A stretch of DNA of 64,000 bases. Origin: an uncultured Flavobacteriales bacterium. Lineage in GTDB: Bacteria > Bacteroidota > Bacteroidia > Flavobacteriales_D > Sanyastnellaceae. The DNA lies in the NCBI GenBank assembly GCA_905478325.1, contig CAJQIB010000029.1, positions 1-64,000 on the forward strand, given 5' to 3'. The notes under the pieces are model-generated. The model was not told where the DNA came from and made no database searches. It saw only the letters and a list, made by a program, of their open reading frames with translations. The position numbers were made by a program, and so were the translations under genes. Below are positions 1 through 64,000 of the stretch, piece after piece; position 1 is the first letter of the stretch, and every line of letters starts with the position of its first letter.

Positions 1-531
1 GCGTGCTTGTTTGCGTTTACGATTAGCGCGCAAACGTTACTCCTTTCAGACGACGTTTTGTACATGAAAAATACAGAGGGGCACCAAACATTAGGGTTTC
101 TCCTTTATCAAATGAACGCTAGTGGTATTGTAGGTTTAGAGCTCAAAGCAATAGGGATTTTAGATGCTGAAGCAGAAGCACTTATTTCTGATTTTCTGTT
201 CAAAGAATTAAAGCTAAGAGACGGTGCGTTCGACGTGGATTTTAGCTATGATGACTCTGCACAGCCAATTACAATTCCTAAACAGCTAAAATTTTTGAAT
301 AAACCCCCTTTGTGGAGGGCTGGACAACACACAGTCAATGCCGTATCGTGGGGTGTGGGTGGCAGCGTTGTTGCAACAGGTGCAGTATTACTTGAGCAGC
401 CAATAATAGGGGGCGTCATCTTAGTAATCTCAAGCATTGGCAACATTGTTGAGAGGGTCAAATCGGGACGGGCCTTGCAAGAAGCATCTGAGTCTGATTC
501 ACTCAAACTAAATCGCGCAGAAAGAAAGTAG
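1..531 (+). CDS. hypothetical exported protein, 5'-truncated by window edge
   Basis: The frame is open from base 1 and no ATG precedes codon 20, so the true start lies upstream; a TTG at 7 is the first start-like codon. The visible N-terminus (ACLFAFTISAQ) reads like the tail of a signal peptide cut after Ala-Gln. A roughly 100-residue soluble part follows, then one Gly/Val/Ile-rich membrane-spanning stretch (about visible residues 113-145) and a charged tail starting KSGRALQEAS. I do not recognise a family. A decayed copy of this tail lies in opposite orientation at 662-742, so the region has held more than one member of the family. Confidence 0.6.
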   Translation, partial: ACLFAFTISAQTLLLSDDVLYMKNTEGHQTLGFLLYQMNASGIVGLELKAIGILDAEAEALISDFLFKELKLRDGAFDVDFSYDDSAQPITIPKQLKFLNKPPLWRAGQHTVNAVSWGVGGSVVATGAVLLEQPIIGGVILVISSIGNIVERVKSGRALQEASESDSLKLNRAERK

Positions 532-610
532 CTGTTCATCTTCTGACACCCAAGAAAAATGGACCTGTGGACTTCTGGACCACTCTACCTCGACTCTCCC
601 CCGTTTTGAT

Positions 611-657
611 ACCAAACCGCACCCCGGTTCCTTAGGGAAATAGTTTGGTTTGGTTTT
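611..657. repeat. 47-bp direct repeat, copy 1
   Basis: Matches 1650-1696 at 46 of 47 positions (G versus A after the CCCC run). Each copy contains the inverted arms ACCAAAC and GTTTGGT around an inner TTCC-TTAG-GGAA hairpin, so it can fold into a bulged stem. Together the two copies bracket about 1 kb holding one gene and a recombinase remnant, which fits attL/attR-like ends of a small decayed integrated element. Confidence 0.8.
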
Positions 658-661
658 AGAA

Positions 662-742
662 TCATGAACCGAGCTCTTTCTCAATAGCGAGTTCTGAAGA
701 ATCATCCGAAGCCTCCTGCAATGCCCTTGCGGACTTTAAAGT
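662..742 (-). pseudogene. remnant of a second copy of the 1-531 protein tail
   Basis: Read on the minus strand, this stretch encodes KSARALQEASDDSSEL followed by nine more residues and a TGA at 662-664. It aligns with the C-terminus of the 1-531 protein (KSGRALQEASESDSLKL) at about two thirds identity, with many synonymous differences, so it is an old paralogue rather than a recent copy. Only about 26 codons remain; the frame is closed a few codons upstream, where the neighbouring gene ends. The remnant points tail-to-tail at the intact gene. Confidence 0.55.
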
Positions 743-743
743 T

Positions 744-1445
744 TCAAAACTTTATTCCATACAAAACGCCTGGAGACAAAAGAACTTCTCCATCTGAGAA
801 ATCCAAGAATATATTGACATTTGCAGCAATAAAATACTTTTTATCATCTGGTCTGAATCTATACCCTTGACTCAAATGCACAAGAGGGTTTTCAAGCGGC
901 TTTTCGTCCGTAACCATAAACGTTACTCCAAAACCTCCCTCGTATAAGTGCTTCCCGTCACCAATAAGATTCGTTATGCTTAATGGTACATTCAAATCTT
1001 TATACCTCCAATTTATGCCTCGCCGATACTGACTATACAGTTTGCCCAATCCTATTCCTATGCGGGCCCCCAACTTGTAATTATTTTGGTTAATACATAA
1101 AACCTCATATTGAACGGAAGCAATTACGGACTTCCCTCCAAATTCGACATATGCCGCCGATCTATCGCTCTTCAAGCGAGCCTGACTCGATTGTGATTCG
1201 GAAACTTGAAAATCTGCGAACATTTCCTTGTCACCGTTTTCGTATTTGATCATGAAAACGTCAGTTTTGGACATGGTGTACAAGGGGCCATCCATGTTAC
1301 TATATTTCTTGTATTTCAAACTCTCAATTAGAACTTCAATGACCTTAACCTCAAGCTCATCACCATTTCGTTTGATTAATACGTCTTGTGCTGAAACCGA
1401 CACTATAAAGCTTGAGAGCAAGGCGAGTGAAATAAAAAATCTCAT
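744..1445 (-). CDS. hypothetical secreted protein, possible small outer-membrane barrel
   Basis: A 233-residue protein with a clear signal peptide (MRFFISLALLSSFIVSVSAQ). The mature N-terminus is a short domain with DVLIKRNGDELEVKV and a VFMIKYENGDKE strand, a pattern common in small Bacteroidota envelope proteins that begin with a DUF-like sensor of two beta hairpins. The remaining 130 residues alternate polar and hydrophobic residues and end in an aromatic residue (LLSPGVLYGIKF), as beta-barrel outer-membrane proteins do. It lies between the two 47-bp direct repeats and is the only intact gene in that interval, so it is a candidate cargo gene. No specific function can be assigned. Confidence 0.7.
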   Translation of the reverse strand: MRFFISLALLSSFIVSVSAQDVLIKRNGDELEVKVIEVLIESLKYKKYSNMDGPLYTMSKTDVFMIKYENGDKEMFADFQVSESQSSQARLKSDRSAAYVEFGGKSVIASVQYEVLCINQNNYKLGARIGIGLGKLYSQYRRGINWRYKDLNVPLSITNLIGDGKHLYEGGFGVTFMVTDEKPLENPLVHLSQGYRFRPDDKKYFIAANVNIFLDFSDGEVLLSPGVLYGIKF

Positions 1446-1482
1446 GGGTTTTATTTAGAACTCACAAGATATTGCTTTCAAT

Positions 1483-1644
1483 CTATCTCAGCTTCGGCAT
1501 ATCCTCCACCCTCAGAACAGGAACCTCCAAATTCTGCAGATAACCCAGCGTCACCTGCTTGCTCACATGCCCCATGACTTGCTGAACCACAGCGATGTCC
1601 CTGGTCTTCTTGTAGACATCAACGGCTTACAAAGAGTGGAAATC
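1483..1644 (-). pseudogene. tyrosine recombinase (phage-type integrase) C-terminal remnant
   Basis: The minus strand from 1626 to 1483 encodes 47 residues containing TRDIAVVQQVMGH, then QVTLGYLQNLEV and a stop. This is the end of the catalytic domain of tyrosine recombinases: the HxxR-type box, the LGH/MGH motif and the nucleophile Tyr in GYL. Just upstream, in the same frame, DFHSL precedes a TAA at 1627-1629, where an intact enzyme would read DFRHSFA. The remnant therefore has an in-frame stop and has lost the conserved Arg of the R-H motif. It ends at the right-hand 47-bp repeat, so the N-terminal two thirds of the gene are gone. Confidence 0.7.
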
Positions 1645-1649
1645 ACAAG

Positions 1650-1696
1650 ACCAAACCGCACCCCAGTTCCTTAGGGAAATAGTTTGGTTTGGTTTT
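1650..1696. repeat. 47-bp direct repeat, copy 2
   Basis: Second copy of the repeat at 611-657, one mismatch. It abuts the truncated end of the recombinase remnant on one side and ends 13 bases before the ATG of the MazG-like gene on the other. An integrase gene next to one copy of a direct repeat is the usual arrangement at an attachment site. Confidence 0.8.
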
Positions 1697-1709
1697 TTAC
1701 CTTGCGTAA

Positions 1710-2063
1710 ATGGAATTGAATTCAATTGAAGATATCCGACATGCGCTTCGGGAATTTGCTGACGCTCGGGACTGGGAACAGTTCCATACAATCAAAAACC
1801 TTTTACTGGCTCTGAACGGAGAGGTAGGTGAGCTATCTGAAGTGTTTCAATGGTTAAGTGACGGAGAGCTTGAGGAGTTAAGTGTTGAGAATAGAATTCG
1901 AGCACAGCACGAGCTTGCAGATGTTTTGCTCTATTTGGTAAGAATATCTGACAAGCTTGATATAGACTTAATTCAGGCAGCGAAGGAAAAGCTAGAAATG
2001 AATGCTTTGAAATATCCAGTTGCTGAGTCAAAGGGGAATGCCACGAAATACAATCGTCGATGA
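1710..2063 (+). CDS. MazG-like nucleotide pyrophosphohydrolase
   Basis: A 117-residue all-alpha protein of the MazG/dCTP pyrophosphatase type (RS21-C6 branch), which hydrolyses (d)NTPs to monophosphates and PPi. The magnesium-binding signature is visible: E38-x-x-E41 in NGEVGELSE and E68-x-x-D71 in HELADVLLYL. N-terminal RDWEQFHTIKNL matches the substrate-facing helix of this family. The length is normal for the single-domain form. It sits alone on the plus strand 13 bases after the 47-bp repeat and 70 bases before the HNH nuclease gene, in an accessory region. A role in cleaning the nucleotide pool or in phage interference is inference only. Substrate preference cannot be read from the sequence. 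Confidence 0.85.
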   Translation: MELNSIEDIRHALREFADARDWEQFHTIKNLLLALNGEVGELSEVFQWLSDGELEELSVENRIRAQHELADVLLYLVRISDKLDIDLIQAAKEKLEMNALKYPVAESKGNATKYNRR

Positions 2064-2133
2064 ACAATCTAATTCTGCAACCAGCTGGCAATGCAGATGC
2101 CAGAGAACATTATCTAGATACTGTTAGGTCACA

Positions 2134-3027
2134 TTGAAGATTGAGGATGTAAAAGAGTATCTCACTTCTACCCAAATTGAGTCTTTATTACAGATATACC
2201 CTAGTGGTGAGTTTCGATGTTGGGGCGTGACTCCCTCCAAGATCAATGTTAGCAAATGGAATAGGATTCAGCCGGGAGATGTAACGCTATTTGCTCGGCA
2301 AGGGCGAATCTTCGGCAGGGCCACGACAACGATTAAATTTCACAATCAGAATCTGGCTACTCATTTATGGAAGACAAACAAGGAGGGAGCGACATGGGAG
2401 TATATGTACTTTCTTGATGAGGTTGATGATTTAGATGTACCATATAGTGAATTCAACAAAATCATCGGTTACGAACCCAATTATGTGATTCAGGGTTTCA
2501 ATGTGCTTCCGTTTGAGAAAGCGAGAAAGGTTTTTGATAGTCTCGGTCTCTGGAGTGATACTTTTTATCCTGAAGCCTCAAAAGAAGATTACGCAAATGC
2601 TGTCCTTGAATTGGAAGAGACTGATGCTACAACTCATTCTAATGTCCGTCTTGAACAGGGGTATTTGAGGCGATTCTTATTCGGAAATAAGGTTACTGAG
2701 CAGTGTGCATGTTGCGGAGATGACTTTCCTGTCTCAATGCTTGTCACGGCTCACATCAAACCCAGAAAACACTGTAGTCGCGAAGAAAAGCTAGATCAGA
2801 ATGTCGTTATCCCGATGTGTAAGTTTGGATGTGATGAGCTGTTTGAAAGAGGCGCTATAGTTGTCAATGATGGTAATATTGAAAATGGCAAGGTATTGGC
2901 CTCTACTCCGGTAGTTGACTCAAGAATTAATATTCTCATGAGACGTCAAATACGTGGCTTTAACACGAGTAATAGGGCTTATTTCGAGTGGCACAGAATG
3001 AGTCATTTGAAGCGAGATAGTACTTGA
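2134..3027 (+). CDS. HNH endonuclease with N-terminal PUA/EVE-like domain
   Basis: 297 residues. The first 130 or so (GEFRCWGVTPSKINVSKWNRI, GDVTLFARQGRIFGRATT) resemble PUA/EVE-type folds that read modified bases; this part is inference from pattern. The C-terminus is an HNH_2-type nuclease: CACC at 191-194, AHIKP with H207, N223, then CKFGCDELFERGAI. The third canonical His is replaced by C233. No ATG is available: a stop at 2125-2127 leaves TTG 2134 as the only reasonable start. Such reader-nuclease fusions are usually modification-dependent restriction enzymes against phage DNA. The neighbouring MazG gene and recombinase remnant support an accessory or defence setting. Confidence 0.75.
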   Translation: MKIEDVKEYLTSTQIESLLQIYPSGEFRCWGVTPSKINVSKWNRIQPGDVTLFARQGRIFGRATTTIKFHNQNLATHLWKTNKEGATWEYMYFLDEVDDLDVPYSEFNKIIGYEPNYVIQGFNVLPFEKARKVFDSLGLWSDTFYPEASKEDYANAVLELEETDATTHSNVRLEQGYLRRFLFGNKVTEQCACCGDDFPVSMLVTAHIKPRKHCSREEKLDQNVVIPMCKFGCDELFERGAIVVNDGNIENGKVLASTPVVDSRINILMRRQIRGFNTSNRAYFEWHRMSHLKRDST

Positions 3028-3416
3028 ATCACACTAAAGGCTCTTGAATAATTTAGTCACACCCCTAGGCTTTTGCCTGGTATCCTCATTGAGCGCTCAA
3101 ACACATGAAACCGTTGAATTACACTATTATTGAAAAATGATTAACTGGCAATACTTTCCGAAATCATCAGTAACCTTACGCCGACGCGGGCGCTGATCGG
3201 TGAGCGCATTCACGAAGGTTGTTCCAACTTGAAGTTGATCTGCATACTTCTTGCATTTATCCGCAAGGTATCACGATGTCGCCCACAGTGTCGCCCACAA
3301 TTGTTCACAAACCCTTGGAAACGTTAGGTTTTATTGAGTCTTGTTGTGACAGGCCACCCTATACAAGAAACGCCCCGAACACCAATTTTTACTGGTGATA
3401 CAGGGCGTTTTACTAG
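3028..3416. other. gene-free stretch at the edge of the accessory region
   Basis: No intact gene is visible. It contains a 12-bp tandem repeat (TGTCGCCCACA at 3277-3287 and 3289-3299). On the minus strand, 3127-3270 is an open stretch of 47 codons whose middle (KKYADQLQVGTTFVNALTD) faintly resembles the C-terminal region of aldehyde dehydrogenases; if real it is a decayed fragment. The right end holds the terminator of the tRNA-Arg gene. Confidence 0.5.
3368..3410 (-). terminator. rho-independent terminator of tRNA-Arg
   Basis: Outer arms AAACGCCC and GGGCGTTT enclose a second stem CACCA/TGGTG. It lies directly downstream of the minus-strand tRNA-Arg gene. Confidence 0.7.
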
Positions 3417-3490
3417 TAGTCCCGTTGGGACTCGAACCCAAAACCGTCGGCTTAGAAGGCAGATGCTCTATCCAGTTGAGCTACGGGACC
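3417..3490 (-). tRNA. tRNA-Arg (TCT)
   Basis: Full cloverleaf on the minus strand: acceptor GGTCCCG with CGGGACT, D-arm GCTC/GAGC, anticodon loop CTTCTAA (anticodon TCT, reads AGA), and T-arm with GGTTCGAGTCC. The 3' CCA is not encoded. It borders the accessory region, a common integration site for islands. Confidence 0.95.
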
Positions 3491-3508
3491 ATGCTTCTTG
3501 AAGCGGTG

Positions 3509-3516
3509 CAAAGATG
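3509..3516 (-). promoter_or_regulatory. -7 element of the tRNA-Arg promoter
   Basis: Minus strand reads CATCTTTG, one base off the Bacteroidota TAnnTTTG consensus, 19 bases upstream of the tRNA. It overlaps an ATG at 3514 that could otherwise be taken as the start of the downstream protease gene. Confidence 0.55.
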
Positions 3517-3558
3517 CGAAAACGCAAATGCATTACCTTAGTGAAAACTGCATATCTG

Positions 3559-5913
3559 ATGACCGATTTTGCCAATCCAGCACAAAGCTCCTTTCTATCC
3601 TGCTACACCGACATCTTGAAGGTGCTTGGAACGAGCCTATTACTTAGCCTCTCGTTGGGCATTTCGCTATCCAATGCACAGTGTTCACATCTTGAGATGC
3701 CTGTGTCTTTATTCACCTCGATGGAGTTGTTAGAAGAGGAATGGCCAACTCACACGAAAGATTTGCACGTGGGACTTGATTTGAATCAACCTGCTTTTGC
3801 TGATTTGAGAAAGCACAAATACACTGAGCTGGACTTGCGCTTGCCATTTTTGAATGGCAAAGAATTGCTCCTTCAACTTGAATTGTTCTTGCCCTTTTCA
3901 GAAAACTTCTTGATTGGACGCACCCAAGAAACGGGCAAGTTTGTCGAAGAAAATTACCTTCCACAACTCCTCTCCTATCGCATTGTGTCTCCTGGCATCC
4001 GCGGCACCATCGTCATCATGAATGACCGCGTCATGGGAACATTCCAATACAAAGGACAGCAATACGATGTGTCCGCTTTACGCGGTGGAGTTGAGGGCAA
4101 GCACGTGTTGTTTTTGCTTTCTGACGCAGCACATGCCATGGAATTCGAATGTGGTGTAGACGAGTTTGCACCGAGGCGCGAAGTGATGCCCATGGGGATT
4201 CCATCACCATCCGCTGGCAACATGCTTTCAGAATGTGTGGAAGTCGCTATTGACATTGACTTTTATACCTATGGCACCTTTGGAAGCGACTGCTACCCCG
4301 CCGTAGAGTGGGCCTTGGCCTTGCTTGCCGGCGTCAACACCATTTACACCAATGACCTCGATGCCTTGATCAACATTCAAGCTTCATACATCCACGTTTG
4401 GGAGACGACGGATCCTTATAACGGCATTACTGATGATGCCGGGACCATGTTGGACACGTTCCGCATGGAATGGCTCACCAACTCGGACTTGGCAAACGTT
4501 CAGCGGGATTTGGTTCATCTGATGACACGACGAGGGAACACTGGAACGGGAGGCATTGCCTACCTCGATGTGGTTTGTTCGGCGCAGTACGGCGTTGGAT
4601 TCAGCTCGTATTTAGACCCCACCACGACCTACGATTTATCCAACTACAGTTGGAATCTCAATGTTGTTGGACACGAGTTAGGGCACAACTTTGGGTCCAA
4701 TCACACGCATTGGTGTGGCTGGCCAGGCGGGCCGATTGACAATTGCTATGAAGCAGAAGGGGGATGCACGAATGAGCCTCAAGCCCAAGTCGGCACGATG
4801 ATGAGTTATTGTCATGCGGTGTCTGGAGGTTCGGTCAACCTGAATTTCCACCCTACCGTGATCAATTCTGCATTGATACCAAGCATCAACTCCGACGGTT
4901 CCTGCTTTAACACCTGCGTAGACCTCATCACGACCTGCGACTATTACGGATGTACGGATGAATCCGCTTGCAATTATGATGTGGAAGCAGTTCAAGATGA
5001 TGGCACGTGCGCATTCAACATTGACGCTTGTGGGGTTTGCGGTGGAGACGCCTCAAGCTGTTCAGGCTGTATGGATGAAGAGGCCTGCAATTATGATGCG
5101 GAAGCCACAATTGACGACGGTTCTTGCTTCTTTCCAGAACCGGGATCTACATGCGATTGTACGAGCGACGTCTCCTTTGCGGATGTGCAACTTGCAGCAG
5201 GTGAAACAACCTCACAAGTGATCAATGGCTTTGGGTATCTCACAGGGTTCTCTGTTGTCCTGGATTTCTTGGATTCTCCAGTGGACAACTCTTGGGCAAA
5301 CGAAATGATGGTGGGCATCACCGCTCCCGATGGAACGTGCTTGCAATACGGCGGCTATAATTTATCATTGGATTGTCCAAGTGCTGGCATGTGGCCGACA
5401 GGTTGGAATACCAATGCCGCGGGAACCTATACAGCAACAGCCCTATTTCCCAATCCCATTTCGGGCACTGGGGATTGGACCATCACCTTGCTGAACTCTT
5501 GGAATGCTTCCGTTGGCGCGCTCTATACCACCACATTGACTTTTGATGGACTGTGCGAAGCTCCCGATGATATCTTCGGATGCACCAATAGCACGGCGTG
5601 TAATTTCAACGCATTGGCCACCGCTGACGACGGTTCGTGTGAATACACTTCGTGTGCCGGTTGTACCGACAGCGCTGCATGCAACTATGATGAGACAGCC
5701 ACCCTAGACGACGATTCGTGCGAATTCACGAGTTGTGTTTGTGAGGGCGACCTCAATGGAGATGACCAAATCACGGTTGCGGACATTTTGATCTTTCTCA
5801 GCGATTTTGGTTGTGTGACGGCGCCTTGTTCGGGTGACATCAACGGGGACGACCAAACCAATGTTTCGGACTTGCTGATTCTCCTCGCTGTATTTGGAGA
5901 CCTCTGCGAGTGA
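3559..5913 (+). CDS. secreted M12B-like zinc metalloprotease with P-domain and dockerin-like tail
   Basis: 784 residues from ATG 3559. An in-frame ATG at 3514 exists but overlaps the tRNA-Arg promoter and would leave a poorer signal peptide; from 3559 the hydrophobic LGTSLLLSLSLGISLSNAQ is well placed. The catalytic motif HELGHNFGSNH (H372, E373, H376, H382) and the Met-turn GTMMSYCH define a metzincin of the reprolysin type. Then come two Cys-rich ACNYD repeats (about 464-526), a proprotein-convertase-like P-domain jelly roll (about 535-665), two more ACNF/ACNYD repeats, and two EF-hand/dockerin-like motifs (GDLNGDDQITVADIL and GDINGDDQTNVSDLL). It is probably exported and calcium-stabilised. 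No classical type IX sorting domain is present; the dockerin-like end may take that place. Confidence 0.88.
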   Translation: MTDFANPAQSSFLSCYTDILKVLGTSLLLSLSLGISLSNAQCSHLEMPVSLFTSMELLEEEWPTHTKDLHVGLDLNQPAFADLRKHKYTELDLRLPFLNGKELLLQLELFLPFSENFLIGRTQETGKFVEENYLPQLLSYRIVSPGIRGTIVIMNDRVMGTFQYKGQQYDVSALRGGVEGKHVLFLLSDAAHAMEFECGVDEFAPRREVMPMGIPSPSAGNMLSECVEVAIDIDFYTYGTFGSDCYPAVEWALALLAGVNTIYTNDLDALINIQASYIHVWETTDPYNGITDDAGTMLDTFRMEWLTNSDLANVQRDLVHLMTRRGNTGTGGIAYLDVVCSAQYGVGFSSYLDPTTTYDLSNYSWNLNVVGHELGHNFGSNHTHWCGWPGGPIDNCYEAEGGCTNEPQAQVGTMMSYCHAVSGGSVNLNFHPTVINSALIPSINSDGSCFNTCVDLITTCDYYGCTDESACNYDVEAVQDDGTCAFNIDACGVCGGDASSCSGCMDEEACNYDAEATIDDGSCFFPEPGSTCDCTSDVSFADVQLAAGETTSQVINGFGYLTGFSVVLDFLDSPVDNSWANEMMVGITAPDGTCLQYGGYNLSLDCPSAGMWPTGWNTNAAGTYTATALFPNPISGTGDWTITLLNSWNASVGALYTTTLTFDGLCEAPDDIFGCTNSTACNFNALATADDGSCEYTSCAGCTDSAACNYDETATLDDDSCEFTSCVCEGDLNGDDQITVADILIFLSDFGCVTAPCSGDINGDDQTNVSDLLILLAVFGDLCE

Positions 5914-5946
5914 GGAGGAATTGAAGCAGAACATTTTGGAAACAAA

Positions 5947-5970
5947 AACCGCACGCTTTCGCGTGCGGTT
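5947..5970. terminator. intrinsic terminator, strongest on the minus strand
   Basis: A 10-bp perfect stem AACCGCACGC/GCGTGCGGTT with a TTTC loop. The minus-strand copy is followed by TTTTTGTTT, so it best serves the FISUMP gene; it may also stop the convergent protease transcript. Confidence 0.8.
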
Positions 5971-6104
5971 ACTGAGAATTTCGACTTCCTTTTCCACTCT
6001 GCCTAACCCTACATCATGAATACTGGATGGCCTCAATCAAGAATATAACTGCTTGAAAGAGGAATTTGTTGGCTCATTGGGAAAATTTTGCTTTCGCTGG
6101 CCTC

Positions 6105-6992
6105 TCAGTATTTTACCACGCGCAGATTCGACCAGATCGGACTTGAAAAACGAAGATGGTATAGTCCTGAAGGCAATGATTCCAAATCGATGGTTTGGTC
6201 CTCCTGTACGATTTGGCCGGATGCTTGGATTTTCCCGTTGGAATCATAGAGGAGATAGCTGCAGCCCAATGAGCCTAGCGTTGATTGTAGTATCACAGCA
6301 TTGTTTGTGGGATTCGGATAAACCAATGGCACAGGTTCGAGACCCTGCATCTCATTCAATCGACTGGTATCATCAAAAATGCAACGGACACAATTGCCAT
6401 CCCCTTTGGCGCGAGTGCCCATCATGGCCAGATCAACCGAAATTCCCAAGTTGCGCGAGTCCGTACCATTGGACTCCCGAGTTCGATACCCCACAAAGGC
6501 ATTGACATTTCCAATCGTCCCCGACATTCGACTGCGCGCACCGGCCAGCGGAAGCTTCAAGAGAGAAGTCATGGCACCTGCGGCATCTTGACTGTCCCAG
6601 GTCGCCATCTCTTCCAACCACTCGGATTCTGTGGGGATACTGAATCCCCAAGGACACGGATTGTTTATGCCGTCCCAACCATACCAGAGATCAGGATTGG
6701 AAGGGACACGCCAGTCATCCGAACCCAAAATAAACAGGTCGTGTCCGGGGAAATCTGATCCCGCAACCTCTGCAGTCGTGCCTGATGTGCGCAATTGGTG
6801 ACCATCACTGCCTCTTCCCCATTGGTACAAATGTCCAAAACTCGCACTATCCGTGCTGGAAACAGCCACTTGGCTAGCCCCCAAATTTTTATCCATCCAC
6901 GTTCGTCCTGTAACAGGATTCGTAACAGATTGCGCCGACGTTGTTTCAAAAAAAGCAAGTGAGATGAGGAAGGAGATCGAACGGTAATGCAT
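6105..6992 (-). CDS. secreted FISUMP-domain protein with T9SS sorting domain
   Basis: 295 residues. A signal peptide (ISFLISLAFFETTSAQ) is followed by a FISUMP domain (Fibrobacter succinogenes major paralogous domain): GRTWMDKNLGA near residue 29, a WGRGSDGHQ loop, the paired DDWRVPSNPDLW and GFSIPTESEW motifs, and GNCVRCI close to the domain end. The last 75 residues carry a Por/type IX secretion sorting domain (YPNPTNNAVIL, LYDSNGKIQASG, SLPSGLYHLRF). The product is therefore exported across both membranes and probably anchored at the surface; its ligand is unknown. ATG 6992 is fixed by a TAGGTTTG promoter element ending four bases upstream. It converges with the protease gene. Confidence 0.87.
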   Translation of the reverse strand: MHYRSISFLISLAFFETTSAQSVTNPVTGRTWMDKNLGASQVAVSSTDSASFGHLYQWGRGSDGHQLRTSGTTAEVAGSDFPGHDLFILGSDDWRVPSNPDLWYGWDGINNPCPWGFSIPTESEWLEEMATWDSQDAAGAMTSLLKLPLAGARSRMSGTIGNVNAFVGYRTRESNGTDSRNLGISVDLAMMGTRAKGDGNCVRCIFDDTSRLNEMQGLEPVPLVYPNPTNNAVILQSTLGSLGCSYLLYDSNGKIQASGQIVQEDQTIDLESLPSGLYHLRFSSPIWSNLRVVKY

Positions 6993-6996
6993 TTCA

Positions 6997-7004
6997 CAAA
7001 CCTA
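6997..7004 (-). promoter_or_regulatory. TAnnTTTG promoter element, leaderless spacing
   Basis: Minus strand TAGGTTTG, followed by TGAA and the ATG at 6992. A TTG on the minus strand (plus 7025-7027) lies 20 bases upstream of it, close to the ideal N19. Confidence 0.6.
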
Positions 7005-7094
7005 TTCATCTTCGTCGCTGCGTCCAAGACAAACAAAATCAAAGGAGTAAGCACTCATCTCTTCCTCCCACAGCCATTGTGCTATCTTGCCTGT

Positions 7095-7382
7095 ATGAAC
7101 TCAAGCCCCCTGTTCCTCATCGTGTTGGCAGGCATCACTTTACTGTGCATTCAGTGTAGCTCGCACGCTAACAGCGTGCAATACGCAGCAGAAATGAATG
7201 CTGCGGTGACTTCCGAAATAACGTGTCCTCAATGCGGACACAAAAAAATTGAGACGCTGCCCACTGAGGTCTGCCAAATTCGCTACACCTGTGAAGCCTG
7301 TGCGGCGGAGTTAACTCCACTTCGTGATGACTGCTGCGTGTTTTGCACATACGGCGACCACAAATGTCCTTCTAAACAATAG
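7095..7382 (+). CDS. GDCCVxC-type Cys-rich small lipoprotein
   Basis: 95 residues from ATG 7095. The longer frame back to 6987 overlaps the divergent FISUMP start and adds no signal sequence. The N-terminus is hydrophobic with a possible lipobox (ITLLCIQC). The body has a zinc-ribbon-like CPQCGHKK, a second CEAC pair, and the hallmark DDCCVFCTYGDHKCPSKQ, which corresponds to the GDCCVxC family whose usual ending is GDCCVFCSYG..PCP. Some members of that family are selenoproteins; here all positions are ordinary Cys codons. Members often lie near mercury or other metal-transport genes, but no such gene is nearby here. A periplasmic metal or thiol role is likely, the exact one unknown. Confidence 0.78.
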   Translation: MNSSPLFLIVLAGITLLCIQCSSHANSVQYAAEMNAAVTSEITCPQCGHKKIETLPTEVCQIRYTCEACAAELTPLRDDCCVFCTYGDHKCPSKQ

Positions 7383-7450
7383 CTCTCAGACTTGACGAGC
7401 GATTACTAGAGTGCTCCCAAAAGCCTTCCAATTCCTCTTCTTAAAACAAA

Positions 7451-7478
7451 AAAACCGCATCATTGCTGATGCGGTTTT
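7451..7478 (-). terminator. terminator of tRNA-Pro
   Basis: Perfect stem AAAACCGCATCA/TGATGCGGTTTT with a 4-base loop, followed on the minus strand by further T residues. It lies 5 bases after the tRNA-Pro 3' end. Confidence 0.85.
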
Positions 7479-7482
7479 GAAG

Positions 7483-7557
7483 TCGGGGCGGCAGGATTCG
7501 AACCTGCGATCTCCTGGTCCCAAACCAGGCGCCGTAACCGGACTAGGCCACGCCCCG
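7483..7557 (-). tRNA. tRNA-Pro (TGG)
   Basis: Minus-strand cloverleaf: acceptor CGGGGCG/CGCCCCG, D-arm with GGTTAC, anticodon loop TTTGGGA (anticodon TGG), T-arm GCAGGTTCGAATCCTGC, discriminator A. No encoded CCA. Confidence 0.95.
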
Positions 7558-7575
7558 TGCTCGAAAGCGGGGGGG

Positions 7576-7605
7576 CAAAGATAGTCCGTTTTATTCCCTG
7601 TGCAA
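7576..7605 (-). promoter_or_regulatory. tRNA-Pro promoter (TTG-N19-TAnnTTTG)
   Basis: Minus strand: TTG (plus 7603-7605), exactly 19 bases, then TATCTTTG (plus 7576-7583), ending 18 bases before the tRNA. This is a textbook Bacteroidota housekeeping promoter. Confidence 0.85.
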
Positions 7606-7732
7606 TGCCTCCTTTCAAAGTTGTTCAACACCCATTCAAAAAATAGCTGATTCCACTCTTAGAAAAAGGGTTTTAAAAGCGCCTGGGCCACATATATTCC
7701 CACATAGGACGCTTGAAGTCATGGCATGAAAA

Positions 7733-7759
7733 AAGGCCAACGCACGCAGCGTTGGCCTT
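7733..7759 (-). terminator. terminator of tRNA-Ser
   Basis: 11-bp stem AAGGCCAACGC/GCGTTGGCCTT with the minus-strand tail TTTTTTC, immediately downstream of tRNA-Ser. Confidence 0.88.
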
Positions 7760-7764
7760 CATTG

Positions 7765-7848
7765 TGGAGAGACAGGGAATCGAACCCTGGAGACAGTTTC
7801 CCGTCGACAGATTAGCAATCTGCTCCATTACCGCTCTGGCACCTCTCC
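7765..7848 (-). tRNA. tRNA-Ser (GCT)
   Basis: Minus strand, class II tRNA with a long variable arm (GACGGGAAACTGTC). Acceptor GGAGAGG pairs with TCTCTCC, anticodon loop TTGCTAA gives GCT, T-loop GGTTCGAATCC. Confidence 0.95.
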
Positions 7849-7880
7849 AATATCATTGTCGGTCGTATCCTAAGCGGCGA

Positions 7881-7910
7881 CAAAGTTAAGATAAAGCCTT
7901 GTGAAAACAA
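7881..7910 (-). promoter_or_regulatory. tRNA-Ser promoter (TTG-N19-TAnnTTTG)
   Basis: Minus strand TTG (plus 7908-7910), 19 bases, TAACTTTG (plus 7881-7888). Exact consensus and spacing. Confidence 0.85.
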
Positions 7911-7970
7911 TAAATAAAGAGTACCTTACTTCCTGAAATTTATCACCGAAACACTTTAACCATTCCATCA

Positions 7971-8351
7971 ATGAAAAAAGTTCTGATTCTCAGCGTATTT
8001 GCGTTTTTCGCATTCGCTGTAAGCGCCCAAACTGACGCCTCTACAACCTCATCTAAGTCCGCAACTGAAAACACTGTTTCTACAAAGGATGGTGCCCAAT
8101 CAGTAAAAAACGTTGCCTTGAACGGAACGAAAACTGCTGACAGCAAGAGTACTGCATCCACCGGAAGCGCGAAAGACAGTAAAAAAGGATCTTGTGATAA
8201 AAGTGCTGCTGCATGTTGCGCTGGCAAATCAGCTGACGCAGGAAAGACTGCTGATGCAGGAAAGAAAGCATCTTGCTGTTCTGGTAAGTCTGCCGCTTCA
8301 TGCGACAAAGGCGCCAAAGCAGACAACAAGGAAGCCAAGAAAAAAGATTGA
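7971..8351 (+). CDS. secreted Lys/Ala/Ser-rich protein with Cys-Cys pairs
   Basis: 126 residues: signal peptide MKKVLILSVFAFFAFAVSAQ, then a low-complexity mature chain of Thr, Ser, Ala, Lys and Asp. The C-terminal half carries GSCDKSAAACCAGKS, ASCCSGKS and ASCDKG, so Cys pairs recur with similar spacing, separated by an ADAGKTADAGK repeat. No fold or family is recognised; the Cys layout suggests a small periplasmic metal-binding or disulphide-rich peptide. It is monocistronic, with divergent tRNA-Ser upstream and its own strong terminator downstream. The composition differs sharply from neighbouring genes, but the signal peptide and flanking signals argue that it is a real gene. Confidence 0.75.
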   Translation: MKKVLILSVFAFFAFAVSAQTDASTTSSKSATENTVSTKDGAQSVKNVALNGTKTADSKSTASTGSAKDSKKGSCDKSAAACCAGKSADAGKTADAGKKASCCSGKSAASCDKGAKADNKEAKKKD

Positions 8352-8448
8352 TCTGGCTGCGTTGCCTTGTGGAATTGCAATCAACTTCAAATCGCCGCAC
8401 ATCATCTTCACCAAAGTGATGTGCACTCTTGCCAGAGACTTGAATTCA

Positions 8449-8480
8449 AGAGGTCGTCCATTGGACGGCCTCTTTTTTTA
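8449..8480 (+). terminator. terminator after the Cys-pair protein
   Basis: AGAGGTCGTCC/GGACGGCCTCT stem (one G-T pair) with a short loop and a run of seven T on the plus strand. Confidence 0.9.
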
Positions 8481-8533
8481 TGGATAAAAAATGACTCAGA
8501 CAGAGCAGCATCGACGCCGTGGGATGCACTGAA

Positions 8534-9772
8534 TCAGAATGTGAAGCGCTCCTGAGCCAATTCGGCAATGTGATCTCCAATGGCCAAAGCGGCCGTTGCT
8601 GCAGGTGAAGGAGCATTCAAAACGTGGATGTTTCGATCAGTGTAAGAGATCCGGAAATCATCGCGTGTATCGCCATCTTCTGACAACAACAACGCACGCA
8701 CGCCAGATCGCCCCGGCCTTAGATCGTCCATGGTCAAATCAGGAATCATCCGTTGGAGCGTTTTCAGGAACAATCGTTTCGAAAAGGCCCTTCGGTATTC
8801 ATTGACTCCAAATGCCATGTTATTGAAAAAGAGCTTCCATGTTCCGGCGTAACCCAAGGCTTCCATGGTGTCCTTCCAATCAAAATCCGTCTTACCATAC
8901 CCCTCTCTTTTGAATGTGAATACGGCATTCGGTCCGCATTCGATTTCACCGTCCGTCATCCGAGTGAAGTGAACACCCAAGAACGGAAAGTCCGGATTTG
9001 GGACAGGATAAATCAAGTGCTTCACTTTGTGTTTTGCCTGTTCCGTGAGTTCATAATAATCCCCTCGAAAACCGACAACGCGCTCTTTCAAATCAACACC
9101 GTCTTTCCGGGCCAAACGATCCGCCTGAAGTCCTCCACAGACCACAACGTGCTTTGCACGAAAACCAGCCGAAACAGCAGCTGTTCGGACAATAGTCTCC
9201 TCTCCCTCCCGATCAAAACCGACCACCTCATCGCCAAGACGCACGTGACTTCCTGGTTGCAAAGCCTGGACCAACTCAACCATCTTGCGTGTAGCAGCAC
9301 GGTAGTCAATGATCCCTGTGCACGGCACATGCAAAGCGGCCACCCCTTTACAATGCGGCTCAATTTCACGCAATTGATCGCCTGTGATGCGCTCTAATCC
9401 TTCGATTTCATTCTGCGTTCCGATTCCTTGTATTTTTTCCAGCATAGGCACCTCACTCTCGTCAACTGCGACTACGACTTTGCCGCAAACGTCATGGGGA
9501 ATGCCATGATCTTTTGCAAACTGCACCAAAGCTCGACGTCCATCGACGCAGTTCTTGGCCTTCAATGAACCTGGAGGATAGTACAACCCTGAATGGATTA
9601 CACCGGAGTTGTTGCCCGTTTGATGATGCGCCAATTCCTTTTCTTTTTCAATCAACAGCAAGCTCCGATTCGGAAAACGCAATTGCAATTGATAGAGCGT
9701 GGCTGCGCCAACAATACCGCCTCCGACAATGATAATGTCGTAGCTAGAGTCAAGGGAAGATGGTGTACTCAT
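8534..9772 (-). CDS. lhgO: L-2-hydroxyglutarate oxidase
   Basis: 412 residues from ATG 9772. FAD-dependent oxidase of the DAO superfamily that oxidises L-2-hydroxyglutarate to 2-oxoglutarate, usually at the inner face of the membrane. The N-terminus has the dinucleotide fold YDIIIVGGGIVGAATLYQL, then HHQTGNNSGVIHSGLYYPPGS, which is characteristic of LhgO/L2HGDH, and FLGVHFTRMTDGEIECGPNAV further on. The C-terminal RPGRSGVRALL and LNAPSPAATAALAIGDHI complete the FAD site. The frame extends to 9808, but a TACTTTTG promoter element ends five bases before ATG 9772, so the shorter start is preferred. Transcribed divergently from the MFS transporter gene. Confidence 0.92.
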   Translation of the reverse strand: MSTPSSLDSSYDIIIVGGGIVGAATLYQLQLRFPNRSLLLIEKEKELAHHQTGNNSGVIHSGLYYPPGSLKAKNCVDGRRALVQFAKDHGIPHDVCGKVVVAVDESEVPMLEKIQGIGTQNEIEGLERITGDQLREIEPHCKGVAALHVPCTGIIDYRAATRKMVELVQALQPGSHVRLGDEVVGFDREGEETIVRTAAVSAGFRAKHVVVCGGLQADRLARKDGVDLKERVVGFRGDYYELTEQAKHKVKHLIYPVPNPDFPFLGVHFTRMTDGEIECGPNAVFTFKREGYGKTDFDWKDTMEALGYAGTWKLFFNNMAFGVNEYRRAFSKRLFLKTLQRMIPDLTMDDLRPGRSGVRALLLSEDGDTRDDFRISYTDRNIHVLNAPSPAATAALAIGDHIAELAQERFTF

Positions 9773-9777
9773 CACTG

Positions 9778-9785
9778 CAAAAGTA
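9778..9785 (-). promoter_or_regulatory. TAnnTTTG element before lhgO, leaderless spacing
   Basis: Minus strand TACTTTTG, then CAGTG and ATG 9772. No clear TTG box at the ideal distance. Confidence 0.5.
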
Positions 9786-9872
9786 CAACGCGCCTCGCAA
9801 GAGGACATGCCTTTTTATAGGCGGCTTACACCCACCAAACGACAGAAGTATAGAACGGCTTATCTTCACAAC

Positions 9873-11216
9873 ATGTCGAATGAAAACACATCCGAATCTG
9901 TCCCACTTAAGCGCACATTGTTCCGAGGCAAGCAACGTCAAACGCAGGCTGAAAAAATCAAGTCCGCCTGGACGATGTACGATTGGGCCAACAGCCCCTA
10001 TTCGCTTGTCGTGACAACGGCAATCTTTCCGATTTACTTCAACGCCCTGACTTCAGACCGCAATGAGGCGGGAGAGATCATCAACGATGTCGTGACCTTT
10101 TGGGGAGTTGAATTGATCAATACCCAACTATACAGCTATGTCTTAGCGTGTTCGTTCTTGATCGTTATCATCCTCTCTCCAATGCTCAGTGGCATCGCAG
10201 ATGTATCCGGACGCAAATTGCAGTTGATGAAGATCTTCTGTCTCGCCGGGTCATTGGGCTGCCTCGGTCTCTATGCCTTTGACCCGAGCCACATGGAGTG
10301 GAGCATGTCTGCCTTGTTTTTGGCCAACATCGGTTTTTGGGGAAGTCTCGGATTCTACAATGCCTTCCTTCCTCAGATTGCTCCCGCAAACGAACATGAC
10401 AAACTCAGCGCAACGGGATTTGCTATGGGCTACATTGGCAGTGTTTTGCTGCTCCTTTTGTGCCTCGCTTTGATCATGCTCGTAGGAAACTTCATGACCC
10501 CCTGGACCTTCGTTCTCGTAGGCATCTGGTGGTTCGCTTGGGCCCAACCCGCCTTTCGAAACCTTCCATCGAACCAGACGAAATCACCCATTCAAGGCAA
10601 GCTCGTTGCGCAAGGATTCAAAGAGCTTCGTAAAGTCGCACGCGATTTGAGCGGCCGCAAAGAACTCGTGCGGTTCTTATGGGGGTTTTTCATTCTTTCC
10701 ATGGCCTTGCAGACCATCATGCTCATGGCCTCATCCTTTGGAATCAAGGAGGTGCTTTTGAATGACACAGAACTCATTCTCGCCATTATTGCAGTACAGG
10801 TCCTCGCTATACCCGGCGCCTTTTTCGTCTCTTGGGTGAGTAGCAAAATGGGCAACATCCCCACACTCATCGGGTGCATTGTTGTGTGGTCGCTTGTTTG
10901 CGTTTACACCTATTACTTCGTCAGAGACGTTTACGGGTTTTATCTCGCGGCGGGCATCATTGGATTCATGATGGGCGGTACGCAGAGCTTGAACCGGTCG
11001 AGTTATTCTAAAATGCTTCCTGAAACAGAAGATCACGCCTCCTATTTTAGTTTTTATGAAGTGCTGGAAAAGGGCGGTCTCATCATCGGGATGTTCAGCT
11101 GGGGTTACATTGAAGGATTTACAGGCTCCATGCGTTCCAGCGTATTGGCTCTGATTATTTTCTTCGCTGCCAGTTTGTGTTTCCTCATCGCAATCCCGAA
11201 GAAAAAAACCGCTTAA
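9873..11216 (+). CDS. MFS transporter, UMF1/Atg22-like
   Basis: 447 residues from ATG 9873; the frame runs upstream to 9807 but those codons overlap the lhgO promoter region. The motif MYDWANSPYSLVVTTAIFPIYF near residue 33 is diagnostic of the UMF1 family, bacterial relatives of the yeast vacuolar effluxer Atg22. About twelve membrane helices are visible, including LIVIILSPMLSGIADVSGRK, the loop 2-3 motif typical of MFS carriers, and GFMMGGTQSLNRSSYSKMLPE in the second half. In yeast the relative exports amino acids from the vacuole; the bacterial substrate is not established. Monocistronic. Confidence 0.88.
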   Translation: MSNENTSESVPLKRTLFRGKQRQTQAEKIKSAWTMYDWANSPYSLVVTTAIFPIYFNALTSDRNEAGEIINDVVTFWGVELINTQLYSYVLACSFLIVIILSPMLSGIADVSGRKLQLMKIFCLAGSLGCLGLYAFDPSHMEWSMSALFLANIGFWGSLGFYNAFLPQIAPANEHDKLSATGFAMGYIGSVLLLLLCLALIMLVGNFMTPWTFVLVGIWWFAWAQPAFRNLPSNQTKSPIQGKLVAQGFKELRKVARDLSGRKELVRFLWGFFILSMALQTIMLMASSFGIKEVLLNDTELILAIIAVQVLAIPGAFFVSWVSSKMGNIPTLIGCIVVWSLVCVYTYYFVRDVYGFYLAAGIIGFMMGGTQSLNRSSYSKMLPETEDHASYFSFYEVLEKGGLIIGMFSWGYIEGFTGSMRSSVLALIIFFAASLCFLIAIPKKKTA

Positions 11217-11254
11217 TAGCCGTCACCGCTTCCGGTGTTCAGGAGTTGGACAGG

Positions 11255-12469
11255 TTAGTCAGTAGGCAAGAAGGCGTGTTCTAGCAATTCAAATTCGACC
11301 CTGCGGTTTTGGCGACGTCCTTCTGACGTTGAATTATCCGCCGCGGGGCTGTGGCTCCCATGCCACGACAACTGCAATCGATTGGGGTCTACCCCGCGGT
11401 CTCTTAGCGCATTGATGACCGCTTGAGCCCGGCGTTCGCTCAACATCTGATTGTACCCTTCCGAGCCCACAAAATCAGTATGCCCATTGACTTCCATCAC
11501 CAAGAATCGATTGGCTCGCATCTCCTCTGCAACGGCCTCCAATTGGACGCCTGCGTCATCCGTCAAGGCATCTGAATCAAATTCAAACAACACCGCATCC
11601 CAGCGCACATGCCCTCGCTGATACGACTGCCATGGAGGGTCAGTTACCTCTTGCGCCAAGAGTGGATTCAAACAAGAACAGTCCGCTCGACTTTGGACCG
11701 GGCGTACCCGAACATCATCGACATACACGTAAGCCCATCGGCTTGATTCCGCAGATGCATCCTGGCGCTCCATCACGCGCAACTCCGAAGCGGGCTTGAA
11801 ATTACCAAGCGTTACAAACTGTTCTCCACCTTCGGCTTGGAAAGCGTCACTTAACTTGACCCAACTCCAGCGATCACTCAAAAGGTGAAGCGCTGGATTT
11901 TCAACCTGTGCGGCCGCGGCCAAGCGGCCTTCACCTGTGGCTTTTGGAGCCGCTTCACTGAAGTGCATGCCCATCCCGTCCGTGATCAATCTGGCTTCAT
12001 CAGCCGCACACACCCACCACTCAGCACAAATCCATTCACCAGGGCCCAAAGCACGGGTCAATTCAACTTGCAGATACTCGCGATAATTGGGTTTTGACCC
12101 CGAATACAATACCATACCCGCATACCCTTGTCCGTCAACAGTCTCCTGCGAACCAAAGACATTGTTCGGAACACCGGTTACGCCAGTCGCCCCGCAGGCG
12201 TCAAAATGATCGGGTGTTCCCGCATTGGGCTGCTTCCAATGCCGCAGCGTCTGAAGTTCATTTTGTGTGAAACTGGAAGGACACCAGAGGCGATCTTCAA
12301 AACTCCCATTGGGCACCAAGTTCTCAAATCGATTGTTAGCCTGAGCTGCCGCCTCTAAACCGCTAAAAAGGATAAAACCCAACGCAAAAAATCGAAACAG
12401 AAAAAGCTGCTCCAGATCGAGTCCGAAACAGCTTTTCCTATTCAAAAGTCCGCGAGTCAGTGCGTTCAT
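11255..12469 (-). CDS. OmpA-family protein with N-terminal jelly-roll-like domain
   Basis: 404 residues. Signal-like FRFFALGFILFSGLEAAAQA is preceded by an unusually long, partly charged leader of about 25 residues. The mature N-terminus starts NLVPNGSFED and runs to about residue 265 as a carbohydrate-binding-like jelly roll seen in many Bacteroidota surface proteins. The C-terminus is an OmpA peptidoglycan-binding domain: EVNGHTDFVGSEGYNQMLSERRAQAV and GRRQNRRVEFEL. Expected in the outer membrane or periplasm. It follows its paralogue at 12497-13690. A terminator-like hairpin at 12402-12436 lies inside the first codons, so the true start might be a TTG further in. Confidence 0.85.
   Translation of the reverse strand: MNALTRGLLNRKSCFGLDLEQLFLFRFFALGFILFSGLEAAAQANNRFENLVPNGSFEDRLWCPSSFTQNELQTLRHWKQPNAGTPDHFDACGATGVTGVPNNVFGSQETVDGQGYAGMVLYSGSKPNYREYLQVELTRALGPGEWICAEWWVCAADEARLITDGMGMHFSEAAPKATGEGRLAAAAQVENPALHLLSDRWSWVKLSDAFQAEGGEQFVTLGNFKPASELRVMERQDASAESSRWAYVYVDDVRVRPVQSRADCSCLNPLLAQEVTDPPWQSYQRGHVRWDAVLFEFDSDALTDDAGVQLEAVAEEMRANRFLVMEVNGHTDFVGSEGYNQMLSERRAQAVINALRDRGVDPNRLQLSWHGSHSPAADNSTSEGRRQNRRVEFELLEHAFLPTD
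12402..12436 (-). terminator. possible terminator or attenuator inside the 5' end of an OmpA-family gene
   Basis: 8-bp stem AAAAGCTG/CAGCTTTT around a 19-base loop, followed on the minus strand by TTTTTCTGTTTCGATTTTTT. It would separate the two OmpA-family genes or attenuate the second. Position inside the annotated coding frame makes it uncertain. Confidence 0.4.
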
Positions 12470-12496
12470 AGCTTACAAACGCAATAAAGCGCAGCG

Positions 12497-13690
12497 TTAT
12501 CGAATGATTTCAAACGTAACCCGCCGATTTTGGGCACGGCTAATGTCCGTATCCCGTGTGCTAGCAGGGTCGAGGTCTTCCCTCGAATCCGTTACCAAAC
12601 GTGAGGCCGCAATGCCGAAATCACCAAACTTAGTCACAACGATGGCCGCGCGTTTTGCACCGAGCTCTCGGTAGCGAGGGTTGATCTTTCCTTCATTGAA
12701 CTCATCCTCATCGGCATGCCCAATGATGCGCAGTTTCCATGAAGGATTCTCCTTTAACATGTCAGCCAATTGCGAAATGGTCGCTTGACCCGTTCCCGTT
12801 GGGTTGCGCTTTAAGAAAGCATAGTAAACAGCAGAAACACCGATGATGTCCTCAGCGGACATGCTCTCGCTCAAGACAACAGAGGAGCCGTAGACCAAAT
12901 CCGTTCTCACCTCATCAGCCCGTGTACACGCACACTGTGACTTGGCACTGATCGGAAAGACCTTCACGTTGTCCAAGTAGTAGTAAGCATGGTTCAATTG
13001 TGCACCCGAGATGCCAGAAGGACGCTTGATCTTCTCAACCGTCATGTCTCCGTCCTTTTCAAACCCCCCAATCATGAGGTACTCTTCTTCACCCGTTCCG
13101 ATGGTTGTTCCACAAATGGTTTCCCACCCGTCATACAGGGACATCACTTTGTTTCCATGATGCTTCACATCCATGTCACGAACGATAATTCCTTGATTGC
13201 CTTGCTCCACCTTTCGATCGCTCAAGACAGCGCCAATTCCGTTGACGGCGTATCGAGACAAATCACTCAAACTGATATCGAAGGAAACACAGTACATCTG
13301 GTTCTTCTCCAATGCGGTCATCAGTTCCACCTCATAGTAATTCCGGAACATCCGCGTATCCTTTGAATATGCACGAAGACCAGCGTAACAAACCCCTTCT
13401 GAAGCATCTTGCTTGCCATACAGGTTGTTTGGAATGTTAACTTTTTCAGACTTCATCCCTTCAGCAAACAAATCGAGAAGTGACTCTGTACCGGCAAACC
13501 AATTTTCAGAGAACTCTTCCAACTGACCATAGCCCTTGAGCTTTTTCAGGTTGGAGTTTTCAAAGCTGCTGTTGGGCACCAAATTGTCTTCCTGCGCTGT
13601 GAGCGAAACCCCAAAAGAAGAGGCCACAAACACAGCAATCACTCCTGCGCATGCAGCGCGCAAATTCATCTCGTATATCATGTTATTCAT
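12497..13690 (-). CDS. OmpA-family protein, paralogue of the next gene
   Basis: 397 residues. The signal peptide ends SSFGVSLTAQ, with M1, M4 and M8 all possible starts; the mature chain begins NLVPNSSFEN, the same opening as the 11255-12469 protein. A jelly-roll-like domain spans about residues 35-255. The C-terminus is an OmpA-like domain with LRIIGHADEDEFNEG, RELGAKRAAIVV and RAQNRRVTFEI. It starts 9 bases after the hemE stop and so may be co-transcribed with holA-hemE, though a surface protein in that operon is unexpected. Structural anchoring of the envelope to peptidoglycan is the likely job; any ligand of the jelly roll is unknown. Confidence 0.86.
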   Translation of the reverse strand: MNNMIYEMNLRAACAGVIAVFVASSFGVSLTAQEDNLVPNSSFENSNLKKLKGYGQLEEFSENWFAGTESLLDLFAEGMKSEKVNIPNNLYGKQDASEGVCYAGLRAYSKDTRMFRNYYEVELMTALEKNQMYCVSFDISLSDLSRYAVNGIGAVLSDRKVEQGNQGIIVRDMDVKHHGNKVMSLYDGWETICGTTIGTGEEEYLMIGGFEKDGDMTVEKIKRPSGISGAQLNHAYYYLDNVKVFPISAKSQCACTRADEVRTDLVYGSSVVLSESMSAEDIIGVSAVYYAFLKRNPTGTGQATISQLADMLKENPSWKLRIIGHADEDEFNEGKINPRYRELGAKRAAIVVTKFGDFGIAASRLVTDSREDLDPASTRDTDISRAQNRRVTFEIIR

Positions 13691-13699
13691 TCCGTAAGT

Positions 13700-14782
13700 T
13701 CAAGCTGATTTTTGGACAGTCTCTACGAACACTTTGACATGTTCTGGATCGACATCCGGGTAAACTCCATGGCCCAAGTTAGCGATGTGACGCCGCGTCC
13801 CAAAATTTGAAAGCATCTCCTGCGTCTTTTTTCGGATAACCTCAGGAGAAGCATATAAAATAGAAGGGTCCAAATTGCCTTGCAATGTCTTTTCTTCCCC
13901 CACCAATTGACGTGCCTTTCGCGGGTCTGTTTGCCAATCCAATCCCAAGGTATGGCAGGACAAGTCAGCCAATTGCGGCAACAAATGCGCTCCACCTTTG
14001 GCAAACACCGTAACGGGAACAAGCGGACTCAAAGCGTCACACATTCGTCGCAAACGGGGCATCATAAACTCTGCGTACAGACCATCACTGAGCACGCCAG
14101 CCCAACTGTCAAAAATCTGCACCAAATCAGCTCCTGCTTTCACTTGGGCTTGCAAATATGCGATCGACGCTTCGGTAATGGAATCAAGTAAGGAATGAGC
14201 AAAGGCCGGTTGCTCCCACAATAAGCGTCGGGGCAGTGCCCAATCTTTCGACCCTTTCCCTTCGACCATGTAACAAAAAATGGTCCACGGGGCACCGCAA
14301 AACCCAATCAAAGGAACCCGGCCAGCCAAGTCTCGCTTGGTCTGTCGAATGGCATCCAAGACATAGGACAAATGCACTTCAGGGTCCACATTGGTTCTCA
14401 GACGCTTCAAATCTTGAACCGTCCGCACCACTTCTGGAAACCGGGGGCCGACTTTTTCAACCAGCTCATACGGCAAGCCCATGGCTTCCGGAATCACCAG
14501 AATGTCTGAAAATATGATGGCGGCGTCTACTCCGAGAATGTCAACGGGTTGTATGGTGACTTCACTGGCATGAACGGGTGACTCAACCAAATCCTTAAAC
14601 CCTCCCATTTTTGCCCTTACAGCTCTGTATTCAGGCAGGATTCTACCGGCTTGACGCATCAACCATACAGGAGGACGCTCTACCGCTTCTCCTCTCGCTG
14701 CTCTCAAAAGCAGGTCATTTTGTAGAGGAGCATGCTCAGGCTGACTGTTCAAAAGGGATTGGACTTCCATGGTTGATTTCAA
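13700..14782 (-). CDS. hemE: uroporphyrinogen decarboxylase
   Basis: 360 residues, a normal length. Decarboxylates the four acetate side chains of uroporphyrinogen III to give coproporphyrinogen III in cytoplasmic haem synthesis. Seen in the sequence: PPVWLMRQAGRILPEYR (signature 1), DAAIIFSDILVIPEAMG, GFCGAPWTIFCYMVEG (signature 2), FDSWAGVLS, and HIANLGHGVYPDVDPEHV at the C-terminus. The start at 14782 is set by a 4-base ATGA overlap with the end of holA, implying translational coupling. Coupling of a haem gene to a replication gene is a chance operon rather than a functional one. Confidence 0.97.
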   Translation of the reverse strand: MKSTMEVQSLLNSQPEHAPLQNDLLLRAARGEAVERPPVWLMRQAGRILPEYRAVRAKMGGFKDLVESPVHASEVTIQPVDILGVDAAIIFSDILVIPEAMGLPYELVEKVGPRFPEVVRTVQDLKRLRTNVDPEVHLSYVLDAIRQTKRDLAGRVPLIGFCGAPWTIFCYMVEGKGSKDWALPRRLLWEQPAFAHSLLDSITEASIAYLQAQVKAGADLVQIFDSWAGVLSDGLYAEFMMPRLRRMCDALSPLVPVTVFAKGGAHLLPQLADLSCHTLGLDWQTDPRKARQLVGEEKTLQGNLDPSILYASPEVIRKKTQEMLSNFGTRRHIANLGHGVYPDVDPEHVKVFVETVQKSA

Positions 14783-15795
14783 TGCAGTATTTTAAAGACT
14801 GTTTCACGCAATAGGGCTCCATCGGGGGTTGTGGCATTGCCTTGCCCTTTGGATTTTCGATCCGCTTCCAACAAGTAGCCAAAAATCCTGCCAACTTTCT
14901 CAGGGGAGTAGTACCGTGCGGCTTCAGCATACTGTTTCACAGCAAAAGGAGCACATTTCAGTGCCTTAGCTGCAGCGGGGCCCGAACGGTCCTTAAGTCC
15001 GTGATAGGCATAGATCTTGCCGAAAAAACTACCCAAAACAGGCATGATCATCGCCACCGGATGGTCCTTGGGGTTGGCCGCAAAAAAATTCGCAATGAGA
15101 TGAGAACGCTCTACATTTTTCGAGCCAAGGGCGCGTTGTAGCTCGAACACGTTGTAATCCTTGCTAATACCAATGTGCGTTTCAATGTGTTCCGGAGAAA
15201 TTTCGGTTCCTGCCGGCAATACAATTTTCAACTTATTCAACTCATTGACCACCTTTCGTAGATCGTTCCCCAGGTATTCTGACAAGATTTGTGCACCCTG
15301 CGGTGAAATCGTCAAGTCTTGTTCGCGGACATAGTTGGAAATCCAGTCTGGCAATTTGTAGTCCCTGACTTTTTCACTGAGGAACAGTAAGCCATTGCGG
15401 CTAATGGTCTTGACGGCCTTCAGCCGAGCATCCGCTTTTTTATTCTTGAAGCAAAAAACCAGCACCGTGCTCGGGATGGGTGATTGCGCATATGCCTCCA
15501 ATTTGGCCATGTCTTCCGAGCGTCGCCACGAAGGCCATTCCTGAGCTTCACGCATTAAAACCAACTGTCGATCGGCCATCATGGGAAAACGACGCGCCGA
15601 TTCGAGCACCTGATCAATTGTCGCATCCCGGCCATACAAGACCACCTGATTGAAGTCCTTCATCGACTCTTCAACCACAGCATGCTCCAATGCTTTGGAC
15701 ACTTCATCAATGAAGAAAGGCTCTTCCCCATGCAACAAGTAGAGCGGTTTGAATGCTTCCGCTTGGATGTCACGTATAATCTGGCGATGCGGCAT
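14779..15795 (-). CDS. holA: DNA polymerase III subunit delta
   Basis: 338 residues, usual length. The delta subunit opens the sliding clamp within the clamp-loader complex. Features: YLLHGEEPFFIDEVSKAL at the N-terminus, typical of HolA in place of a true Walker A; QLVLMREAQEW; VLVFCFKNKKADAR; and a helical C-terminal collar region with LGNDLRKVVNELNKLKI and ISKDYNVFELQRALG, strongly conserved in Bacteroidota. First gene of a minus-strand operon with hemE. A TATCTTCG element ends five bases before its ATG, and it is divergent from the HsdR_N-type gene, an arrangement common in Bacteroidota. Confidence 0.95.
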   Translation of the reverse strand: MPHRQIIRDIQAEAFKPLYLLHGEEPFFIDEVSKALEHAVVEESMKDFNQVVLYGRDATIDQVLESARRFPMMADRQLVLMREAQEWPSWRRSEDMAKLEAYAQSPIPSTVLVFCFKNKKADARLKAVKTISRNGLLFLSEKVRDYKLPDWISNYVREQDLTISPQGAQILSEYLGNDLRKVVNELNKLKIVLPAGTEISPEHIETHIGISKDYNVFELQRALGSKNVERSHLIANFFAANPKDHPVAMIMPVLGSFFGKIYAYHGLKDRSGPAAAKALKCAPFAVKQYAEAARYYSPEKVGRIFGYLLEADRKSKGQGNATTPDGALLRETVFKILH

Positions 15796-15800
15796 GGTCG

Positions 15801-15808
15801 CGAAGATA
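15801..15808 (-). promoter_or_regulatory. TAnnTTTG-like element before holA, leaderless spacing
   Basis: Minus strand TATCTTCG (one mismatch), then CGACC and the ATG at 15795. Confidence 0.45.
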
Positions 15809-15844
15809 ATTCAGACTGCAAGGGCCTACATCACCAGACAGGGG

Positions 15845-15852
15845 TATTTTTG
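15845..15852 (+). promoter_or_regulatory. TAnnTTTG element, leaderless spacing
   Basis: TATTTTTG followed by TGAC and ATG 15857. It supports starting the downstream gene at 15857 rather than at the upstream ATGs, which overlap holA. Confidence 0.6.
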
Positions 15853-15856
15853 TGAC

Positions 15857-16330
15857 ATGCCTGTTCCAACGGATTCCACTTCATCATTCCCAAAGCTCGC
15901 GCTGCCTGCAGCGGATTTGAAATTGAGGACACGAGGGAGTCATACGGAAGTCCAATGTCTTAGCCGTGGGAACTACGTACGTCTCGAGCCGGAAGAATGG
16001 GTCCGTCAGCATTGGCTTTCCTATTTGCACCACCAGTTGGGGTATCCCATCGGCGTGATGGCTGCAGAATACCCGCTTCTTCTCAATGGAATGAAGCGTC
16101 GCGCTGACATCGTTTGCCACGACCACAATGGAACGCCACTGGTCATGATTGAATGCAAAAGGCCCGCCATTAAACTCAATCAAGCGGCGCTCGATCAGGT
16201 CTTGCGCTACAATATCAGCCTACAGATTCCCTGTTTGATTGTTTCGAATGGAATGAAGCATCATGCCTACGGTTGGAAAAATGATCAGCTTGAACCATTG
16301 GATCACGTCCCTCCCTATTCCGCTTTCTAA
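15857..16330 (+). CDS. orphan HsdR N-terminal-domain (PD-(D/E)xK) protein
   Basis: 157 residues from ATG 15857. It consists only of the type I restriction HsdR N-terminal domain (HSDR_N_2). The nuclease core is readable: E in VRLEPEEWVRQHWL, D in RRADIVCHDHNG, and the E-x-K of VMIECKRPAI, followed by LDQVLRYN. No helicase or specificity subunit is nearby, and the gene sits back to back with holA, as in many Bacteroidota, where it is annotated but not characterised. A housekeeping DNA-processing role is more likely than restriction; this is inference. The frame continues upstream to 15749, but that part is antisense to holA. Confidence 0.85.
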   Translation: MPVPTDSTSSFPKLALPAADLKLRTRGSHTEVQCLSRGNYVRLEPEEWVRQHWLSYLHHQLGYPIGVMAAEYPLLLNGMKRRADIVCHDHNGTPLVMIECKRPAIKLNQAALDQVLRYNISLQIPCLIVSNGMKHHAYGWKNDQLEPLDHVPPYSAF

Positions 16331-16424
16331 AGTGATTTATTTCGAAGTGAACTCGGTCAAATAGCGCTGCACGAGGCCCGTTGACCTATTTTCGCATGCA
16401 AATACCGATTGTAACACCGTCTAT

Positions 16425-17051
16425 ATGGTCATTCAGGAAATTATCGCCATCGCCGGCAAGCCCGGCCTTTATCGCATTCTCATTACGAATCGCGCCAATT
16501 TGGTTGTCGAATCAATGCTGGACAAAAAACGTATCAGCATACCTGGAACAAGCCGCATTAGCAGCTTAGCTGACATCACCATGTACACCACAGGTGAAGA
16601 TGCTTTGTTGATGGACATCTTGAATCTTATGTCCGAAAAAGCTGCGAAAAGCGAATTGCCTGCGGCAAAAAGCGACCCACAAGCTGTTCGAGAATTCATC
16701 GATGCCATTGTTCCCAACTTGGATCATGAGCGTGTCTACAACTCAGACTTGAAGAAATTGGTTCAGTGGTTTTCCACTTTGCGACAAAACGATGCCTTCC
16801 CATTGACCAGTGAAGTAGCGAAAGACGAAGCTGCTGAGGAAGTTGCTGAGGAAGCCACTGAAGAAGGACAAGACAAGAAGTCAGCGGCTAAAAAGCCGGC
16901 AGCTAAAAATCCGGCAGCTAAAAAAGCTGTAGCCAAGAAGCCCGCGACAAAGAAAGCAGCGATAAAGGGAAAAGCTGAACCTAAAGGGAAGCCCTCTCAA
17001 AAGAAAGCAATGGTCCAAAAGTCCACGGCCAAGGCCGGAAAATCGAAGTAA
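16425..17051 (+). CDS. DUF5606-domain protein with histone H1-like Lys/Ala tail
   Basis: 208 residues. The first 130 match the Bacteroidota DUF5606/DUF6852 family: QEIIAIAGKPGLYRIL at the very N-terminus, KKRISIPGTSRISSLADITMYT, and VYNSDLKKLVQWFSTLRQND. After an acidic stretch (about 140-156) comes a basic tail of roughly 50 residues built from AAKKPAAK-like units, resembling histone H1 C-termini and bacterial H1-like proteins. The family function is unknown; its N-terminal fold has been treated as an SH3-like barrel in annotations. The tail would bind nucleic acid or polyanions. It is followed after 13 bases by the 3-hydroxybutyryl-CoA dehydrogenase gene. Confidence 0.85.
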   Translation: MVIQEIIAIAGKPGLYRILITNRANLVVESMLDKKRISIPGTSRISSLADITMYTTGEDALLMDILNLMSEKAAKSELPAAKSDPQAVREFIDAIVPNLDHERVYNSDLKKLVQWFSTLRQNDAFPLTSEVAKDEAAEEVAEEATEEGQDKKSAAKKPAAKNPAAKKAVAKKPATKKAAIKGKAEPKGKPSQKKAMVQKSTAKAGKSK

Positions 17052-17064
17052 TATCGTCCCAACC

Positions 17065-17952
17065 ATGAAAAATGTTACCGTCATTGGCGCAGGAACCATG
17101 GGAAATGGTATTGCGCATGTGTTTGCACAATCGGGATTCAATGTTACACTCGTAGACGTTCAAGAGACGGCCTTGGAAAAGGCCATTGCGACCATCGGTC
17201 GCAATTTGGATCGCTTGATCAAGAAAGAAAAAATTTCCGAAGACGATAAAGCAGCGACGCTGCAACGCATCACCTCCTCTACCGACATTGCAGAAGGTGC
17301 TGCCAACGCGGACCTGGTTGTTGAGGCGGCTACAGAACGCCTCGACTTGAAGCTCTCCATTTTCAAAGCGATGGATGCCGCGGCTCCAAGTCACTGCATC
17401 CTTGCTACCAATACCAGTTCCATTTCCATTACGGAGATAGCAGCAGCAACAGCTCGTCCCGAACAGGTCATCGGAATGCACTTCATGAATCCGGTTCCGG
17501 TCATGAAACTCATCGAAGTGATCCGCGGATACGCCACATCAGACGCTACGTGTGCGTCCATTATGGAGCTGAGCAAATCACTTGGCAAAGCTCCTGTCGA
17601 GGTCAATGACTACCCGGGGTTTGTTGCCAATCGTATTTTGATGCCCATGATCAATGAAGCCGTCATCACCTTGCAAGAAGGGGTTGCGACTGTTGATGCC
17701 ATCGACACCGTCATGAAGCTGGGCATGGCCCACCCCATGGGACCGTTGCAATTGGCCGACTTCATTGGATTGGATGTTTGCTTGAGCATTTTACGTGTTT
17801 TGCACGAAGGACTGGGCCAACCCAAGTATGCCCCGTGCCCTTTGTTAGTCAACATGGTCAATGCAGGCCACCTAGGTGTAAAATCAGGACAAGGTTTTTA
17901 CGTGCACACGCGCGGTTCTAAAGAACTCGTGGTAGCTCCTTTTTTTCAATGA
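17065..17952 (+). CDS. 3-hydroxybutyryl-CoA dehydrogenase
   Basis: 295 residues, a full-length two-domain enzyme. NAD(P)-dependent oxidation of 3-hydroxybutyryl-CoA to acetoacetyl-CoA, in fatty-acid or butyrate metabolism in the cytoplasm. Rossmann motif VIGAGTMGNGIAHVFAQ at the N-terminus, acidic residue of the NAD ribose site in VTLVDVQ, catalytic HFMNPVPVMKLIEVI with the His, and C-terminal DYPGFVANRILMPMINEAV and HPMGPLQLADFIGLDVCL. It probably forms an operon with the DUF5606 gene. Candidate symbols hbd or paaH cannot be told apart from sequence alone. Confidence 0.94.
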   Translation: MKNVTVIGAGTMGNGIAHVFAQSGFNVTLVDVQETALEKAIATIGRNLDRLIKKEKISEDDKAATLQRITSSTDIAEGAANADLVVEAATERLDLKLSIFKAMDAAAPSHCILATNTSSISITEIAAATARPEQVIGMHFMNPVPVMKLIEVIRGYATSDATCASIMELSKSLGKAPVEVNDYPGFVANRILMPMINEAVITLQEGVATVDAIDTVMKLGMAHPMGPLQLADFIGLDVCLSILRVLHEGLGQPKYAPCPLLVNMVNAGHLGVKSGQGFYVHTRGSKELVVAPFFQ

Positions 17953-17992
17953 ACCGCACTGAAACCTACTGATATTCAACCGATATTGGCAC

Positions 17993-18811
17993 ATGAAGTC
18001 TTGGCGGAACACGTTGCATGAAGTTATTTTTGAAGCGGATACCCCATCGGGCAAATCCTTTGACATCGCCCTTCTTTGGCTGATCGTATTGAGCGTTTTA
18101 ACGGTACTCCTTGAGTCTGTACCCGAATTTCAAGAACAATTCCGCGTCCAATTTGCCTATGCAGAGTGGATATTCACAGGCCTGTTTACCATTGAGTATT
18201 TGCTCCGTCTTATTGCAGTTCGCAAACCACTGCAATATGCCACGAGTTTTTTCGGAGTTGTAGACCTTCTCGCCATACTCCCGACGTTCATTGGTATTCT
18301 CATACCCGGTTCGGCAAGTCTTCGTGTGGTGCGAATATTGCGGTTATTGCGGATGTTTCGGGTCCTCAAACTGGTCGGCTTTCTGGAGGAAGCTCGTGTG
18401 CTTCAGGCCGCTTTGCGGGCAACGAAAAAACGCATCCTCGTCTTCTTAAGTGTTGTGCTGGCATTGGTAACCATCATTGGAACGTTGATGTACCTCATCG
18501 AAGACGGACAATCCGGATTCACGAGCATTCCGACAAGTATTTATTGGGCCATTGTCACCGTCACCACGGTTGGTTATGGAGACATTGCTCCCTCCACGGT
18601 GCTTGGACAAATCTTAGCTTCTGTTATGATGATCATCGGTTACGCCATCATTGCCGTTCCAACTGGAATTCTCGGCATGGCCATGGTCAAGCGCTCCGGA
18701 ACGCCACCGCTTGAATCGAATGATGTTTCTACGCAGGCGTGCCCAAGTTGTGGACGCGACGGACACGATTCCAATGCTGAATTCTGCAAGTATTGCGGAC
18801 AATCTCTTTGA
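17993..18811 (+). CDS. Kv-like voltage-gated potassium channel with C-terminal zinc ribbon
   Basis: 272 residues, six transmembrane helices. The S4 voltage sensor has Arg at every third position (RVVRILRLLRMFRVLKL, about residues 105-121). The pore helix and selectivity filter read TVTTVGYGD near residue 185. After S6 there is a short linker and a zinc ribbon, CPSCGRDG....FCKYCGQSL, at the extreme C-terminus, facing the cytoplasm. A tetrameric inner-membrane K+ channel is the expected product. The zinc ribbon replaces the longer ligand-binding tails seen in many prokaryotic channels and may mediate assembly or metal/redox gating; that is inference. Confidence 0.92.
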   Translation: MKSWRNTLHEVIFEADTPSGKSFDIALLWLIVLSVLTVLLESVPEFQEQFRVQFAYAEWIFTGLFTIEYLLRLIAVRKPLQYATSFFGVVDLLAILPTFIGILIPGSASLRVVRILRLLRMFRVLKLVGFLEEARVLQAALRATKKRILVFLSVVLALVTIIGTLMYLIEDGQSGFTSIPTSIYWAIVTVTTVGYGDIAPSTVLGQILASVMMIIGYAIIAVPTGILGMAMVKRSGTPPLESNDVSTQACPSCGRDGHDSNAEFCKYCGQSL

Positions 18812-18928
18812 AACTCAGGTGGATCGAGATGTACTCCATTGATTTCTATCGTTGATTTCCTAAATTGGCATCGATGTAGTGAATGCATGCATAAAATTGC
18901 ATGACGTTCAGAACCAAGATTCACACTT

Positions 18929-20704
18929 ATGCAACAGCCTACTCGTCTTTTCGATTTTCCGCGCTACCAACTCGCGAATAACCCACTCGATCTTATGATG
19001 ACCATGCCCAACGGAGGCAATCGCATCACCTATTCGACTGCCACGTTTATGGAGGCCGTTGACCGCGTTGGTAGAGGACTCATCGCGATGGACATGCAAG
19101 CGGGAGACAAAGTGGCTCTTATTTCCCACAACAACCGATGTGAGTGGAACATTATGGACCATGGCATCATGTCTGCTGGAGGGATCAACGTACCGATTTA
19201 CCCGACCATGACAGAAGCGGATTACGAGTTCATTTTGAACCATAGTGAATCCAAGTTTTGTGCGGTAAGCAATCAAGAGTTGTACGACAAGGTAATGGCG
19301 GTCAAAGACCGTGTTCCTTCGTTGAAAGCTGTTTTTGTTTTCGAACATGCCGCGAACGGAACACACTGGTCTGCCATTGCAGAAGCCGGAAGCGAAGCGC
19401 AACAGGAGGAATACGAAAATCGGATGAATGCTGTAAAGCCTGATGATCTCGCAACCATCATTTACACTTCAGGAACCACCGGAACACCAAAAGGTGTGAT
19501 GCTCAGTCATAGCAACATTGTGCTCAACATCATGCGCAGTGTCCCGCGAATTCCAGCTGTACTCAAGGAAGAACAGTACCGAACGCTCAGCTTTCTACCG
19601 GTCTGCCACATCTTTGAAAGGATGCTGCACTACTTGTATATGTACATTGGTGCCAATATCTACTTCGCCGAAAGTTTGGAGACGATTAAAGAAGACCTGG
19701 GACATTCGCAACCAACCGTCTTCACAGCCGTTCCAAGACTTCTTGAGAAGTTTTATGATGGAATCGTCAACAAAGGACGCGCCGCGGGCGGCGTGAAGGC
19801 AGCTATCTTCAATTGGGCGCTCAAATTGGCACTGCGTTGGGAGCCAGACGGACAAAATGGAGCCTGGTATGAATGGCAACTAGGGCTCGCACGAAAGCTG
19901 GTGTTCAGCAAAGTCAAAACAGCGCTTGGTTTGGATAACATTAGAGCGGTAGCCTGTGGTTCTGCAGCGCTCGCTCCGCGCTTGGCTCGGTTCTTTAATG
20001 CTGCAGGCATTCCTGTTTATGAAGGATACGGCCTCACGGAAACTTCACCCGTTGTCACTGTCAATACCGATGTTTCACCGGGTATGATGCGTGTAGGCTA
20101 TGTCGGCAAACTCATTGATGGCGTAGAAGTCAAATTTGGAGACGACGGTGAAATCCTCGTCAAAGGCCACAACATCATGATGGGCTATTACAAGGACGAG
20201 GCGAAAACAACCGAAGTCATGTCAGGTGATTGGTTCCATACTGGTGACATTGGAAAATTCGATGATGGCTTCTTGAAAATCACGGATCGCAAAAAGGAAA
20301 TGTTCAAAACGTCAGGTGGCAAGTATGTGGCTCCACAACTTTTGGAGAATGCCATCAAAGCCTCCTTGTTCATTGAGCAGGTCATGGTTGTCGGTGAAAG
20401 CCAGAAATTTCCAGGAGCACTCGTTGTTCCAGATGCCATCGCCGTTGAAGAATGGTGCAAACGCAAGAATCATCCATACCCCGGTTTCGAAAACATTGGG
20501 AAAGACGAGCGTATCGCGCAACGTATGATGCAAGATGTTGAGAAGTTGACGGCATCATTTGCCCAATGGGAACGCATCAAGAAAATTCAAATTCTTCCAC
20601 AGCCATTCACCATTGAAAATGGAGAATTGACTCCGACGATGAAATTGAAGCGAAAGCCCATTCGTGAGCAATACCAGTCGCTCATCGACTCGATGTACAT
20701 CTGA
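18929..20704 (+). CDS. long-chain fatty acid-CoA ligase (AMP-dependent synthetase)
   Basis: 591 residues, in the range of bacterial long-chain acyl-CoA synthetases. Activates fatty acids to acyl-CoA via acyl-AMP. Motifs in order: LATIIYTSGTTGTPKGVMLSH (P-loop-like motif, about 168-188), YEGYGLTETSPVV (A5), WFHTGDIGKFDDGFLKITDRKKEMFKTSGG (A7-A8). The C-terminal lysine-containing segment TPTMKLKRKPI is present. The subfamily with YRTLSFLPVCHIFERMLHY is the FAA/FadD15 type, common in Bacteroidota. A 117-base leader upstream contains a palindromic ATGCATGCAT that could be an operator. Followed after 8 bases by the PAP2 gene. Confidence 0.93.
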   Translation: MQQPTRLFDFPRYQLANNPLDLMMTMPNGGNRITYSTATFMEAVDRVGRGLIAMDMQAGDKVALISHNNRCEWNIMDHGIMSAGGINVPIYPTMTEADYEFILNHSESKFCAVSNQELYDKVMAVKDRVPSLKAVFVFEHAANGTHWSAIAEAGSEAQQEEYENRMNAVKPDDLATIIYTSGTTGTPKGVMLSHSNIVLNIMRSVPRIPAVLKEEQYRTLSFLPVCHIFERMLHYLYMYIGANIYFAESLETIKEDLGHSQPTVFTAVPRLLEKFYDGIVNKGRAAGGVKAAIFNWALKLALRWEPDGQNGAWYEWQLGLARKLVFSKVKTALGLDNIRAVACGSAALAPRLARFFNAAGIPVYEGYGLTETSPVVTVNTDVSPGMMRVGYVGKLIDGVEVKFGDDGEILVKGHNIMMGYYKDEAKTTEVMSGDWFHTGDIGKFDDGFLKITDRKKEMFKTSGGKYVAPQLLENAIKASLFIEQVMVVGESQKFPGALVVPDAIAVEEWCKRKNHPYPGFENIGKDERIAQRMMQDVEKLTASFAQWERIKKIQILPQPFTIENGELTPTMKLKRKPIREQYQSLIDSMYI

Positions 20705-20712
20705 TCAACTCC

Positions 20713-21300
20713 ATGGTAGAAAGCATCATCAACCTCGACTACACGCTGTTTCGCCTGTTCAATACACCCTGGCCTGGGGGCGACGAGATTATGTGGGCGG
20801 TATCCGGTAATTTTTGGTGGCTTCCTCTCTATGCCCTCTTGATCTGGGAAATGTGGAAACGCTCTGAGAAAAAGCGAGGTAGACTGGCGTTGATGTTGGC
20901 AATGATTGGACTCTGCGTCGCAGGAACGGACATCATTTCCAGCAGACTCATCAAACCTTCAATACAACGGTTTCGACCTTCCCACTCCATTGAATTGCGT
21001 GATCAAGTGCACGTGGTCACGCCCAGCGGTTGGGAACATCCTTACCGCGGAGGACGCTACGGCTTTGTCAGTTCTCACGCTGCCAACTATGCAGGTGTCG
21101 CTGTTTTAGTGGGCCTGTTTCTGGGCGGTTCTTGGCTCTGGGGACTTTTGGCATGGAGCTTAGTCATTGGATATAGCCGCGTATACCTCGGCGTTCACTT
21201 TCCTCTTGACATCGCCGGCGGCATGATTTTAGGCGCTTTTTGGGGATACATGCATTGGCGTGTTTTTAAAAAAATCACTTCGGTTACCGCTGAGCCATGA
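20713..21300 (+). CDS. PAP2-family membrane phosphatase
   Basis: 195 residues with about five membrane helices. The three PAP2 motifs are intact: K-x6-RP in IKPSIQRFRP, SSH in YGFVSSHAANYAG (the usual PSGH with Ser in place of Gly), and SR-x5-H-x3-D in SRVYLGVHFPLDIAGG. The family removes phosphate from lipid phosphates such as phosphatidate or undecaprenyl pyrophosphate at the periplasmic face. Its ATGA overlap with crcB and 8-base spacing from the acyl-CoA synthetase indicate one operon. Lipid-related operon context suits phosphatidate or C55-PP as substrate; not decided by sequence. Confidence 0.9.
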   Translation: MVESIINLDYTLFRLFNTPWPGGDEIMWAVSGNFWWLPLYALLIWEMWKRSEKKRGRLALMLAMIGLCVAGTDIISSRLIKPSIQRFRPSHSIELRDQVHVVTPSGWEHPYRGGRYGFVSSHAANYAGVAVLVGLFLGGSWLWGLLAWSLVIGYSRVYLGVHFPLDIAGGMILGAFWGYMHWRVFKKITSVTAEP

Positions 21301-21674
21301 ATGCAATCGCTGTGTTCATCGGAGGGGGACTGGGGAGTGTATTGCGCTATCAATTCGGACTCCACGTGTTGAAATTGGGATGGATGACCCCCTGGGGGAC
21401 GCTCCTCGCCAATACCCTCGCAACGGCAATTCTTTTGGGTGTCTTGTCCCATCAGTCCACATTGGATCCATCGACAAAGTGGGGGGGCGCATTCATGCTT
21501 CTTCTGACCACAGGATTTTGCGGTGGCTTTTCCACCTTTTCAGCATTCAGTGCTGACACCTTGCAATTGGCCCAAACCCATGGATTTACGTGGGCAGCAG
21601 GCAATGTTGCATGCAACCTCATTCTCTGTCTAGCGGCAGGTTGGTGGTCTTGGTCTGCTTTTCAAGCCTCTTGA
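21297..21674 (+). CDS. crcB: fluoride ion channel CrcB/FluC
   Basis: 125 residues, four membrane helices, standard size. Fluoride-specific channel that works as an antiparallel dimer in the inner membrane. The signature GFCGGFSTFSAFSADT (Phe-box and the central sodium site) and N-terminal GGGLGSVLRYQFG are present. The start overlaps the PAP2 stop by 4 bases. No fluoride riboswitch is visible in front of this operon. Confidence 0.93.
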   Translation: MNAIAVFIGGGLGSVLRYQFGLHVLKLGWMTPWGTLLANTLATAILLGVLSHQSTLDPSTKWGGAFMLLLTTGFCGGFSTFSAFSADTLQLAQTHGFTWAAGNVACNLILCLAAGWWSWSAFQAS

Positions 21675-21736
21675 CGCACAACCGGCAGGCCTGAGGGCTT
21701 AATTTCGTCTTTCATCACTCGTGAACCGATCCCATT

Positions 21737-23587
21737 ATGAATTTTCGTTTGATTCTTCTTCTTGTCAGCCTCACACTTGTAGCTCCTATCTGGAGCCAGA
21801 TTAACTCGAGTGGCAGCATCTCCCAACCAACAGTGAATCAATCCACTTTCAATAAGGAGGCCGCCAAAGCAAAAGAGAACGCGACGAAAGCCGCTCCAAA
21901 AACCAAAGAAAAAAGCCCGGATTCCAAGCGAAAAGCGTCGCCGAAGAAAGGAAAAGTAATTCAACCCGAGCAACCCGTCTCAGAGGAAAACATGTTGGAC
22001 TTTAGCGAGCGGCCACCATTGGTTCTTGGCATCACCATCGACCAAATGCGAATGGATTACCTCTACCGGTATTGGGATCACTTCGGAATGGATGGCTTCA
22101 AGCGCATTATGCAGAACGGCATGATCTGTGCAGACCATCATTTTGGATATGCACCGACCTATACGGGACCCGGACACGCCTCCATCTATACGGGCACAAC
22201 ACCACGCTTTCATGGGGTCATCAGCAATTACTGGTATGATCGAAAATCAGCAGAGACCGTCTATTGTGCTGCCGATCCTTCGGTCCAAGCGGTTGGACTC
22301 GATGACGGTGCGATCGAAGCGGGCCACATGTCACCACATCGCATGCACGCCAGCACGCTCGGCGATGAATTGAAACTATCCACAGATCTCAAAGCCAAGG
22401 TGTACGGCATCAGTCTCAAGGATCGTGGGGCCATCTTACCGGCGGGTCATTTGGCGGACGGAGCCTTTTGGTTTTACGGAAAAGACCAAGGCAAATTCAT
22501 CACCAGTACTTACTACATGGATGAGTTGCCGCAGTGGTTGGATTCTTGGAATGGGAAAAACATGGCCCGCCGTTATTTGAAGTCCAACTGGTTGCTTTCA
22601 CTGCCTGAAAAGGAATACAGCCAAGCTTGGCCCGATAACAATCCCTACGAATCCAATTTCAAAGGCGGCATGCGGCCAACTTTTCCCTACGATTTGGAAT
22701 CATTGCAAGCTGAAAATGGTGGTTTTGACATCATTAAAGGGACTCCCCATGGCAACACCATCCTGGTCGACTTGGCCATTCGCCTGATTCAACATGAAGA
22801 ACTGGGGCAAGATGACATTACCGACTTGCTCGCATTGAGCTTTTCCGCTACGGATTATGTCGGCCATCAATTCGGCGCCCATGCCTGGGAAACTCAAGAC
22901 ATCTACGTTCGTTTGGACCTTCAATTGGCTCGTCTTTTCAAAACACTAGACGATCTCGTGGGCTACGACCAATGGCTGTGCTGGGTCACCGCAGACCACG
23001 GTGGAGCAACCGTGCCATCGCTGGCTGCTGCAGAAGGGATGCCAGTCGATTACTGGAAACCCGGCAACATGATTGACAACGTGGAGCTCGCACTTGCGAA
23101 TCGTTACGGAGAGGGCCAATGGATGCTGCGTTATGACAACAATCAATTTATCTTAAACCGTCCATTGATTCGAGAAAAAGGGCTCGATTTGGCAGCAATG
23201 CAAACATTTGTTCAAGGAGTTTGTCTCGAAACACCGGGTGTATTGATGGCTCCAACGGCACATGATATCGCCCATTCGGGTAGCTCATCTGACGACATCA
23301 TGGAACGCCTGCGCATGGGCTACCACAGCGCTTTTTCAGGGGATGTTCTTGTCGTGCCTGAACCGGGGTGGATCAAATACGGACCTAGCGGAACGGATCA
23401 CGGTTCTCCTTTCCCATATGACACCCATGTACCGTGTGTGTTTTATGGCTGGCATGTTCCCAAGGGAATCACGTATGAACGGACGCACATCCGGGACATT
23501 GCGCCAACAGTCGCCGGCATGATCCACACGCCGCTTCCAAATGCCAGCACAGGACGCCCCATTCAAGCTGTGTTGCGTCATGACTGA
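21737..23587 (+). CDS. PafA-like calcium/zinc alkaline phosphatase
   Basis: 616 residues. Signal peptide (LILLLVSLTLVAPIWSQ), then a Lys/Ala/Pro-rich linker (about 40-80), then the alkaline phosphatase superfamily domain. ITIDQMRMDYL supplies a metal ligand; APTYTGPGHASIYTG holds the Thr nucleophile; ISNYWYDR gives the Asn; and SLKDRGAILPAGH carries the Lys-x-Arg pair that marks PafA phosphomonoesterases. ADHGG and GTDHGSPFPYD provide the C-terminal metal ligands. PafA enzymes release phosphate from many organic phosphates in the periplasm and are widespread in marine Bacteroidota. The last 8 bases overlap the M61 peptidase gene. Confidence 0.9.
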   Translation: MNFRLILLLVSLTLVAPIWSQINSSGSISQPTVNQSTFNKEAAKAKENATKAAPKTKEKSPDSKRKASPKKGKVIQPEQPVSEENMLDFSERPPLVLGITIDQMRMDYLYRYWDHFGMDGFKRIMQNGMICADHHFGYAPTYTGPGHASIYTGTTPRFHGVISNYWYDRKSAETVYCAADPSVQAVGLDDGAIEAGHMSPHRMHASTLGDELKLSTDLKAKVYGISLKDRGAILPAGHLADGAFWFYGKDQGKFITSTYYMDELPQWLDSWNGKNMARRYLKSNWLLSLPEKEYSQAWPDNNPYESNFKGGMRPTFPYDLESLQAENGGFDIIKGTPHGNTILVDLAIRLIQHEELGQDDITDLLALSFSATDYVGHQFGAHAWETQDIYVRLDLQLARLFKTLDDLVGYDQWLCWVTADHGGATVPSLAAAEGMPVDYWKPGNMIDNVELALANRYGEGQWMLRYDNNQFILNRPLIREKGLDLAAMQTFVQGVCLETPGVLMAPTAHDIAHSGSSSDDIMERLRMGYHSAFSGDVLVVPEPGWIKYGPSGTDHGSPFPYDTHVPCVFYGWHVPKGITYERTHIRDIAPTVAGMIHTPLPNASTGRPIQAVLRHD

Positions 23588-25007
23588 GCCGCGTGTTCTC
23601 ATCACGTTGCAACGTGACCCCAGCGAAGCTCCGATTCTGCATGCTGAAGCCGTATTCCCTATGGCAGGGCCTTTTGAATTGCAGTTGCCGACTTGGAGAC
23701 CTGGGCGCTATGAATTGGGACAATTCGCTCAATTTATAGTACGGATGGAGGGCATGACTTCTGATGGAAGTTGGAAGTCACTTACAAAGTCTGATTTGCA
23801 CCGTTGGCTCATGGAGCCCGGTATGAGCCGCGTTCGCTGGAGTTTCCAAGCGGACATTCTCAATGCCGGATCCACTTGCATTGAACCGGGACTGCTGTAC
23901 GTCAATCCCGTGAATTGCATCCTCTACCAGCCTGATCATATGGACTGGGGGTATGACATTACACTGTTAGACATCCCACAGCAGTGGACATTTGCGACCG
24001 CTTTGCCTCGAACCAACATGACCCTGCACGCTCAAAATGCGCAACAGGTGATGGATTCTCCTTTCATGGTGGCCGAATCGCTTTGGCATGCGACCTATGA
24101 GGCTGGCGGAGTCGATTTCCACATTTGGGCATATGGTCAAAACACGCCCAACAAGGCGCAATTTATCGCAGATCACCAACGGTTTTCAGAAAGTCAAATC
24201 GCTCATTTCAAGTCGTTTCCAACCGAATTTTATCATTTCCTCTATCTTTTTCCTGAACGAGAAACACGCCATGGGGTGGAGCATGAAGACAGCACGGTGA
24301 TCACCTTAGGCCCCTCTTCTAAATGTCTCACTCAATCGGGGTATGACGAATTGATCGGCATCGCTTCTCATGAACTGTACCATGCATGGAACGTGAAACG
24401 CATTCGTCCCATTGAATGGACGCCGTATGACTTCAGTAAAGCGTGTCCGAGCCAGTTGGGGTACATCGCAGAAGGTGTGACGACGTATATGGGCGATTTG
24501 TTCTTGTATGAAAGTGGATGCATCGATCTAGATGGCTGGTGTCGTAAAATGGAGCGGCTCTTAGAGCGACATATCAATAATCCAGGGAGATTGAACATGA
24601 GCGTCGCTCAGTCCAGTTACGACACCTGGCTGGATGGCTATCAAGCCGGCGTCCCCGGACGCAAGGGCTCGATTTATGTTGAAGGGGCTGTACTTGCCTT
24701 TCTCTGCGATGTCCAGATCATGCAGCTGACCAACGGAGAGTCTTCCTTGCAAACAGCCATGCAATTGCTCTGGGAACAATTTGGCAAACAACGCATCGGA
24801 CTGACTGCTCCCGATTACTGGTCTGTCCTGAATGAAGTCGCTGGAGGATCCCATGAGCTTGACGATTTACGGGAAAAGCATGCAGACGGCTGCGCTGACA
24901 CATGGGAAGCTTTGGTCGCCGCGATGGATTGGCAGGGATTAACCCTGACTCAAGCAGCGGATGAAAAAGGCATTCTTCGCGCAAAAATCGTCCAGAAGGC
25001 AGCCTGA
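23580..25007 (+). CDS. M61-family (glycyl aminopeptidase-like) metallopeptidase
   Basis: 475 residues from ATG 23580, which overlaps the pafA-like stop by 8 bases; a longer frame from 23541 is antisense-like and unneeded. N-terminal beta domain typical of M61 (PTWRPGRYELGQFAQFIV), then the gluzincin site HELYHAWNVKRIRPIEW and the downstream Glu in YIAEGVTTYMGDL. Members release N-terminal Gly or Ala residues. No signal peptide is seen, and the C-terminal PDZ domain of most M61 proteins is absent or reduced; the chain is about 120 residues shorter than typical Bacteroidota homologues. Activity probably retained. Confidence 0.9.
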   Translation: MTEPRVLITLQRDPSEAPILHAEAVFPMAGPFELQLPTWRPGRYELGQFAQFIVRMEGMTSDGSWKSLTKSDLHRWLMEPGMSRVRWSFQADILNAGSTCIEPGLLYVNPVNCILYQPDHMDWGYDITLLDIPQQWTFATALPRTNMTLHAQNAQQVMDSPFMVAESLWHATYEAGGVDFHIWAYGQNTPNKAQFIADHQRFSESQIAHFKSFPTEFYHFLYLFPERETRHGVEHEDSTVITLGPSSKCLTQSGYDELIGIASHELYHAWNVKRIRPIEWTPYDFSKACPSQLGYIAEGVTTYMGDLFLYESGCIDLDGWCRKMERLLERHINNPGRLNMSVAQSSYDTWLDGYQAGVPGRKGSIYVEGAVLAFLCDVQIMQLTNGESSLQTAMQLLWEQFGKQRIGLTAPDYWSVLNEVAGGSHELDDLREKHADGCADTWEALVAAMDWQGLTLTQAADEKGILRAKIVQKAA

Positions 25008-25015
25008 ACAAACGT

Positions 25016-25705
25016 TCAGAGCGATCTTCCGCTCATTGCCGTTTGCACCAAGTTCGCTCCCATGCGAAGTGCAATTTCACGAATGGACTCGGGGTCGCGA
25101 TGCACTTGCCAATCTTCCCAACCGTCGCCTAGGTCCGCCTCATAATCGTAGAAAACGACCAGACGACCTTCATGGAACAATCCATAGCCTCGTGGCGGGA
25201 GGCCGTCGTGCTCATGGATCTTAGGCAGTCCTTTGTCGAAATCAAAGGCACTATGAAAAACGTCATGTGACCAAGGCAATTCGACCCAATCTACTGAAGG
25301 AAACACCTTGCGCATTTCTCTGCGCACGTATGGATCCATGCCATAATTGTCCGAAATGTGCAAAAAACCTCCTGCTTCAAGATAAATTCGAAGGTTGCGC
25401 GTTTCAGAAGACGATAGGACCACGTTGCCATGTCCTGTCATGTGAAGCCACGGGAAATCAAACAGATCAGGTGACCCCACATCGACAAAAGCGATCTCTT
25501 CGTCCAAATTCATTCCCAGCTCTTCATTGCAAAAGGACACCAAATTGGGAACAGCTGTTGGATTCGAATACCAATCACCCCCTCCTCGATACTTCAGAAC
25601 AGCCAACTGATAAAACCCCGCTTGAGCCCCTAATTCGGGCAACAAACTGAAAATCAGAGACACCGTCAACCCCCATCTAAAAATATTCTTGGCGGACCGT
25701 AACAT
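25016..25705 (-). CDS. DUF4159-domain exported protein
   Basis: 229 residues. Signal peptide (WGLTVSLIFSLLPELGAQAG) followed by the DUF4159 domain: YQLAVLKYRGGGDWYSNPTAVPNLVSF, FPWLHMTGHGNVVLS, and RIYLEAGGFLHISDNYGMDPYVRREMRKVFP. The fold is like a glutamine amidotransferase-type flavodoxin without catalytic residues. Bacteroidota DUF4159 proteins frequently accompany MoxR-BatA gliding or envelope genes; none are here. Convergent with the M61 gene, 8 bases apart. Function unknown. Confidence 0.88.
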   Translation of the reverse strand: MLRSAKNIFRWGLTVSLIFSLLPELGAQAGFYQLAVLKYRGGGDWYSNPTAVPNLVSFCNEELGMNLDEEIAFVDVGSPDLFDFPWLHMTGHGNVVLSSSETRNLRIYLEAGGFLHISDNYGMDPYVRREMRKVFPSVDWVELPWSHDVFHSAFDFDKGLPKIHEHDGLPPRGYGLFHEGRLVVFYDYEADLGDGWEDWQVHRDPESIREIALRMGANLVQTAMSGRSL

Positions 25706-25758
25706 TGGACGAAGGTAGTTCGTACCAAAGCACAGCCCATACGTGATGGGATTTAAGT

Positions 25759-25766
25759 TATATTTG
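25759..25766 (+). promoter_or_regulatory. TAnnTTTG promoter element of secDF
   Basis: TATATTTG, perfect match, 25 bases before the secDF ATG, leaving room for a short leader. Confidence 0.6.
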
Positions 25767-25791
25767 CGCCCCTGAAAAACCTAGTTGCGTC

Positions 25792-28725
25792 ATGCAAAAT
25801 AAGAACGCCGTTCTGCTCTTTACGATTTTACTGTCCCTTGCGACTCTCTATACATTGAGTTTCAATTGGGTAGCCAACAATTACGAAAAGAAGGCAGACA
25901 CCTTTGGAGCCTACATCGCCGACTCATTAGAGACCGCTGGCGAAATTACTGAAGATGAATGGAGCGTCGCTGCAGCTCAGGCTGCGCGCGAATTCCTTCG
26001 TGACAGTGCCCAAGCCGAGATTTATCCGGTTTTTGGACACACGTACCGAGAAGTCATTGAACAGGAATTGAACCTGGGATTGGACTTGCAAGGCGGGATG
26101 TCTGTGACCTTAGAGGTCAGCATACCCGATTTGATTATCGCTTTGAGCGATTATTCGAGCAACGCAACATTCCGCGCAGCCTTAAAAGAGGCAAAAGATG
26201 CGCAGAAAACCACCCAAGGCATTCCCTTCGTTGAACTTTTCCAGCAGTCGTGGACGCAAAAGAACGCCGCTTCAGAGACCCCTCTCGAACTGTGGCGCAT
26301 CTTCCACAACTTGGAAAGCAAGGACTTGTTCCCAGCACAGTCAACCGACGAAGAGATCTTTGTGATCCTGCAATTGGAATCGGAAACAGCCATTACCAAT
26401 ACAGAAAGCATCATCCGCAAGCGGATCGATCAATTGGGTGTGGCCCAGCCAAACGTCCAGAAAGTCAGTGGTGGTCGAATCTTGGTTGAATTGCCTGGCA
26501 TCGATGACCGTGACCGTGCTCGAAAGCAATTGAAGAGTACTGCAAATCTTGAATTCTGGGAAACCTACTTCAACGACGAAATCTTTCAACGCGTCAGTGC
26601 GGCCAACAATGCGTTGGGTCGAGCGTTGAGCCCAGAATTGTTTGCTGCTGATGCTCCGGCAGACAGCACACTGTCCATCGATCAACAGCGTTCGAAAAAC
26701 CCGTTGTTTAGCTACTTCCAACCTGAGTTGCAGCGTCGTTCTGCAGTTGTTGGTTATGCTGCAATCGCCGATACCAATCGGGTGAATGATTTGCTCTCCA
26801 TGCCGGAAGCGAAACGCGCACTGCAGTCAGATCTTCGTTTGCTTTGGGAAGCCAAGCCAAGCCAAAATGTCGCTGCCTTGTATGCGATCAATGATGAGAG
26901 CGGCAAAGGAAAAGCGAAGCTTTCTGGTAAAAGCATTGTCGATGCTCGGGTTTCTTATGATGAGATTGGAGATGTTGTGGTCAGCATGACCATGGATACA
27001 GAAGGCGCGGGAGTCTGGGGACAGATCACCGAAGCGTGTGCTAGTGACAACCAACGTGCTGTTGCAGTCGTTTTGGATGGGATGGTCTTTAGCGCTCCTA
27101 GCGTTCAGTCCGCCATTACAAGTGGCCGTTCTCAGATTAGTTTTGGTTCCGACCAATCGATTGAACAAAAAATGCTTGAAGCCAACGATCTCGCTGGTTT
27201 ATTGAAAGCAGGTTCCCTTCCTGCTCCAGCGCGCATTGTCGACGAAGTCAGTGTTGGACCGCAGTTGGGAGAAGAAAACATCAAAGCGGGCTTGAGCTCT
27301 TTCTTGATTGCCTTGATGGTCATCCTCTTGTACATGATTTTCTACTACAAGGGAGCTGGTTTAATCTCCGATTTGGCTTTGGTTGCCAACTTGTTCTTCC
27401 TCATCGGAGCGTTGGCTTCCTTGGGTGCTGCTTTGACCCTACCTGGAATCGCCGGTATTGTATTGACTATCGGTATGGCGGTTGATGCGAACGTTTTGAT
27501 TTACGAACGTATTCGTGAAGAAATGCGCAACGGCAAAGGCATGCTCATGGCTGTCAAGGATGGCTATTCAAAAGCATATAGCGCCATCATCGATGCCAAC
27601 TTGACGACTTTGTTGACGGCATTCGTTCTGTATAGCTTTGGTAGCGGCGCCATTCGTGGATTCGCGACGACATTGATCATTGGTATTTTCACCTCGCTGT
27701 TTTCAGCGATTGTGTTGACACGATTGATCATCTTTAGCCGATTGGAAAACAAGAAGTCGCTCAGCTTCTACACGGATACGACCAAAAACTGGTTCACATC
27801 CATCAATGCGAACTTCGTCGGCAACCGAAAGAAATTCTACATTATCAGTGGTATTGTTGTCATCGCTGGCTTGGGAAGTTTGGCGACGAAAGGACTCGAA
27901 TACGGTGTTGAGTTTTCGGGTGGCACCACCTTCGATGTGACCTTCGATGAAGCCGTCGATGTCCAAGGAGTTCGTGAGGCTTTGGCTATCGCGTTTACCG
28001 ATGAAGATGGAACCGTTGGAAATCCAATCGTTCAAACCAAGGACAGCGATGCCAAGTTGCGCATCAAAACAAACTACATGATCAACAATCCTGACCCCAA
28101 TCAGGACGAGTTGATTCAAGGTGCTTTGGCTGCTGGATTGGCGACAATGGGAACAGACTATGTTCTTGACCAGTACAACAAGGTGGACTCAACCATCTCC
28201 GATGACTTCCAAGCAGGTGCGAAAAAAGCTACGGTCTTTTCTTTGCTCATCATCTTCTTGTACATCTTCTTCCGTTTCCGGAAGTGGCAGTATGGTTTGG
28301 GTGCCTTGATTGCCATGGTGCATGATGTGGTCATCGTTTTGAGTTTCTTCAGCATTTTCCAAGGCATTCTTCCTTTCACAATGGAAATTGACCAAGCGTT
28401 CATTGCAGCGATTCTGACGGTCATTGGTTATTCCATCAACGATACGGTAGTCGTATTTGACCGGATCCGTGAATACGTGGGTCTATATGGCGACAAGCGA
28501 GAAGACGCTACACTGATGAACGATGCCTTGAACAGTACGTTGAGCCGAACCATCAACACATCACTTTCCACGTTCGTTGTATTGCTGACCATCTTCGTGT
28601 TGGGCGGTGACAACATCCGAGGCTTTGTATTCGCCTTGATGATTGGTGTGGTCGTCGGAACCTACAGTTCGATTTTCATTGCAACTCCGAGCGTATTGGA
28701 CTTCAGCAAGAAGCTGAAATCTTAA
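25792..28725 (+). CDS. secDF: fused protein translocase subunit SecDF
   Basis: 977 residues, SecD and SecF in one chain as is usual in Bacteroidota. It uses the proton motive force to pull exported proteins across the inner membrane after SecA-SecY. SecD half: signal-anchor helix (LLFTILLSLATLYTLSFNWVA), LGLDLQGGMSVTLEV (domain D2 in family nomenclature), a periplasmic P1 domain with IIRKRIDQLGVAQPNVQ, and TM4-5 IVLTIGMAVDANVLIYERIREE. SecF half from about residue 675: LEYGVEFSGGTTFDVTF and VIGYSINDTVVVFDRIREY. Each half has six membrane helices. Monocistronic, with a promoter at 25759 and a strong shared terminator at 28746. Confidence 0.96.
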   Translation: MQNKNAVLLFTILLSLATLYTLSFNWVANNYEKKADTFGAYIADSLETAGEITEDEWSVAAAQAAREFLRDSAQAEIYPVFGHTYREVIEQELNLGLDLQGGMSVTLEVSIPDLIIALSDYSSNATFRAALKEAKDAQKTTQGIPFVELFQQSWTQKNAASETPLELWRIFHNLESKDLFPAQSTDEEIFVILQLESETAITNTESIIRKRIDQLGVAQPNVQKVSGGRILVELPGIDDRDRARKQLKSTANLEFWETYFNDEIFQRVSAANNALGRALSPELFAADAPADSTLSIDQQRSKNPLFSYFQPELQRRSAVVGYAAIADTNRVNDLLSMPEAKRALQSDLRLLWEAKPSQNVAALYAINDESGKGKAKLSGKSIVDARVSYDEIGDVVVSMTMDTEGAGVWGQITEACASDNQRAVAVVLDGMVFSAPSVQSAITSGRSQISFGSDQSIEQKMLEANDLAGLLKAGSLPAPARIVDEVSVGPQLGEENIKAGLSSFLIALMVILLYMIFYYKGAGLISDLALVANLFFLIGALASLGAALTLPGIAGIVLTIGMAVDANVLIYERIREEMRNGKGMLMAVKDGYSKAYSAIIDANLTTLLTAFVLYSFGSGAIRGFATTLIIGIFTSLFSAIVLTRLIIFSRLENKKSLSFYTDTTKNWFTSINANFVGNRKKFYIISGIVVIAGLGSLATKGLEYGVEFSGGTTFDVTFDEAVDVQGVREALAIAFTDEDGTVGNPIVQTKDSDAKLRIKTNYMINNPDPNQDELIQGALAAGLATMGTDYVLDQYNKVDSTISDDFQAGAKKATVFSLLIIFLYIFFRFRKWQYGLGALIAMVHDVVIVLSFFSIFQGILPFTMEIDQAFIAAILTVIGYSINDTVVVFDRIREYVGLYGDKREDATLMNDALNSTLSRTINTSLSTFVVLLTIFVLGGDNIRGFVFALMIGVVVGTYSSIFIATPSVLDFSKKLKS

Positions 28726-28745
28726 TACCAGCTCAGCTCATATTG

Positions 28746-28776
28746 AAAAAGGCCACCCTTGCGGGTGGCCTTTTTT
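28746..28776. terminator. bidirectional intrinsic terminator
   Basis: 13-bp stem AAAAAGGCCACCC/GGGTGGCCTTTTT with a TTGC loop. T-runs follow on both strands, so it serves both secDF and the convergent M1 peptidase gene. Confidence 0.93.
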
Positions 28777-28794
28777 GCGTCCAATTCAATGCGC

Positions 28795-31700
28795 TTATCT
28801 GCCGATGCCGACATTCCCATTTCGAATCAATCGATAGGGACTCAACCTTTCCAAGTCAAACACCAATGTCACGGGCCAGTCCTTGAGCGTGAATTGATTC
28901 GAACTATCCACCAAGCCATTGATAGAATACAATGGAACTTGAATTTTCAGAACGTTGAGGTCCCATTCAATTCCTGCGGAGAACACTTCGTCATCTTCGA
29001 GAAGCAAGACACCTCCATACGCGCTCAATCCAGCGAAGAGATCTCGGGAGACTTTAACCGATGCCATGGAGCGGTAATTCTGATTCAAATCGTCTTTCCA
29101 CCAATGGGTCAATCCCCCTTGCTCATGGGCTACGTGGTTGAATCGGGATGATTCTGCTCGATTGAAAAACAAATGGTCCTTGAGCGGATCCCATGATCCG
29201 GTCACGCCCATATTGGCCAACGTGTACACCGAATCGGCGCCGAGAACAACCCCCGCGTACAATCGGAAGTTCCAGCTGTTTCCGTTTTCCCGAACCACTT
29301 GTTTGCGCTCCCAAAGCCCTTCCAATGTCAAGGACGCCTCGTCTTTTTCAAGAAAAAGTCCTGGGGTTTGGTAAATACCTAGCCAATCGCTGTTCATCAT
29401 TTGTTGGGCTACCCCGACCGCTGACGCGCGCACTTGCCAAACCTGCTTCACACGTGGCTTTTGTTGATTCACACGATAATTCAAGCGCATGGCTTGGTGA
29501 AACTCCATATTTTCTGGGGCAAATCCTGGACCGCGAGCGTCGGGATCGTAGGTAAACGATGACCTCACATCGATCCAATCGAGGTTCAATTGTGACGACA
29601 ATGGACGCGACGAGTGGCGGTTGAAGTTTCCTGTAAGCCGCAGATTCGAACGGGTGTACTCCCCCGTATGGTGCCCTTCCAAACCCACATCACCGAAATG
29701 GCGCAATTGGCCCTCTAGTCTCCACTGGTTCATGTGGTAAGCCACCCGAGCCATGCCTACTGGCTGGTTCCGTTCGGTGCTCCACATCGGCATCAGCATC
29801 CATTCAAAATCGCGCATCGGTATGACCGTATTGTGCAAGACAACACCAAGGGTCGCGGCATCGTGGGCATTCCATCCAACAGCAGGCAGCCAATTGACTT
29901 GGGTCCGATCGGATCGATCCAGTCGTGTGAGCATGCGGATGGAGAGCGGTTCCACCTTGCGCAGAAGGCCCCGTGTTCGCATGCTGTTGTTGTGCCGCTC
30001 GTATTCCAACATGGACTCGGAGGCATCCAAACGAATCTGTTTAAACGGCCTTCCCTGCTCGTCTGACGACGGGATGGCAACAGTCCTTACCTGACCGTGC
30101 GTTGCGCCCGCATGCCATCCCAAATCCACCCACGTGGTATCATCTACTTGACCCGACAGCGAAAATGGTCCCGGGACATCGCCTCGATTCTTGACCGTCG
30201 CCTGCCACTGCGATGCTGTGGCGTCGTTTGGACGGCTTAGCCGTGTTAAGGCATAATCAGTAACCCCTGTGGTCTGGATCACATCCTCAAAGAACCAGGA
30301 GAGGTCCGTATCGGCAGCTCGTTCCAACGTGTTCCGCAAATCTTGTGGACTGGGATGTTTGAACTTCCACGCTTCGAAATAGGCCTGCATTCCAGCATCA
30401 AAGACTTCGGTTCCGATGGCTTGACGCAGATACTCAAAGGCCGCTGCGGATTTCTTGTAGACGATCGTACCGTAGTTGATCGAAGTGAAGTCATCCGAAT
30501 GGCATTGCATCGGCTGGTCTCCGAGCATGCGCGCACTGAGTAAATAGGCCAATTGATCTTGGCTTTGATACGAATAGCGGTTGAGGTCCAATTTCTGCAT
30601 GAGCGGTGTCATTTCGCTCTTCAACCCGCCCAACCCCAAATCCTCTCCATATTTCTCAACGAAGTAACGGGTTTCATTGAAGGAATTGATGCCTTCATCC
30701 ATCCACGCATGGGTGCGCTCGTTGGACCCGAGGATTCCGTAAAACCAATTGTGACCGACTTCATGAACAATGACCGTTTCCAAGCTCAAGTCACTTCCCA
30801 CCCGGCCGATGACCGTCACATTGGGGTACTCCATCCCTCCTCCTGCGCTGATCGTTCCATCCACGGCTGTCACGTGGTTGTACGGATAATCCCCATTCCA
30901 TTTGGAGTAGGCGTACGTTCCATCTGCGATGTACTCCAGCGACTCCTTCCAATATTCCGCCTGATTCGGAGTAAACATGGCCCACGTAGTGACTTGGCGC
31001 TTGCTGTTTGGAAGTTCAACGGATCCCTTCAACACCATCCACCGCTTGTCAGCGAACCACGCAAAATCATGCACGTTTTGTTGCTGGAATCGCAAGGTCT
31101 TCAGGCGCGTGGACGAAAGTGGGAATTCATCTTTTTTCTCGGCAATGGAATCCGATTCAAAAAAAGCTTCATTCAAGCTTCGCTCGGTCTGAAGCACCAA
31201 TGAGTCCATAAAGGTCAATTCGGCTGCGTTGTCCGCTTGGCTGGGATTGAGATCTCCTGTTGCTCCAACGACATAATTTGAAGGCAACGTGATGGACACA
31301 TCGAACGAACCGTATTCCGAGTAAAACTCTCCTTGATTGAGGTACGGCATCTCATGCCAGCCGTCCCGATCATATACCGCCGGCTTGGGGTACCATTGGG
31401 TCATCTGATAAGACTCTCCGATGTGGCCAAGGCGGCTGATTCGTCCTGAGGGAATGCGCACACGAAACGGCGTTGTGTACTGCACTTCGTTCCCCGGAAG
31501 CAAGGGTTCAAGGAGTTCTAGCCGTGCAATGTCCCGATGTTCTGGGTGAAAACCCCATGTTGCAGCAGTGCCATTGATCTGGAAGGCCAAAGAATCAATG
31601 CCGCCCAAATCCCGCTGCATGGCCCAAAACATGAAGAGATTCCCATTTCGAAATTCTTGTTTGGCCAGGGCCGACTCCCCACTTTCGTATGCGTTCGGCC

Positions 31701-31956
31701 ACAAGTGAATCCAAAGAAAATCCAAGGTGTCGGGACTGTTGTTCACGTATAACGTGGTGATCTCGCCATGCAATTCATGCCGTTCATCCTCAAGCTGCAC
31801 ATCAATCACATGATCGACCGTTTGCTGAAAATACCCATCCTGCACCAATCGTTCGAGGGGCTCTTGACCCAAAACGAGCTTCGGGCAAAACAAAACCGTC
31901 AACAGTGCCATTTTCCAAACTCGGCTCACATTCTTAGAAATATACATTCTTTGCAT
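28795..31956 (-). CDS. M1-family metallopeptidase with C-terminal barrel-like half
   Basis: 1053 residues from ATG 31956. Signal peptide (MALLTVLFCPKLVLGQ), aminopeptidase N-like beta domain, then GGGMEYPNVTVIG and the zinc site VHEVGHNWFYGILGSNERTHAWMDEGINSF (about residues 400-430). The M1 part ends near 640. The remaining 410 residues are rich in alternating aromatic and polar strands (RWRLEGQLRHFGDV-type runs) and end near LERLSPYRLIRNGN, which looks like an outer-membrane beta-barrel. That fusion would place the peptidase at the outer membrane; the barrel is an inference. Start: TTG 31962 lies within the TAGTTTTG promoter, so ATG 31956, three bases after it, is chosen. Confidence 0.88.
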   Translation of the reverse strand: MQRMYISKNVSRVWKMALLTVLFCPKLVLGQEPLERLVQDGYFQQTVDHVIDVQLEDERHELHGEITTLYVNNSPDTLDFLWIHLWPNAYESGESALAKQEFRNGNLFMFWAMQRDLGGIDSLAFQINGTAATWGFHPEHRDIARLELLEPLLPGNEVQYTTPFRVRIPSGRISRLGHIGESYQMTQWYPKPAVYDRDGWHEMPYLNQGEFYSEYGSFDVSITLPSNYVVGATGDLNPSQADNAAELTFMDSLVLQTERSLNEAFFESDSIAEKKDEFPLSSTRLKTLRFQQQNVHDFAWFADKRWMVLKGSVELPNSKRQVTTWAMFTPNQAEYWKESLEYIADGTYAYSKWNGDYPYNHVTAVDGTISAGGGMEYPNVTVIGRVGSDLSLETVIVHEVGHNWFYGILGSNERTHAWMDEGINSFNETRYFVEKYGEDLGLGGLKSEMTPLMQKLDLNRYSYQSQDQLAYLLSARMLGDQPMQCHSDDFTSINYGTIVYKKSAAAFEYLRQAIGTEVFDAGMQAYFEAWKFKHPSPQDLRNTLERAADTDLSWFFEDVIQTTGVTDYALTRLSRPNDATASQWQATVKNRGDVPGPFSLSGQVDDTTWVDLGWHAGATHGQVRTVAIPSSDEQGRPFKQIRLDASESMLEYERHNNSMRTRGLLRKVEPLSIRMLTRLDRSDRTQVNWLPAVGWNAHDAATLGVVLHNTVIPMRDFEWMLMPMWSTERNQPVGMARVAYHMNQWRLEGQLRHFGDVGLEGHHTGEYTRSNLRLTGNFNRHSSRPLSSQLNLDWIDVRSSFTYDPDARGPGFAPENMEFHQAMRLNYRVNQQKPRVKQVWQVRASAVGVAQQMMNSDWLGIYQTPGLFLEKDEASLTLEGLWERKQVVRENGNSWNFRLYAGVVLGADSVYTLANMGVTGSWDPLKDHLFFNRAESSRFNHVAHEQGGLTHWWKDDLNQNYRSMASVKVSRDLFAGLSAYGGVLLLEDDEVFSAGIEWDLNVLKIQVPLYSINGLVDSSNQFTLKDWPVTLVFDLERLSPYRLIRNGNVGIGR

Positions 31957-31959
31957 ACT

Positions 31960-31967
31960 CAAAACTA
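31960..31967 (-). promoter_or_regulatory. TAnnTTTG element, leaderless spacing
   Basis: Minus strand TAGTTTTG, then AGT and ATG 31956; the shortest spacing of its kind in the window. Confidence 0.55.
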
Positions 31968-32067
31968 GGGCAATCCGCTTCGCCTAGGCATCACACCCTG
32001 ATTCCGAGAAGTGCTCCCTCCTTCTTGCAGCTTGCATTCTCCCAATAGGTTCTTGGCATCCCTGACT

Positions 32068-32075
32068 TAAATTTG
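32068..32075 (+). promoter_or_regulatory. TAnnTTTG element before tatA, leaderless spacing
   Basis: TAAATTTG, then CACC and ATG 32080. Confidence 0.6.
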
Positions 32076-32079
32076 CACC

Positions 32080-32379
32080 ATGGGAGCGACAGAAATTGCT
32101 TTTATATTTTTGATTTACCTGCTGTTGTTTGGCGCCAAAGGCATTCCCTCCATGGCCCGGACCATGGGTTCAACTGTGCGGCAGTTTCGGCAAGCCACTG
32201 ATGAAATTCAACGCGAAATATTGAGTGGAACTGAAGGCGTTCGAAATGAAGTGAACAAGGTCCGCGATGCGGCCAACCCCATGAGCAAAAAGCCTCAGAA
32301 AGAGTCGCCTCAGAGCAGCGACACGGCGAAGCCAATGGAAGCGTCAACAACTCCTCAGGCAGAGCCCGATTCCGAATGA
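32080..32379 (+). CDS. tatA: TatA/TatB-family Sec-independent translocase component
   Basis: 99 residues: an N-terminal hydrophobic helix (EIAFIFLIYLLLFGAKGIPSMAR) with the conserved FGAKxxP hinge, an amphipathic helix with MGSTVRQFRQATDEIQREI, and a disordered Pro/Ser/Glu-rich tail. This is the Bacteroidota TatA/MttA layout. The protein forms the variable-size pore for folded proteins together with TatC, which is not in this window. Overlaps the antiporter gene by 4 bases (ATGA), so the two are coupled. Confidence 0.88.
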   Translation: MGATEIAFIFLIYLLLFGAKGIPSMARTMGSTVRQFRQATDEIQREILSGTEGVRNEVNKVRDAANPMSKKPQKESPQSSDTAKPMEASTTPQAEPDSE

Positions 32380-33326
32380 ATTTATTCCTCCTCATTTTGG
32401 GGCTCACCGTGTTGGTGTTGAGCGGAGACTGGCTCGTACGATGCGCTTCTAGTTTAGCGGTTCGGGCCTCCATCCCACCTGTAATCGTGGGATTGACCAT
32501 TGTATCCATCGGTACATCCGCTCCAGAAGTCATTGCCTCTGTGCGCGCTGCGTTGGAGGGCAACCCCGGGATTGCCATCGGGAATGTCATCGGATCGAAC
32601 ATCGCCAACCTGGCCTTGATTTTAGGGGTCGCCGCGCTGGTTCAACCCATTGTTGTAACCCGGTCCATTCTGCGGGCTGACTGGCCGGTCTTGATGGTCG
32701 CCAGCCTCTTGTTCGCGGGGTTTGCTTGGGATGGACAATTGGAGAATTGGGAGGGTGGCATTCTTTGCACGGGAACGGTGGCCATGCTCATCATGCTCTA
32801 TTACAGAACGCGTCAAAGCCAAAACGAGGACACGTCATTGGAAGAGGAAATGGGCATTGAACCCCCATTGGACAAGCCCCTCATTTGGCTTTTCGGCGGA
32901 ATCATCGTTGCCTCGATCGGGCTCTATTATGGCTCCGAGTGGTTCATAGAAGGTGCGCGCGAACTTGCCCTCCAAGCAGGGGTCAGTGATCATATCATAG
33001 GCCTAACTGTTGTGGCCTTTGGCACCAGCGTTCCTGAACTGGTAGCGTCCGTGGCTGCCGTGTTGAAACGAGAATCAGATCTCGTTCTTGGAAACCTCAT
33101 CGGGTCGAATATCTTCAACATCTTTCTGGCCGTCGGCGTGTCTTCAAGCATCATCGATTTGCCCGTTGATTCCCTTGCAATTTCACAGGATTTTTGGTGG
33201 ATGCTTGCCATCGCGGCACTCGTGTTTCCGATGATGCTGCATCGACGTCTTGTTCATCGCTGGAAAGGCGTTGTTTTGGCTGGAATCTACTGCGCATACA
33301 TCGCATTGGTTGTTTCGAACGTATGA
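32376..33326 (+). CDS. calcium/sodium antiporter (CaCA family, YrbG-like)
   Basis: 316 residues, ten membrane helices in two inverted halves. Each half has the alpha repeat that forms the ion site: IGTSAPEVIASVRAALEG...GNVIGSNIANL and FGTSVPELVASVAAVLKR...GNLIGSNIFNI. An acidic cytoplasmic loop (QNEDTSLEEEMGIEPPLD, about residues 147-165) separates them. Exchanges Ca2+ or another cation for Na+ across the inner membrane. Translationally coupled to tatA upstream and to alkB downstream by ATGA overlaps. Confidence 0.95.
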   Translation: MNLFLLILGLTVLVLSGDWLVRCASSLAVRASIPPVIVGLTIVSIGTSAPEVIASVRAALEGNPGIAIGNVIGSNIANLALILGVAALVQPIVVTRSILRADWPVLMVASLLFAGFAWDGQLENWEGGILCTGTVAMLIMLYYRTRQSQNEDTSLEEEMGIEPPLDKPLIWLFGGIIVASIGLYYGSEWFIEGARELALQAGVSDHIIGLTVVAFGTSVPELVASVAAVLKRESDLVLGNLIGSNIFNIFLAVGVSSSIIDLPVDSLAISQDFWWMLAIAALVFPMMLHRRLVHRWKGVVLAGIYCAYIALVVSNV

Positions 33327-33892
33327 CCCCCGAAATCATATTGGAAGACGGGAAGTGTCGCTGCCTTCTATTCCCTGGCTTGCTTCAAAACGAACGTGCT
33401 GAACACTGGATCGAAGTCTTGCCTTGGCAGCAAAATGAGATCCGTATGTTTGGCAGAACCCATGCCGAACCGCGACTAACAACCTGGATGGGACCGGCCT
33501 ATCGTTACGCCAGCATTCAGTGGTCAGACACGCTATTTTCAGATGAAATGGCCCGCCTTATGAACGTGGTTCAACACCATGCATCACCCGAGAAAAAGTT
33601 CAATGCTGTGTTAGCGAATCTCTACCGGGATGGCCAGGATGCCATGGGGTGGCACCGCGACAATGAAAAGGACATCGACTCCCAGTGCATAGCCAGCGTT
33701 TCTTTGGGAAGCACGCGAGACTTTGCGATTCGCCATCGCCAAACGGGTCAAAAATGGACCGTATCGTTACAGCATGGTGACGTGCTCATCATGGAGGCTA
33801 TGCAAGAGGCGTTCGAGCACAGCGTCCCACGCCGAAAACGCAACGACACACCGCGAATCAACTTCACTTTTCGGCATATTGTGACTTCCTGA
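33323..33892 (+). CDS. alkB: AlkB-like 2-oxoglutarate/Fe(II) dioxygenase
   Basis: 189 residues from ATG 33323, which overlaps the antiporter stop as ATGA; the frame further upstream is inside the antiporter gene. Direct-reversal repair of 1-methyladenine and 3-methylcytosine is the family role. Iron ligands: HRD in GWHRDNEKD and the distal His in EHSVPRRKR; 2-oxoglutarate is held by the RINFTFR motif. NAVLANLYRDGQDAMGWHRD and ASVSLGSTRDFAIRH are typical of the small eukaryote-like ALKBH2/3 branch. Third gene of the tatA operon. Confidence 0.93.
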   Translation: MTPEIILEDGKCRCLLFPGLLQNERAEHWIEVLPWQQNEIRMFGRTHAEPRLTTWMGPAYRYASIQWSDTLFSDEMARLMNVVQHHASPEKKFNAVLANLYRDGQDAMGWHRDNEKDIDSQCIASVSLGSTRDFAIRHRQTGQKWTVSLQHGDVLIMEAMQEAFEHSVPRRKRNDTPRINFTFRHIVTS

Positions 33893-33924
33893 TTCTGAAG
33901 GGTGACGTTCACAATCTTCTGAGG

Positions 33925-33932
33925 TAAATTTG
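33925..33932 (+). promoter_or_regulatory. TAnnTTTG promoter element of panB
   Basis: TAAATTTG, 35 bases before the panB ATG. Confidence 0.5.
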
Positions 33933-33967
33933 AAGGTTGAAAGCATTCCATTTAACGCGCTAACATT

Positions 33968-34783
33968 ATGTCTGTTCACAAACAAGCCAAACGCATCACC
34001 ACCCAAGTGCTTGCGGAGATGAAAGCCAATGGCGAGCGCATTGCCATGCTGACCGCCTATGATTATTCCATGGCCACCCTTGTGGATCAAGCCGGTGTGG
34101 ACATCATCTTAGTCGGAGACAGTGCTTCCAACGTGATGGCCGGTCATGAGACCACCTTGCCCATCACCCTGGAGCAAATGATTTACCACGCTTCGGGCGT
34201 GGTACGCGCGGCAAAACGCGCCTTGGTCGTCGTGGACTTGCCGTTTGGCACGTACCAAGGCAATTCGAAAGAAGCTCTGAAGTCCGCCATTCGCATCATG
34301 AAAGAGAGCGGTGCCCACGCCGTCAAACTGGAGGGAGGAAGAGAAGTTCGAGAAAGCATTGAGCGCATTTTAAGCGCCGGAATCCCTGTTATGGGGCATT
34401 TGGGGCTGACTCCACAATCGATTTATAAATTTGGAACCTATACCGTGCGCGCCAAAGAAGACCTCGAAGCTCAACTTTTACGAGAGGACGCCAAGCTGCT
34501 CGATGACATCGGCTGTTTTTCCATTGTTTTTGAGAAAATCCCGGCGGGGCTCGCTGGAGAAGTCAGCGCTGCAGTCAACTGCCCTACCATCGGCATTGGT
34601 GCCGGAGGTGCATGCGATGGTCAAGTATTGGTGCTGCATGATATGTTGGGGATCACCCAAGAGTTCAGCCCGCGATTTTTGAGACGCTATCTCGACATGG
34701 GCGAACAAATGAAGCGTGCCATTGGCAATTACGTCCAAGATGTTCGGTCTCGGGATTTCCCGAATGAAGAAGAACAGTACTAA
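33968..34783 (+). CDS. panB: 3-methyl-2-oxobutanoate hydroxymethyltransferase
   Basis: 271 residues, standard length. First committed step of pantothenate synthesis: transfer of a hydroxymethyl group from methylene-tetrahydrofolate to 2-oxoisovalerate. [41 protein letters not shown] contains the Mg2+-binding Asp residues; AVKLEGG carries the substrate-binding Lys/Glu; [34 protein letters not shown] complete the TIM barrel. A separate promoter lies upstream. A pseudouridine synthase gene follows 4 bases after the stop codon. Confidence 0.97.
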
Positions 34784-34787
34784 CGGA

Positions 34788-35564
34788 ATGGATTCAGCCA
34801 GCTCTTCTCAAGATGGAACACAATGGGCCAGACAGCCTAAGGCGCCCATCATCATGAGTACGGTGGACAATCTACAGGTCTTGTATGAGGACAATCATCT
34901 GATTGCCGTAAATAAGCGCTCTTCTGACATTGTCCAGAGCGATGCCAGCGGAGACATTACATTGTGCCAGGTCGTCGGAGAATATGTGAAGCGCAAGTAC
35001 AACAAGCCCGGTGATGCATTCATTGGAACCGTCCACCGCTTGGATCGCCCCGTAAGCGGCGTGATTTTGTACGCACGAACAACGAAAGCGCTATCCAGAC
35101 TCAGCAACATGTTTCGCCTGCGGGATATGCAAAAAACCTATTGGGCCGTTACCCGGCCTGGGCCTAGCCCAGCTGAAGGTCACATTGTCAATTTTCTTGA
35201 GAAGAACATCAAAACCAACAAGAGCTTTGCTTCAGACTTTGATGGACCCAATAAAAAACAATCTGAATTGACCTATCGCACGGTGGGGCGCTCGGACCAC
35301 TACACCTTTGTGGAGGTGCAGCCAAAAACAGGTCGTCACCATCAGATTCGCGCCACACTGGCCAGTCTCGGCAGCCCCATCAAAGGCGATATCAAATACG
35401 GAGCCAGGCGAACCAATGACAACGCATCCATTCATTTGCATGCGCGAAGGATTGAGTTCATCCATCCCGTTCGCAAGACGCCATTGAGCATTTTGGCTCC
35501 GCCACCGGAGGACCCCGTTTGGAACGAATGGCTGCGTATCGAAGTCGGACTTGCAGAACCCTGA
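34788..35564 (+). CDS. RluA-family pseudouridine synthase
   Basis: 258 residues from ATG 34788, four bases after panB; ATG 34854 is an alternative giving 236 residues, which would remove a Ser/Gln-rich, poorly conserved leader. Catalytic motif HRLDRPVSGVILYARTTKALSRLS with the Asp nucleophile, YWAVTRP, and GRHHQIRATLASLGSPIKGDIKYG. No S4 RNA-binding domain precedes it, so it belongs to the short RluA/RluC-like group common in Bacteroidota. Isomerises uridine in rRNA or tRNA; the target position is unknown. Confidence 0.9.
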   Translation: MDSASSSQDGTQWARQPKAPIIMSTVDNLQVLYEDNHLIAVNKRSSDIVQSDASGDITLCQVVGEYVKRKYNKPGDAFIGTVHRLDRPVSGVILYARTTKALSRLSNMFRLRDMQKTYWAVTRPGPSPAEGHIVNFLEKNIKTNKSFASDFDGPNKKQSELTYRTVGRSDHYTFVEVQPKTGRHHQIRATLASLGSPIKGDIKYGARRTNDNASIHLHARRIEFIHPVRKTPLSILAPPPEDPVWNEWLRIEVGLAEP

Positions 35565-35618
35565 CTTAAAAGTTGAGAATCCTTCTTAAAAGACATTTTT
35601 GCAGCGGCTGTCGCTGTG

Positions 35619-35626
35619 TATCTTTG
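35619..35626 (+). promoter_or_regulatory. TAnnTTTG element before trxB, leaderless spacing
   Basis: TATCTTTG, then CGGCC and ATG 35632. A TTG lies 17 bases upstream (35599-35601), giving a near-consensus promoter. Confidence 0.7.
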
Positions 35627-35631
35627 CGGCC

Positions 35632-36594
35632 ATGAATACGCAACCCGAACACGTTAAGTGCCTCATCATTGGTTCAGGTCCTGCCGGATATACGGCAGCC
35701 ATCTATGCTGCGCGAGCAGACATGAAACCCGTTCTCTACCAGGGAATGCAGCCTGGAGGGCAGCTCACAGAAACCACGGAAGTCGATAATTTCCCCGGTT
35801 ATCCTGATGGCATCAATGGGCCTCAAATGATGGCTGACTTGGAAGCACAGGCGAAGCGTTTTGATACGGACGTGCGCAACGGTTGGGTAACCGAAGTTGA
35901 TTTCTCTGGATCCGTTCACAAGATTTGGGTGGGTGACGGTGCAGACCGCACGGAAGTTCACGCCGATAGTGTGATCATCTCCACCGGCGCATCGGCCAAA
36001 TGGCTCGGCTTGGAAAGTGAATTGCGTCTGCGTGACGCTGGCGGCGGAGTAAGCGCGTGTGCTGTGTGTGACGGCTTCTTTTACCGCGGCCAGGAAGTGG
36101 TCATCGTAGGCGCAGGTGACACAGCTTGCGAAGAAGCGAGCTACCTCGCGAAGCTTTGCTCTAAAGTGACCATGCTTGTGCGACGCGGTGAAATGCGTGC
36201 GTCAAAGGCGATGCAAAACCGTGTGTTCGGGATGGAGAACATCGAAGTCCTGTGGAATACACAAACCGTTGAAGTTTTGGGTAAAGACGCTGTGGAAGCC
36301 ATTCGCGTGGTGAACAATGAAACACAAGTCGAGCACGACATCCCTGCGACGGGATTTTTTGTGGCGATTGGTCACAAGCCCAACACAGATGTATTCAAAG
36401 GCTGGATTGATTTGGATGATCAGGGCTACATCAAGTATGAAGAAGCGGGTACGTCCAAAACCAATATTGCGGGCGTCTATGTCTGCGGTGATGCTGCGGA
36501 TAAGGTCTACCGCCAGGCCGTAACGGCAGCGGGTACGGGTTGCATGGCAGCGCTTGACTCAGAGCGTTATTTGGCTGCACGAGGGATTCACTAA
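35632..36594 (+). CDS. trxB: thioredoxin-disulfide reductase
   Basis: 320 residues from ATG 35632, usual length. Low-molecular-weight flavoprotein that reduces thioredoxin with NADPH. FAD site CLIIGSGPAGYTAAIYAARA, redox pair CAVC in GVSACAVCDGFFYRGQ, NADPH site VVIVGAGDTACEEASYLA followed by VRRGEMRAS, and C-terminal GVYVCGDAADKVYRQAVTAAGTGCMAAL. The longer frame from 35599 uses codons overlapping the promoter and is rejected. Convergent with the repeat protein gene downstream, 12 bases apart. Confidence 0.97.
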   Translation: MNTQPEHVKCLIIGSGPAGYTAAIYAARADMKPVLYQGMQPGGQLTETTEVDNFPGYPDGINGPQMMADLEAQAKRFDTDVRNGWVTEVDFSGSVHKIWVGDGADRTEVHADSVIISTGASAKWLGLESELRLRDAGGGVSACAVCDGFFYRGQEVVIVGAGDTACEEASYLAKLCSKVTMLVRRGEMRASKAMQNRVFGMENIEVLWNTQTVEVLGKDAVEAIRVVNNETQVEHDIPATGFFVAIGHKPNTDVFKGWIDLDDQGYIKYEEAGTSKTNIAGVYVCGDAADKVYRQAVTAAGTGCMAALDSERYLAARGIH

Positions 36595-36606
36595 AGACTC
36601 CCTGCG

Positions 36607-38178
36607 TTAATCGCAGAGTGTATCGTAGAAAGGAAGCCAGAGTAACAGATCGGAAACAGACCGGTTGCCGTTTCCATCGAAATCTCCAAAGCACGGACCT
36701 CCAAATCCGCCGATTCCGCCGTCTCCACTTCCGTCGCTAACGCACTGTCCGATGGAATCGGCCCAAACTGTTCCTTCTCCACAATACGATGGAGGAAGAA
36801 CGAGGCATGACCCATCGTCGTCTGTGGCTGTCTCGTTGAAGTTTTCAGCCAACACATCCATGCAGCCGAGAATTTCAAAGGAGTCACACACCCCATCTCC
36901 ATCCACATCGGAAAGACAGTTTCCAGTGCAGTCCAACGCCACCTCGGGATAAACGCATTCGCCTGAAACATTCGCTACAGCGTCGAAATTGCAAGCAACC
37001 TCATCAAGGCAGCCTGTAAACAAACAACTCCCATCATCATCCGTTGCCGTGACTTCGAAATTATCGGCATTGATGACCGTGCATCCCAGCACCTCTTCTT
37101 CGTCGCAGACCGTATCCCCGTCTATATCCGATACGCATGTACCTGAGCAATCACGATACAGCGCAGCAAAAACACACTGGCCATCATCGTCTGTCGCTTC
37201 AATCATGAAATTACAAGCACCCTGATCTGTGCATCCTGAAATTTCGAAGGGATCACAAATGCCATCACCGTCTGCGTCCAAAAGACAACTTCCATTGCAA
37301 TCGTAACCGTCCATTGGATAATCACACGATTCCAAGTCCGTGACGTTCAGAGCAAAATTGCAGGCCTCTGGATCTTCACAACCGGCAATTTCAAATGGAT
37401 CACACACCCCATCTCCATCGGAATCAGCAAGGCACATTCCAGCGCAGGTATATCCCGTCTCTGCATACACACATGATCCGTCGTTGGCATTGGCCGATGC
37501 ATCAAAATTGCAAGCGTTCACATCCGTACAACCGGGAGCACCCGCGCTGAAACTTCCCGCAATCAGTTGTTCATTGAAAGGATCCCCTCCAATGAAGACT
37601 TGCAAATTGAATAGTCCCTCAATCAAGCCATCTGTCGTCACCTGAGCCAATAAAACACGCAAATCTTCGCCTGCTATGCCATTGGTACTGCCGGGCAATA
37701 CAAACCAACTTCCACCGATTTCAGATTCGACGATCAAATCCTCGCCGGATTCAAATATGGACAACTCCGCCCCCATTCCAATCGTAGAGATTCCATCCCC
37801 ATTGCCCGACTGAGGAGATGTTTCCAATCCAATGGTTACCCAGCTATCATAATTTAAATCGGGCAGGATCCCAATGAAGAAAGCACTGATATCCGTGCCG
37901 AATGACCCTCCTGCTGAATGCTGAAAAAATGATGTAGTTGATGTCAAAGAACAGGGCTCCAAGTCATTGCCATACGCTGCTCCAAGAAAATCTGACTCCG
38001 ATGTCATCAGTCCGTACACCCGGTACGTTGTCATTCCTGAGAAATCGGTATTGCCGATAACGCCTTCATGTTGGGCAACCGTTTCCACCCAAACACTGGT
38101 GAGCTGTGCCGACGATGTCGAACTAACCATACCACTGAATATGGACAACAAGATGAACTTCAAGCGCAAGGATAACAT
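36607..38178 (-). CDS. secreted Cys-rich ACNF/thrombospondin-3-like repeat protein with dockerin-like end
   Basis: 523 residues from ATG 38178, where a good signal peptide begins (LKFILLSIFSGMVSSTSSAQ). The frame extends to 38436 but would run through tRNA-His. Residues 25-195 form a domain seen at the start of many Flavobacteriales surface proteins (GIAGEDLRVLLAQVTTDG). Six repeats follow, alternating a GCTDVNACNFD-type Cys module with a calcium-loop DSDGDGVCDPFEI unit resembling thrombospondin type 3 repeats. The end is FGDFDGNGNRSVSDLLLW...CD, a single EF-hand/dockerin-like motif like the pair in the protease at 3559-5913. Exported, calcium-binding, probably structural or adhesive. Confidence 0.85.
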   Translation of the reverse strand: MLSLRLKFILLSIFSGMVSSTSSAQLTSVWVETVAQHEGVIGNTDFSGMTTYRVYGLMTSESDFLGAAYGNDLEPCSLTSTTSFFQHSAGGSFGTDISAFFIGILPDLNYDSWVTIGLETSPQSGNGDGISTIGMGAELSIFESGEDLIVESEIGGSWFVLPGSTNGIAGEDLRVLLAQVTTDGLIEGLFNLQVFIGGDPFNEQLIAGSFSAGAPGCTDVNACNFDASANANDGSCVYAETGYTCAGMCLADSDGDGVCDPFEIAGCEDPEACNFALNVTDLESCDYPMDGYDCNGSCLLDADGDGICDPFEISGCTDQGACNFMIEATDDDGQCVFAALYRDCSGTCVSDIDGDTVCDEEEVLGCTVINADNFEVTATDDDGSCLFTGCLDEVACNFDAVANVSGECVYPEVALDCTGNCLSDVDGDGVCDSFEILGCMDVLAENFNETATDDDGSCLVLPPSYCGEGTVWADSIGQCVSDGSGDGGIGGFGGPCFGDFDGNGNRSVSDLLLWLPFYDTLCD

Positions 38179-38359
38179 CGGATCGACTTTTTGATGAGCC
38201 CCTATAAGATACGTAATCCATCTATTAATTACATGTTTTCGACAGTGATTATATAACCTACAACCAGCAATACACCCTCTATTCTCCTCTGGTTGACGAA
38301 AACGCGCACGGCTCACGCGTCGTTGATCCGCGCATTCGACTTCCAAAAAGTCAGCATCA

Positions 38360-38389
38360 AAAAAGCCCCACACCGAAGTGCGAGGCTTT
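38360..38389 (-). terminator. terminator of tRNA-His
   Basis: AAAGCC/GGCTTT outer stem and CAC/GTG inner stem with CGAA loop; minus-strand T-run (TTTTTT) follows. Confidence 0.8.
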
Positions 38390-38396
38390 GAAGTTG

Positions 38397-38471
38397 GGTG
38401 GCTAATGGGGCTCGAACCCACGACCCTCGGTACCACAAACCGATGCTCTAACCAGCTGAGCTATAGCCACC
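38397..38471 (-). tRNA. tRNA-His (GTG)
   Basis: Minus strand cloverleaf with the extra G(-1) opposite C73 that is special to tRNA-His. Acceptor GTGGCTA/TAGCCAC, D-arm GCTC/GAGC, anticodon loop TTGTGGT, T-arm GTGGGTTCGAGCCCCAT. Confidence 0.95.
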
Positions 38472-38491
38472 GTTTTACCCCTAAGGGTGCG

Positions 38492-38499
38492 CAAAGATA
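38492..38499 (-). promoter_or_regulatory. -7 element of the tRNA-His promoter
   Basis: Minus strand TATCTTTG, 20 bases upstream of the tRNA. It lies between the tRNA and the stop of the upstream thioredoxin-like gene. Confidence 0.7.
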
Positions 38500-38510
38500 A
38501 TCGCGATGCT

Positions 38511-39011
38511 TTAATTCGCACTTTTCAGTGCAGGGAATATTGCATGACCGTACAATTCATTGAAAGGGATCCTTTTTTCGATGGGACATCCAATCACATC
38601 CGTGTAGGCATTCACAGGGTTTTCTCCTTTCAACAAGGCCTCCACAGCATCCTGTAAATCCTGATTGCGGGGACTATTCCGGTGCTTTCCCAACGCAAAA
38701 TAGAAATCATTGATTCGGCCACGATACCGCACTTCACCCAGTGAATCCAGCACAAAAACTTCGGGCGTCCAGCTGGCGTTGAGCCGGTCAGCCCACCCCA
38801 CCGTGTCGCGCGCCAATTCCCATTCTACGGCATACCGGTCTTCAAATTCAGCGATTTGCTCCTCAGATACCGTGGGGTTCGGAAACCATCCCACGAACTC
38901 GATTCGTCCCGGGTGTTCTTGCTCCCATTGCGCATGCATCGCATTGAGATAAAACGTGTAGTCCTGGCAAATGGGGCACAATGGCGCTAGAAACACCCAC
39001 ACTTTCCACAT
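38511..39011 (-). CDS. thioredoxin-like protein coupled to the cytochrome/copper protein gene
   Basis: 166 residues from ATG 39011, which shares its A with the TGA of the preceding gene (TGATG), so the two are translated together. The chain opens at once with a thioredoxin strand, VWVFLAPLCPICQDYT, whose CPIC (Cys12, Cys15) is the redox pair. RIEFVGWFPNPTVSEEQI, the cis-Pro region ASWTPEVFVLD and GEVRYRGRINDFYFALGKHR complete an AhpC/Redoxin-type fold. The tail GCPIEKRIP keeps another Cys. No signal peptide is seen, which is odd because its partner is exported. In some bacteria (for example Planctomycetota) the same two modules occur fused in one protein. Confidence 0.85.
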   Translation of the reverse strand: MWKVWVFLAPLCPICQDYTFYLNAMHAQWEQEHPGRIEFVGWFPNPTVSEEQIAEFEDRYAVEWELARDTVGWADRLNASWTPEVFVLDSLGEVRYRGRINDFYFALGKHRNSPRNQDLQDAVEALLKGENPVNAYTDVIGCPIEKRIPFNELYGHAIFPALKSAN

Positions 39012-40597
39012 CAATCGATGACTTGAATGACGTGACTTCGTACCGTACCCAAAGACGTCGTCATGCGGTAGAAGTACGTTCCCGAATTCAATTCTCCCAA
39101 CACAAACGTCCGCTGATGGTGCCCTGCTGCAAAGGATTGCTCCGGCATCCAAGTATCCACCATGCGCCCCCGGAAATCCAAAAGATCCAAGGTGACATCT
39201 GCGCCTTCATTCAAATGAAAACCAATGGTGACCTCCTGGCCGGATCGATTCGGGTTGGGCCAAGCCGGAAACAAGTTGTCCGTTTGATACACAATGCGGG
39301 TGTCTTCGTCTGCAGTAGACATGACAATGTTCTCATCGCCGGGCAGGTAATCCACAAATTGAAAGAACACCACAAACATCTCATCACCCGTGAGATCTCC
39401 CCACGACATCCACTCCGGTGGATCATGTGGGTTGTTGGGATTGTTGGCGGTATTGTCATACGTACAGAACGCGTGGATTTTGTAACCCGCCGGAATGTGC
39501 TTCAACGCCGGGTAACTGAAAATACCCTGCCAGTTGAAGTCCCATTCTGGAATCGAAATCATCGGTATCGTATCGTTTCCGTTGGCAGAAACGGCGTACA
39601 CTTCCCACGCTTGACCCAACAGGTGACAATGTGGTGTAATCGAGAGCACACTGATATCATCTTCAATTTCAAAAATTCCGTGAAAGGTTGGGGTTTCGTT
39701 TGCCGGAATGAAAAAGGGTGCCGTCAAGCTATTGACTGTCATGAGCAATAAGTCCACCTCTCGTTGGATCGGATCTTCAGCAAAAAACAGATTCAAATGC
39801 GTTAAATCAGTTTCATCGACTGCTGATGGACCATAATGCATTTGTAAAAGCAGCCGGCCATCCGGTCCAATTTTCTTCCCAATGGTGGAAGGAAATTCTG
39901 TGGGGGAGGACCCGGGAACCCAGCCGCCAAAAAGGAAGTCCTCCACATTGACACCATAATCGCCAAAACTCTCATACCCCGGTTCAGGGTCCGCTGCATC
40001 CAGCGCTTCCGCTCCAGCAATTGACGTTGGGCTCTCCGTGTACGCAATCAGCGTATGGTGCGCAATGGCAGCGTTTCCTGGTCGGATTTCAATAGCCCGA
40101 ATTTCCGTCTCTTCCGTGACGCCTGTTTCCAGAACAAACACTTGGTATTGCTCTTGCATGTCCCCTCCATGTGCATACGGCTCTGGCATTTCAAGCACCA
40201 AGTCAGGCTCTCCAATTTGACTTCCTTCAGGGAATTCAGGCAATCCGGGATTGTCCGCTGGATTCCCCTCTGGCATGCCCGCATCGTACCAATCAGACAA
40301 CACTTCAATTTGACTCGCTGTCAAAAACCGCTCTCCTCGTAATGTGGCAAATTCAGGATCAGGTGTCCAAGGCGGCATGTAGCCCATGGATGTCACATAG
40401 GAAATGAAGGCTCCATGCTCGGATACTTCCTCATAGGTCGTAAACGGCATCGGCCCAATCTCACCAACACGGTGGCATTGAGTGCAATTCTGATACACAA
40501 TGGGCGCCACATCTGCATGGAATGTCGGCGCTTGACCGCGCACCGAAAAGGCAACCGCGCTGAAGACGAAAAAAGAAAGGATAGAAATACGTTGCAT
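39011..40597 (-). CDS. secreted cytochrome c / copper type II monooxygenase-like protein with T9SS domain
   Basis: 528 residues. Signal peptide (ISILSFFVFSAVAFSVRGQ); a c-type haem site CTQCH at 38-42 in a domain ending with ILTASQIEVLSDWYDAGMPEG-like text; then about residues 125-430 resembling the two PHM-type copper domains: IAHHTLIAY, LQMHYGPSA, SITPHCHLLGQAW and GDEMFVVFFQF supply His and Met residues matching copper ligands. The C-terminal 90 residues are a type IX sorting domain (FPAWPNPNRSGQEV, LDLLDFRGRMVDT, LNSGTYFYRM). A redox enzyme hydroxylating or cleaving an organic substrate at the cell surface is plausible; the substrate is unknown. Confidence 0.87.
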   Translation of the reverse strand: MQRISILSFFVFSAVAFSVRGQAPTFHADVAPIVYQNCTQCHRVGEIGPMPFTTYEEVSEHGAFISYVTSMGYMPPWTPDPEFATLRGERFLTASQIEVLSDWYDAGMPEGNPADNPGLPEFPEGSQIGEPDLVLEMPEPYAHGGDMQEQYQVFVLETGVTEETEIRAIEIRPGNAAIAHHTLIAYTESPTSIAGAEALDAADPEPGYESFGDYGVNVEDFLFGGWVPGSSPTEFPSTIGKKIGPDGRLLLQMHYGPSAVDETDLTHLNLFFAEDPIQREVDLLLMTVNSLTAPFFIPANETPTFHGIFEIEDDISVLSITPHCHLLGQAWEVYAVSANGNDTIPMISIPEWDFNWQGIFSYPALKHIPAGYKIHAFCTYDNTANNPNNPHDPPEWMSWGDLTGDEMFVVFFQFVDYLPGDENIVMSTADEDTRIVYQTDNLFPAWPNPNRSGQEVTIGFHLNEGADVTLDLLDFRGRMVDTWMPEQSFAAGHHQRTFVLGELNSGTYFYRMTTSLGTVRSHVIQVID

Positions 40598-40671
40598 ACT
40601 CGAAAGACGTTAAATGGTACTACAAGTTTAATTCAATCTGGTGGACTTCGTTAAATCTCATCGCCTTCATC

Positions 40672-40679
40672 GAACTTTG
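40672..40679 (+). promoter_or_regulatory. TAnnTTTG-like element, leaderless spacing
   Basis: GAACTTTG (first base off consensus), then TGCCTC and ATG 40686. It argues against the upstream GTG at 40641 as the start. Confidence 0.4.
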
Positions 40680-40685
40680 TGCCTC

Positions 40686-41876
40686 ATGGATTCGCTCGCC
40701 ACCGTTCCGCCCAAACCGAGAATACTGCACATTGCCAGTTGGTACCCTAGCGCGGTGCACGGCACCTTGGGCAATTTTGTTCGACGCCACATCGAAGCGA
40801 TAGCCACGCAATGTGCGAGTGATGTTTGGTATGCAGCGGCGGCACCCAAGGGACAGAAAGTGCCCTTGGACACAGTCCAATCCACTGGTTCAATTACAGA
40901 ACACCTCGTTTACTTCGCCGCGAAAAAACCTGTGGTACGGCAAACCACGCGGGCTTTGTTGCGATTGGCCGAAGTACATGCTGTCCCTCCTTTTGACCTC
41001 ATCCATTTGCACGTCGCTTATCCTGCAGGGCAAGCCGCGAGACTACTGGCCAAGCGCTGGGACTTGCCCTTGGTGGTTACGGAACATTGGACGGCATACC
41101 ATGCGGACCAGCGACACAAGCTCCCTTTTTGGCGAAAACGCAGCATGCGACTTACCGGCCAAGCAAGTACATTGCTCTGCCCGGTATCAGAGGACCTCGC
41201 TTCCAGCATGCGTGATTTTGGGATGGGGAATCATGCTCAGGTCATTCCCAATGTGGTCGATACGAACCTGTTCAAACGGGATGAGTCCGCGCGTTCAGTA
41301 AATGGCTCTTTTGAGTTGTTGCACATCAGTTCCCTGTCGGACGAACAAAAAAACATTTCGGGTATGTTGCGCGCGCTTGCCGATGCGCTGCCTCAATGCC
41401 CTCAGCTGCGCGTGACAATTATTGGTGATGGAGACCCGCTTCCGCACCAACAATTCGCACGGACCTTAGGCATTGCCAATCGTGTGCAGATTCAAGGAGA
41501 AATCCCATTGTCAGAAGTTGCCGAACGCATGCGTGCTGCGAATGCTCTGATCCTCTTTAGCAACTTTGAAAACTTCCCGTGTGTGATCCCTGAAGCTTGG
41601 GCCAGCGGAATCCCTGTGATATCGACGGACGTCGGAGGCATCGCGGAACACCTGACATCCGAGCGGGGAATCCTCGTGAAGCGAGGCGATGAAGCGGCCC
41701 TGACGTCCGCTATTGTCTCCATGTCGACGACCCCTTCACCAGCGCATCGTGATGCGGCTGCGTTGCGGGCCATTGCGACATCGACCTTCAGCATCGAAGC
41801 CATCGCAGACCAATACACCGCGGCATATCAAAAAGCCCTTCATCTTCATGCGTCCAAAGACTCAAGGACCTCATGA
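40686..41876 (+). CDS. glycosyltransferase family 4 protein
   Basis: 396 residues from ATG 40686. GT-B fold transferase: N-terminal RILHIASWYPSAVHGTLGNFVRRHIEAI is the acceptor-side Rossmann start, VSEDLASSM and IPNVVDTNLFKR mark the hinge, and the donor-binding half holds LLHISSLSDEQKNISGMLRAL and the E-x7-E motif in NFENFPCVIPEAWASGIPVISTDVGGIAEHL. Transfers a sugar from a nucleotide sugar to a lipid-linked or polysaccharide acceptor. The ATGA overlap with a flippase gene points to surface polysaccharide assembly. Other genes of such a locus are not in this window. Confidence 0.92.
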   Translation: MDSLATVPPKPRILHIASWYPSAVHGTLGNFVRRHIEAIATQCASDVWYAAAAPKGQKVPLDTVQSTGSITEHLVYFAAKKPVVRQTTRALLRLAEVHAVPPFDLIHLHVAYPAGQAARLLAKRWDLPLVVTEHWTAYHADQRHKLPFWRKRSMRLTGQASTLLCPVSEDLASSMRDFGMGNHAQVIPNVVDTNLFKRDESARSVNGSFELLHISSLSDEQKNISGMLRALADALPQCPQLRVTIIGDGDPLPHQQFARTLGIANRVQIQGEIPLSEVAERMRAANALILFSNFENFPCVIPEAWASGIPVISTDVGGIAEHLTSERGILVKRGDEAALTSAIVSMSTTPSPAHRDAAALRAIATSTFSIEAIADQYTAAYQKALHLHASKDSRTS

Positions 41877-43138
41877 ATTTGCGCCGCACGATCTTACAGT
41901 CTATTCAAAGTCGAGCTTGGCTGCTCTTGCTTTCCACGGCCATCATCCTCATCAATACGCGCACTCTTGGACCAGAAGGACAAGGGCAAATCGCCTGGGT
42001 GCAGCTTGGACTGCTTCTGGTGACAGGCGCCAGCGGATTCATTGCAGGCGGAGCTGTGGTCTACTTGAAAAAGGTCATCCCGTTGCGTGCAACGCTTCTA
42101 CCGGGCCATCTATGGCTGATCATTTCTTCTATTGGCACCACGGCTCTTGGTATCCAGATGGGCTTCCTACCCCAGCATCACATGTTCGACATTGCTTTGT
42201 TGGGCTGGCTTCAGGGCATCATCATCTTTCATGGACAGCTGCTCCTTGGAGCACAAAACATCCGTGCACACAACCGGCTACAGGTCATGCAAAACGCTTT
42301 CGTTGCTGCAGGATTGGCACTCGTCTATTTCGTGTGGGGTTGGAAGCATGTTGACGCCTTTCTTGCTGTTTTGGGCCTGAGTTTGGCATTGACGGCCTTG
42401 CTGTCCTTCCCCCCGCTGCGGCATTTGCCGCAAACCGATCACCGTCCGCCTCTGAAAGACGTCATCCGTTTGCTTTGGAAACACGGCAGTGCGGCACAAG
42501 CCGGTGGACTGCTTCAAATGCTCACCAACCGAACCAACTTTAGTTTGCTTGCACGCAGCGCAGGCAATGGCGCGTCAGCAACGGGCATTTATTCGGTCGC
42601 TTTTTATGCCCTCGAAGCTATGTGGATCGTCGCAAGAGGCTTGGCTCCCGTGGTCCATGCGCGCACGGCCAACAACTCCGATCGCAAACAACGCATTCGA
42701 GAAACACGGGGCATCCTCGGATTGGCGGTACTTGCCACCATTCCATTGGCCTGTTCCGCCGCATTGATTCCCGACACATGGTACGCCCATCTCGTGGGGT
42801 TTGGCGGAATTCAGCCTGTCGTTTTGCGGCTTTTACCAGCGGCTTTGGCCGGTGCTATGGCTTCCATTCTTGCCCACCACCTTTCAGGAATTGGACACCA
42901 CAAGTGGAACGCCTATTCCTCCGGTTTAGGGCTTTTGGTTCTGAGTATTGGTGCCTGGCAATGGATTCCCACTCATGGAATACACGGCGCTGCCTATGCC
43001 GCATCTGTGGCCGCCGTTATGCAAACAACCTGCCTGGTCTTCGCCTGGAGTTACTGCGAACAGTCCCCCTGGCTCAGCTTGTGGCCTCGATGGAGCGAAA
43101 TTCGCTCGAGTGTTTTGCGTTCAGAGGAGATCCAGTAG
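41873..43138 (+). CDS. polysaccharide flippase-like membrane protein (Wzx/MATE superfamily)
   Basis: 421 residues with 12 or more predicted membrane helices. Opening ILQSIQSRAWLLLLSTAIILINTRTLGPEGQGQIAWVQ is the usual first helix plus the LGPEGQG loop of lipid-linked oligosaccharide flippases. AQAGGLLQMLTNRTNFSLLA and ATGIYSVAFYALEAMWIVARGLAPVVHAR are the equivalents in the second half. It moves undecaprenyl-linked glycans across the inner membrane. It overlaps the preceding glycosyltransferase gene by 4 bases; its last 18 bases overlap the convergent bshB1. Confidence 0.88.
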   Translation: MNLRRTILQSIQSRAWLLLLSTAIILINTRTLGPEGQGQIAWVQLGLLLVTGASGFIAGGAVVYLKKVIPLRATLLPGHLWLIISSIGTTALGIQMGFLPQHHMFDIALLGWLQGIIIFHGQLLLGAQNIRAHNRLQVMQNAFVAAGLALVYFVWGWKHVDAFLAVLGLSLALTALLSFPPLRHLPQTDHRPPLKDVIRLLWKHGSAAQAGGLLQMLTNRTNFSLLARSAGNGASATGIYSVAFYALEAMWIVARGLAPVVHARTANNSDRKQRIRETRGILGLAVLATIPLACSAALIPDTWYAHLVGFGGIQPVVLRLLPAALAGAMASILAHHLSGIGHHKWNAYSSGLGLLVLSIGAWQWIPTHGIHGAAYAASVAAVMQTTCLVFAWSYCEQSPWLSLWPRWSEIRSSVLRSEEIQ

Positions 43139-43864
43139 GTCCCGAACAACCGGTGGCCGGCTCGATTCGAACCCCTCTCCACTTTGCACGCCTCCCAAAC
43201 GACCCATCGCAGCATCGCGGCTTTTCAGATGCTGTAGAAACTCCGGTGAGCTGATTGGAGTCACCGGTTCGTTCTTCCCAGACCCTGCATGAAACTGCGT
43301 CTTATAGGCCCCAATTGCAGCGTATTTCACGGCTTCAAAACCCGAGATATCCACGATAAAATCAGGGGTGCGCCAGCGGTCTTGGATGTAATAATGCAAC
43401 GACTGCGGGCGCCAAGGTTCTTGCGTCTCGCCACTCTTTTGATCAACCGTTTCAATTTTGAGCAGTCCACTCAAAAAACAGGCACGCTCCAACAAAGAAC
43501 TCGCCCGACCATGGTCTGGATGCCGATCCGACTTGGCATTGGCCAAAACAAGTTGAGGCCTCAAACGTCGGAGCACTTCAATCACCTTCATCAGGGCGGG
43601 ATGGTCGATTTCGAAAAAGCCATCTCCCAAATTCAAATTCTCACGATGCATGACACCAAGAATCTCGGCAGCAGCTGCGGCTTCCAAGTCGCGTGTATCT
43701 CCCGTTCCCCGGGTGCCCAATTCTCCGCGGGTCAAATCGACCAAAGCAACGCGCTTGCCCTTGGCGACCATCGATGCGATTGTTCCTCCTGCTGACAACT
43801 CCACATCATCCGGATGGGCTCCAAAAGCACAGACATCCATCGTATCCATTTGAGCGTGTGTCAT
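43121..43864 (-). CDS. bshB1: bacillithiol biosynthesis deacetylase BshB1
   Basis: 247 residues, a PIG-L/LmbE-type zinc deacetylase. It removes the acetyl group of GlcNAc-malate to give GlcN-malate in bacillithiol synthesis. Zinc and catalytic residues: AFGAHPDDVELSAGGTI at the N-terminus and KSDRHPDHGRASSLLERACFLSGL; the branch-specific LVDLTRGELGTRGTGDTRDLEA and YYIQDRWRTPDFIVDIS fit BshB1. A TAACTTTG promoter element ends five bases upstream of ATG 43864. bshA and bshC are not in this window. Confidence 0.94.
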   Translation of the reverse strand: MTHAQMDTMDVCAFGAHPDDVELSAGGTIASMVAKGKRVALVDLTRGELGTRGTGDTRDLEAAAAAEILGVMHRENLNLGDGFFEIDHPALMKVIEVLRRLRPQLVLANAKSDRHPDHGRASSLLERACFLSGLLKIETVDQKSGETQEPWRPQSLHYYIQDRWRTPDFIVDISGFEAVKYAAIGAYKTQFHAGSGKNEPVTPISSPEFLQHLKSRDAAMGRLGGVQSGEGFESSRPPVVRDLLDLL

Positions 43865-43869
43865 GGTGA

Positions 43870-43877
43870 CAAAGTTA
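43870..43877 (-). promoter_or_regulatory. TAnnTTTG element before bshB1, leaderless spacing
   Basis: Minus strand TAACTTTG, then TCACC and ATG 43864. A TTG box (plus 43895-43897) lies 17 bases upstream. Confidence 0.65.
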
Positions 43878-43943
43878 GGGGTTCACAAAAATCTCAACAC
43901 CCATTGCAGTGAACAAGTTTTAGATGCATCTTGTTGACCCAAT

Positions 43944-45443
43944 ATGAGTTCAACAACCTCCAATCGTTCCTCGCAAGCAATCGTAATTGGCGCAGGGTTT
44001 TCGGGCATTGCAGCGGCAACAGAATTGGCTTCAAAAGGGGTCGATGTTGTGGTGCTTGAACGGCACAACCACCCTGGTGGAAGGGCCCGTGTTTTTCAAG
44101 AAGCCGGATTCACGTTTGATATGGGACCCAGCTGGTACTGGATGCCCGACGTATTTGAGGCCTATTTCGAGAAATTTGGAAGCCATGTAAACGAAGAGCT
44201 CGACTTGGTTCGTCTCGACCCTTCGTACAAAGTGTGGTTTACAGGAGAATCGTTGGATGTCCCCGCAGCGTTTGAATCCATGCAGGTCGCCTTCGAATCC
44301 ATGGAAAAAGGGGCAGGCCAGAGGCTCGCTGATTTTATGGCTGAGGCCAAAATCAAGTACGACATTGGAATGAGTGAATTTGTGTGGAAGCCAGCGCACA
44401 ATGTCTTGGAGTTTGCTGATTGGAAAACCGTGAAACAAGCAACACACTTGTCTCTGTTCACTTCGTTTAGCAAGCATGCCAGGCGGTATTTCACGGATCC
44501 ACGTTTGCTTCAGATCATTGAATTCCCTGTTTTGTTTTTAGGCGCTAAACCAGAGAAAACCCCTGCTCTTTACAGCCTCATGAATTATGCCGACACGATG
44601 CTCGGCACATGGTATCCTATGGGCGGGATGCATGAAATTGTCCGCGCTTTGGTTCGCGTAGCCGAGCGTAATGGAGTTCAATTTCATTACGAGCAAGATG
44701 TCGCCTCCATCGATGCCAATCACGGCAAAGTCTCCGGTGTGACGCTCCGTGATGGAACCAAATGGAAAGCCGAAACCATCATCGCTGCGGCTGACTACCA
44801 CCATGTGGAACAGCATCTCCTACCCGCTGCATTCAGAAGATACGATGCGACGTATTGGGACAACCGCGTGATGTCTCCGAGTTCGCTTCTTTTTTATGTG
44901 GGTGTGGACATTCGAGTTCCACAGTTGAAGCATCACAATTTGTTTTTCGACACGCCATTCGGCCCGCATGCTTCTACCATTTATGATGAACCTGCTTGGC
45001 CAGAAGATCCGCTTTTTTATATCAGCGCTCCTTCAAAAACAGATTCCGGAGTGGCCCCTGAAGGACACGAAAATCTTTTTTTCTTGATTCCATTGGCACC
45101 AGGGCTTTCTGAAGAGGAAGGTCAACGAGAATCCTACTTTAACCACTTGTGCGACAGATTAGAAAGCCACATCGGTTTGGATATTCGTCCGCACATTGTG
45201 TTTAAACGCAGTTATGCCCATGCCGAATTTCAAGAGGATTACCGGGCTTTCAAAGGCAATGCCTATGGATTAGCCAACACATTGAAACAAACCGCTTTTT
45301 GGAAACCCAAAATGAAAAGCAAACTTCCGGGCTTGTTTTTCACCGGTCAACTGACAACCCCTGGCCCAGGCGTACCCCCGAGTTTGATTAGCGGAGAGGT
45401 CGCAGGGAGAGAAGCCAAATCATGGCTTGAAGTCGGGAAGTGA
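43944..45443 (+). CDS. crtI: phytoene desaturase CrtI
   Basis: 499 residues, normal length. FAD-dependent desaturation of phytoene to lycopene, at the membrane. AIVIGAGFSGIAAATELASKG is the dinucleotide fold, followed by HPGGRARVFQEAGFTFDMGPSWYWMPDVFEAYF, typical of bacterial CrtI. FKGNAYGLANTLKQTAFWKPK and LFFTGQLTTPGPGVPPSLISGEVAGR form the C-terminal FAD motif. First gene of the eight-gene carotenoid operon. A weak promoter candidate, TTG (43904) with N19 and GCATCTTG, lies just upstream. Confidence 0.95.
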   Translation: MSSTTSNRSSQAIVIGAGFSGIAAATELASKGVDVVVLERHNHPGGRARVFQEAGFTFDMGPSWYWMPDVFEAYFEKFGSHVNEELDLVRLDPSYKVWFTGESLDVPAAFESMQVAFESMEKGAGQRLADFMAEAKIKYDIGMSEFVWKPAHNVLEFADWKTVKQATHLSLFTSFSKHARRYFTDPRLLQIIEFPVLFLGAKPEKTPALYSLMNYADTMLGTWYPMGGMHEIVRALVRVAERNGVQFHYEQDVASIDANHGKVSGVTLRDGTKWKAETIIAAADYHHVEQHLLPAAFRRYDATYWDNRVMSPSSLLFYVGVDIRVPQLKHHNLFFDTPFGPHASTIYDEPAWPEDPLFYISAPSKTDSGVAPEGHENLFFLIPLAPGLSEEEGQRESYFNHLCDRLESHIGLDIRPHIVFKRSYAHAEFQEDYRAFKGNAYGLANTLKQTAFWKPKMKSKLPGLFFTGQLTTPGPGVPPSLISGEVAGREAKSWLEVGK

Positions 45444-45474
45444 ACCTATTGACCCTTTCTCAAGTTACTACCTA

Positions 45475-46317
45475 ATGGACGCCATCGCTTTATATGACCA
45501 TGTATGCTACGAATGCAGTGTGCAAACCACAAAAGCCTATAGCACCTCATTTTCGCTGGGAATTCGGTTTCTTGGTAAACCGCTAAGAAGACCGGTTTAT
45601 GCCATTTATGGTTTTGTTCGGTTTGCAGATGAGATTGTGGATTCATTTCATGATCACGACAAGAAGGATCTATTTGAGCGATTCAAAGCGGATACGTATG
45701 CTGCCATTGATGAAGGCATTAGCCTCAATCCCATTCTTCACGCATTTCAACGCGTATTCCATCAGTATCAAATTGACCGAGAACACGTGGATTTATTTCT
45801 ACGCAGCATGGAATGGGATCTGAAACGGAATGACTATGACCGGCAAGGGTTTGAAGACTATGTCGTTGGTTCAGCTGAAGTGGTTGGCCTGATGTGTCTC
45901 CGTGTTTTTGTGGATGGAGATGATACACGGTATCAGGAGTTATTACCGAGTGCAAGGAGGTTGGGTGCGGCTTTCCAAAAAATCAATTTCTTGCGCGATC
46001 TAAAGGATGATTTTGAAGAGAAAGGGCGAACGTATTTCCCAGGTCTTGACATGACTCAATTTACCGAGACCACGAAAAAGTCGATTGAAAGTGAAATTGA
46101 AAGTGACTTCAAAGCCGCTCACATTGGTATCCTGCAGCTGCCCCGTTCAAGTCGCTTAGGTGTGCATGTGGCCTATATCTATTACTTGCGATTGTTCGAA
46201 AAAATACGTCAACTGCCGAGCGAGCGGATCATGGAGGAGCGCATCCGCATTCCGAATGGGAGAAAGTTGACGCTGTTGTTTAGCTCTTACGTCCGGCACC
46301 AATTCAATCTTCTCTGA
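45475..46317 (+). CDS. crtB: phytoene synthase CrtB
   Basis: 280 residues from ATG 45475; the frame extends to a TTG at 45427 inside crtI. Condenses two geranylgeranyl diphosphates to phytoene. Both Asp-rich motifs are present: FVRFADEIVDSFHD (DxxxD near residue 50) and INFLRDLKDDFEEKGRTYFP (about 170-190). KAYSTSFSLGIRFL and SAEVVGLMCLRVF are also conserved. Starts 31 bases after crtI; co-transcribed with it. Confidence 0.95.
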   Translation: MDAIALYDHVCYECSVQTTKAYSTSFSLGIRFLGKPLRRPVYAIYGFVRFADEIVDSFHDHDKKDLFERFKADTYAAIDEGISLNPILHAFQRVFHQYQIDREHVDLFLRSMEWDLKRNDYDRQGFEDYVVGSAEVVGLMCLRVFVDGDDTRYQELLPSARRLGAAFQKINFLRDLKDDFEEKGRTYFPGLDMTQFTETTKKSIESEIESDFKAAHIGILQLPRSSRLGVHVAYIYYLRLFEKIRQLPSERIMEERIRIPNGRKLTLLFSSYVRHQFNLL

Positions 46318-46319
46318 TT

Positions 46320-46868
46320 ATGAAATGGTTTTTGGCCTGTTGTCTCGCTTTTTTCGGGGTCCTTCCCTCGATGCAATCGCAAACAAGTTCCGCACCAACA
46401 ATTGATGACCGATTGGACGTTTGGAAAGCGTACCGGGTGGCTTCCGAAAACAAAGAAACAGGCGATTCTCTGTCCGTTTTTGAAGATGCTGCAAGGGACT
46501 ATTCTGCAGCACACAACGAAAGTCCAGAGGCTCTTGGAATGGTAGCTACTGCTGAACTTATGAAGGTGGAGTCCATGCAAAACTTGTTGGAAAAACTCGA
46601 AGCATTTATGCACTGGAAAGCGCATCTTGAAACAGCCATCGAAAGCAAACCCATGGATCCCGACTTGAGGGTATTTCGACTTTCTGTTCAACTACATGTC
46701 CCGGGAATCTTGGCATACTCTGGAGAGATTGATGAAGATGTTCTCCTCATTTCGAATGCCCTTCAATCAGGAAGCTGGTCAAAAGATCCTGAACACGAAA
46801 CATTCATCCGCGATTTGTTCCACGCCTTTGACTTGACTCTTGAGTTGGACTCCGATGAGCACGAATAG
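46320..46868 (+). CDS. secreted protein of unknown function within the carotenoid operon
   Basis: 182 residues, beginning 2 bases after the crtB stop and overlapping idi, so it is clearly part of the operon. Signal peptide MKWFLACCLAFFGVLPSMQSQ, then an all-helical chain of Leu-, Ala- and Glu-rich segments (DDRLDVWKAYRVASENKETGD, SPEALGMVATAELMKVESMQ, WKAHLETAIESKPMDPDLRV) that resembles two or three degenerate TPR units. No known carotenoid enzyme matches. A periplasmic or membrane-face helper in pigment synthesis or deposition is a guess from context only. Confidence 0.8.
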   Translation: MKWFLACCLAFFGVLPSMQSQTSSAPTIDDRLDVWKAYRVASENKETGDSLSVFEDAARDYSAAHNESPEALGMVATAELMKVESMQNLLEKLEAFMHWKAHLETAIESKPMDPDLRVFRLSVQLHVPGILAYSGEIDEDVLLISNALQSGSWSKDPEHETFIRDLFHAFDLTLELDSDEHE

Positions 46869-47397
46869 CGAAGAACACGTCATCCTAGTCGACGCCGAAG
46901 ACAATGCTTTGGGCCTCATGAACAAAATGGAGGCGCATGAAAAAGGAGCGTTACATCGGGCGTTTTCCATTTTCATTTTCAATAGCGATGGTCGCTGGCT
47001 GCTTCAGCGCCGGGCTTTAGACAAATACCACAGCCCGGGATTGTGGAGCAATACGTGCTGCAGCCACCCCCGCCAAGACGAATCCGTCATCGAGGCAGGG
47101 ATTCGCCGATTGAATGAGGAAATGGGCATGTATTGTCAGATCGAACCCCAGTTTCATTTCACGTATCGCTGCAACTTACCGAACGGTTTGATTGAGCATG
47201 AGTTGGACCATGTGCTCGTGGGATATTCAGACAAAACACCACACCTGAATTCAAAGGAAGTTTGTGACTACAAATACATCACTACAGAACAACTAGAGCA
47301 GGAGATGCAGGCCTTCCCGGATCGCTTCTCTGTTTGGTTTAAGCTCTGCTTTCATCGCGTTCGAAATCGTTTTAGTGAAATGGAGCACCTGCGATGA
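46855..47397 (+). CDS. idi: isopentenyl-diphosphate delta-isomerase, type I
   Basis: 180 residues from ATG 46855, overlapping the preceding gene by 14 bases; a TTG at 46840 is less likely. Nudix-fold enzyme interconverting IPP and DMAPP. Catalytic Cys in SNTCCSHPRQDESV, catalytic Glu in GLIEHELDHVLVG, Nudix-like EAGIRRLNEEMGM, and HRAFSIFIFNSDGRWLLQRRA. Placing idi among the crt genes raises supply of the C5 precursors together with pigment synthesis. Confidence 0.96.
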   Translation: MSTNSEEHVILVDAEDNALGLMNKMEAHEKGALHRAFSIFIFNSDGRWLLQRRALDKYHSPGLWSNTCCSHPRQDESVIEAGIRRLNEEMGMYCQIEPQFHFTYRCNLPNGLIEHELDHVLVGYSDKTPHLNSKEVCDYKYITTEQLEQEMQAFPDRFSVWFKLCFHRVRNRFSEMEHLR

Positions 47398-48911
47398 AAC
47401 CACCCACGAAACAGATAGCCATTGTCATCGGTGCTGGAGTTGCCGGGCTTGCCACAGCCATACGGCTGGCCGCTTCGGGCATCAAAACAGCTGTCTACGA
47501 GAGCGCATCTGGACCGGGAGGAAAACTAAAAGAAGAGCACACGAAGGGGTACCGCTTTGATCTTGGACCTTCGCTTTTCACCATGCCCGAATTGGTCATG
47601 GAATTGGACCGCTTGACGCGATCTAGCGCTGATGTCCAAGCGGACAAACTCCCTCAAGTATTTCGCTATCAAACGCTGGATCGTTCAACGCATTATTTCT
47701 GGGAAGATGCTACGCGAATTGTCGCCTGGGCAGATCGCAAGGCTTTCAAAGAGGCCGTTTTACAAGCCGTCGAAGTGGAACCCCATGCTTTAGACCACCA
47801 TCTCAATCACAGCCAAACTATTTACGAGGCGACGCGAAAGCTGTTTTTGGAGCAAAGTCTCCATGAATGGAAGCGGTTCAGCTGGCCTGCGTTTTCCAGG
47901 GCCATTCCCCATTTGCACCGCCTGCCCTGGTTCGGCTCTTTGCACCGGTTGAATCGCAAGCGATTGCATGAACCTCATCTTGTTCAGTTGTTTGATCGCT
48001 ATGCGACCTACAATGGCTCTGACCCCCATCGCGCGCCCGCAATGTTGCATGCCATTCCACATTTGGAACACGGCATCGGAACGTTTTTCCCTGAGGGTGG
48101 CATGATGGGCATTGTGCATCACCTTTTTGCACTCGCCCAAAGTTTGGGTGTAGCGTTCCACTTTGACCAGTCGGTGCAAAAAATAGTGCATCGCAACGGT
48201 CACGTGAAAGGCATCGCAGTGGAATTGAACGGTCGACCTCATCACGTTCAAGCCGACATCGTCGTTTCCAATGCTGACATCCACCCGACCTACCGAAAGC
48301 TATTGCCAGACATCAAAGCACCGGAACATATCCTCAAGCAAGAGCGGTCGTCAAGCGGGGTGATCTTTTACTGGGGAGTCAAGGGGGAGCACAAAGAATT
48401 GCACTTGCACAACATCTTATTCAGCAAGAACTACCGCCAAGAATTCCAATCGATAGATGCGTTGGGACACCCCGGAAATGACCCCACAGTCTACATCAAC
48501 ATAACCTCAAAGTTGCAACCTTCAGACGCCCCGTCCGGATGCGAAAACTGGTTTGTCATGGTCAATGTAAGTGCAGACCCGGAAACGATTGACGCCGAAA
48601 TTCCGGCGATCCGCCGTGCGGTATTGGATAAAATCTCAAGAACGCTCGGACATTCCATAAGCGACCTCATTGAGACGGAGTCCATCCTCACCCCGCGTGA
48701 CATTGAAAACCGAACGAGTTCATGGCGCGGTGCCCTCTATGGGGCCAGCTCCAACAATGCGCTCGCCGCATTTCTCCGCCACCGAAATCGTTCAAAGCAA
48801 ATCAAAGGATTGTATTTTTGTGGTGGAAGTGTTCATCCTGGCGGTGGCATTCCACTCTGCTTACTTAGCGCGCGTATTGCATCTGAATTGATCCAAACAA
48901 CAACTCCATGA
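47394..48911 (+). CDS. crtD: CrtD-like carotenoid 3,4-desaturase (CrtI family)
   Basis: 505 residues; ATGA overlap with idi upstream and with cruF downstream. The FAD domain IAIVIGAGVAGLATAIRLAASG and GGKLKEEHTKGYRFDLGPSLFTMPEL mark a CrtI-family desaturase. The C-terminus ends FCGGSVHPGGGIPLCLLSARIASELI, the pattern of CrtD-type enzymes rather than of CrtI. In flavobacteria this enzyme introduces the 3',4' double bond in the 1'-hydroxylated psi end made by CruF. Position directly before cruF supports that role. Distinguishing it from other CrtI paralogues needs a tree. Confidence 0.87.
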   Translation: MKPPTKQIAIVIGAGVAGLATAIRLAASGIKTAVYESASGPGGKLKEEHTKGYRFDLGPSLFTMPELVMELDRLTRSSADVQADKLPQVFRYQTLDRSTHYFWEDATRIVAWADRKAFKEAVLQAVEVEPHALDHHLNHSQTIYEATRKLFLEQSLHEWKRFSWPAFSRAIPHLHRLPWFGSLHRLNRKRLHEPHLVQLFDRYATYNGSDPHRAPAMLHAIPHLEHGIGTFFPEGGMMGIVHHLFALAQSLGVAFHFDQSVQKIVHRNGHVKGIAVELNGRPHHVQADIVVSNADIHPTYRKLLPDIKAPEHILKQERSSSGVIFYWGVKGEHKELHLHNILFSKNYRQEFQSIDALGHPGNDPTVYINITSKLQPSDAPSGCENWFVMVNVSADPETIDAEIPAIRRAVLDKISRTLGHSISDLIETESILTPRDIENRTSSWRGALYGASSNNALAAFLRHRNRSKQIKGLYFCGGSVHPGGGIPLCLLSARIASELIQTTTP

Positions 48912-49555
48912 ACTGGACCACTCTTAAACGCTGGGCTCCCTTGATCATGATCATCCTCAACAGTGTGGGGGTGGCTGGTGTGTTGTTGGGATTTGGTGAA
49001 ACCATTCTGCAATTCACTGCTTTGAATTTGCTGATAAACGGGGTACTAGCCGCTTGGCTGGATTGGGATTCTCGCAGTCGCTTGTGGGTATACGCGGCTC
49101 TAGGTGGATGGCTTGTTGAATGCTTCGGCGTGCACACCGGGTGGCTATTTGGTGCTTACCACTATGGACACGGTCTCGGACTTCAGGTCGCCGAAGTCCC
49201 TTTGATTTTAGGGGCATTGTGGTTTGTCACGCTCATGGGATTTGGCCATTGGGGCGGGCGCTGGCTGCTTCGGTTTAGACTCGGCACGAAAGCACATAAA
49301 GTGGGCACAGCGATCGTAGCAGCCACTCTTATGATGGGACTCGATGCTTTCATAGAGCCCGTGGCCATCCAATCGGGTTGGTGGGAGTGGGCGCAAGGAG
49401 ATGTGCCTTGGACCAATTATGCCTCGTGGTGGGCCATTGCTTTTCTTTTTCATTTAGTTCCGAGACAATCAACAGAATCCAAGGGAACTGGAATCTTAGT
49501 TCTCATCTTTGCATCGTTCTTCATTCTGCTCAATGTTTTTCCATGGACCGTTTGA
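48908..49555 (+). CDS. cruF: carotenoid 1,2-hydratase-type protein CruF
   Basis: 215 residues, six or seven membrane helices, the DUF422/CruF family. Adds water to the psi end of gamma-carotene to give the 1'-hydroxyl group. Family-specific text: FGVHTGWLFGAYHYGHGLG, VPLILGALWFVTLMG, GLDAFIEPVAIQSGWWEW and WTNYASWWAIAFLFHL. Translationally coupled to the CrtD-like gene (4-base overlap) and overlapping crtZ by 13 bases. No relation to CrtC-type hydratases. Confidence 0.93.
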   Translation: MNWTTLKRWAPLIMIILNSVGVAGVLLGFGETILQFTALNLLINGVLAAWLDWDSRSRLWVYAALGGWLVECFGVHTGWLFGAYHYGHGLGLQVAEVPLILGALWFVTLMGFGHWGGRWLLRFRLGTKAHKVGTAIVAATLMMGLDAFIEPVAIQSGWWEWAQGDVPWTNYASWWAIAFLFHLVPRQSTESKGTGILVLIFASFFILLNVFPWTV

Positions 49556-50052
49556 TTTTCTTCACGCACCCCGCATTCATTGTGATTGTAACCTTTCTGA
49601 TTATGGAAGGCGTGGCATGGTTCGCACACAAGTATATCATGCATGGGTTGATGTGGTATTTTCATCAGGATCATCACGTCCACCAACCGGGTTTTTTTGA
49701 AAAAAACGATGCCTTCTTCTTGATTTTTGCTGTCCCTAGTGCGAGCTGTATCATTACGGGGTCCATGGCAGGAGGTGACTTTCGCATTTGGATTGGCGCG
49801 GGGATTGCGGCGTATGGCCTGGCTTACTTCCTCGTTCATGATGTTTTCATTCACCAACGATTCAGGTGGTTTCGCAGGACAGAAAACACCTATTTAATGG
49901 CGATTCGTAAGGCACATAAAATTCACCACAAGCACTTGACCAAAGAAAAAGGAGAGTGTTTTGGGATGCTATTCGTACCCTTGCGCTACTGGCTGGAAGC
50001 GAGAAAGTCGCAAAGGAAGTGGTCCGCAAACACACAATCTCCCGTTAAGTAA
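49543..50052 (+). CDS. crtZ: beta-carotene 3-hydroxylase CrtZ
   Basis: 169 residues from ATG 49543; the longer frame upstream is inside cruF. Non-haem di-iron membrane hydroxylase acting on the 3-position of beta rings. All four His clusters are present: HKYIMHG, HQDHHVHQPG, HDVFIHQRF and HKIHHKH. Four membrane helices. TAATG overlap with the cyclase gene shows coupling. Confidence 0.95.
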   Translation: MDRLIFFTHPAFIVIVTFLIMEGVAWFAHKYIMHGLMWYFHQDHHVHQPGFFEKNDAFFLIFAVPSASCIITGSMAGGDFRIWIGAGIAAYGLAYFLVHDVFIHQRFRWFRRTENTYLMAIRKAHKIHHKHLTKEKGECFGMLFVPLRYWLEARKSQRKWSANTQSPVK

Positions 50053-50795
50053 TGAGCGGACTCTATCTGGCCGTCGACCTCGCTGTGCTGGCCTTCCCAC
50101 TTCTTCTCAGCTTTGACAAGCGCGTTCATTTCTTTGGCCAATGGAAAGACTTTTGGCCCGTGAACATCGGCGTATTGATCTTCTTCATCACATGGGACGT
50201 CTTTTTCACCCAATGGGGAATTTGGGGATTCAACCCGGACTACCTCTTGGGTCCTGAATGGCTTGGGTTGCCCATGGAAGAATGGCTGTTCTTCATTTGC
50301 ATTCCGTATGCCAGCGTCTTCACTTACGCCACGTTAAAACATTACGTGCGCAGGAATCCATTTAGACACAGTGCGATTACCTTGAACATGGCGGCCATTG
50401 CAATTACCGCGGGGCTAAGCTATTGGTATTCGGATGCATGGTATACGTTTTCTGCGAGCGCGCTTCTGTGTGTGTTTTTCATTTGGTCTGCGGTGAACTA
50501 TGTAGCGTGGTCACATCACTTGTGGATCGCCTTTTTCGTTCTACTCACTCCTTTTATCATCACCAACGGAGTTCTCACGGGAATCACCTTTTGGGAGTAT
50601 CCATTGTTGCACAATGATGCCGGCCAAATCCAAGATTCCATCGTGTGGTACGCAGGAGAGCACACGACTGGATGGCGCATTTTCAGCATGCCCGTAGACG
50701 ACCTGATTTATGGTTTTCTCCTCATCGGTCTCCACATTGCCGGATTTGAAGCGTTGCAAAAAAGACGCTTGGGACTCGGACCTTACTCCGACTGA
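50052..50795 (+). CDS. crtY: lycopene beta-cyclase, fused CrtYcd type
   Basis: 247 residues with six or seven helices in two similar halves, each with the lycopene-cyclase-domain motif: FITWDVFFTQWGIWGFNPDYLLG with PMEEWLFFICIPYA in the first, and NGVLTGITFWEYP with MPVDDLIYGFLLIGLHIAGFE in the second. This is the Bacteroidota fused form of the heterodimeric CrtYc/CrtYd cyclase. The two PxE/D-E-W/D sites probably stabilise the carbocation. It forms the beta ring; with CruF present, one end would be cyclised and the other hydrated. Last gene of the operon, with a 13-base convergent overlap with the EEP gene. Confidence 0.93.
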   Translation: MSGLYLAVDLAVLAFPLLLSFDKRVHFFGQWKDFWPVNIGVLIFFITWDVFFTQWGIWGFNPDYLLGPEWLGLPMEEWLFFICIPYASVFTYATLKHYVRRNPFRHSAITLNMAAIAITAGLSYWYSDAWYTFSASALLCVFFIWSAVNYVAWSHHLWIAFFVLLTPFIITNGVLTGITFWEYPLLHNDAGQIQDSIVWYAGEHTTGWRIFSMPVDDLIYGFLLIGLHIAGFEALQKRRLGLGPYSD

Positions 50796-51955
50796 ATTCC
50801 CGAGCGCCATTTGAAAAGCGCCTGAATTGGACGGTGATCGGATAACATCACATCGCTGGTTTCGAATTCCACAGGCTCCAGAACAGGACTGTGAAGGATG
50901 AAATCAATGCGCATTCCGGGAATATCTCCAGCATACGTGGCACCGAGCAATGGTCCATTTCCATTGTACGCATCTTGCAAGTATGGCTGAAACTGTTGTT
51001 TCGCAAACGAAACAGGACCGTCATTGAAATCACCCATCAAGACCACCGCGTAAGGACTGTTTGCAACGTACTTCGCGACCAATTCTGCCTGCAACGCTCT
51101 TTTCTGCCAAGCCGTTTTTAAGCGATCCAGCACCCGCAGGCGTTCAGTTTCATCTGGACCCTGGCGCATCGCTTGATAATCCTCATGTTCAAAATGAATG
51201 CTGCTGAGATGCACATTGAAAGCACGAACGGTGTCTTTGCCAATGAGAAGATCAGCATACATGGCGCTGTTGTTCTTATCATTTGGGAAATCAATCGCTT
51301 TCACATCTAAAATGGGAAAACGAGAGAGTACGGCCAGTCCAAACAGCTTGTCATGGCCCCTTCCCAACTTGAATTCTTGGGCCCAGTGCGGCAGTCCAGA
51401 AGCGCGTTGCAAACGTTGCGGTGTCATCCAAGGATCCGCATTTTCTTCCAAGAAACACTCCTGTATACACACCAAGTCAGGTTCCACAGAGCCCAACAGA
51501 GACAACATTTCTTCCCGGGAATTGGCATTGTTCAACCAGCCGAAGCGGTCAAATTGCCGCACATTCCAAGAAAGTACTCGGAATTCCAATTCATCATCTA
51601 ACCCATTTCCTCCCTTTTGAAATACAGAAGATGCACCCGGTGAAAAGCTCCACGTTGGTGACTCCCCTCCGATGTTTTTGGGATAAACCGTCCACCCCCA
51701 TGTTTGCGCTGCATGCGGTGCTGACAGAACAATAAAAAGAAGTCCCCACCGAAACGCCCGCCACCGGCGGAACAGTAAACTACTCACTGTGCCGATGGCC
51801 AGAAAGGTCCAGGTCAGTGGAAACCCCATGCCTGCAATGGCCAGCAAAGACCAAAGAGAAGGGGAAAGACGAACTGCCAATTCCGCCCCAAACACACCGG
51901 CAATGCCCAAAAGTGTCAATGCGACAGGCCACCAAGGCTTTCGCTGAAGTGTCAT
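50783..51955 (-). CDS. membrane-anchored endonuclease/exonuclease/phosphatase family protein
   Basis: 390 residues: three N-terminal membrane helices (LTLLGIAGVFGAELAV, LLAIAGMGFPLTWTFLAIG, AFRWGLLFIVLSAP), then an EEP domain with VLSWNVRQFDRFGWL, VCIQECF (metal Glu), AFNVHLSSIHF, VLMGDFNDGP and the terminal MLSDHRPIQALF. All catalytic residues (N, E, D-x-N, D-H) are there. The active site probably faces the periplasm. Substrate could be nucleic acid or a phospholipid. Start set by ATGA overlap with the rhomboid gene; the order rhomboid-rhomboid-EEP after mutL is common in Bacteroidota. Confidence 0.92.
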   Translation of the reverse strand: MTLQRKPWWPVALTLLGIAGVFGAELAVRLSPSLWSLLAIAGMGFPLTWTFLAIGTVSSLLFRRWRAFRWGLLFIVLSAPHAAQTWGWTVYPKNIGGESPTWSFSPGASSVFQKGGNGLDDELEFRVLSWNVRQFDRFGWLNNANSREEMLSLLGSVEPDLVCIQECFLEENADPWMTPQRLQRASGLPHWAQEFKLGRGHDKLFGLAVLSRFPILDVKAIDFPNDKNNSAMYADLLIGKDTVRAFNVHLSSIHFEHEDYQAMRQGPDETERLRVLDRLKTAWQKRALQAELVAKYVANSPYAVVLMGDFNDGPVSFAKQQFQPYLQDAYNGNGPLLGATYAGDIPGMRIDFILHSPVLEPVEFETSDVMLSDHRPIQALFKWRSGIQSE

Positions 51956-52887
51956 TCTTTTTTGGAAGCTTGAAACAAGAATGCTTTTTCTTCCTTGGTC
52001 AGATTGTCATATCCGTGCTTAGACACCTTATCCAAAATAGCATCCATCCGAGCCAAACGTTCCTTCTTTTCTTGATTGAAGTCCGCATCACTTTTGACTC
52101 GAGATGACCGCGTGTCCTTTTTTGCTTTTCGAGACCACGAAGTGCGTTTGGGACGCTTTTCAACGCGCAATTTGGACTTCTCTCTTGGCTTGAATGCGCT
52201 TGTCATGGCATCCAACATGCGCTCAAACCACCCAACCAAGTCCCGTCCTTGGTCCGCTTGTTTTACCATCACATATCCAAACAGCGCTCCGCCCAAATGG
52301 GCCAAGTTCCCTCCAGTATTCTCTCCATTACTCAAAGCAAAGTAATCCAGTAAAATCAGGGCAAGCGCCACATATTTCAACGGAACAGCACCGATAAGGA
52401 TCAGTCCAATACGCCGATCGGGGTCGCGTGTCGCTACGGCGACCAAGATGGCCATAACGGCCGCACTCGCGCCATAAGCATAGGTGCCTTGTTGCAATCC
52501 CGGAAAGACATTGGTCGCTGTAAAATACAGAACGAATCCAGCCAACCCCCCTACGATGTATGTGCTCAATAAACGGCGCGCACCAAAATGAGCAACGAAT
52601 AAGCCACCCATCCAGAACAACAAGGCCATGTTCATTAGCAAATGCCAAATCCCCGTATGCACAAACATGTGTGTGACGATGGTCCAAGGACGCCGGACTA
52701 AAAGATCTGGCATCCACGTAGTCGCCAGACCCAAAACGGATGCAGCATCAACGGGTGACGATTGGCCGAAACCAAGAGTCGCCAATAACTGCAACGTAGT
52801 GACTATCAAAAAGACACCGCAGTTGACGAGTAAAAGTCGGATCAGCATCCCACCTTGCTGCCATTGATTTTTTACTTCTTGCCACAT
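51952..52887 (-). CDS. rhomboid-family intramembrane protease with DUF6576-like tail
   Basis: 311 residues. Six-helix rhomboid core with HMFVHTGIWHLLMNMALLFWMGG, catalytic Ser in YAYGASAAVMAIL and catalytic His in LAHLGGALFGYVMVKQ. A charged cytoplasmic tail of about 95 residues follows; its end, ARMDAILDKVSKHGYDNLTKEEKAFLF, matches the DUF6576 module often attached to Bacteroidota rhomboids. Cleaves membrane protein segments; the substrate is unknown. Paralogue of the next gene. Confidence 0.94.
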   Translation of the reverse strand: MWQEVKNQWQQGGMLIRLLLVNCGVFLIVTTLQLLATLGFGQSSPVDAASVLGLATTWMPDLLVRRPWTIVTHMFVHTGIWHLLMNMALLFWMGGLFVAHFGARRLLSTYIVGGLAGFVLYFTATNVFPGLQQGTYAYGASAAVMAILVAVATRDPDRRIGLILIGAVPLKYVALALILLDYFALSNGENTGGNLAHLGGALFGYVMVKQADQGRDLVGWFERMLDAMTSAFKPREKSKLRVEKRPKRTSWSRKAKKDTRSSRVKSDADFNQEKKERLARMDAILDKVSKHGYDNLTKEEKAFLFQASKKE

Positions 52888-52901
52888 TCTTCAGACGATT
52901 T

Positions 52902-53591
52902 TCAATAAAACGTACCGCGGTCCTTCTGCCATTGTTTGAGCAGAATGTATCCAAAAAGCATGCCACCGAGGTGGGCAAAATGAGCCACATTGTCGCCAGA
53001 ACCATTTTGGAAAGCCAAGCTCAACTCAATCAATCCATACCCGATTACGAAGTACTTCGCTTTGATGGGGATGGGCGGAAAAAGAAGCATCAGTCGCGTA
53101 TTTGGGAAGAGCATTCCAAATGCCAACAAGATGCCGAAGACAGCCCCTGACGCTCCAACGACGCGGCCGTAAGCCGCTTCAATGTAACGAACCGCTATAC
53201 GATCAGAAACGCCTGCTGGGACCAACTGTTCCCGCATAGGGAAGAAGGTTCCTAGCGTGTTGTAAAATTCCAAGCCGATGAACAATTCATGGAGAAAGAA
53301 GCCCCCAAGACCACTAATGACATAATAATTGAGAAATCGCTTGGGACCCCACAGCCGTTCAAGCTGACTACCAAACATGTAGAGCGCAAACATGTTGAAG
53401 AACAGGTGGGTTAAGCCCCCATGCATGAACATGTGAGTAATGATTTGCCACGGCATAAAAAAGGGTGAGCCCGGGTAGGTCCCGGCGAGCCATGTAATGG
53501 CCATTTCGTTTCCCAAAAGCATGGATGCACCAAAAAACAGAACGTTGATGATGATGAGGTTGCGGACAACCACGGTGGTGTTTTGCAGCAT
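52902..53591 (-). CDS. rhomboid-family intramembrane serine protease
   Basis: 229 residues, compact rhomboid core without tail. HMFMHGGLTHLFFNMFALYMFG (first conserved region), LERLWGPKRFLNYYVISGLGG, catalytic Ser in VVGASGAVFGILLAFG, and His in HFAHLGGMLFGYILLKQW. ATG overlaps the TAA of mutL (TAATG). The tandem pair of different rhomboids probably arose by an old duplication, with one gaining the DUF6576 tail. Confidence 0.94.
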   Translation of the reverse strand: MLQNTTVVVRNLIIINVLFFGASMLLGNEMAITWLAGTYPGSPFFMPWQIITHMFMHGGLTHLFFNMFALYMFGSQLERLWGPKRFLNYYVISGLGGFFLHELFIGLEFYNTLGTFFPMREQLVPAGVSDRIAVRYIEAAYGRVVGASGAVFGILLAFGMLFPNTRLMLLFPPIPIKAKYFVIGYGLIELSLAFQNGSGDNVAHFAHLGGMLFGYILLKQWQKDRGTFY

Positions 53592-55456
53592 TAGTTAAAT
53601 CGTTGCTCGATTTCTTTCATCTCAAAGGTAGCGATGACCGGCTTGCCAAATGGGTCCAGGCCAGGTGTTGAACAGCCAAATAAACGATCCAACAAATCCT
53701 CCATCTCAGACGCATTCAGAACGCGACCTGCTTTAACCGCCAGAGCCCGCGCCATTTGAGCAGCGACTCTTTCTGGACGGCTGATGCCCGATGCATCGCT
53801 CTCCTTTTCACTCAGAATGGCCTCACACAAGGCGGCGGAGCGTGTCTCCCCCTCCGTGGGCATGCCTGTAATTTCGATGCCCGACTCATGGGATTTAAAA
53901 TAAAGCCCCAATTGGTTCAACCACGTCGCAGAATCCATCATAAACGCCCGGTCAGACAGAGGCAAAATGACCAATTCAGGAAACAGCAATTGCTGGGAAC
54001 TGACCTGGCTTTCATTGGATTCCAATCGAACAACCAGCGCCTCATAAATAACACGCTGATGAGCGCGGTGCTGATCGACTAGCCAAACGCCCGATTGCGT
54101 CGCCGTCACGATGTACCGTTGCTGAATCTGAAACATCGGTCGGACCTGACTTCCCGACTCCTCTTCCAGAGGTATCCCATCCAATCGATCAATGGCAGAA
54201 GGCATGATTTCAGAGGGCTCTGCATTCTTCCAATCCCGGCTCTTGGGTTCTTCAGACCGCAAATCATCTTCCCCATAAAGCGATTTCCATGCGTCAATCT
54301 GCCCTTTTCCGGGGCGCAAACCTCCGCGATTCTGTGAATCAGATGGGGCATGAAAAGGATTGTACTCTTTATTCACGCGCACTTCAGGGGCAATCACTGT
54401 TCGGTTGACATCCAACGGCTGGATATTCAATGAGGATTCTTGATCAAAATCAAGAGAAGGAGCCACAGCATATTTCCCCAATCCTCTTCGGATCCCAGGT
54501 AAAAGCAGCGCTTGAATGGTCCGGTCTTCATCAAATTTCACCTCGGTTTTGGTCGGGTGGATGTTGACGTCCAAACGAGATGGGTCGATGGTCAGAAAAA
54601 GAACATAAAGCGGAAATTGTCCCGGAGGCAAGAGTCCCGCATACGCTTCCATAATCACCCGGTTCAAAACATGGTGTTTGACAAAGCGTTGGTTCACAAA
54701 CAAGAACTGTTCTCCACGGCTTCTCCTTGCAAAGGATGGCTTACCAACAAACCCCTCGACCGTAAAGACATCCGTTGATTCTTCGATGGGAACCAGTCGC
54801 TCATCGTATTTGCTTCCAAACACCCCCACAATACGCTGTCTTCTCGAGGCTGATTTCAGATTAAACAACTCGGTATCATTGTGACGCATGGTAAAATGAA
54901 TCTCCTCATGGGCAAGGGCAACCCGCTGAAATTCATCCATGACATGCCGCATTTCTACTGCGTCCGATTTTAAAAAATTCCGACGCGCAGGAACATTGAA
55001 AAATAAATTCTTGACGGAAATACGCGTTCCTGGCTCAGCGGGACAGGGAAGTTCTTCGACCACCTGTCCACCTTTCATTTGGATTCGTGTTCCTTCCGTC
55101 TCCTCGGAATGGCATGTTTTCAACTCAACATGGGCAATGGAAGCAATGGAGGCCAGAGCCTCTCCACGAAATCCCTTGGAGACAATTGCAAACAAATCTT
55201 CCGCCGTGGAAATCTTTGAAGTCGCATGGCGATCAAAGCATCTCCGCGCATCATTGCGGACCATGCCGACCCCATTGTCCCTGACTTGGATCAAGGTTCG
55301 TCCTGCGTCCACCACCCGAACATCGATGCGTTTCGCGCCGGCATCAACAGCATTTTCCATCAACTCCTTGACCACAGAAGATGGACGCTGAACAACCTCA
55401 CCCGCCGCGATCTGATTCGCAACCAACTCGGACAATTGTCGAATCACTTCAGGCAT
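53591..55456 (-). CDS. mutL: DNA mismatch repair protein MutL
   Basis: 621 residues. GHKL ATPase at the N-terminus: NQIAAGEVVQRPSSVVKELMENAVDAGA, VRDNGVGM, HATSKI and GFRGEALASIAS. The transducer domain follows (VNQRFVKHHVLNRVI). The C-terminal dimerisation domain holds VDQHRAHQRVIYE where endonuclease-type MutL has DQHAxxExxxxE; the first Glu is Gln here. The end reads FGCSTPGLDPFGKPVI. Couples mismatch recognition by MutS to strand removal. Whether it nicks DNA itself is doubtful from the altered motif. Overlaps the upstream small gene by 8 bases. Confidence 0.97.
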   Translation of the reverse strand: MPEVIRQLSELVANQIAAGEVVQRPSSVVKELMENAVDAGAKRIDVRVVDAGRTLIQVRDNGVGMVRNDARRCFDRHATSKISTAEDLFAIVSKGFRGEALASIASIAHVELKTCHSEETEGTRIQMKGGQVVEELPCPAEPGTRISVKNLFFNVPARRNFLKSDAVEMRHVMDEFQRVALAHEEIHFTMRHNDTELFNLKSASRRQRIVGVFGSKYDERLVPIEESTDVFTVEGFVGKPSFARRSRGEQFLFVNQRFVKHHVLNRVIMEAYAGLLPPGQFPLYVLFLTIDPSRLDVNIHPTKTEVKFDEDRTIQALLLPGIRRGLGKYAVAPSLDFDQESSLNIQPLDVNRTVIAPEVRVNKEYNPFHAPSDSQNRGGLRPGKGQIDAWKSLYGEDDLRSEEPKSRDWKNAEPSEIMPSAIDRLDGIPLEEESGSQVRPMFQIQQRYIVTATQSGVWLVDQHRAHQRVIYEALVVRLESNESQVSSQQLLFPELVILPLSDRAFMMDSATWLNQLGLYFKSHESGIEITGMPTEGETRSAALCEAILSEKESDASGISRPERVAAQMARALAVKAGRVLNASEMEDLLDRLFGCSTPGLDPFGKPVIATFEMKEIEQRFN

Positions 55457-55811
55457 TTTCCATCCATTTTAGCACATCACTGAAGTCACTTTTCTCCACC
55501 CACTGCAACCCCTTCCAAGCCAACCAAACCAAACCAACTGCGATCAAGGCGGAGCGAAGCATCGCCCATCGGGACGATTTGATTTGTGCGGTCCGTCTTC
55601 CCAATCGTTCTGAACCACTCGAAGCCGACCCGCGACGCATGCGAATGTTGCGGCGCGTGGTGCCATCAGCCCCTTGGACTTCCTGTTCAATTCGTTCTTT
55701 ACGTTGCAACCACTCATCATCCAATTCAGGCAGGTGCCGGGATTGGAATGAGAACTTTCGCGGTTCTGTGCGAACGTTTCGAAACATGGATCGGAGTCGG
55801 GGTGCTTGCAT
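55449..55811 (-). CDS. small membrane protein upstream of mutL
   Basis: 120 residues from ATG 55811; the TTG at 55820 lies in the promoter element. N-terminal basic part with FSFQSRHLPELDDEWLQRKERIEQEV, similar to a Bacteroidota family that typically opens FNYKPRxYDxEKEE and is often found next to mutL (sometimes misnamed riboflavin synthase beta). A basic, disordered middle is followed by one membrane helix (WAMLRSALIAVGLVWLAWKGLQW). Function unknown. Conserved linkage with mutL suggests co-expression rather than a proven repair role. Confidence 0.8.
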   Translation of the reverse strand: MQAPRLRSMFRNVRTEPRKFSFQSRHLPELDDEWLQRKERIEQEVQGADGTTRRNIRMRRGSASSGSERLGRRTAQIKSSRWAMLRSALIAVGLVWLAWKGLQWVEKSDFSDVLKWMENA

Positions 55812-55817
55812 CAACTG

Positions 55818-55825
55818 CAAAGGTA
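55818..55825 (-). promoter_or_regulatory. TAnnTTTG element for the mutL operon, leaderless spacing
   Basis: Minus strand TACCTTTG, then CAGTTG and ATG 55811. Lies just beyond the ispH stop. Confidence 0.6.
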
Positions 55826-55829
55826 AGTT

Positions 55830-57095
55830 TCAAGACCCAGTAGCGCTTGATTTCAAGGCATGACGTTGTTCAAATTCCATCAACACGTCTTCCACAATGC
55901 GCGCATCGGAATAAAACCTTATAATGGACTGCATGACGCGATCTACCGATGCGTCTGGACACGATGCACCGCTCGTGATTAAGATCGTAGGCACACCCGA
56001 CTGGCCCGTTTCTGGCCAAGGAGACATGGTCTCTTGATGCAGTCCTGCACGCCAATTGAAATGACTGACCATTCCATCCGCTTTAAACTCCAATTCGTTT
56101 TGAATGAAAAAAGTCGGTAGCTTCTCTTCGCACAACTCAACCAAATGAGACGTGTTGGAGCTATTGTACCCCCCCACAACAATCGCCATGTCCAGCTGAT
56201 CCCGTTTCAAAGCCGCGTGTGTGGCTTGCTGGTTGTCATTGGTCGCGTAACACAGGGTGTCGCGTGTCTGCGCGAATTGGCCAGAATCTGCGGACCCTTC
56301 TCTCTTTTCAACAGCCAAACGAATGCGGTCACTGATGGCTTGTGTCTCACTCGCCAGCATGGTGGTCTGGTTCACCACTCCAACCTTGTTGAGATGCACC
56401 TCCGGATTGAACCCTTCGGTCGTACGTCCTTCGAAATGTGACCCGAATGTATCCATGGGCCGTTCGCCTGAAATGAGCTCCCCTAAAACAATCGCTTCTT
56501 CCATATTCCGAATCACCAGAGCATGTCCAGAAGCATTGGCGTGACTAAACGTTGCCCGCGTTTCCTCATGCGTTGGTTTCCCATGAATGATGACCGTATG
56601 GGACTCTTTCGCCAGCTTAGCCGAACGCTTCCAAACCTTCTCTACAAATGGACACGTGGTGTTGTAACGGGCCACATCGACACCGAGCTGTTCCAAGTGT
56701 GCTTCCATCTCAACCGTTGTTCCAAAAGCGGGAATCAACACGACATCATCGGATTTTAGCTCTGTGATTGGCGTTAGAACATTCCCTTCGGTATCCATTA
56801 AAAAATCAACACCCCGGCTCTTCAAGTCAGAATTAACCTCCGGGTTGTGAATCATTTGACTCAGCAGGAAAATACGTTTCCCCGGGTTCTCATCGATTGC
56901 CTTGTATGCGATTTCAATCGCGTTCTCCACGCCGTAGCAGAATCCAAAGTGCCGGGCTAAGACAAACTTAACGGCACCAAAATCCAAGACTGAAGGACTG
57001 AAATCTTGTTTTCGAGGATCGAGAACTTTCCGCGCATGCTTCACACGCGAAATGATGGGGCTTTTATAAAAATCGGGAATCTCAAATGAACGCAT
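55830..57095 (-). CDS. ispH: 4-hydroxy-3-methylbut-2-enyl diphosphate reductase
   Basis: 421 residues, the long form with an N-terminal extension of about 45 residues seen in Bacteroidota, cyanobacteria and plants. Last step of the MEP pathway: HMBPP to IPP and DMAPP using a [4Fe-4S] cluster. Cluster Cys residues in HFGFCYGVENAIEIA, YNTTCPFVEKVWKRS and DTLCYATNDNQQAT; TTVEMEAHLEQLG and GGYNSSNTSHLVELCEE are also conserved. It supplies precursors for the carotenoid operon 5 kb away. A TAGGTTTG element lies 35 bases upstream. Confidence 0.95.
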   Translation of the reverse strand: MRSFEIPDFYKSPIISRVKHARKVLDPRKQDFSPSVLDFGAVKFVLARHFGFCYGVENAIEIAYKAIDENPGKRIFLLSQMIHNPEVNSDLKSRGVDFLMDTEGNVLTPITELKSDDVVLIPAFGTTVEMEAHLEQLGVDVARYNTTCPFVEKVWKRSAKLAKESHTVIIHGKPTHEETRATFSHANASGHALVIRNMEEAIVLGELISGERPMDTFGSHFEGRTTEGFNPEVHLNKVGVVNQTTMLASETQAISDRIRLAVEKREGSADSGQFAQTRDTLCYATNDNQQATHAALKRDQLDMAIVVGGYNSSNTSHLVELCEEKLPTFFIQNELEFKADGMVSHFNWRAGLHQETMSPWPETGQSGVPTILITSGASCPDASVDRVMQSIIRFYSDARIVEDVLMEFEQRHALKSSATGS

Positions 57096-57129
57096 TACTC
57101 GGTGCGGCGAAAATGATGTTAGGAATCCT

Positions 57130-57137
57130 CAAACCTA
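57130..57137 (-). promoter_or_regulatory. TAnnTTTG promoter element of ispH
   Basis: Minus strand TAGGTTTG, perfect match, 34 bases before ATG 57095. Confidence 0.5.
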
Positions 57138-57225
57138 ACTCGACAGCGCGAAAAAATGTTGCCACTTTGAAAAAAAGAAAGGGTCTTCTCTGAAACCCTT
57201 TTGAAATTCTCACGTAAACGAGACC

Positions 57226-57306
57226 ATGTGCAGCATTCCCTTGCGCTACTATGCGCTCATTATCCTGTTTTTCATTGCTTCAGTGACCACTTTCGTGGCT
57301 GCTTGA
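57226..57306 (+). CDS. possible 26-residue single-helix membrane peptide
   Basis: ATG 57226 opens a 26-codon frame: MCSIPLRYYALIILFF then IASVTTFVAA, stop TGA 57304. It is one hydrophobic helix with a basic N-terminal flank. The last 27 bases overlap the convergent gene at 57280. No clear promoter or ribosome-binding site is visible. Could be a real membrane microprotein or chance. Confidence 0.25.
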   Translation: MCSIPLRYYALIILFFIASVTTFVAA

Positions 57307-57717
57307 TTCGAGCAACTCTATAAAGTCGGAACGCATTGCTTTTACTGGCAATCCGTCCGTTTTTCGTGCAACACGACGCACACTCCGAATGGCCTTTCGT
57401 TGGCTTTTCTCTGATTCAACTTCAGACAACAATCTGTTCAGCGCTTTGATTTGAATCAAAACGGGGAGCAATTCCGGTGCTTTCTCTAAAAACGGCCATT
57501 CAGATCGATTAATCTCGATCGTGAATTCCGTCGTCTCAGCTATCCATTCGAGCGTCAACGCATCCAACCCTGGCATGACCTCCTCGCATCCGTAGATGCC
57601 GTGATGCATTCGCCATTGAATCGCTTCAATCACCCAATCTCGATCAGCTTGACCTTCGGCCGGCCACTCGGGCGCACCCCAGCACATCCAACAGAGCATG
57701 CCGCTGAGGATCACCAT
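57280..57717 (-). CDS. hypothetical protein, possibly exported
   Basis: 145 residues, overlapping the saccharopine dehydrogenase-like gene by 7 bases, so probably co-transcribed. N-terminus VILSGMLCWMCWGAPEWPAEGQ could be a short signal sequence or lipoprotein leader, though no clean lipobox is seen. The body is helical and charged (WVIEAIQWRMHHGIYGCEEVMPGLDALTLEW, KALNRLLSEVESEKSQRKAIRSVRRVARK). No family recognised. Confidence 0.65.
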   Translation of the reverse strand: MVILSGMLCWMCWGAPEWPAEGQADRDWVIEAIQWRMHHGIYGCEEVMPGLDALTLEWIAETTEFTIEINRSEWPFLEKAPELLPVLIQIKALNRLLSEVESEKSQRKAIRSVRRVARKTDGLPVKAMRSDFIELLESSSHESGH

Positions 57718-59054
57718 GACCGATGTTCTTCTTTGAAGTGGACTCCCATCGCCTCCAATCCTGGCATGAGAACATCATAGTAATCACGGTGCAAAGGCAC
57801 TTCAACCCCAACCCGTTTGAATTCACCCCTGAGGATGGCTTCTGCAGCCAGTGCCATGGGCCAACCAACCGTATCGGACATGGCAGTGTACGTTGCATCC
57901 CTTCCCTCCAACACCAGGGAGCTTGTAATTTCATGCGTCTGTCCGTTTTGCTCATATTCAAACCGGTGCCACATGACCACTAAATCACGGTCCGTGGGCT
58001 CCAAGCGCCACTTGTCTTCCAGCAGGTCCTGGATGATTCGAGCGGGTGTGCCGTTGAATCGAGCGGGACCGATATCATCACGCATCAAACCAAGCCATTC
58101 CAAGCGATCCAAACACGCTTCCGATGCACCCGTCACAGACTGGATGGCAGCTCGCAGCGACAACTCGGCCGCTCTAGCAGGCAAGAATGAACGCATCCAA
58201 ATGGCCCATGAAATGCCCTCAACCCAGTGCATTGCCGCATCATCTCGAACACAACCCAACTGCACAAGCACATCCCAACTGGAGCAATAACCGTCTCCCC
58301 TCAACGTACCGCGAATCAACGTTTCTACGCCTTTCAGCCCGTATTTCTCTTCGTAGGCAATCGAGTCCCGATTTGGATAACCTTCATACGGAATGCCCGC
58401 TACTTCGATGCTTCGTGCGTCCTTAAACACACGATGCGGAGGGATCAAACAATGCTTCCCGCCTTCCAAGAACGTCGCAGCTCCTGCCTGACCCGCCAGG
58501 ATGACATTGCGTGGGTTCCAACTGAATTTATAATGCCATGGATTGTCATCAGAATCCGGAGCAATCAATCCACCGCAGTACGATTCAAACGCCTTGATCT
58601 TGCCTCCATCTTTTCGAATACGGTCCAATATTTGCGCAGCGCTCAAGTGATCAATTCCAGGATCCAGTCCAATCTCATTCAAGACCAGCACTCCTTTTTC
58701 ACACGCCCGTTCGTGCAATGCCTGCATTTCAGGCCCCACATAACTCGGGGTAATCACAGGCACTCCTGCTTCAATGGCTACGGAAGCAATCTCAGGATGG
58801 AGAAACGCCGGCACCATGGAGATGACCAAATCCGCCTTGGCAATGCGGTCATTCCGATCGGTTGGATCTTTTGAATCAATCTCAAACCATTCCGCGCAAG
58901 GGTGACCATAGCATTTCGATTGTGCCATCTCAACGTCCATGTCCCCCACCGCAACCTTCCATTGACTCGCTTCCGCCTTCTCCAACAAAGCCTGGATTAA
59001 TGAAGAACTGGAGCGCCCGGCTCCCAATATTAAAATTGTCTTTTCTGCTTTCAT
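57711..59054 (-). CDS. saccharopine dehydrogenase-like oxidoreductase
   Basis: 447 residues, full length for the lysine-forming saccharopine reductase/dehydrogenase group. Rossmann start TILILGAGRSSSSLIQALL, LVISMVPAFLHPEIASVAIEAGVPVITPSYV, and the substrate domain EIGLDPGIDHLSAAQILDRI and FESYCGGLIAPDSDDNPWHYKFSWNPRNV, which are strongly conserved. NAD(P)-dependent; in this branch the reaction interconverts saccharopine and alpha-aminoadipate semialdehyde plus glutamate, in lysine metabolism. Direction (breakdown or synthesis) cannot be told; breakdown is usual in Bacteroidota. Confidence 0.93.
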   Translation of the reverse strand: MKAEKTILILGAGRSSSSLIQALLEKAEASQWKVAVGDMDVEMAQSKCYGHPCAEWFEIDSKDPTDRNDRIAKADLVISMVPAFLHPEIASVAIEAGVPVITPSYVGPEMQALHERACEKGVLVLNEIGLDPGIDHLSAAQILDRIRKDGGKIKAFESYCGGLIAPDSDDNPWHYKFSWNPRNVILAGQAGAATFLEGGKHCLIPPHRVFKDARSIEVAGIPYEGYPNRDSIAYEEKYGLKGVETLIRGTLRGDGYCSSWDVLVQLGCVRDDAAMHWVEGISWAIWMRSFLPARAAELSLRAAIQSVTGASEACLDRLEWLGLMRDDIGPARFNGTPARIIQDLLEDKWRLEPTDRDLVVMWHRFEYEQNGQTHEITSSLVLEGRDATYTAMSDTVGWPMALAAEAILRGEFKRVGVEVPLHRDYYDVLMPGLEAMGVHFKEEHRSW

Positions 59055-59182
59055 AAGAACGCTAAGCTAGAAAGCCTTCGACAAAGGGAGCAAAAGCTTG
59101 GCATGAAATTCGCACTGAACAAGTGCCGATGCCCTTAAATTGCACATTCCTAGACCGTTCATATTCTATATCACCTTAAACC

Positions 59183-60553
59183 ATGCGGCTTCTGCTCTCC
59201 TCTTTCATCTTTTGCCTCTCCGCCCTCTTTTTGGTTGGGTGCAATGGATCGAAAGCTTTTGTAAAAAGAGGCCAGAAAATGGAGGACGTGGGATTGATGG
59301 AACAAGCCGCGAACTTCTATTTCACAGCGGCAATGAAAGACCGCAGCAATGCCGATGCGCTGGTCGCATTGCAACGCTCAGGCCAGTGGGTGTTGGACGA
59401 GAAAATTGACCGATTCGAGCAGGCGGATTTAGCAGGGAGCCTCCCCGAAGCGGTTGTTGCCTATGAAGAGGCTCTTCAATACGTCGACCGTGTTGCACGC
59501 GCTGGAATTGACTTGTTGATTTTAGAATCCGCAAAACAGGCCTTCAAAGACGTTCGACACACGCACATTCAAGAACTGTACGACGCAGGAATGGAGGCGC
59601 TAGAGGATGAAATATTCCAAGAAGCACTCACCGCTTTTAATGAAGTCGTGCGACTCGAGCCTGGATTCGAGGAGGCAGAAAAATGGGCGCAAATTGCGTT
59701 TTGTGAGCCCCGGTATCGCAATGCAAGGGAACACTTTGAGCAGCAGCATTGGCGATCGGCCCACGCTCTATTCTCCGATGTGATCGCGCAGGACCCGCAG
59801 TACAAAGAAGCTGAAAAATTGCGCAATGAGGCGCTTTCAAAAGGGCAATTCACCCTCGCGTTGCTCCCTTTTGAAAATGGAACAAGCCGCGCTGGACTGG
59901 AGTCAAAATTTCGTTCATACGTCGAACAAGCCTTAACGCAATCCAACGACCCCTTTCTGGAAATTGTGGACCGGGAAAACCAAGCCTTGATTTTACAAGA
60001 GCAGCAGCTCGCTCTGAGTGGCTTACTGAATTCAAATTCCGTGGTCGAAGTGGGCGAACTTTTGGGAGCCAAAACACTCTTGAAAGGACAGGTTGTAGAT
60101 TGCGAAGTGGTGACGTCCGGTTTGAAAAGGTTGAATAAGCAAGGCTATGAAAGCTACCGTGTGGCAAGAATTACAGAAGAAGGAAAAAAGGTCTACGACA
60201 AAAAATACCGCCCTGTTCCTTACAGCGAATATTCAGCAAACCGCCAAGTGCGCATTACGTTCCGTGTCACCTTAGTTTCTTTGGAAACAGGGCAAAACTT
60301 GATGTCTGAAATGGTAACCAGCGAACGTTCGGATGCCATCCTGTATGCAACATACCAAGGGGACCAGGGGAACATCTACCCTTCCAACAAATTAGGCGGT
60401 GTCCATCGTTTGGGGAAAAACAAACTGGCAGCTCTCCTCAATGCACGTCGTGAATTGTCTGCGGAGTCCGTAATGGTCAACACGACCGTCGAAGCCCTCT
60501 CTCTCTCCATACGAGCCCAGATTGAAAACAAATTGCAGCTATTGATTCCATGA
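59183..60553 (+). CDS. TPR and CsgG-like lipoprotein
   Basis: 456 residues. Lipobox in LSALFLVGCNGSK. The first 220 residues contain TPR-like helical pairs (GLMEQAANFYFTAAMKDRSNADALVAL, DEIFQEALTAFNEVVRLEPGFEEA, HWRSAHALFSDVIAQDPQYKEAEKL). From about 225 the chain is CsgG-like: FTLALLPFENGTSRAGLESKFRSYVEQAL, IVDRENQALILQEQQL and GAKTLLKGQVVDCEV. CsgG forms the curli secretion pore, but many CsgG-domain lipoproteins act as periplasmic envelope factors, and no curli subunit genes are seen. First gene of a three-lipoprotein operon; ATGA overlap with the next. Confidence 0.85.
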   Translation: MRLLLSSFIFCLSALFLVGCNGSKAFVKRGQKMEDVGLMEQAANFYFTAAMKDRSNADALVALQRSGQWVLDEKIDRFEQADLAGSLPEAVVAYEEALQYVDRVARAGIDLLILESAKQAFKDVRHTHIQELYDAGMEALEDEIFQEALTAFNEVVRLEPGFEEAEKWAQIAFCEPRYRNAREHFEQQHWRSAHALFSDVIAQDPQYKEAEKLRNEALSKGQFTLALLPFENGTSRAGLESKFRSYVEQALTQSNDPFLEIVDRENQALILQEQQLALSGLLNSNSVVEVGELLGAKTLLKGQVVDCEVVTSGLKRLNKQGYESYRVARITEEGKKVYDKKYRPVPYSEYSANRQVRITFRVTLVSLETGQNLMSEMVTSERSDAILYATYQGDQGNIYPSNKLGGVHRLGKNKLAALLNARRELSAESVMVNTTVEALSLSIRAQIENKLQLLIP

Positions 60554-61935
60554 GCGGTACTCCTTATCCTTCGATGCCCTTCCATTGGATCTGGCTTTTC
60601 GCTTGCCTGACCATCCTGAGTGCTTGCTCTGGAACGAAAGAGCTGGCTGAGCCCTTGCCGACATGGATTGAGCAGCGCCCTCACGTTCCGGGATACTACA
60701 TTGGCGTTGCCAGCGCAAATAAAATGCAGTTTCCTGCTGATGCTGCTGAACGGGCGCAAAGACAAGCTTTGGCTGAGCTCGCAGGTCAAATTCGAGTGAG
60801 CATTGATTCCAAATCGGTACTGCACTCCAGTCAATTTCAAGGCATTGCTGGACAAAGGTTTTCTGAAACCATTACCAGCTCTTCAGCAGAAGACTTAGAG
60901 GGGTACGAACGCGTTGGCTACTATGAAAACGAAACCGACGTTTGGGCCTATTATCGTTTGAGCAAATCGACTTACGAGCGCATCCGCAATGAGCGAAAAA
61001 GCGCCGCGATGGAACTTGCAGGTGACTATTGGATTTCGGCCCAAGACGCGATCACTCAAAACGACATTCGACAGGCTTTGGACCGATTTGTTCGAAGTTT
61101 AGAATCACTCGAAACGTATTGGGGAGAGATCAATTTTTGGAAGACTCCCGCGGGAGAAACCATTGCGTTAGATCGGGCATGTCTCGATGGCATTAGTGGG
61201 CTTGTTAATGGATTAAACCTGCAAGGACAATCAACGAAAGTCACACTCGAGTTTCAACAACGGTATACCGGAACAGCGCGTTGCCAGGCGGTATACGATG
61301 GCAATGCGATTGCAGGAATCCCCATTGAATGGACATACAGCCGGGGAACCTTGCCGCGGAAGGCCGAACTGACCACTGGAGAAGATGGCTGGTCCGAAGT
61401 CCGACTTGAAGGCTTTGAATCGGGTCTACTGCGGAGCGAGCTAAAAGCCACCATTCCATTGAATGAGCTGATTCCCGCGTTGCAAAAATCCACGGCGTCT
61501 AAACTGATCGGCAGCCTGATCAACCCCGATCAAACGTGGACTATCGAACTCCCACCACCGACTGTTTACATCCAATCAAACGAGTCCGTTGCAGGGAAGA
61601 GATCTAACCAAACTCGGCTGCGTGATGCGCTGGCGCAGGGGTTAAATGACGTGGGAATACAATGGGTTAACCGCACGGCGGATGCCGATTTAAAACTCAC
61701 GCTTCAAGCTGACACCCGACGCGGAGGATCTTCGAGCGGCTTTTATACAGCATTATTGGATGCTCAAATTGTCCTCGAGACCATCGAGGGTGAGGCCATC
61801 CTGCAACGCAATCTCCAAAGCGTGAAAGGAGTGCAGTTAAATTGGGCTGCCGCCCACGGAGAGGCGTATCGCAAAGCACAAGTCGAAATTCAAGGCGATT
61901 TCATTCAAGAACTTTTAAAGTCGCTCTACCAATAA
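60550..61935 (+). CDS. LPP20-family lipoprotein
   Basis: 461 residues. Lipobox in LTILSACSGTK, about residue 20. The N-terminal domain is LPP20-like (PTWIEQRPHVPGYYIGVASANK, AERAQRQALAELAGQIRVSIDSKS, DVWAYYRLSKSTYERI). A middle helical part and a C-terminal domain of about 270 residues with LKLTLQADTRRGGSSSGFYTALLDAQIVL follow, reminiscent of LpoB/FlgO-type repeats. It overlaps the CsgG-like gene by 4 bases. Outer-membrane lipoprotein of unknown function, likely a partner of the CsgG-like and third lipoproteins. Confidence 0.85.
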   Translation: MSGTPYPSMPFHWIWLFACLTILSACSGTKELAEPLPTWIEQRPHVPGYYIGVASANKMQFPADAAERAQRQALAELAGQIRVSIDSKSVLHSSQFQGIAGQRFSETITSSSAEDLEGYERVGYYENETDVWAYYRLSKSTYERIRNERKSAAMELAGDYWISAQDAITQNDIRQALDRFVRSLESLETYWGEINFWKTPAGETIALDRACLDGISGLVNGLNLQGQSTKVTLEFQQRYTGTARCQAVYDGNAIAGIPIEWTYSRGTLPRKAELTTGEDGWSEVRLEGFESGLLRSELKATIPLNELIPALQKSTASKLIGSLINPDQTWTIELPPPTVYIQSNESVAGKRSNQTRLRDALAQGLNDVGIQWVNRTADADLKLTLQADTRRGGSSSGFYTALLDAQIVLETIEGEAILQRNLQSVKGVQLNWAAAHGEAYRKAQVEIQGDFIQELLKSLYQ

Positions 61936-61982
61936 TTGACTAATTTGCCCTTTTTGGCACGCTTTTTGGCTTTACACATTCA

Positions 61983-62579
61983 ATGACCAACCCCCTTATG
62001 ATGAAATCAATCCACACCCTCACGGTTTCTTTTGCCGTGCTAGCTTTAGCCTTCACAGGTTGTAAAGGAGAAAAAGAAACGACTTCAACACCGGATAGCC
62101 GGGGAGAAGTTCGCATTGTTGAATATTGTTCCGGACCGGAATTCTTGACCAACGGAGAATACTTTCGAGCTTCTGCGACCGGAAGCAGCCCTCAGCGTGA
62201 AATCGCCAAGAAAATCGCTCGGCAAAATGCCGAGGCAACCCTTGCGCGAGCCGTTGAAGCAACGATCGAAATTGTAGCTGAAAACCAAGCCACGCAGTTG
62301 GGTTTCAATACGACAGAGGAAGCAACGAGCAAGTTCAACGAACTCTCACGGACCATCGTCAACAAGAAGCTTACTGGAGCAATCACGATTTGCCAGGAGC
62401 TGACCATGGCAGAAGGTTCAAAATTCATCGCCTACTTGGCCATAGAGTTGAGCGGCCAAAACATTGCTGATGCTTACGTGGATGGATTGAAGCAAGAAGA
62501 ACGCATTCGCGCTGAATACAATTACGACCAGTTCAAAGACACCTTTGAAGAGGTGATGTCAACCTATCGGGAGGACTGA
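61983..62579 (+). CDS. LPP20-like small lipoprotein
   Basis: 198 residues from ATG 61983; ATG 62001 (the seventh codon) is an equally good start. Lipobox in LALAFTGCKGEK. The mature chain has the same pattern as the N-terminal domain of the preceding protein: EYFRASATGSSPQREIAKKIARQNAEATLARAV, then SRTIVNKKLTGAITICQEL and KFIAYLAIELSGQNIADAY. It lies 47 bases after the LPP20 gene and is followed by a strong terminator, which closes the operon. Confidence 0.85.
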   Translation: MTNPLMMKSIHTLTVSFAVLALAFTGCKGEKETTSTPDSRGEVRIVEYCSGPEFLTNGEYFRASATGSSPQREIAKKIARQNAEATLARAVEATIEIVAENQATQLGFNTTEEATSKFNELSRTIVNKKLTGAITICQELTMAEGSKFIAYLAIELSGQNIADAYVDGLKQEERIRAEYNYDQFKDTFEEVMSTYRED

Positions 62580-62601
62580 TCACCCGCAACGGCCATTATA
62601 A

Positions 62602-62637
62602 GACCCCCTTCTAGCATTGCTTGGAGGGGGTTTTTGC
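62602..62637 (+). terminator. terminator of the lipoprotein operon
   Basis: ACCCCCT/AGGGGGT stem with an internal CTAGC/GCTTG part and a TTTTT tail on the plus strand. Confidence 0.88.
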
Positions 62638-62652
62638 TGCGCACTTCTAAGA

Positions 62653-63294
62653 TTAATCGTCTGACGGCTTCCCCATCCAAAGGCGCGCTGTGGATGGCTC
62701 AACAGGATGCATGGAACGGTATTGTTCCACACTATCCAACCAATTGCTCACCATCGCTGGACCACTAGGAGTCAGCACAGATTCTGGATGGAATTGAACG
62801 GCTTCGATTGGCAATGTCCGGTGACGCATGGCCATGGGCAATCCCGATGCGTTGCGTGCCGTGATTTCCAAATTTGCAGGAAAATCCAACTCATCGACCA
62901 CCCAACTGTGGTAGTGCCCCACTTCACAGGGCACCTCCAAACCGTCAAAAATGCCTTCAAAAATCACACTCACTAACGGGGTTGTTCGTCCGTGAAGCAC
63001 CTCATCCAAGTTGAGCAGCGTAGCACCGTAATGTTGAGCGATTGCCTGCATTCCCAAGCACACACCCAACACCGGGATGGCATGGGCAGAGGCCACCGTA
63101 ATGATGCGCATCAATTGGCCGGCTTCATCAGGAAGTCCCGGTCCGGGCGAAAGCACCATGCCGTCATAATGCACCACACCTGCAGGAAAAACTTCATCAT
63201 TGCGGTACACATCGACTCGTGCCCCTTTGGAAACAAGAAGGTGTTGCAAATTCCAAGTAAAGGAATCGTAGTTATCAATGAGTAAAATCCGCAT
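62653..63294 (-). CDS. anthranilate/aminodeoxychorismate synthase glutaminase subunit
   Basis: 213 residues from ATG 63294; the TTG at 63315 lies inside a promoter-like CACCTTTG. Class I glutamine amidotransferase that supplies ammonia to chorismate-using synthases. Opens ILLIDNYDSFTWNL; oxyanion site SPGPGLPDEAG; nucleophile Cys in VLGVCLGMQAIAQHYGA; catalytic His-Glu in VQFHPESVLTPSG. No synthase (TrpE or PabB) gene is adjacent in the window, so TrpG and PabA cannot be separated; PabA is suggested by the lone setting. Confidence 0.93.
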   Translation of the reverse strand: MRILLIDNYDSFTWNLQHLLVSKGARVDVYRNDEVFPAGVVHYDGMVLSPGPGLPDEAGQLMRIITVASAHAIPVLGVCLGMQAIAQHYGATLLNLDEVLHGRTTPLVSVIFEGIFDGLEVPCEVGHYHSWVVDELDFPANLEITARNASGLPMAMRHRTLPIEAVQFHPESVLTPSGPAMVSNWLDSVEQYRSMHPVEPSTARLWMGKPSDD

Positions 63295-63333
63295 GGCTCC
63301 GATGCTTTCGTGCAAAGGTGGGAAATCCCTGCG

Positions 63334-63341
63334 TAGTTTCG
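63334..63341 (+). promoter_or_regulatory. TAnnTTTG-like element, leaderless spacing
   Basis: TAGTTTCG (one mismatch), then CATC and ATG 63346. Confidence 0.45.
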
Positions 63342-63345
63342 CATC

Positions 63346-63729
63346 ATGTCAAAGACGATTCATTCATCCAACGCAGCCCAGCCCGTTGCGGCCTACAGTC
63401 AAGCTGTTGAAGCGGGTGACTTGTTGTTTGTTAGCGGACAAATCCCTCTCGACCCAGCAACAGGAGCCCTGATCTCTGAAACCATTGAATCTGCGACCGC
63501 ACAAAGCATCTCCAATGTCCAACGTGTTTTGGAGGCCGCTGGTTTAGGCCTTCAACATGTCGTCAAGGCAACGGTCTTTTTAATTGACTCGTCCGATTAT
63601 GCCGGAATGGATGCCACCTATAGACAACACCTGCCCGAACCGTACCCAGCACGAGAAGCTGTATTTGTAAAAGGGCTGCCCAAAGATGCCCGAGTCGAAA
63701 TTTCCGTCATTGCACACCGCAATCGCTGA
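63346..63729 (+). CDS. ridA: RidA-family reactive intermediate deaminase
   Basis: 127 residues, usual length. Hydrolyses 2-aminoacrylate and other enamines or imines made by PLP enzymes; forms a trimer. Conserved features: PVAAYSQAVEAGDLLFVSGQIPLDPATGAL, NVQRVLEAAGLGLQHVVKATVFLID, and the active-site Arg and Glu in PAREAVFVKGLPKDARVEISVIA. Transcribed divergently from the glutaminase-subunit gene. Confidence 0.96.
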   Translation: MSKTIHSSNAAQPVAAYSQAVEAGDLLFVSGQIPLDPATGALISETIESATAQSISNVQRVLEAAGLGLQHVVKATVFLIDSSDYAGMDATYRQHLPEPYPAREAVFVKGLPKDARVEISVIAHRNR

Positions 63730-63748
63730 ATCCCCTGAATTCAACGCC

Positions 63749-63913
63749 ATGTTTCTAAAAAAAATCCTGTACTATTTGAATCCGATGAACTTATTTCATC
63801 GAGATGAAAACGTAGGCACCAGTTTGCGCCTCATGCACGGCGTGAATAAAATCAGCTTCCTGCTCTTTTTGATTTGCCTCGCAGTCATGACCGTGCGCTG
63901 GTGGATGCGCTAG
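63749..63913 (+). CDS. small DUF6728-like membrane protein
   Basis: 54 residues from ATG 63749. Opens FLKKILYYLNPMNLFHRDEN, then SLRLMHGVNKISFLLFLICLAVMTVRWW, one membrane helix. The MHGxNxI motif and length fit the Bacteroidota DUF6728 family. The longer frame from 63686 overlaps ridA and is not needed. Function unknown. Confidence 0.7.
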   Translation: MFLKKILYYLNPMNLFHRDENVGTSLRLMHGVNKISFLLFLICLAVMTVRWWMR

Positions 63914-63920
63914 TCCGCCG

Positions 63921-64000
63921 CTAGAAGAATCCCTGTTCTGAATACTTTCGGTATTCAACCTTCAAGTCCTTTAGCATGGACGCCTTGATGTTCAATCGAA
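63921..64000 (-). CDS. 3' end of a minus-strand gene, cut by the window edge
   Basis: Open from base 64000 to the stop at 63921-63923; the visible C-terminus is RLNIKASMLKDLKVEYRKY followed by SEQGFF. Convergent with the DUF6728-like gene. Too short to name. Confidence 0.55.
   Translation of the reverse strand, partial: RLNIKASMLKDLKVEYRKYSEQGFF

Follow-up and report, generated by a model that had tools for sequence, protein, structure and literature searches.

How might an oxygenase that appears to be sent to the cell surface be served by a thioredoxin-fold protein whose gene lacks a signal peptide? The question is raised by two genes on the reverse strand of a 64,000-nucleotide stretch of DNA from an uncultured Flavobacteriales bacterium; this whole stretch was analysed and is referred to below as the window. 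Features of the two genes are given in Table 1, in which conservation is expressed as counts in two alignments, one of 85 oxygenase sequences and the other of 56 members of the thioredoxin family. The first omits L112 (a near copy of L111), L172 (which holds X), L162 (a two-piece match) and matches shorter than 330 residues; the second omits L112 and L172.

Table 1. Positions of the gene pair and its features in the window, with supporting evidence
Feature	Position	Strand	Detail
Thioredoxin-fold gene	38511..39011	(-)	166 aa + stop, without signal peptide
C142 of C-terminal GCPIE	38586..38588	(-)	55/56, one gap
CPIC active-site motif (C12, C15)	38967..38978	(-)	C12 56/56, C15 12/56
TGATG stop/start overlap	39009..39013	(-)	TGA 39013-39011, ATG 39011-39009
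Oxygenase gene	39011..40597	(-)	528 aa + TGA stop
T9SS type A C-terminal sorting domain, residues 446-519	39041..39262	(-)	PF18962, TIGR04183
PHM/DBM-type fold, residues 124-421	39335..40228	(-)	Z 22.4, rmsd 3.4, 264 aligned to 5wja
CuM ligand M407 (DEM), predicted	39377..39379	(-)	on PHM SDEM; 84/85, remaining row a gap
CuM ligands H323 and H325 (HCH), predicted	39623..39631	(-)	on PHM HTH; 85/85
CuH third ligand H254, predicted	39836..39838	(-)	on PHM QVHY; 85/85
CuH ligands H180 and H181, predicted	40055..40060	(-)	on PHM HH pair; 85/85
M74 of MPPW, candidate distal haem ligand	40376..40378	(-)	85/85
Haem c motif CTQCH (C38, C41, H42)	40472..40486	(-)	85/85
N-terminal Sec-type signal peptide, about residues 1-22	40532..40597	(-)	MQRISILSFFVFSAVAFSVRGQ; judged by eye

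Fold, cofactor motifs and export signals of the large protein

The AlphaFold model of the oxygenase has a mean pLDDT of 90.4 and resembles solved structures of the PHM/DBM type (Foldseek E = 1.9e-12 against 5wm0). Among the matches listed, 26 PHM and dopamine beta-hydroxylase entries have Z of at least 18.9; the next has Z = 11.2 and lies on the C-terminal sandwich, and residues 435-528 give beta-sandwich structure matches. A single-sequence search of PDB structures with the large protein returned no match, so that profiles were needed for its identification. A profile of 85 relatives matched rat PHM (1yjk, E = 1.5e-10), with the HH, H, HxH and M positions all falling on PHM copper ligands, and a profile of 24 relatives led to dopamine beta-hydroxylase (E = 5.7e-7). 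Its fold and these six ligands most likely place the large protein in the copper type II (PHM/DBM) monooxygenase superfamily, a prediction in which the copper sites are equated with those of PHM through the fold match and the profile alignment.

Pfam models recognise this family poorly. PF03712 scores 17.7 bits on the window oxygenase, below its cut-off of 23, PF01082 gave no row in the Pfam search of this protein, and PF13442 scores 15.9 bits against a cut-off of 27; at E = 0.001, 37 of the 85 aligned oxygenases match PF03712 and eight match PF01082. As the fold and ligands are kept while the PF01082 and PF03712 cut-offs are missed, the protein appears to belong to a remote branch outside the coverage of these models. 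Peptidylglycine amidation was considered and rejected as the reaction: positions T321, V409 and F411 fall on R240, N316 and Y318 of PHM, which we take to be the residues that bind the peptide substrate and its carboxylate, and since they vary freely among the 85 sequences, none of which has Arg at 321, peptide amidation is not implied.

Export is indicated at both ends of the protein. The first residues, which include the putative signal peptide, are of low confidence in the AlphaFold model, and the C-terminal tail lies just above the cut-offs of both sorting-domain models (27.9 against 27 bits for PF18962, 25.2 against 23 for TIGR04183). The genome (98.87% complete) encodes SprA and cytochrome c assembly genes (PF01578), and 62 of 71 T9SS tails among the matches listed for it exceed the cut-off; both haem attachment and T9SS export are thus plausible. 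By motif, domain and genomic machinery, the oxygenase is predicted to be at once a c-type cytochrome and a T9SS type A cargo. The initial annotation had proposed that a CxxCH haem motif, PHM-like copper ligands and a T9SS domain are combined in one protein, and all three are borne out by the CTQCH motif, the ligand alignment and the two sorting-domain models.

The window genome holds one full-length copy of the oxygenase, its three other matches covering the sorting tail only; of 60 genomes, the window's own among them, 37 have oxygenase matches. In genome G018, tandem oxygenase genes precede the thioredoxin gene (L095:4908-6536 and 6752-8347) and share 61% and 96% identity with the window protein. 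The upstream oxygenases of L092 (4496-5983), L093, L099, L102 and L103 end in a short dockerin-like DxDxDGxxTVSDxLxxL tail and have no recognised T9SS tail. Such tails occur where a thioredoxin of the window's clade is flanked by oxygenases on both sides, and in L093; they are possibly another sorting signal.

The thioredoxin-fold partner and the organisation of the pair

The closest solved folds to the small protein are Thermus structures 2ywo and 2cvb (Z = 18.3 and 18.2; phmmer E = 1.5e-10), which place it in the thioredoxin fold, although it scores below the cut-offs of PF00578 (13.6 against 26 bits) and PF08534 (11.4 against 26.6). PF00578 matches 53 of the 56 aligned family members at E = 0.001. 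The model for the TUGYCR thioredoxin-fold (seleno)protein, NF053656, scored 18.1 bits on the small protein against a cut-off of 100. Whereas C12 and C142 are close to invariant in the alignment, the second cysteine of the CxxC motif is present in few sequences (Table 1), and this distribution indicates that the family-wide redox pair is probably C12 with C142. The complete CPIC of the window would then probably be a local feature.

The stop codon of the oxygenase gene does overlap the start of the thioredoxin-fold gene, as had been noted at the outset, by a single common base. Among 45 loci with a thioredoxin of the window's signal-less kind, which represent about 43 genomes (L157/L184 and L159/L189 look like identical contigs by their equal length), an oxygenase reading frame lies directly upstream in 44; these include L192, whose thioredoxin gene is split by a run of N, with the oxygenase beside its 5' half. 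In the remaining locus, L100 (genome G286), the thioredoxin is likewise signal-less but the only oxygenase lies downstream, the upstream frame not being an oxygenase. Without L100, the gap between the two genes ranges from -17 to 42 bases. Fusion of the two products by frameshift or readthrough was also considered and rejected. The relative frames at the junctions are distributed 30:13:2 across the 45 loci (29:13:2 without L100), and as all three frames occur, frameshift fusion is excluded.

In a sample of 299 genomes of the order, the small gene was found in 71 (the window's own counted), and the large gene is adjacent or fused to it in 70 of these 71, an association beyond chance. The close pairing argues for some lasting functional tie between the two products, which counts against the cytoplasmic role favoured below for the thioredoxin. 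The large gene also occurs in this sample without the small one (e.g. L200-L203). The sole exception to the pairing is G028, where a family thioredoxin with a signal (L070) has no oxygenase nearby, in a genome without an oxygenase match at 1e-10. This orphan gene (L070:5998-6516) adjoins sigma and anti-sigma-like genes, named by eye.

Two neighbours of the pair were also noted. The protein encoded at 36607-38436 (-) is of a surface type, having repeats that resemble CTDxxACNFDxxAxxxDGSC and a C-terminus like that of a dockerin; homologues are found downstream of the gene pair in G008, G018 and G011, and beside the orphan thioredoxin of L070. On the other side, a divergent glycosyltransferase-like gene (40641-41876 (+), named by eye) adjoins the oxygenase, and because its homologues occupy the equivalent place in loci of the same genus, the position of the locus appears to be old in the genus.

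Absence of the signal peptide and the role of the partner

The initial annotation had described the CPIC gene as lacking a signal peptide, and a check for hidden signals agrees with it. In the AlphaFold model of the thioredoxin the first strand begins at residue 2, the first ten residues having a mean pLDDT of 98, which leaves no space for a signal peptide. The true start could instead lie upstream, inside the oxygenase gene, and so supply one; indeed, the window frame is open for 65 codons upstream and contains a TTG at 39152. Such a start is contradicted by the loci of the window's genus, where 12 of 18 (window counted) carry an in-frame stop 1-13 codons ahead of the conserved ATG, and by the weak hydropathy of the window extension, which reaches 1.0 at best and has no strongly hydrophobic segment, and we consider it hardly credible.

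Signal-like N-termini were called across the family by a hydropathy heuristic, not a trained predictor, which takes the best of all possible starts including GTG and TTG; two spurious rows, a second match in the window and an unrelated thioredoxin in L097, are left out of the count. All 67 separate thioredoxins outside the window's clade have a signal-like N-terminal 11-mer (mean hydropathy at least 1.71). Among the 29 rows of the clade, 17 leave no room for a hydrophobic stretch and 12 reach 0.46-1.70, 11 of the latter from non-ATG starts; the margin is thin (1.70 vs 1.71), with L099, L102 and L103 the least clear rows. The signal-less clade has an SH-aLRT of 99 in two trees, entails one change of state, and comprises the window's genus (g1) and the genus-level groups g3 and g10 of its family. 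Most simply, these trees suggest, the signal was lost once, in an ancestor, as opposed to being gained repeatedly. One member grouped with g10 (L193, from G111) has an MWKVW start, 65% identity to the window thioredoxin and a genus-like junction; the oddity may reflect a misplaced contig or a transfer.

Two explanations of the missing signal were considered and rejected. If a cytosolic paralogue had taken the place of the partner, the genome's paralogues, L209 and L215, would be expected within the signal-less clade, but they fall outside it, in a tree that omits the long-branch rows L115, L145, L154 and L166 and in which both paralogues sit on long branches flagged by the tree program. Nor is the downstream position of the gene the cause, as signal-like N-termini are retained by nine thioredoxins encoded downstream in other lineages (L129, L131, L133, L135, L142, L156, L171, L178 and L183).

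For a wider comparison we used the best 80 of 576 loci, from other species, retrieved with the peptide pattern I[PN]xW[DN]FxWQ and scored against L082, a fused chain found even in the window's own order; as all derive from one pattern, their proportions are no census and conservation of the pattern motif is circular. One further tree covered 17 of these 80 loci. Among these best 80 of 576 loci, 14 are fused (12 N-fused, the tandem L122 and the C-fused L146), 42 are split, and 24 have no visible thioredoxin in the stretch examined, including L134, L136 and L141, which are cut less than 300 bases upstream. In the split loci the thioredoxin lies upstream in 31, downstream in eight and in L156, and on both sides in two. 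The occurrence of both modules in one chain in other phyla, as initially proposed, is supported by the 14 fused loci; the view of the split form as an oddity is not, since it is the commonest form in the set. By the hydropathy heuristic, all 40 split thioredoxins outside the window's clade have a signal-like N-terminus (among the 42 split loci of the best 80 of 576). Judged by these sequence comparisons, it is the missing signal, and not the splitting of the genes, that is the unusual feature here. Three Acidobacterial and planctomycete contigs (L121, L124, L163) carry three successive oxygenase matches each, some of them truncated where the contig stops, which suggests family expansion and varied substrates.

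The puzzle that the annotation drew from the split form, namely how electrons or copper reach the exported half, survives in a weaker form than stated: one chain bears both haem and copper domain, and no thioredoxin is visible in 24 of the best 80 of 576 loci. The oxygenase may thus not need a thioredoxin, and self-sufficient oxygenation is the simpler reading.

Is the signal-less thioredoxin itself still functional? It might be decaying, having stayed in the operon only by chance, and its dN/dS does exceed that of the oxygenase in every pair for which both are finite. Its values nevertheless remain low (0.08-0.21, compared with 0.02-0.08 for the oxygenase; for each gene dS was finite in seven of 11 pairs and saturated in the other four). 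CPIC and GCPI are kept in all 29 clade members. The ratio of thioredoxin to oxygenase distances in the genus (median 1.45, range 0.52-6.88) also has its median within those of signal-bearing groups (1.33, 1.86 and 2.19). On these measures the thioredoxin is a working, constrained gene, and decay is very improbable.

The explanation we favour, with a probability of roughly 0.55, is that the surface oxygenase uses its own haem as the point of electron entry and that a single ancestral shift gave the thioredoxin a redox role in the cytoplasm. The oxygenase would be made with a Sec signal, acquire haem c in the periplasm and cross the outer membrane by T9SS. Electrons would enter through the N-terminal haem and pass to CuH, O2 would be activated at CuM, and a C-H bond of the substrate would be hydroxylated; we infer the use of haem in place of ascorbate, the direction of electron flow and the type of reaction alike. 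Elsewhere in the family, the C12/C142 redoxin, fused or encoded alongside and apparently exported, would probably keep copper or haem-site thiols reduced or load the enzyme. In the window's lineage this helper, encoded behind the oxygenase, would have lost its signal peptide, and stop/start coupling would let it be made from the oxygenase mRNA. As a thiol-redox protein under constraint it would remain cytoplasmic, most likely without contact with the mature enzyme, its likeliest job being cytoplasmic thiol or peroxide chemistry linked to oxygenase production through co-expression.

The coupling of the genes is open to other readings. Coupled translation would bring both products together at one ribosome, where the thioredoxin could act on the unexported oxygenase chain, holding its cysteines reduced (there are just four, C38, C41, C324 and C378) or delaying its folding before Sec. 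However, the cytosol is already reducing, and signal-bearing relatives with identical haem cysteines do without such help, so that we consider this role unlikely. A thioredoxin that still serves the exported enzyme, reaching the envelope without a signal of its own (e.g. with the nascent oxygenase) and reducing or metallating it, would account for the near-constant pairing, the stop/start coupling and the motifs kept throughout the clade. It would also be a new way of bringing a helper to a surface metalloenzyme. Against this, the oxygenase N-terminus contains no twin arginine, the nine downstream thioredoxins of other lineages retain signal-like N-termini, and neither Sec nor T9SS is known to us to allow such hitchhiking; delivery of this kind seems to us quite improbable.

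Separately, the window genome encodes two tandem thioredoxin-fold genes with T9SS tails (L214; G000, contig C9:44781-47757), and it is possible that these are surface thioredoxins able to supply extracellular reductant.

Comparison with known systems

Neither the superfamily nor the redoxin fold is new, but the window proteins score below the Pfam cut-offs for PHM and redoxin. In fold, the oxygenase is related to animal enzymes that modify peptide hormones. PHM is described as widespread in eukaryotes (PMC8812541). Among the matches listed in the open-access literature, we found no description of a bacterial protein with fused or paired redoxin, haem and PHM-type modules. The best 80 of 576 loci span six phyla, a spread suggesting that PHM/DBM-fold copper oxygenases have a branch common in bacteria, in which a built-in haem could replace ascorbate.

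Rat PHM (1phm, 5wja) resembles the window oxygenase in fold (Z = 22.4 over 264 residues) and, by profile, in six copper-ligand positions; the window protein differs in having haem c and a T9SS tail, and none of the 85 sequences has Arg at the R240 position. Dopamine beta-hydroxylase (4zel) is similarly close (Z = 21.7 over 266 residues; E = 3.1e-7 with the profile of 85 relatives), and to our knowledge has neither a haem nor a sorting tail; the similarity does not imply that its substrate is shared. For the small protein, the Thermus thermophilus structures 2cvb and 2ywo share a C-terminal GC motif with it (31% identity over 141 aligned residues at Z = 18.3), but lack the second active-site cysteine and have a longer N-terminus, residue 1 of the window protein falling on residue 34. 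A parallel to the pair as a whole is found in Planctomycetota and Armatimonadota, where chains that join redoxin, haem c and copper monooxygenase (e.g. L105, L113) have the same modules in the gene order of the upstream-split loci. As single chains, these hold both modules in one compartment, and among the matches listed the second active-site cysteine is Ser or Ala in 13 of 15 fused domains. Together with the window's lineage they offer a natural experiment: the partners may form one chain, seem to be exported side by side, or seem to lie on opposite sides of the inner membrane, and the need for a thioredoxin can thus be compared between lineages.
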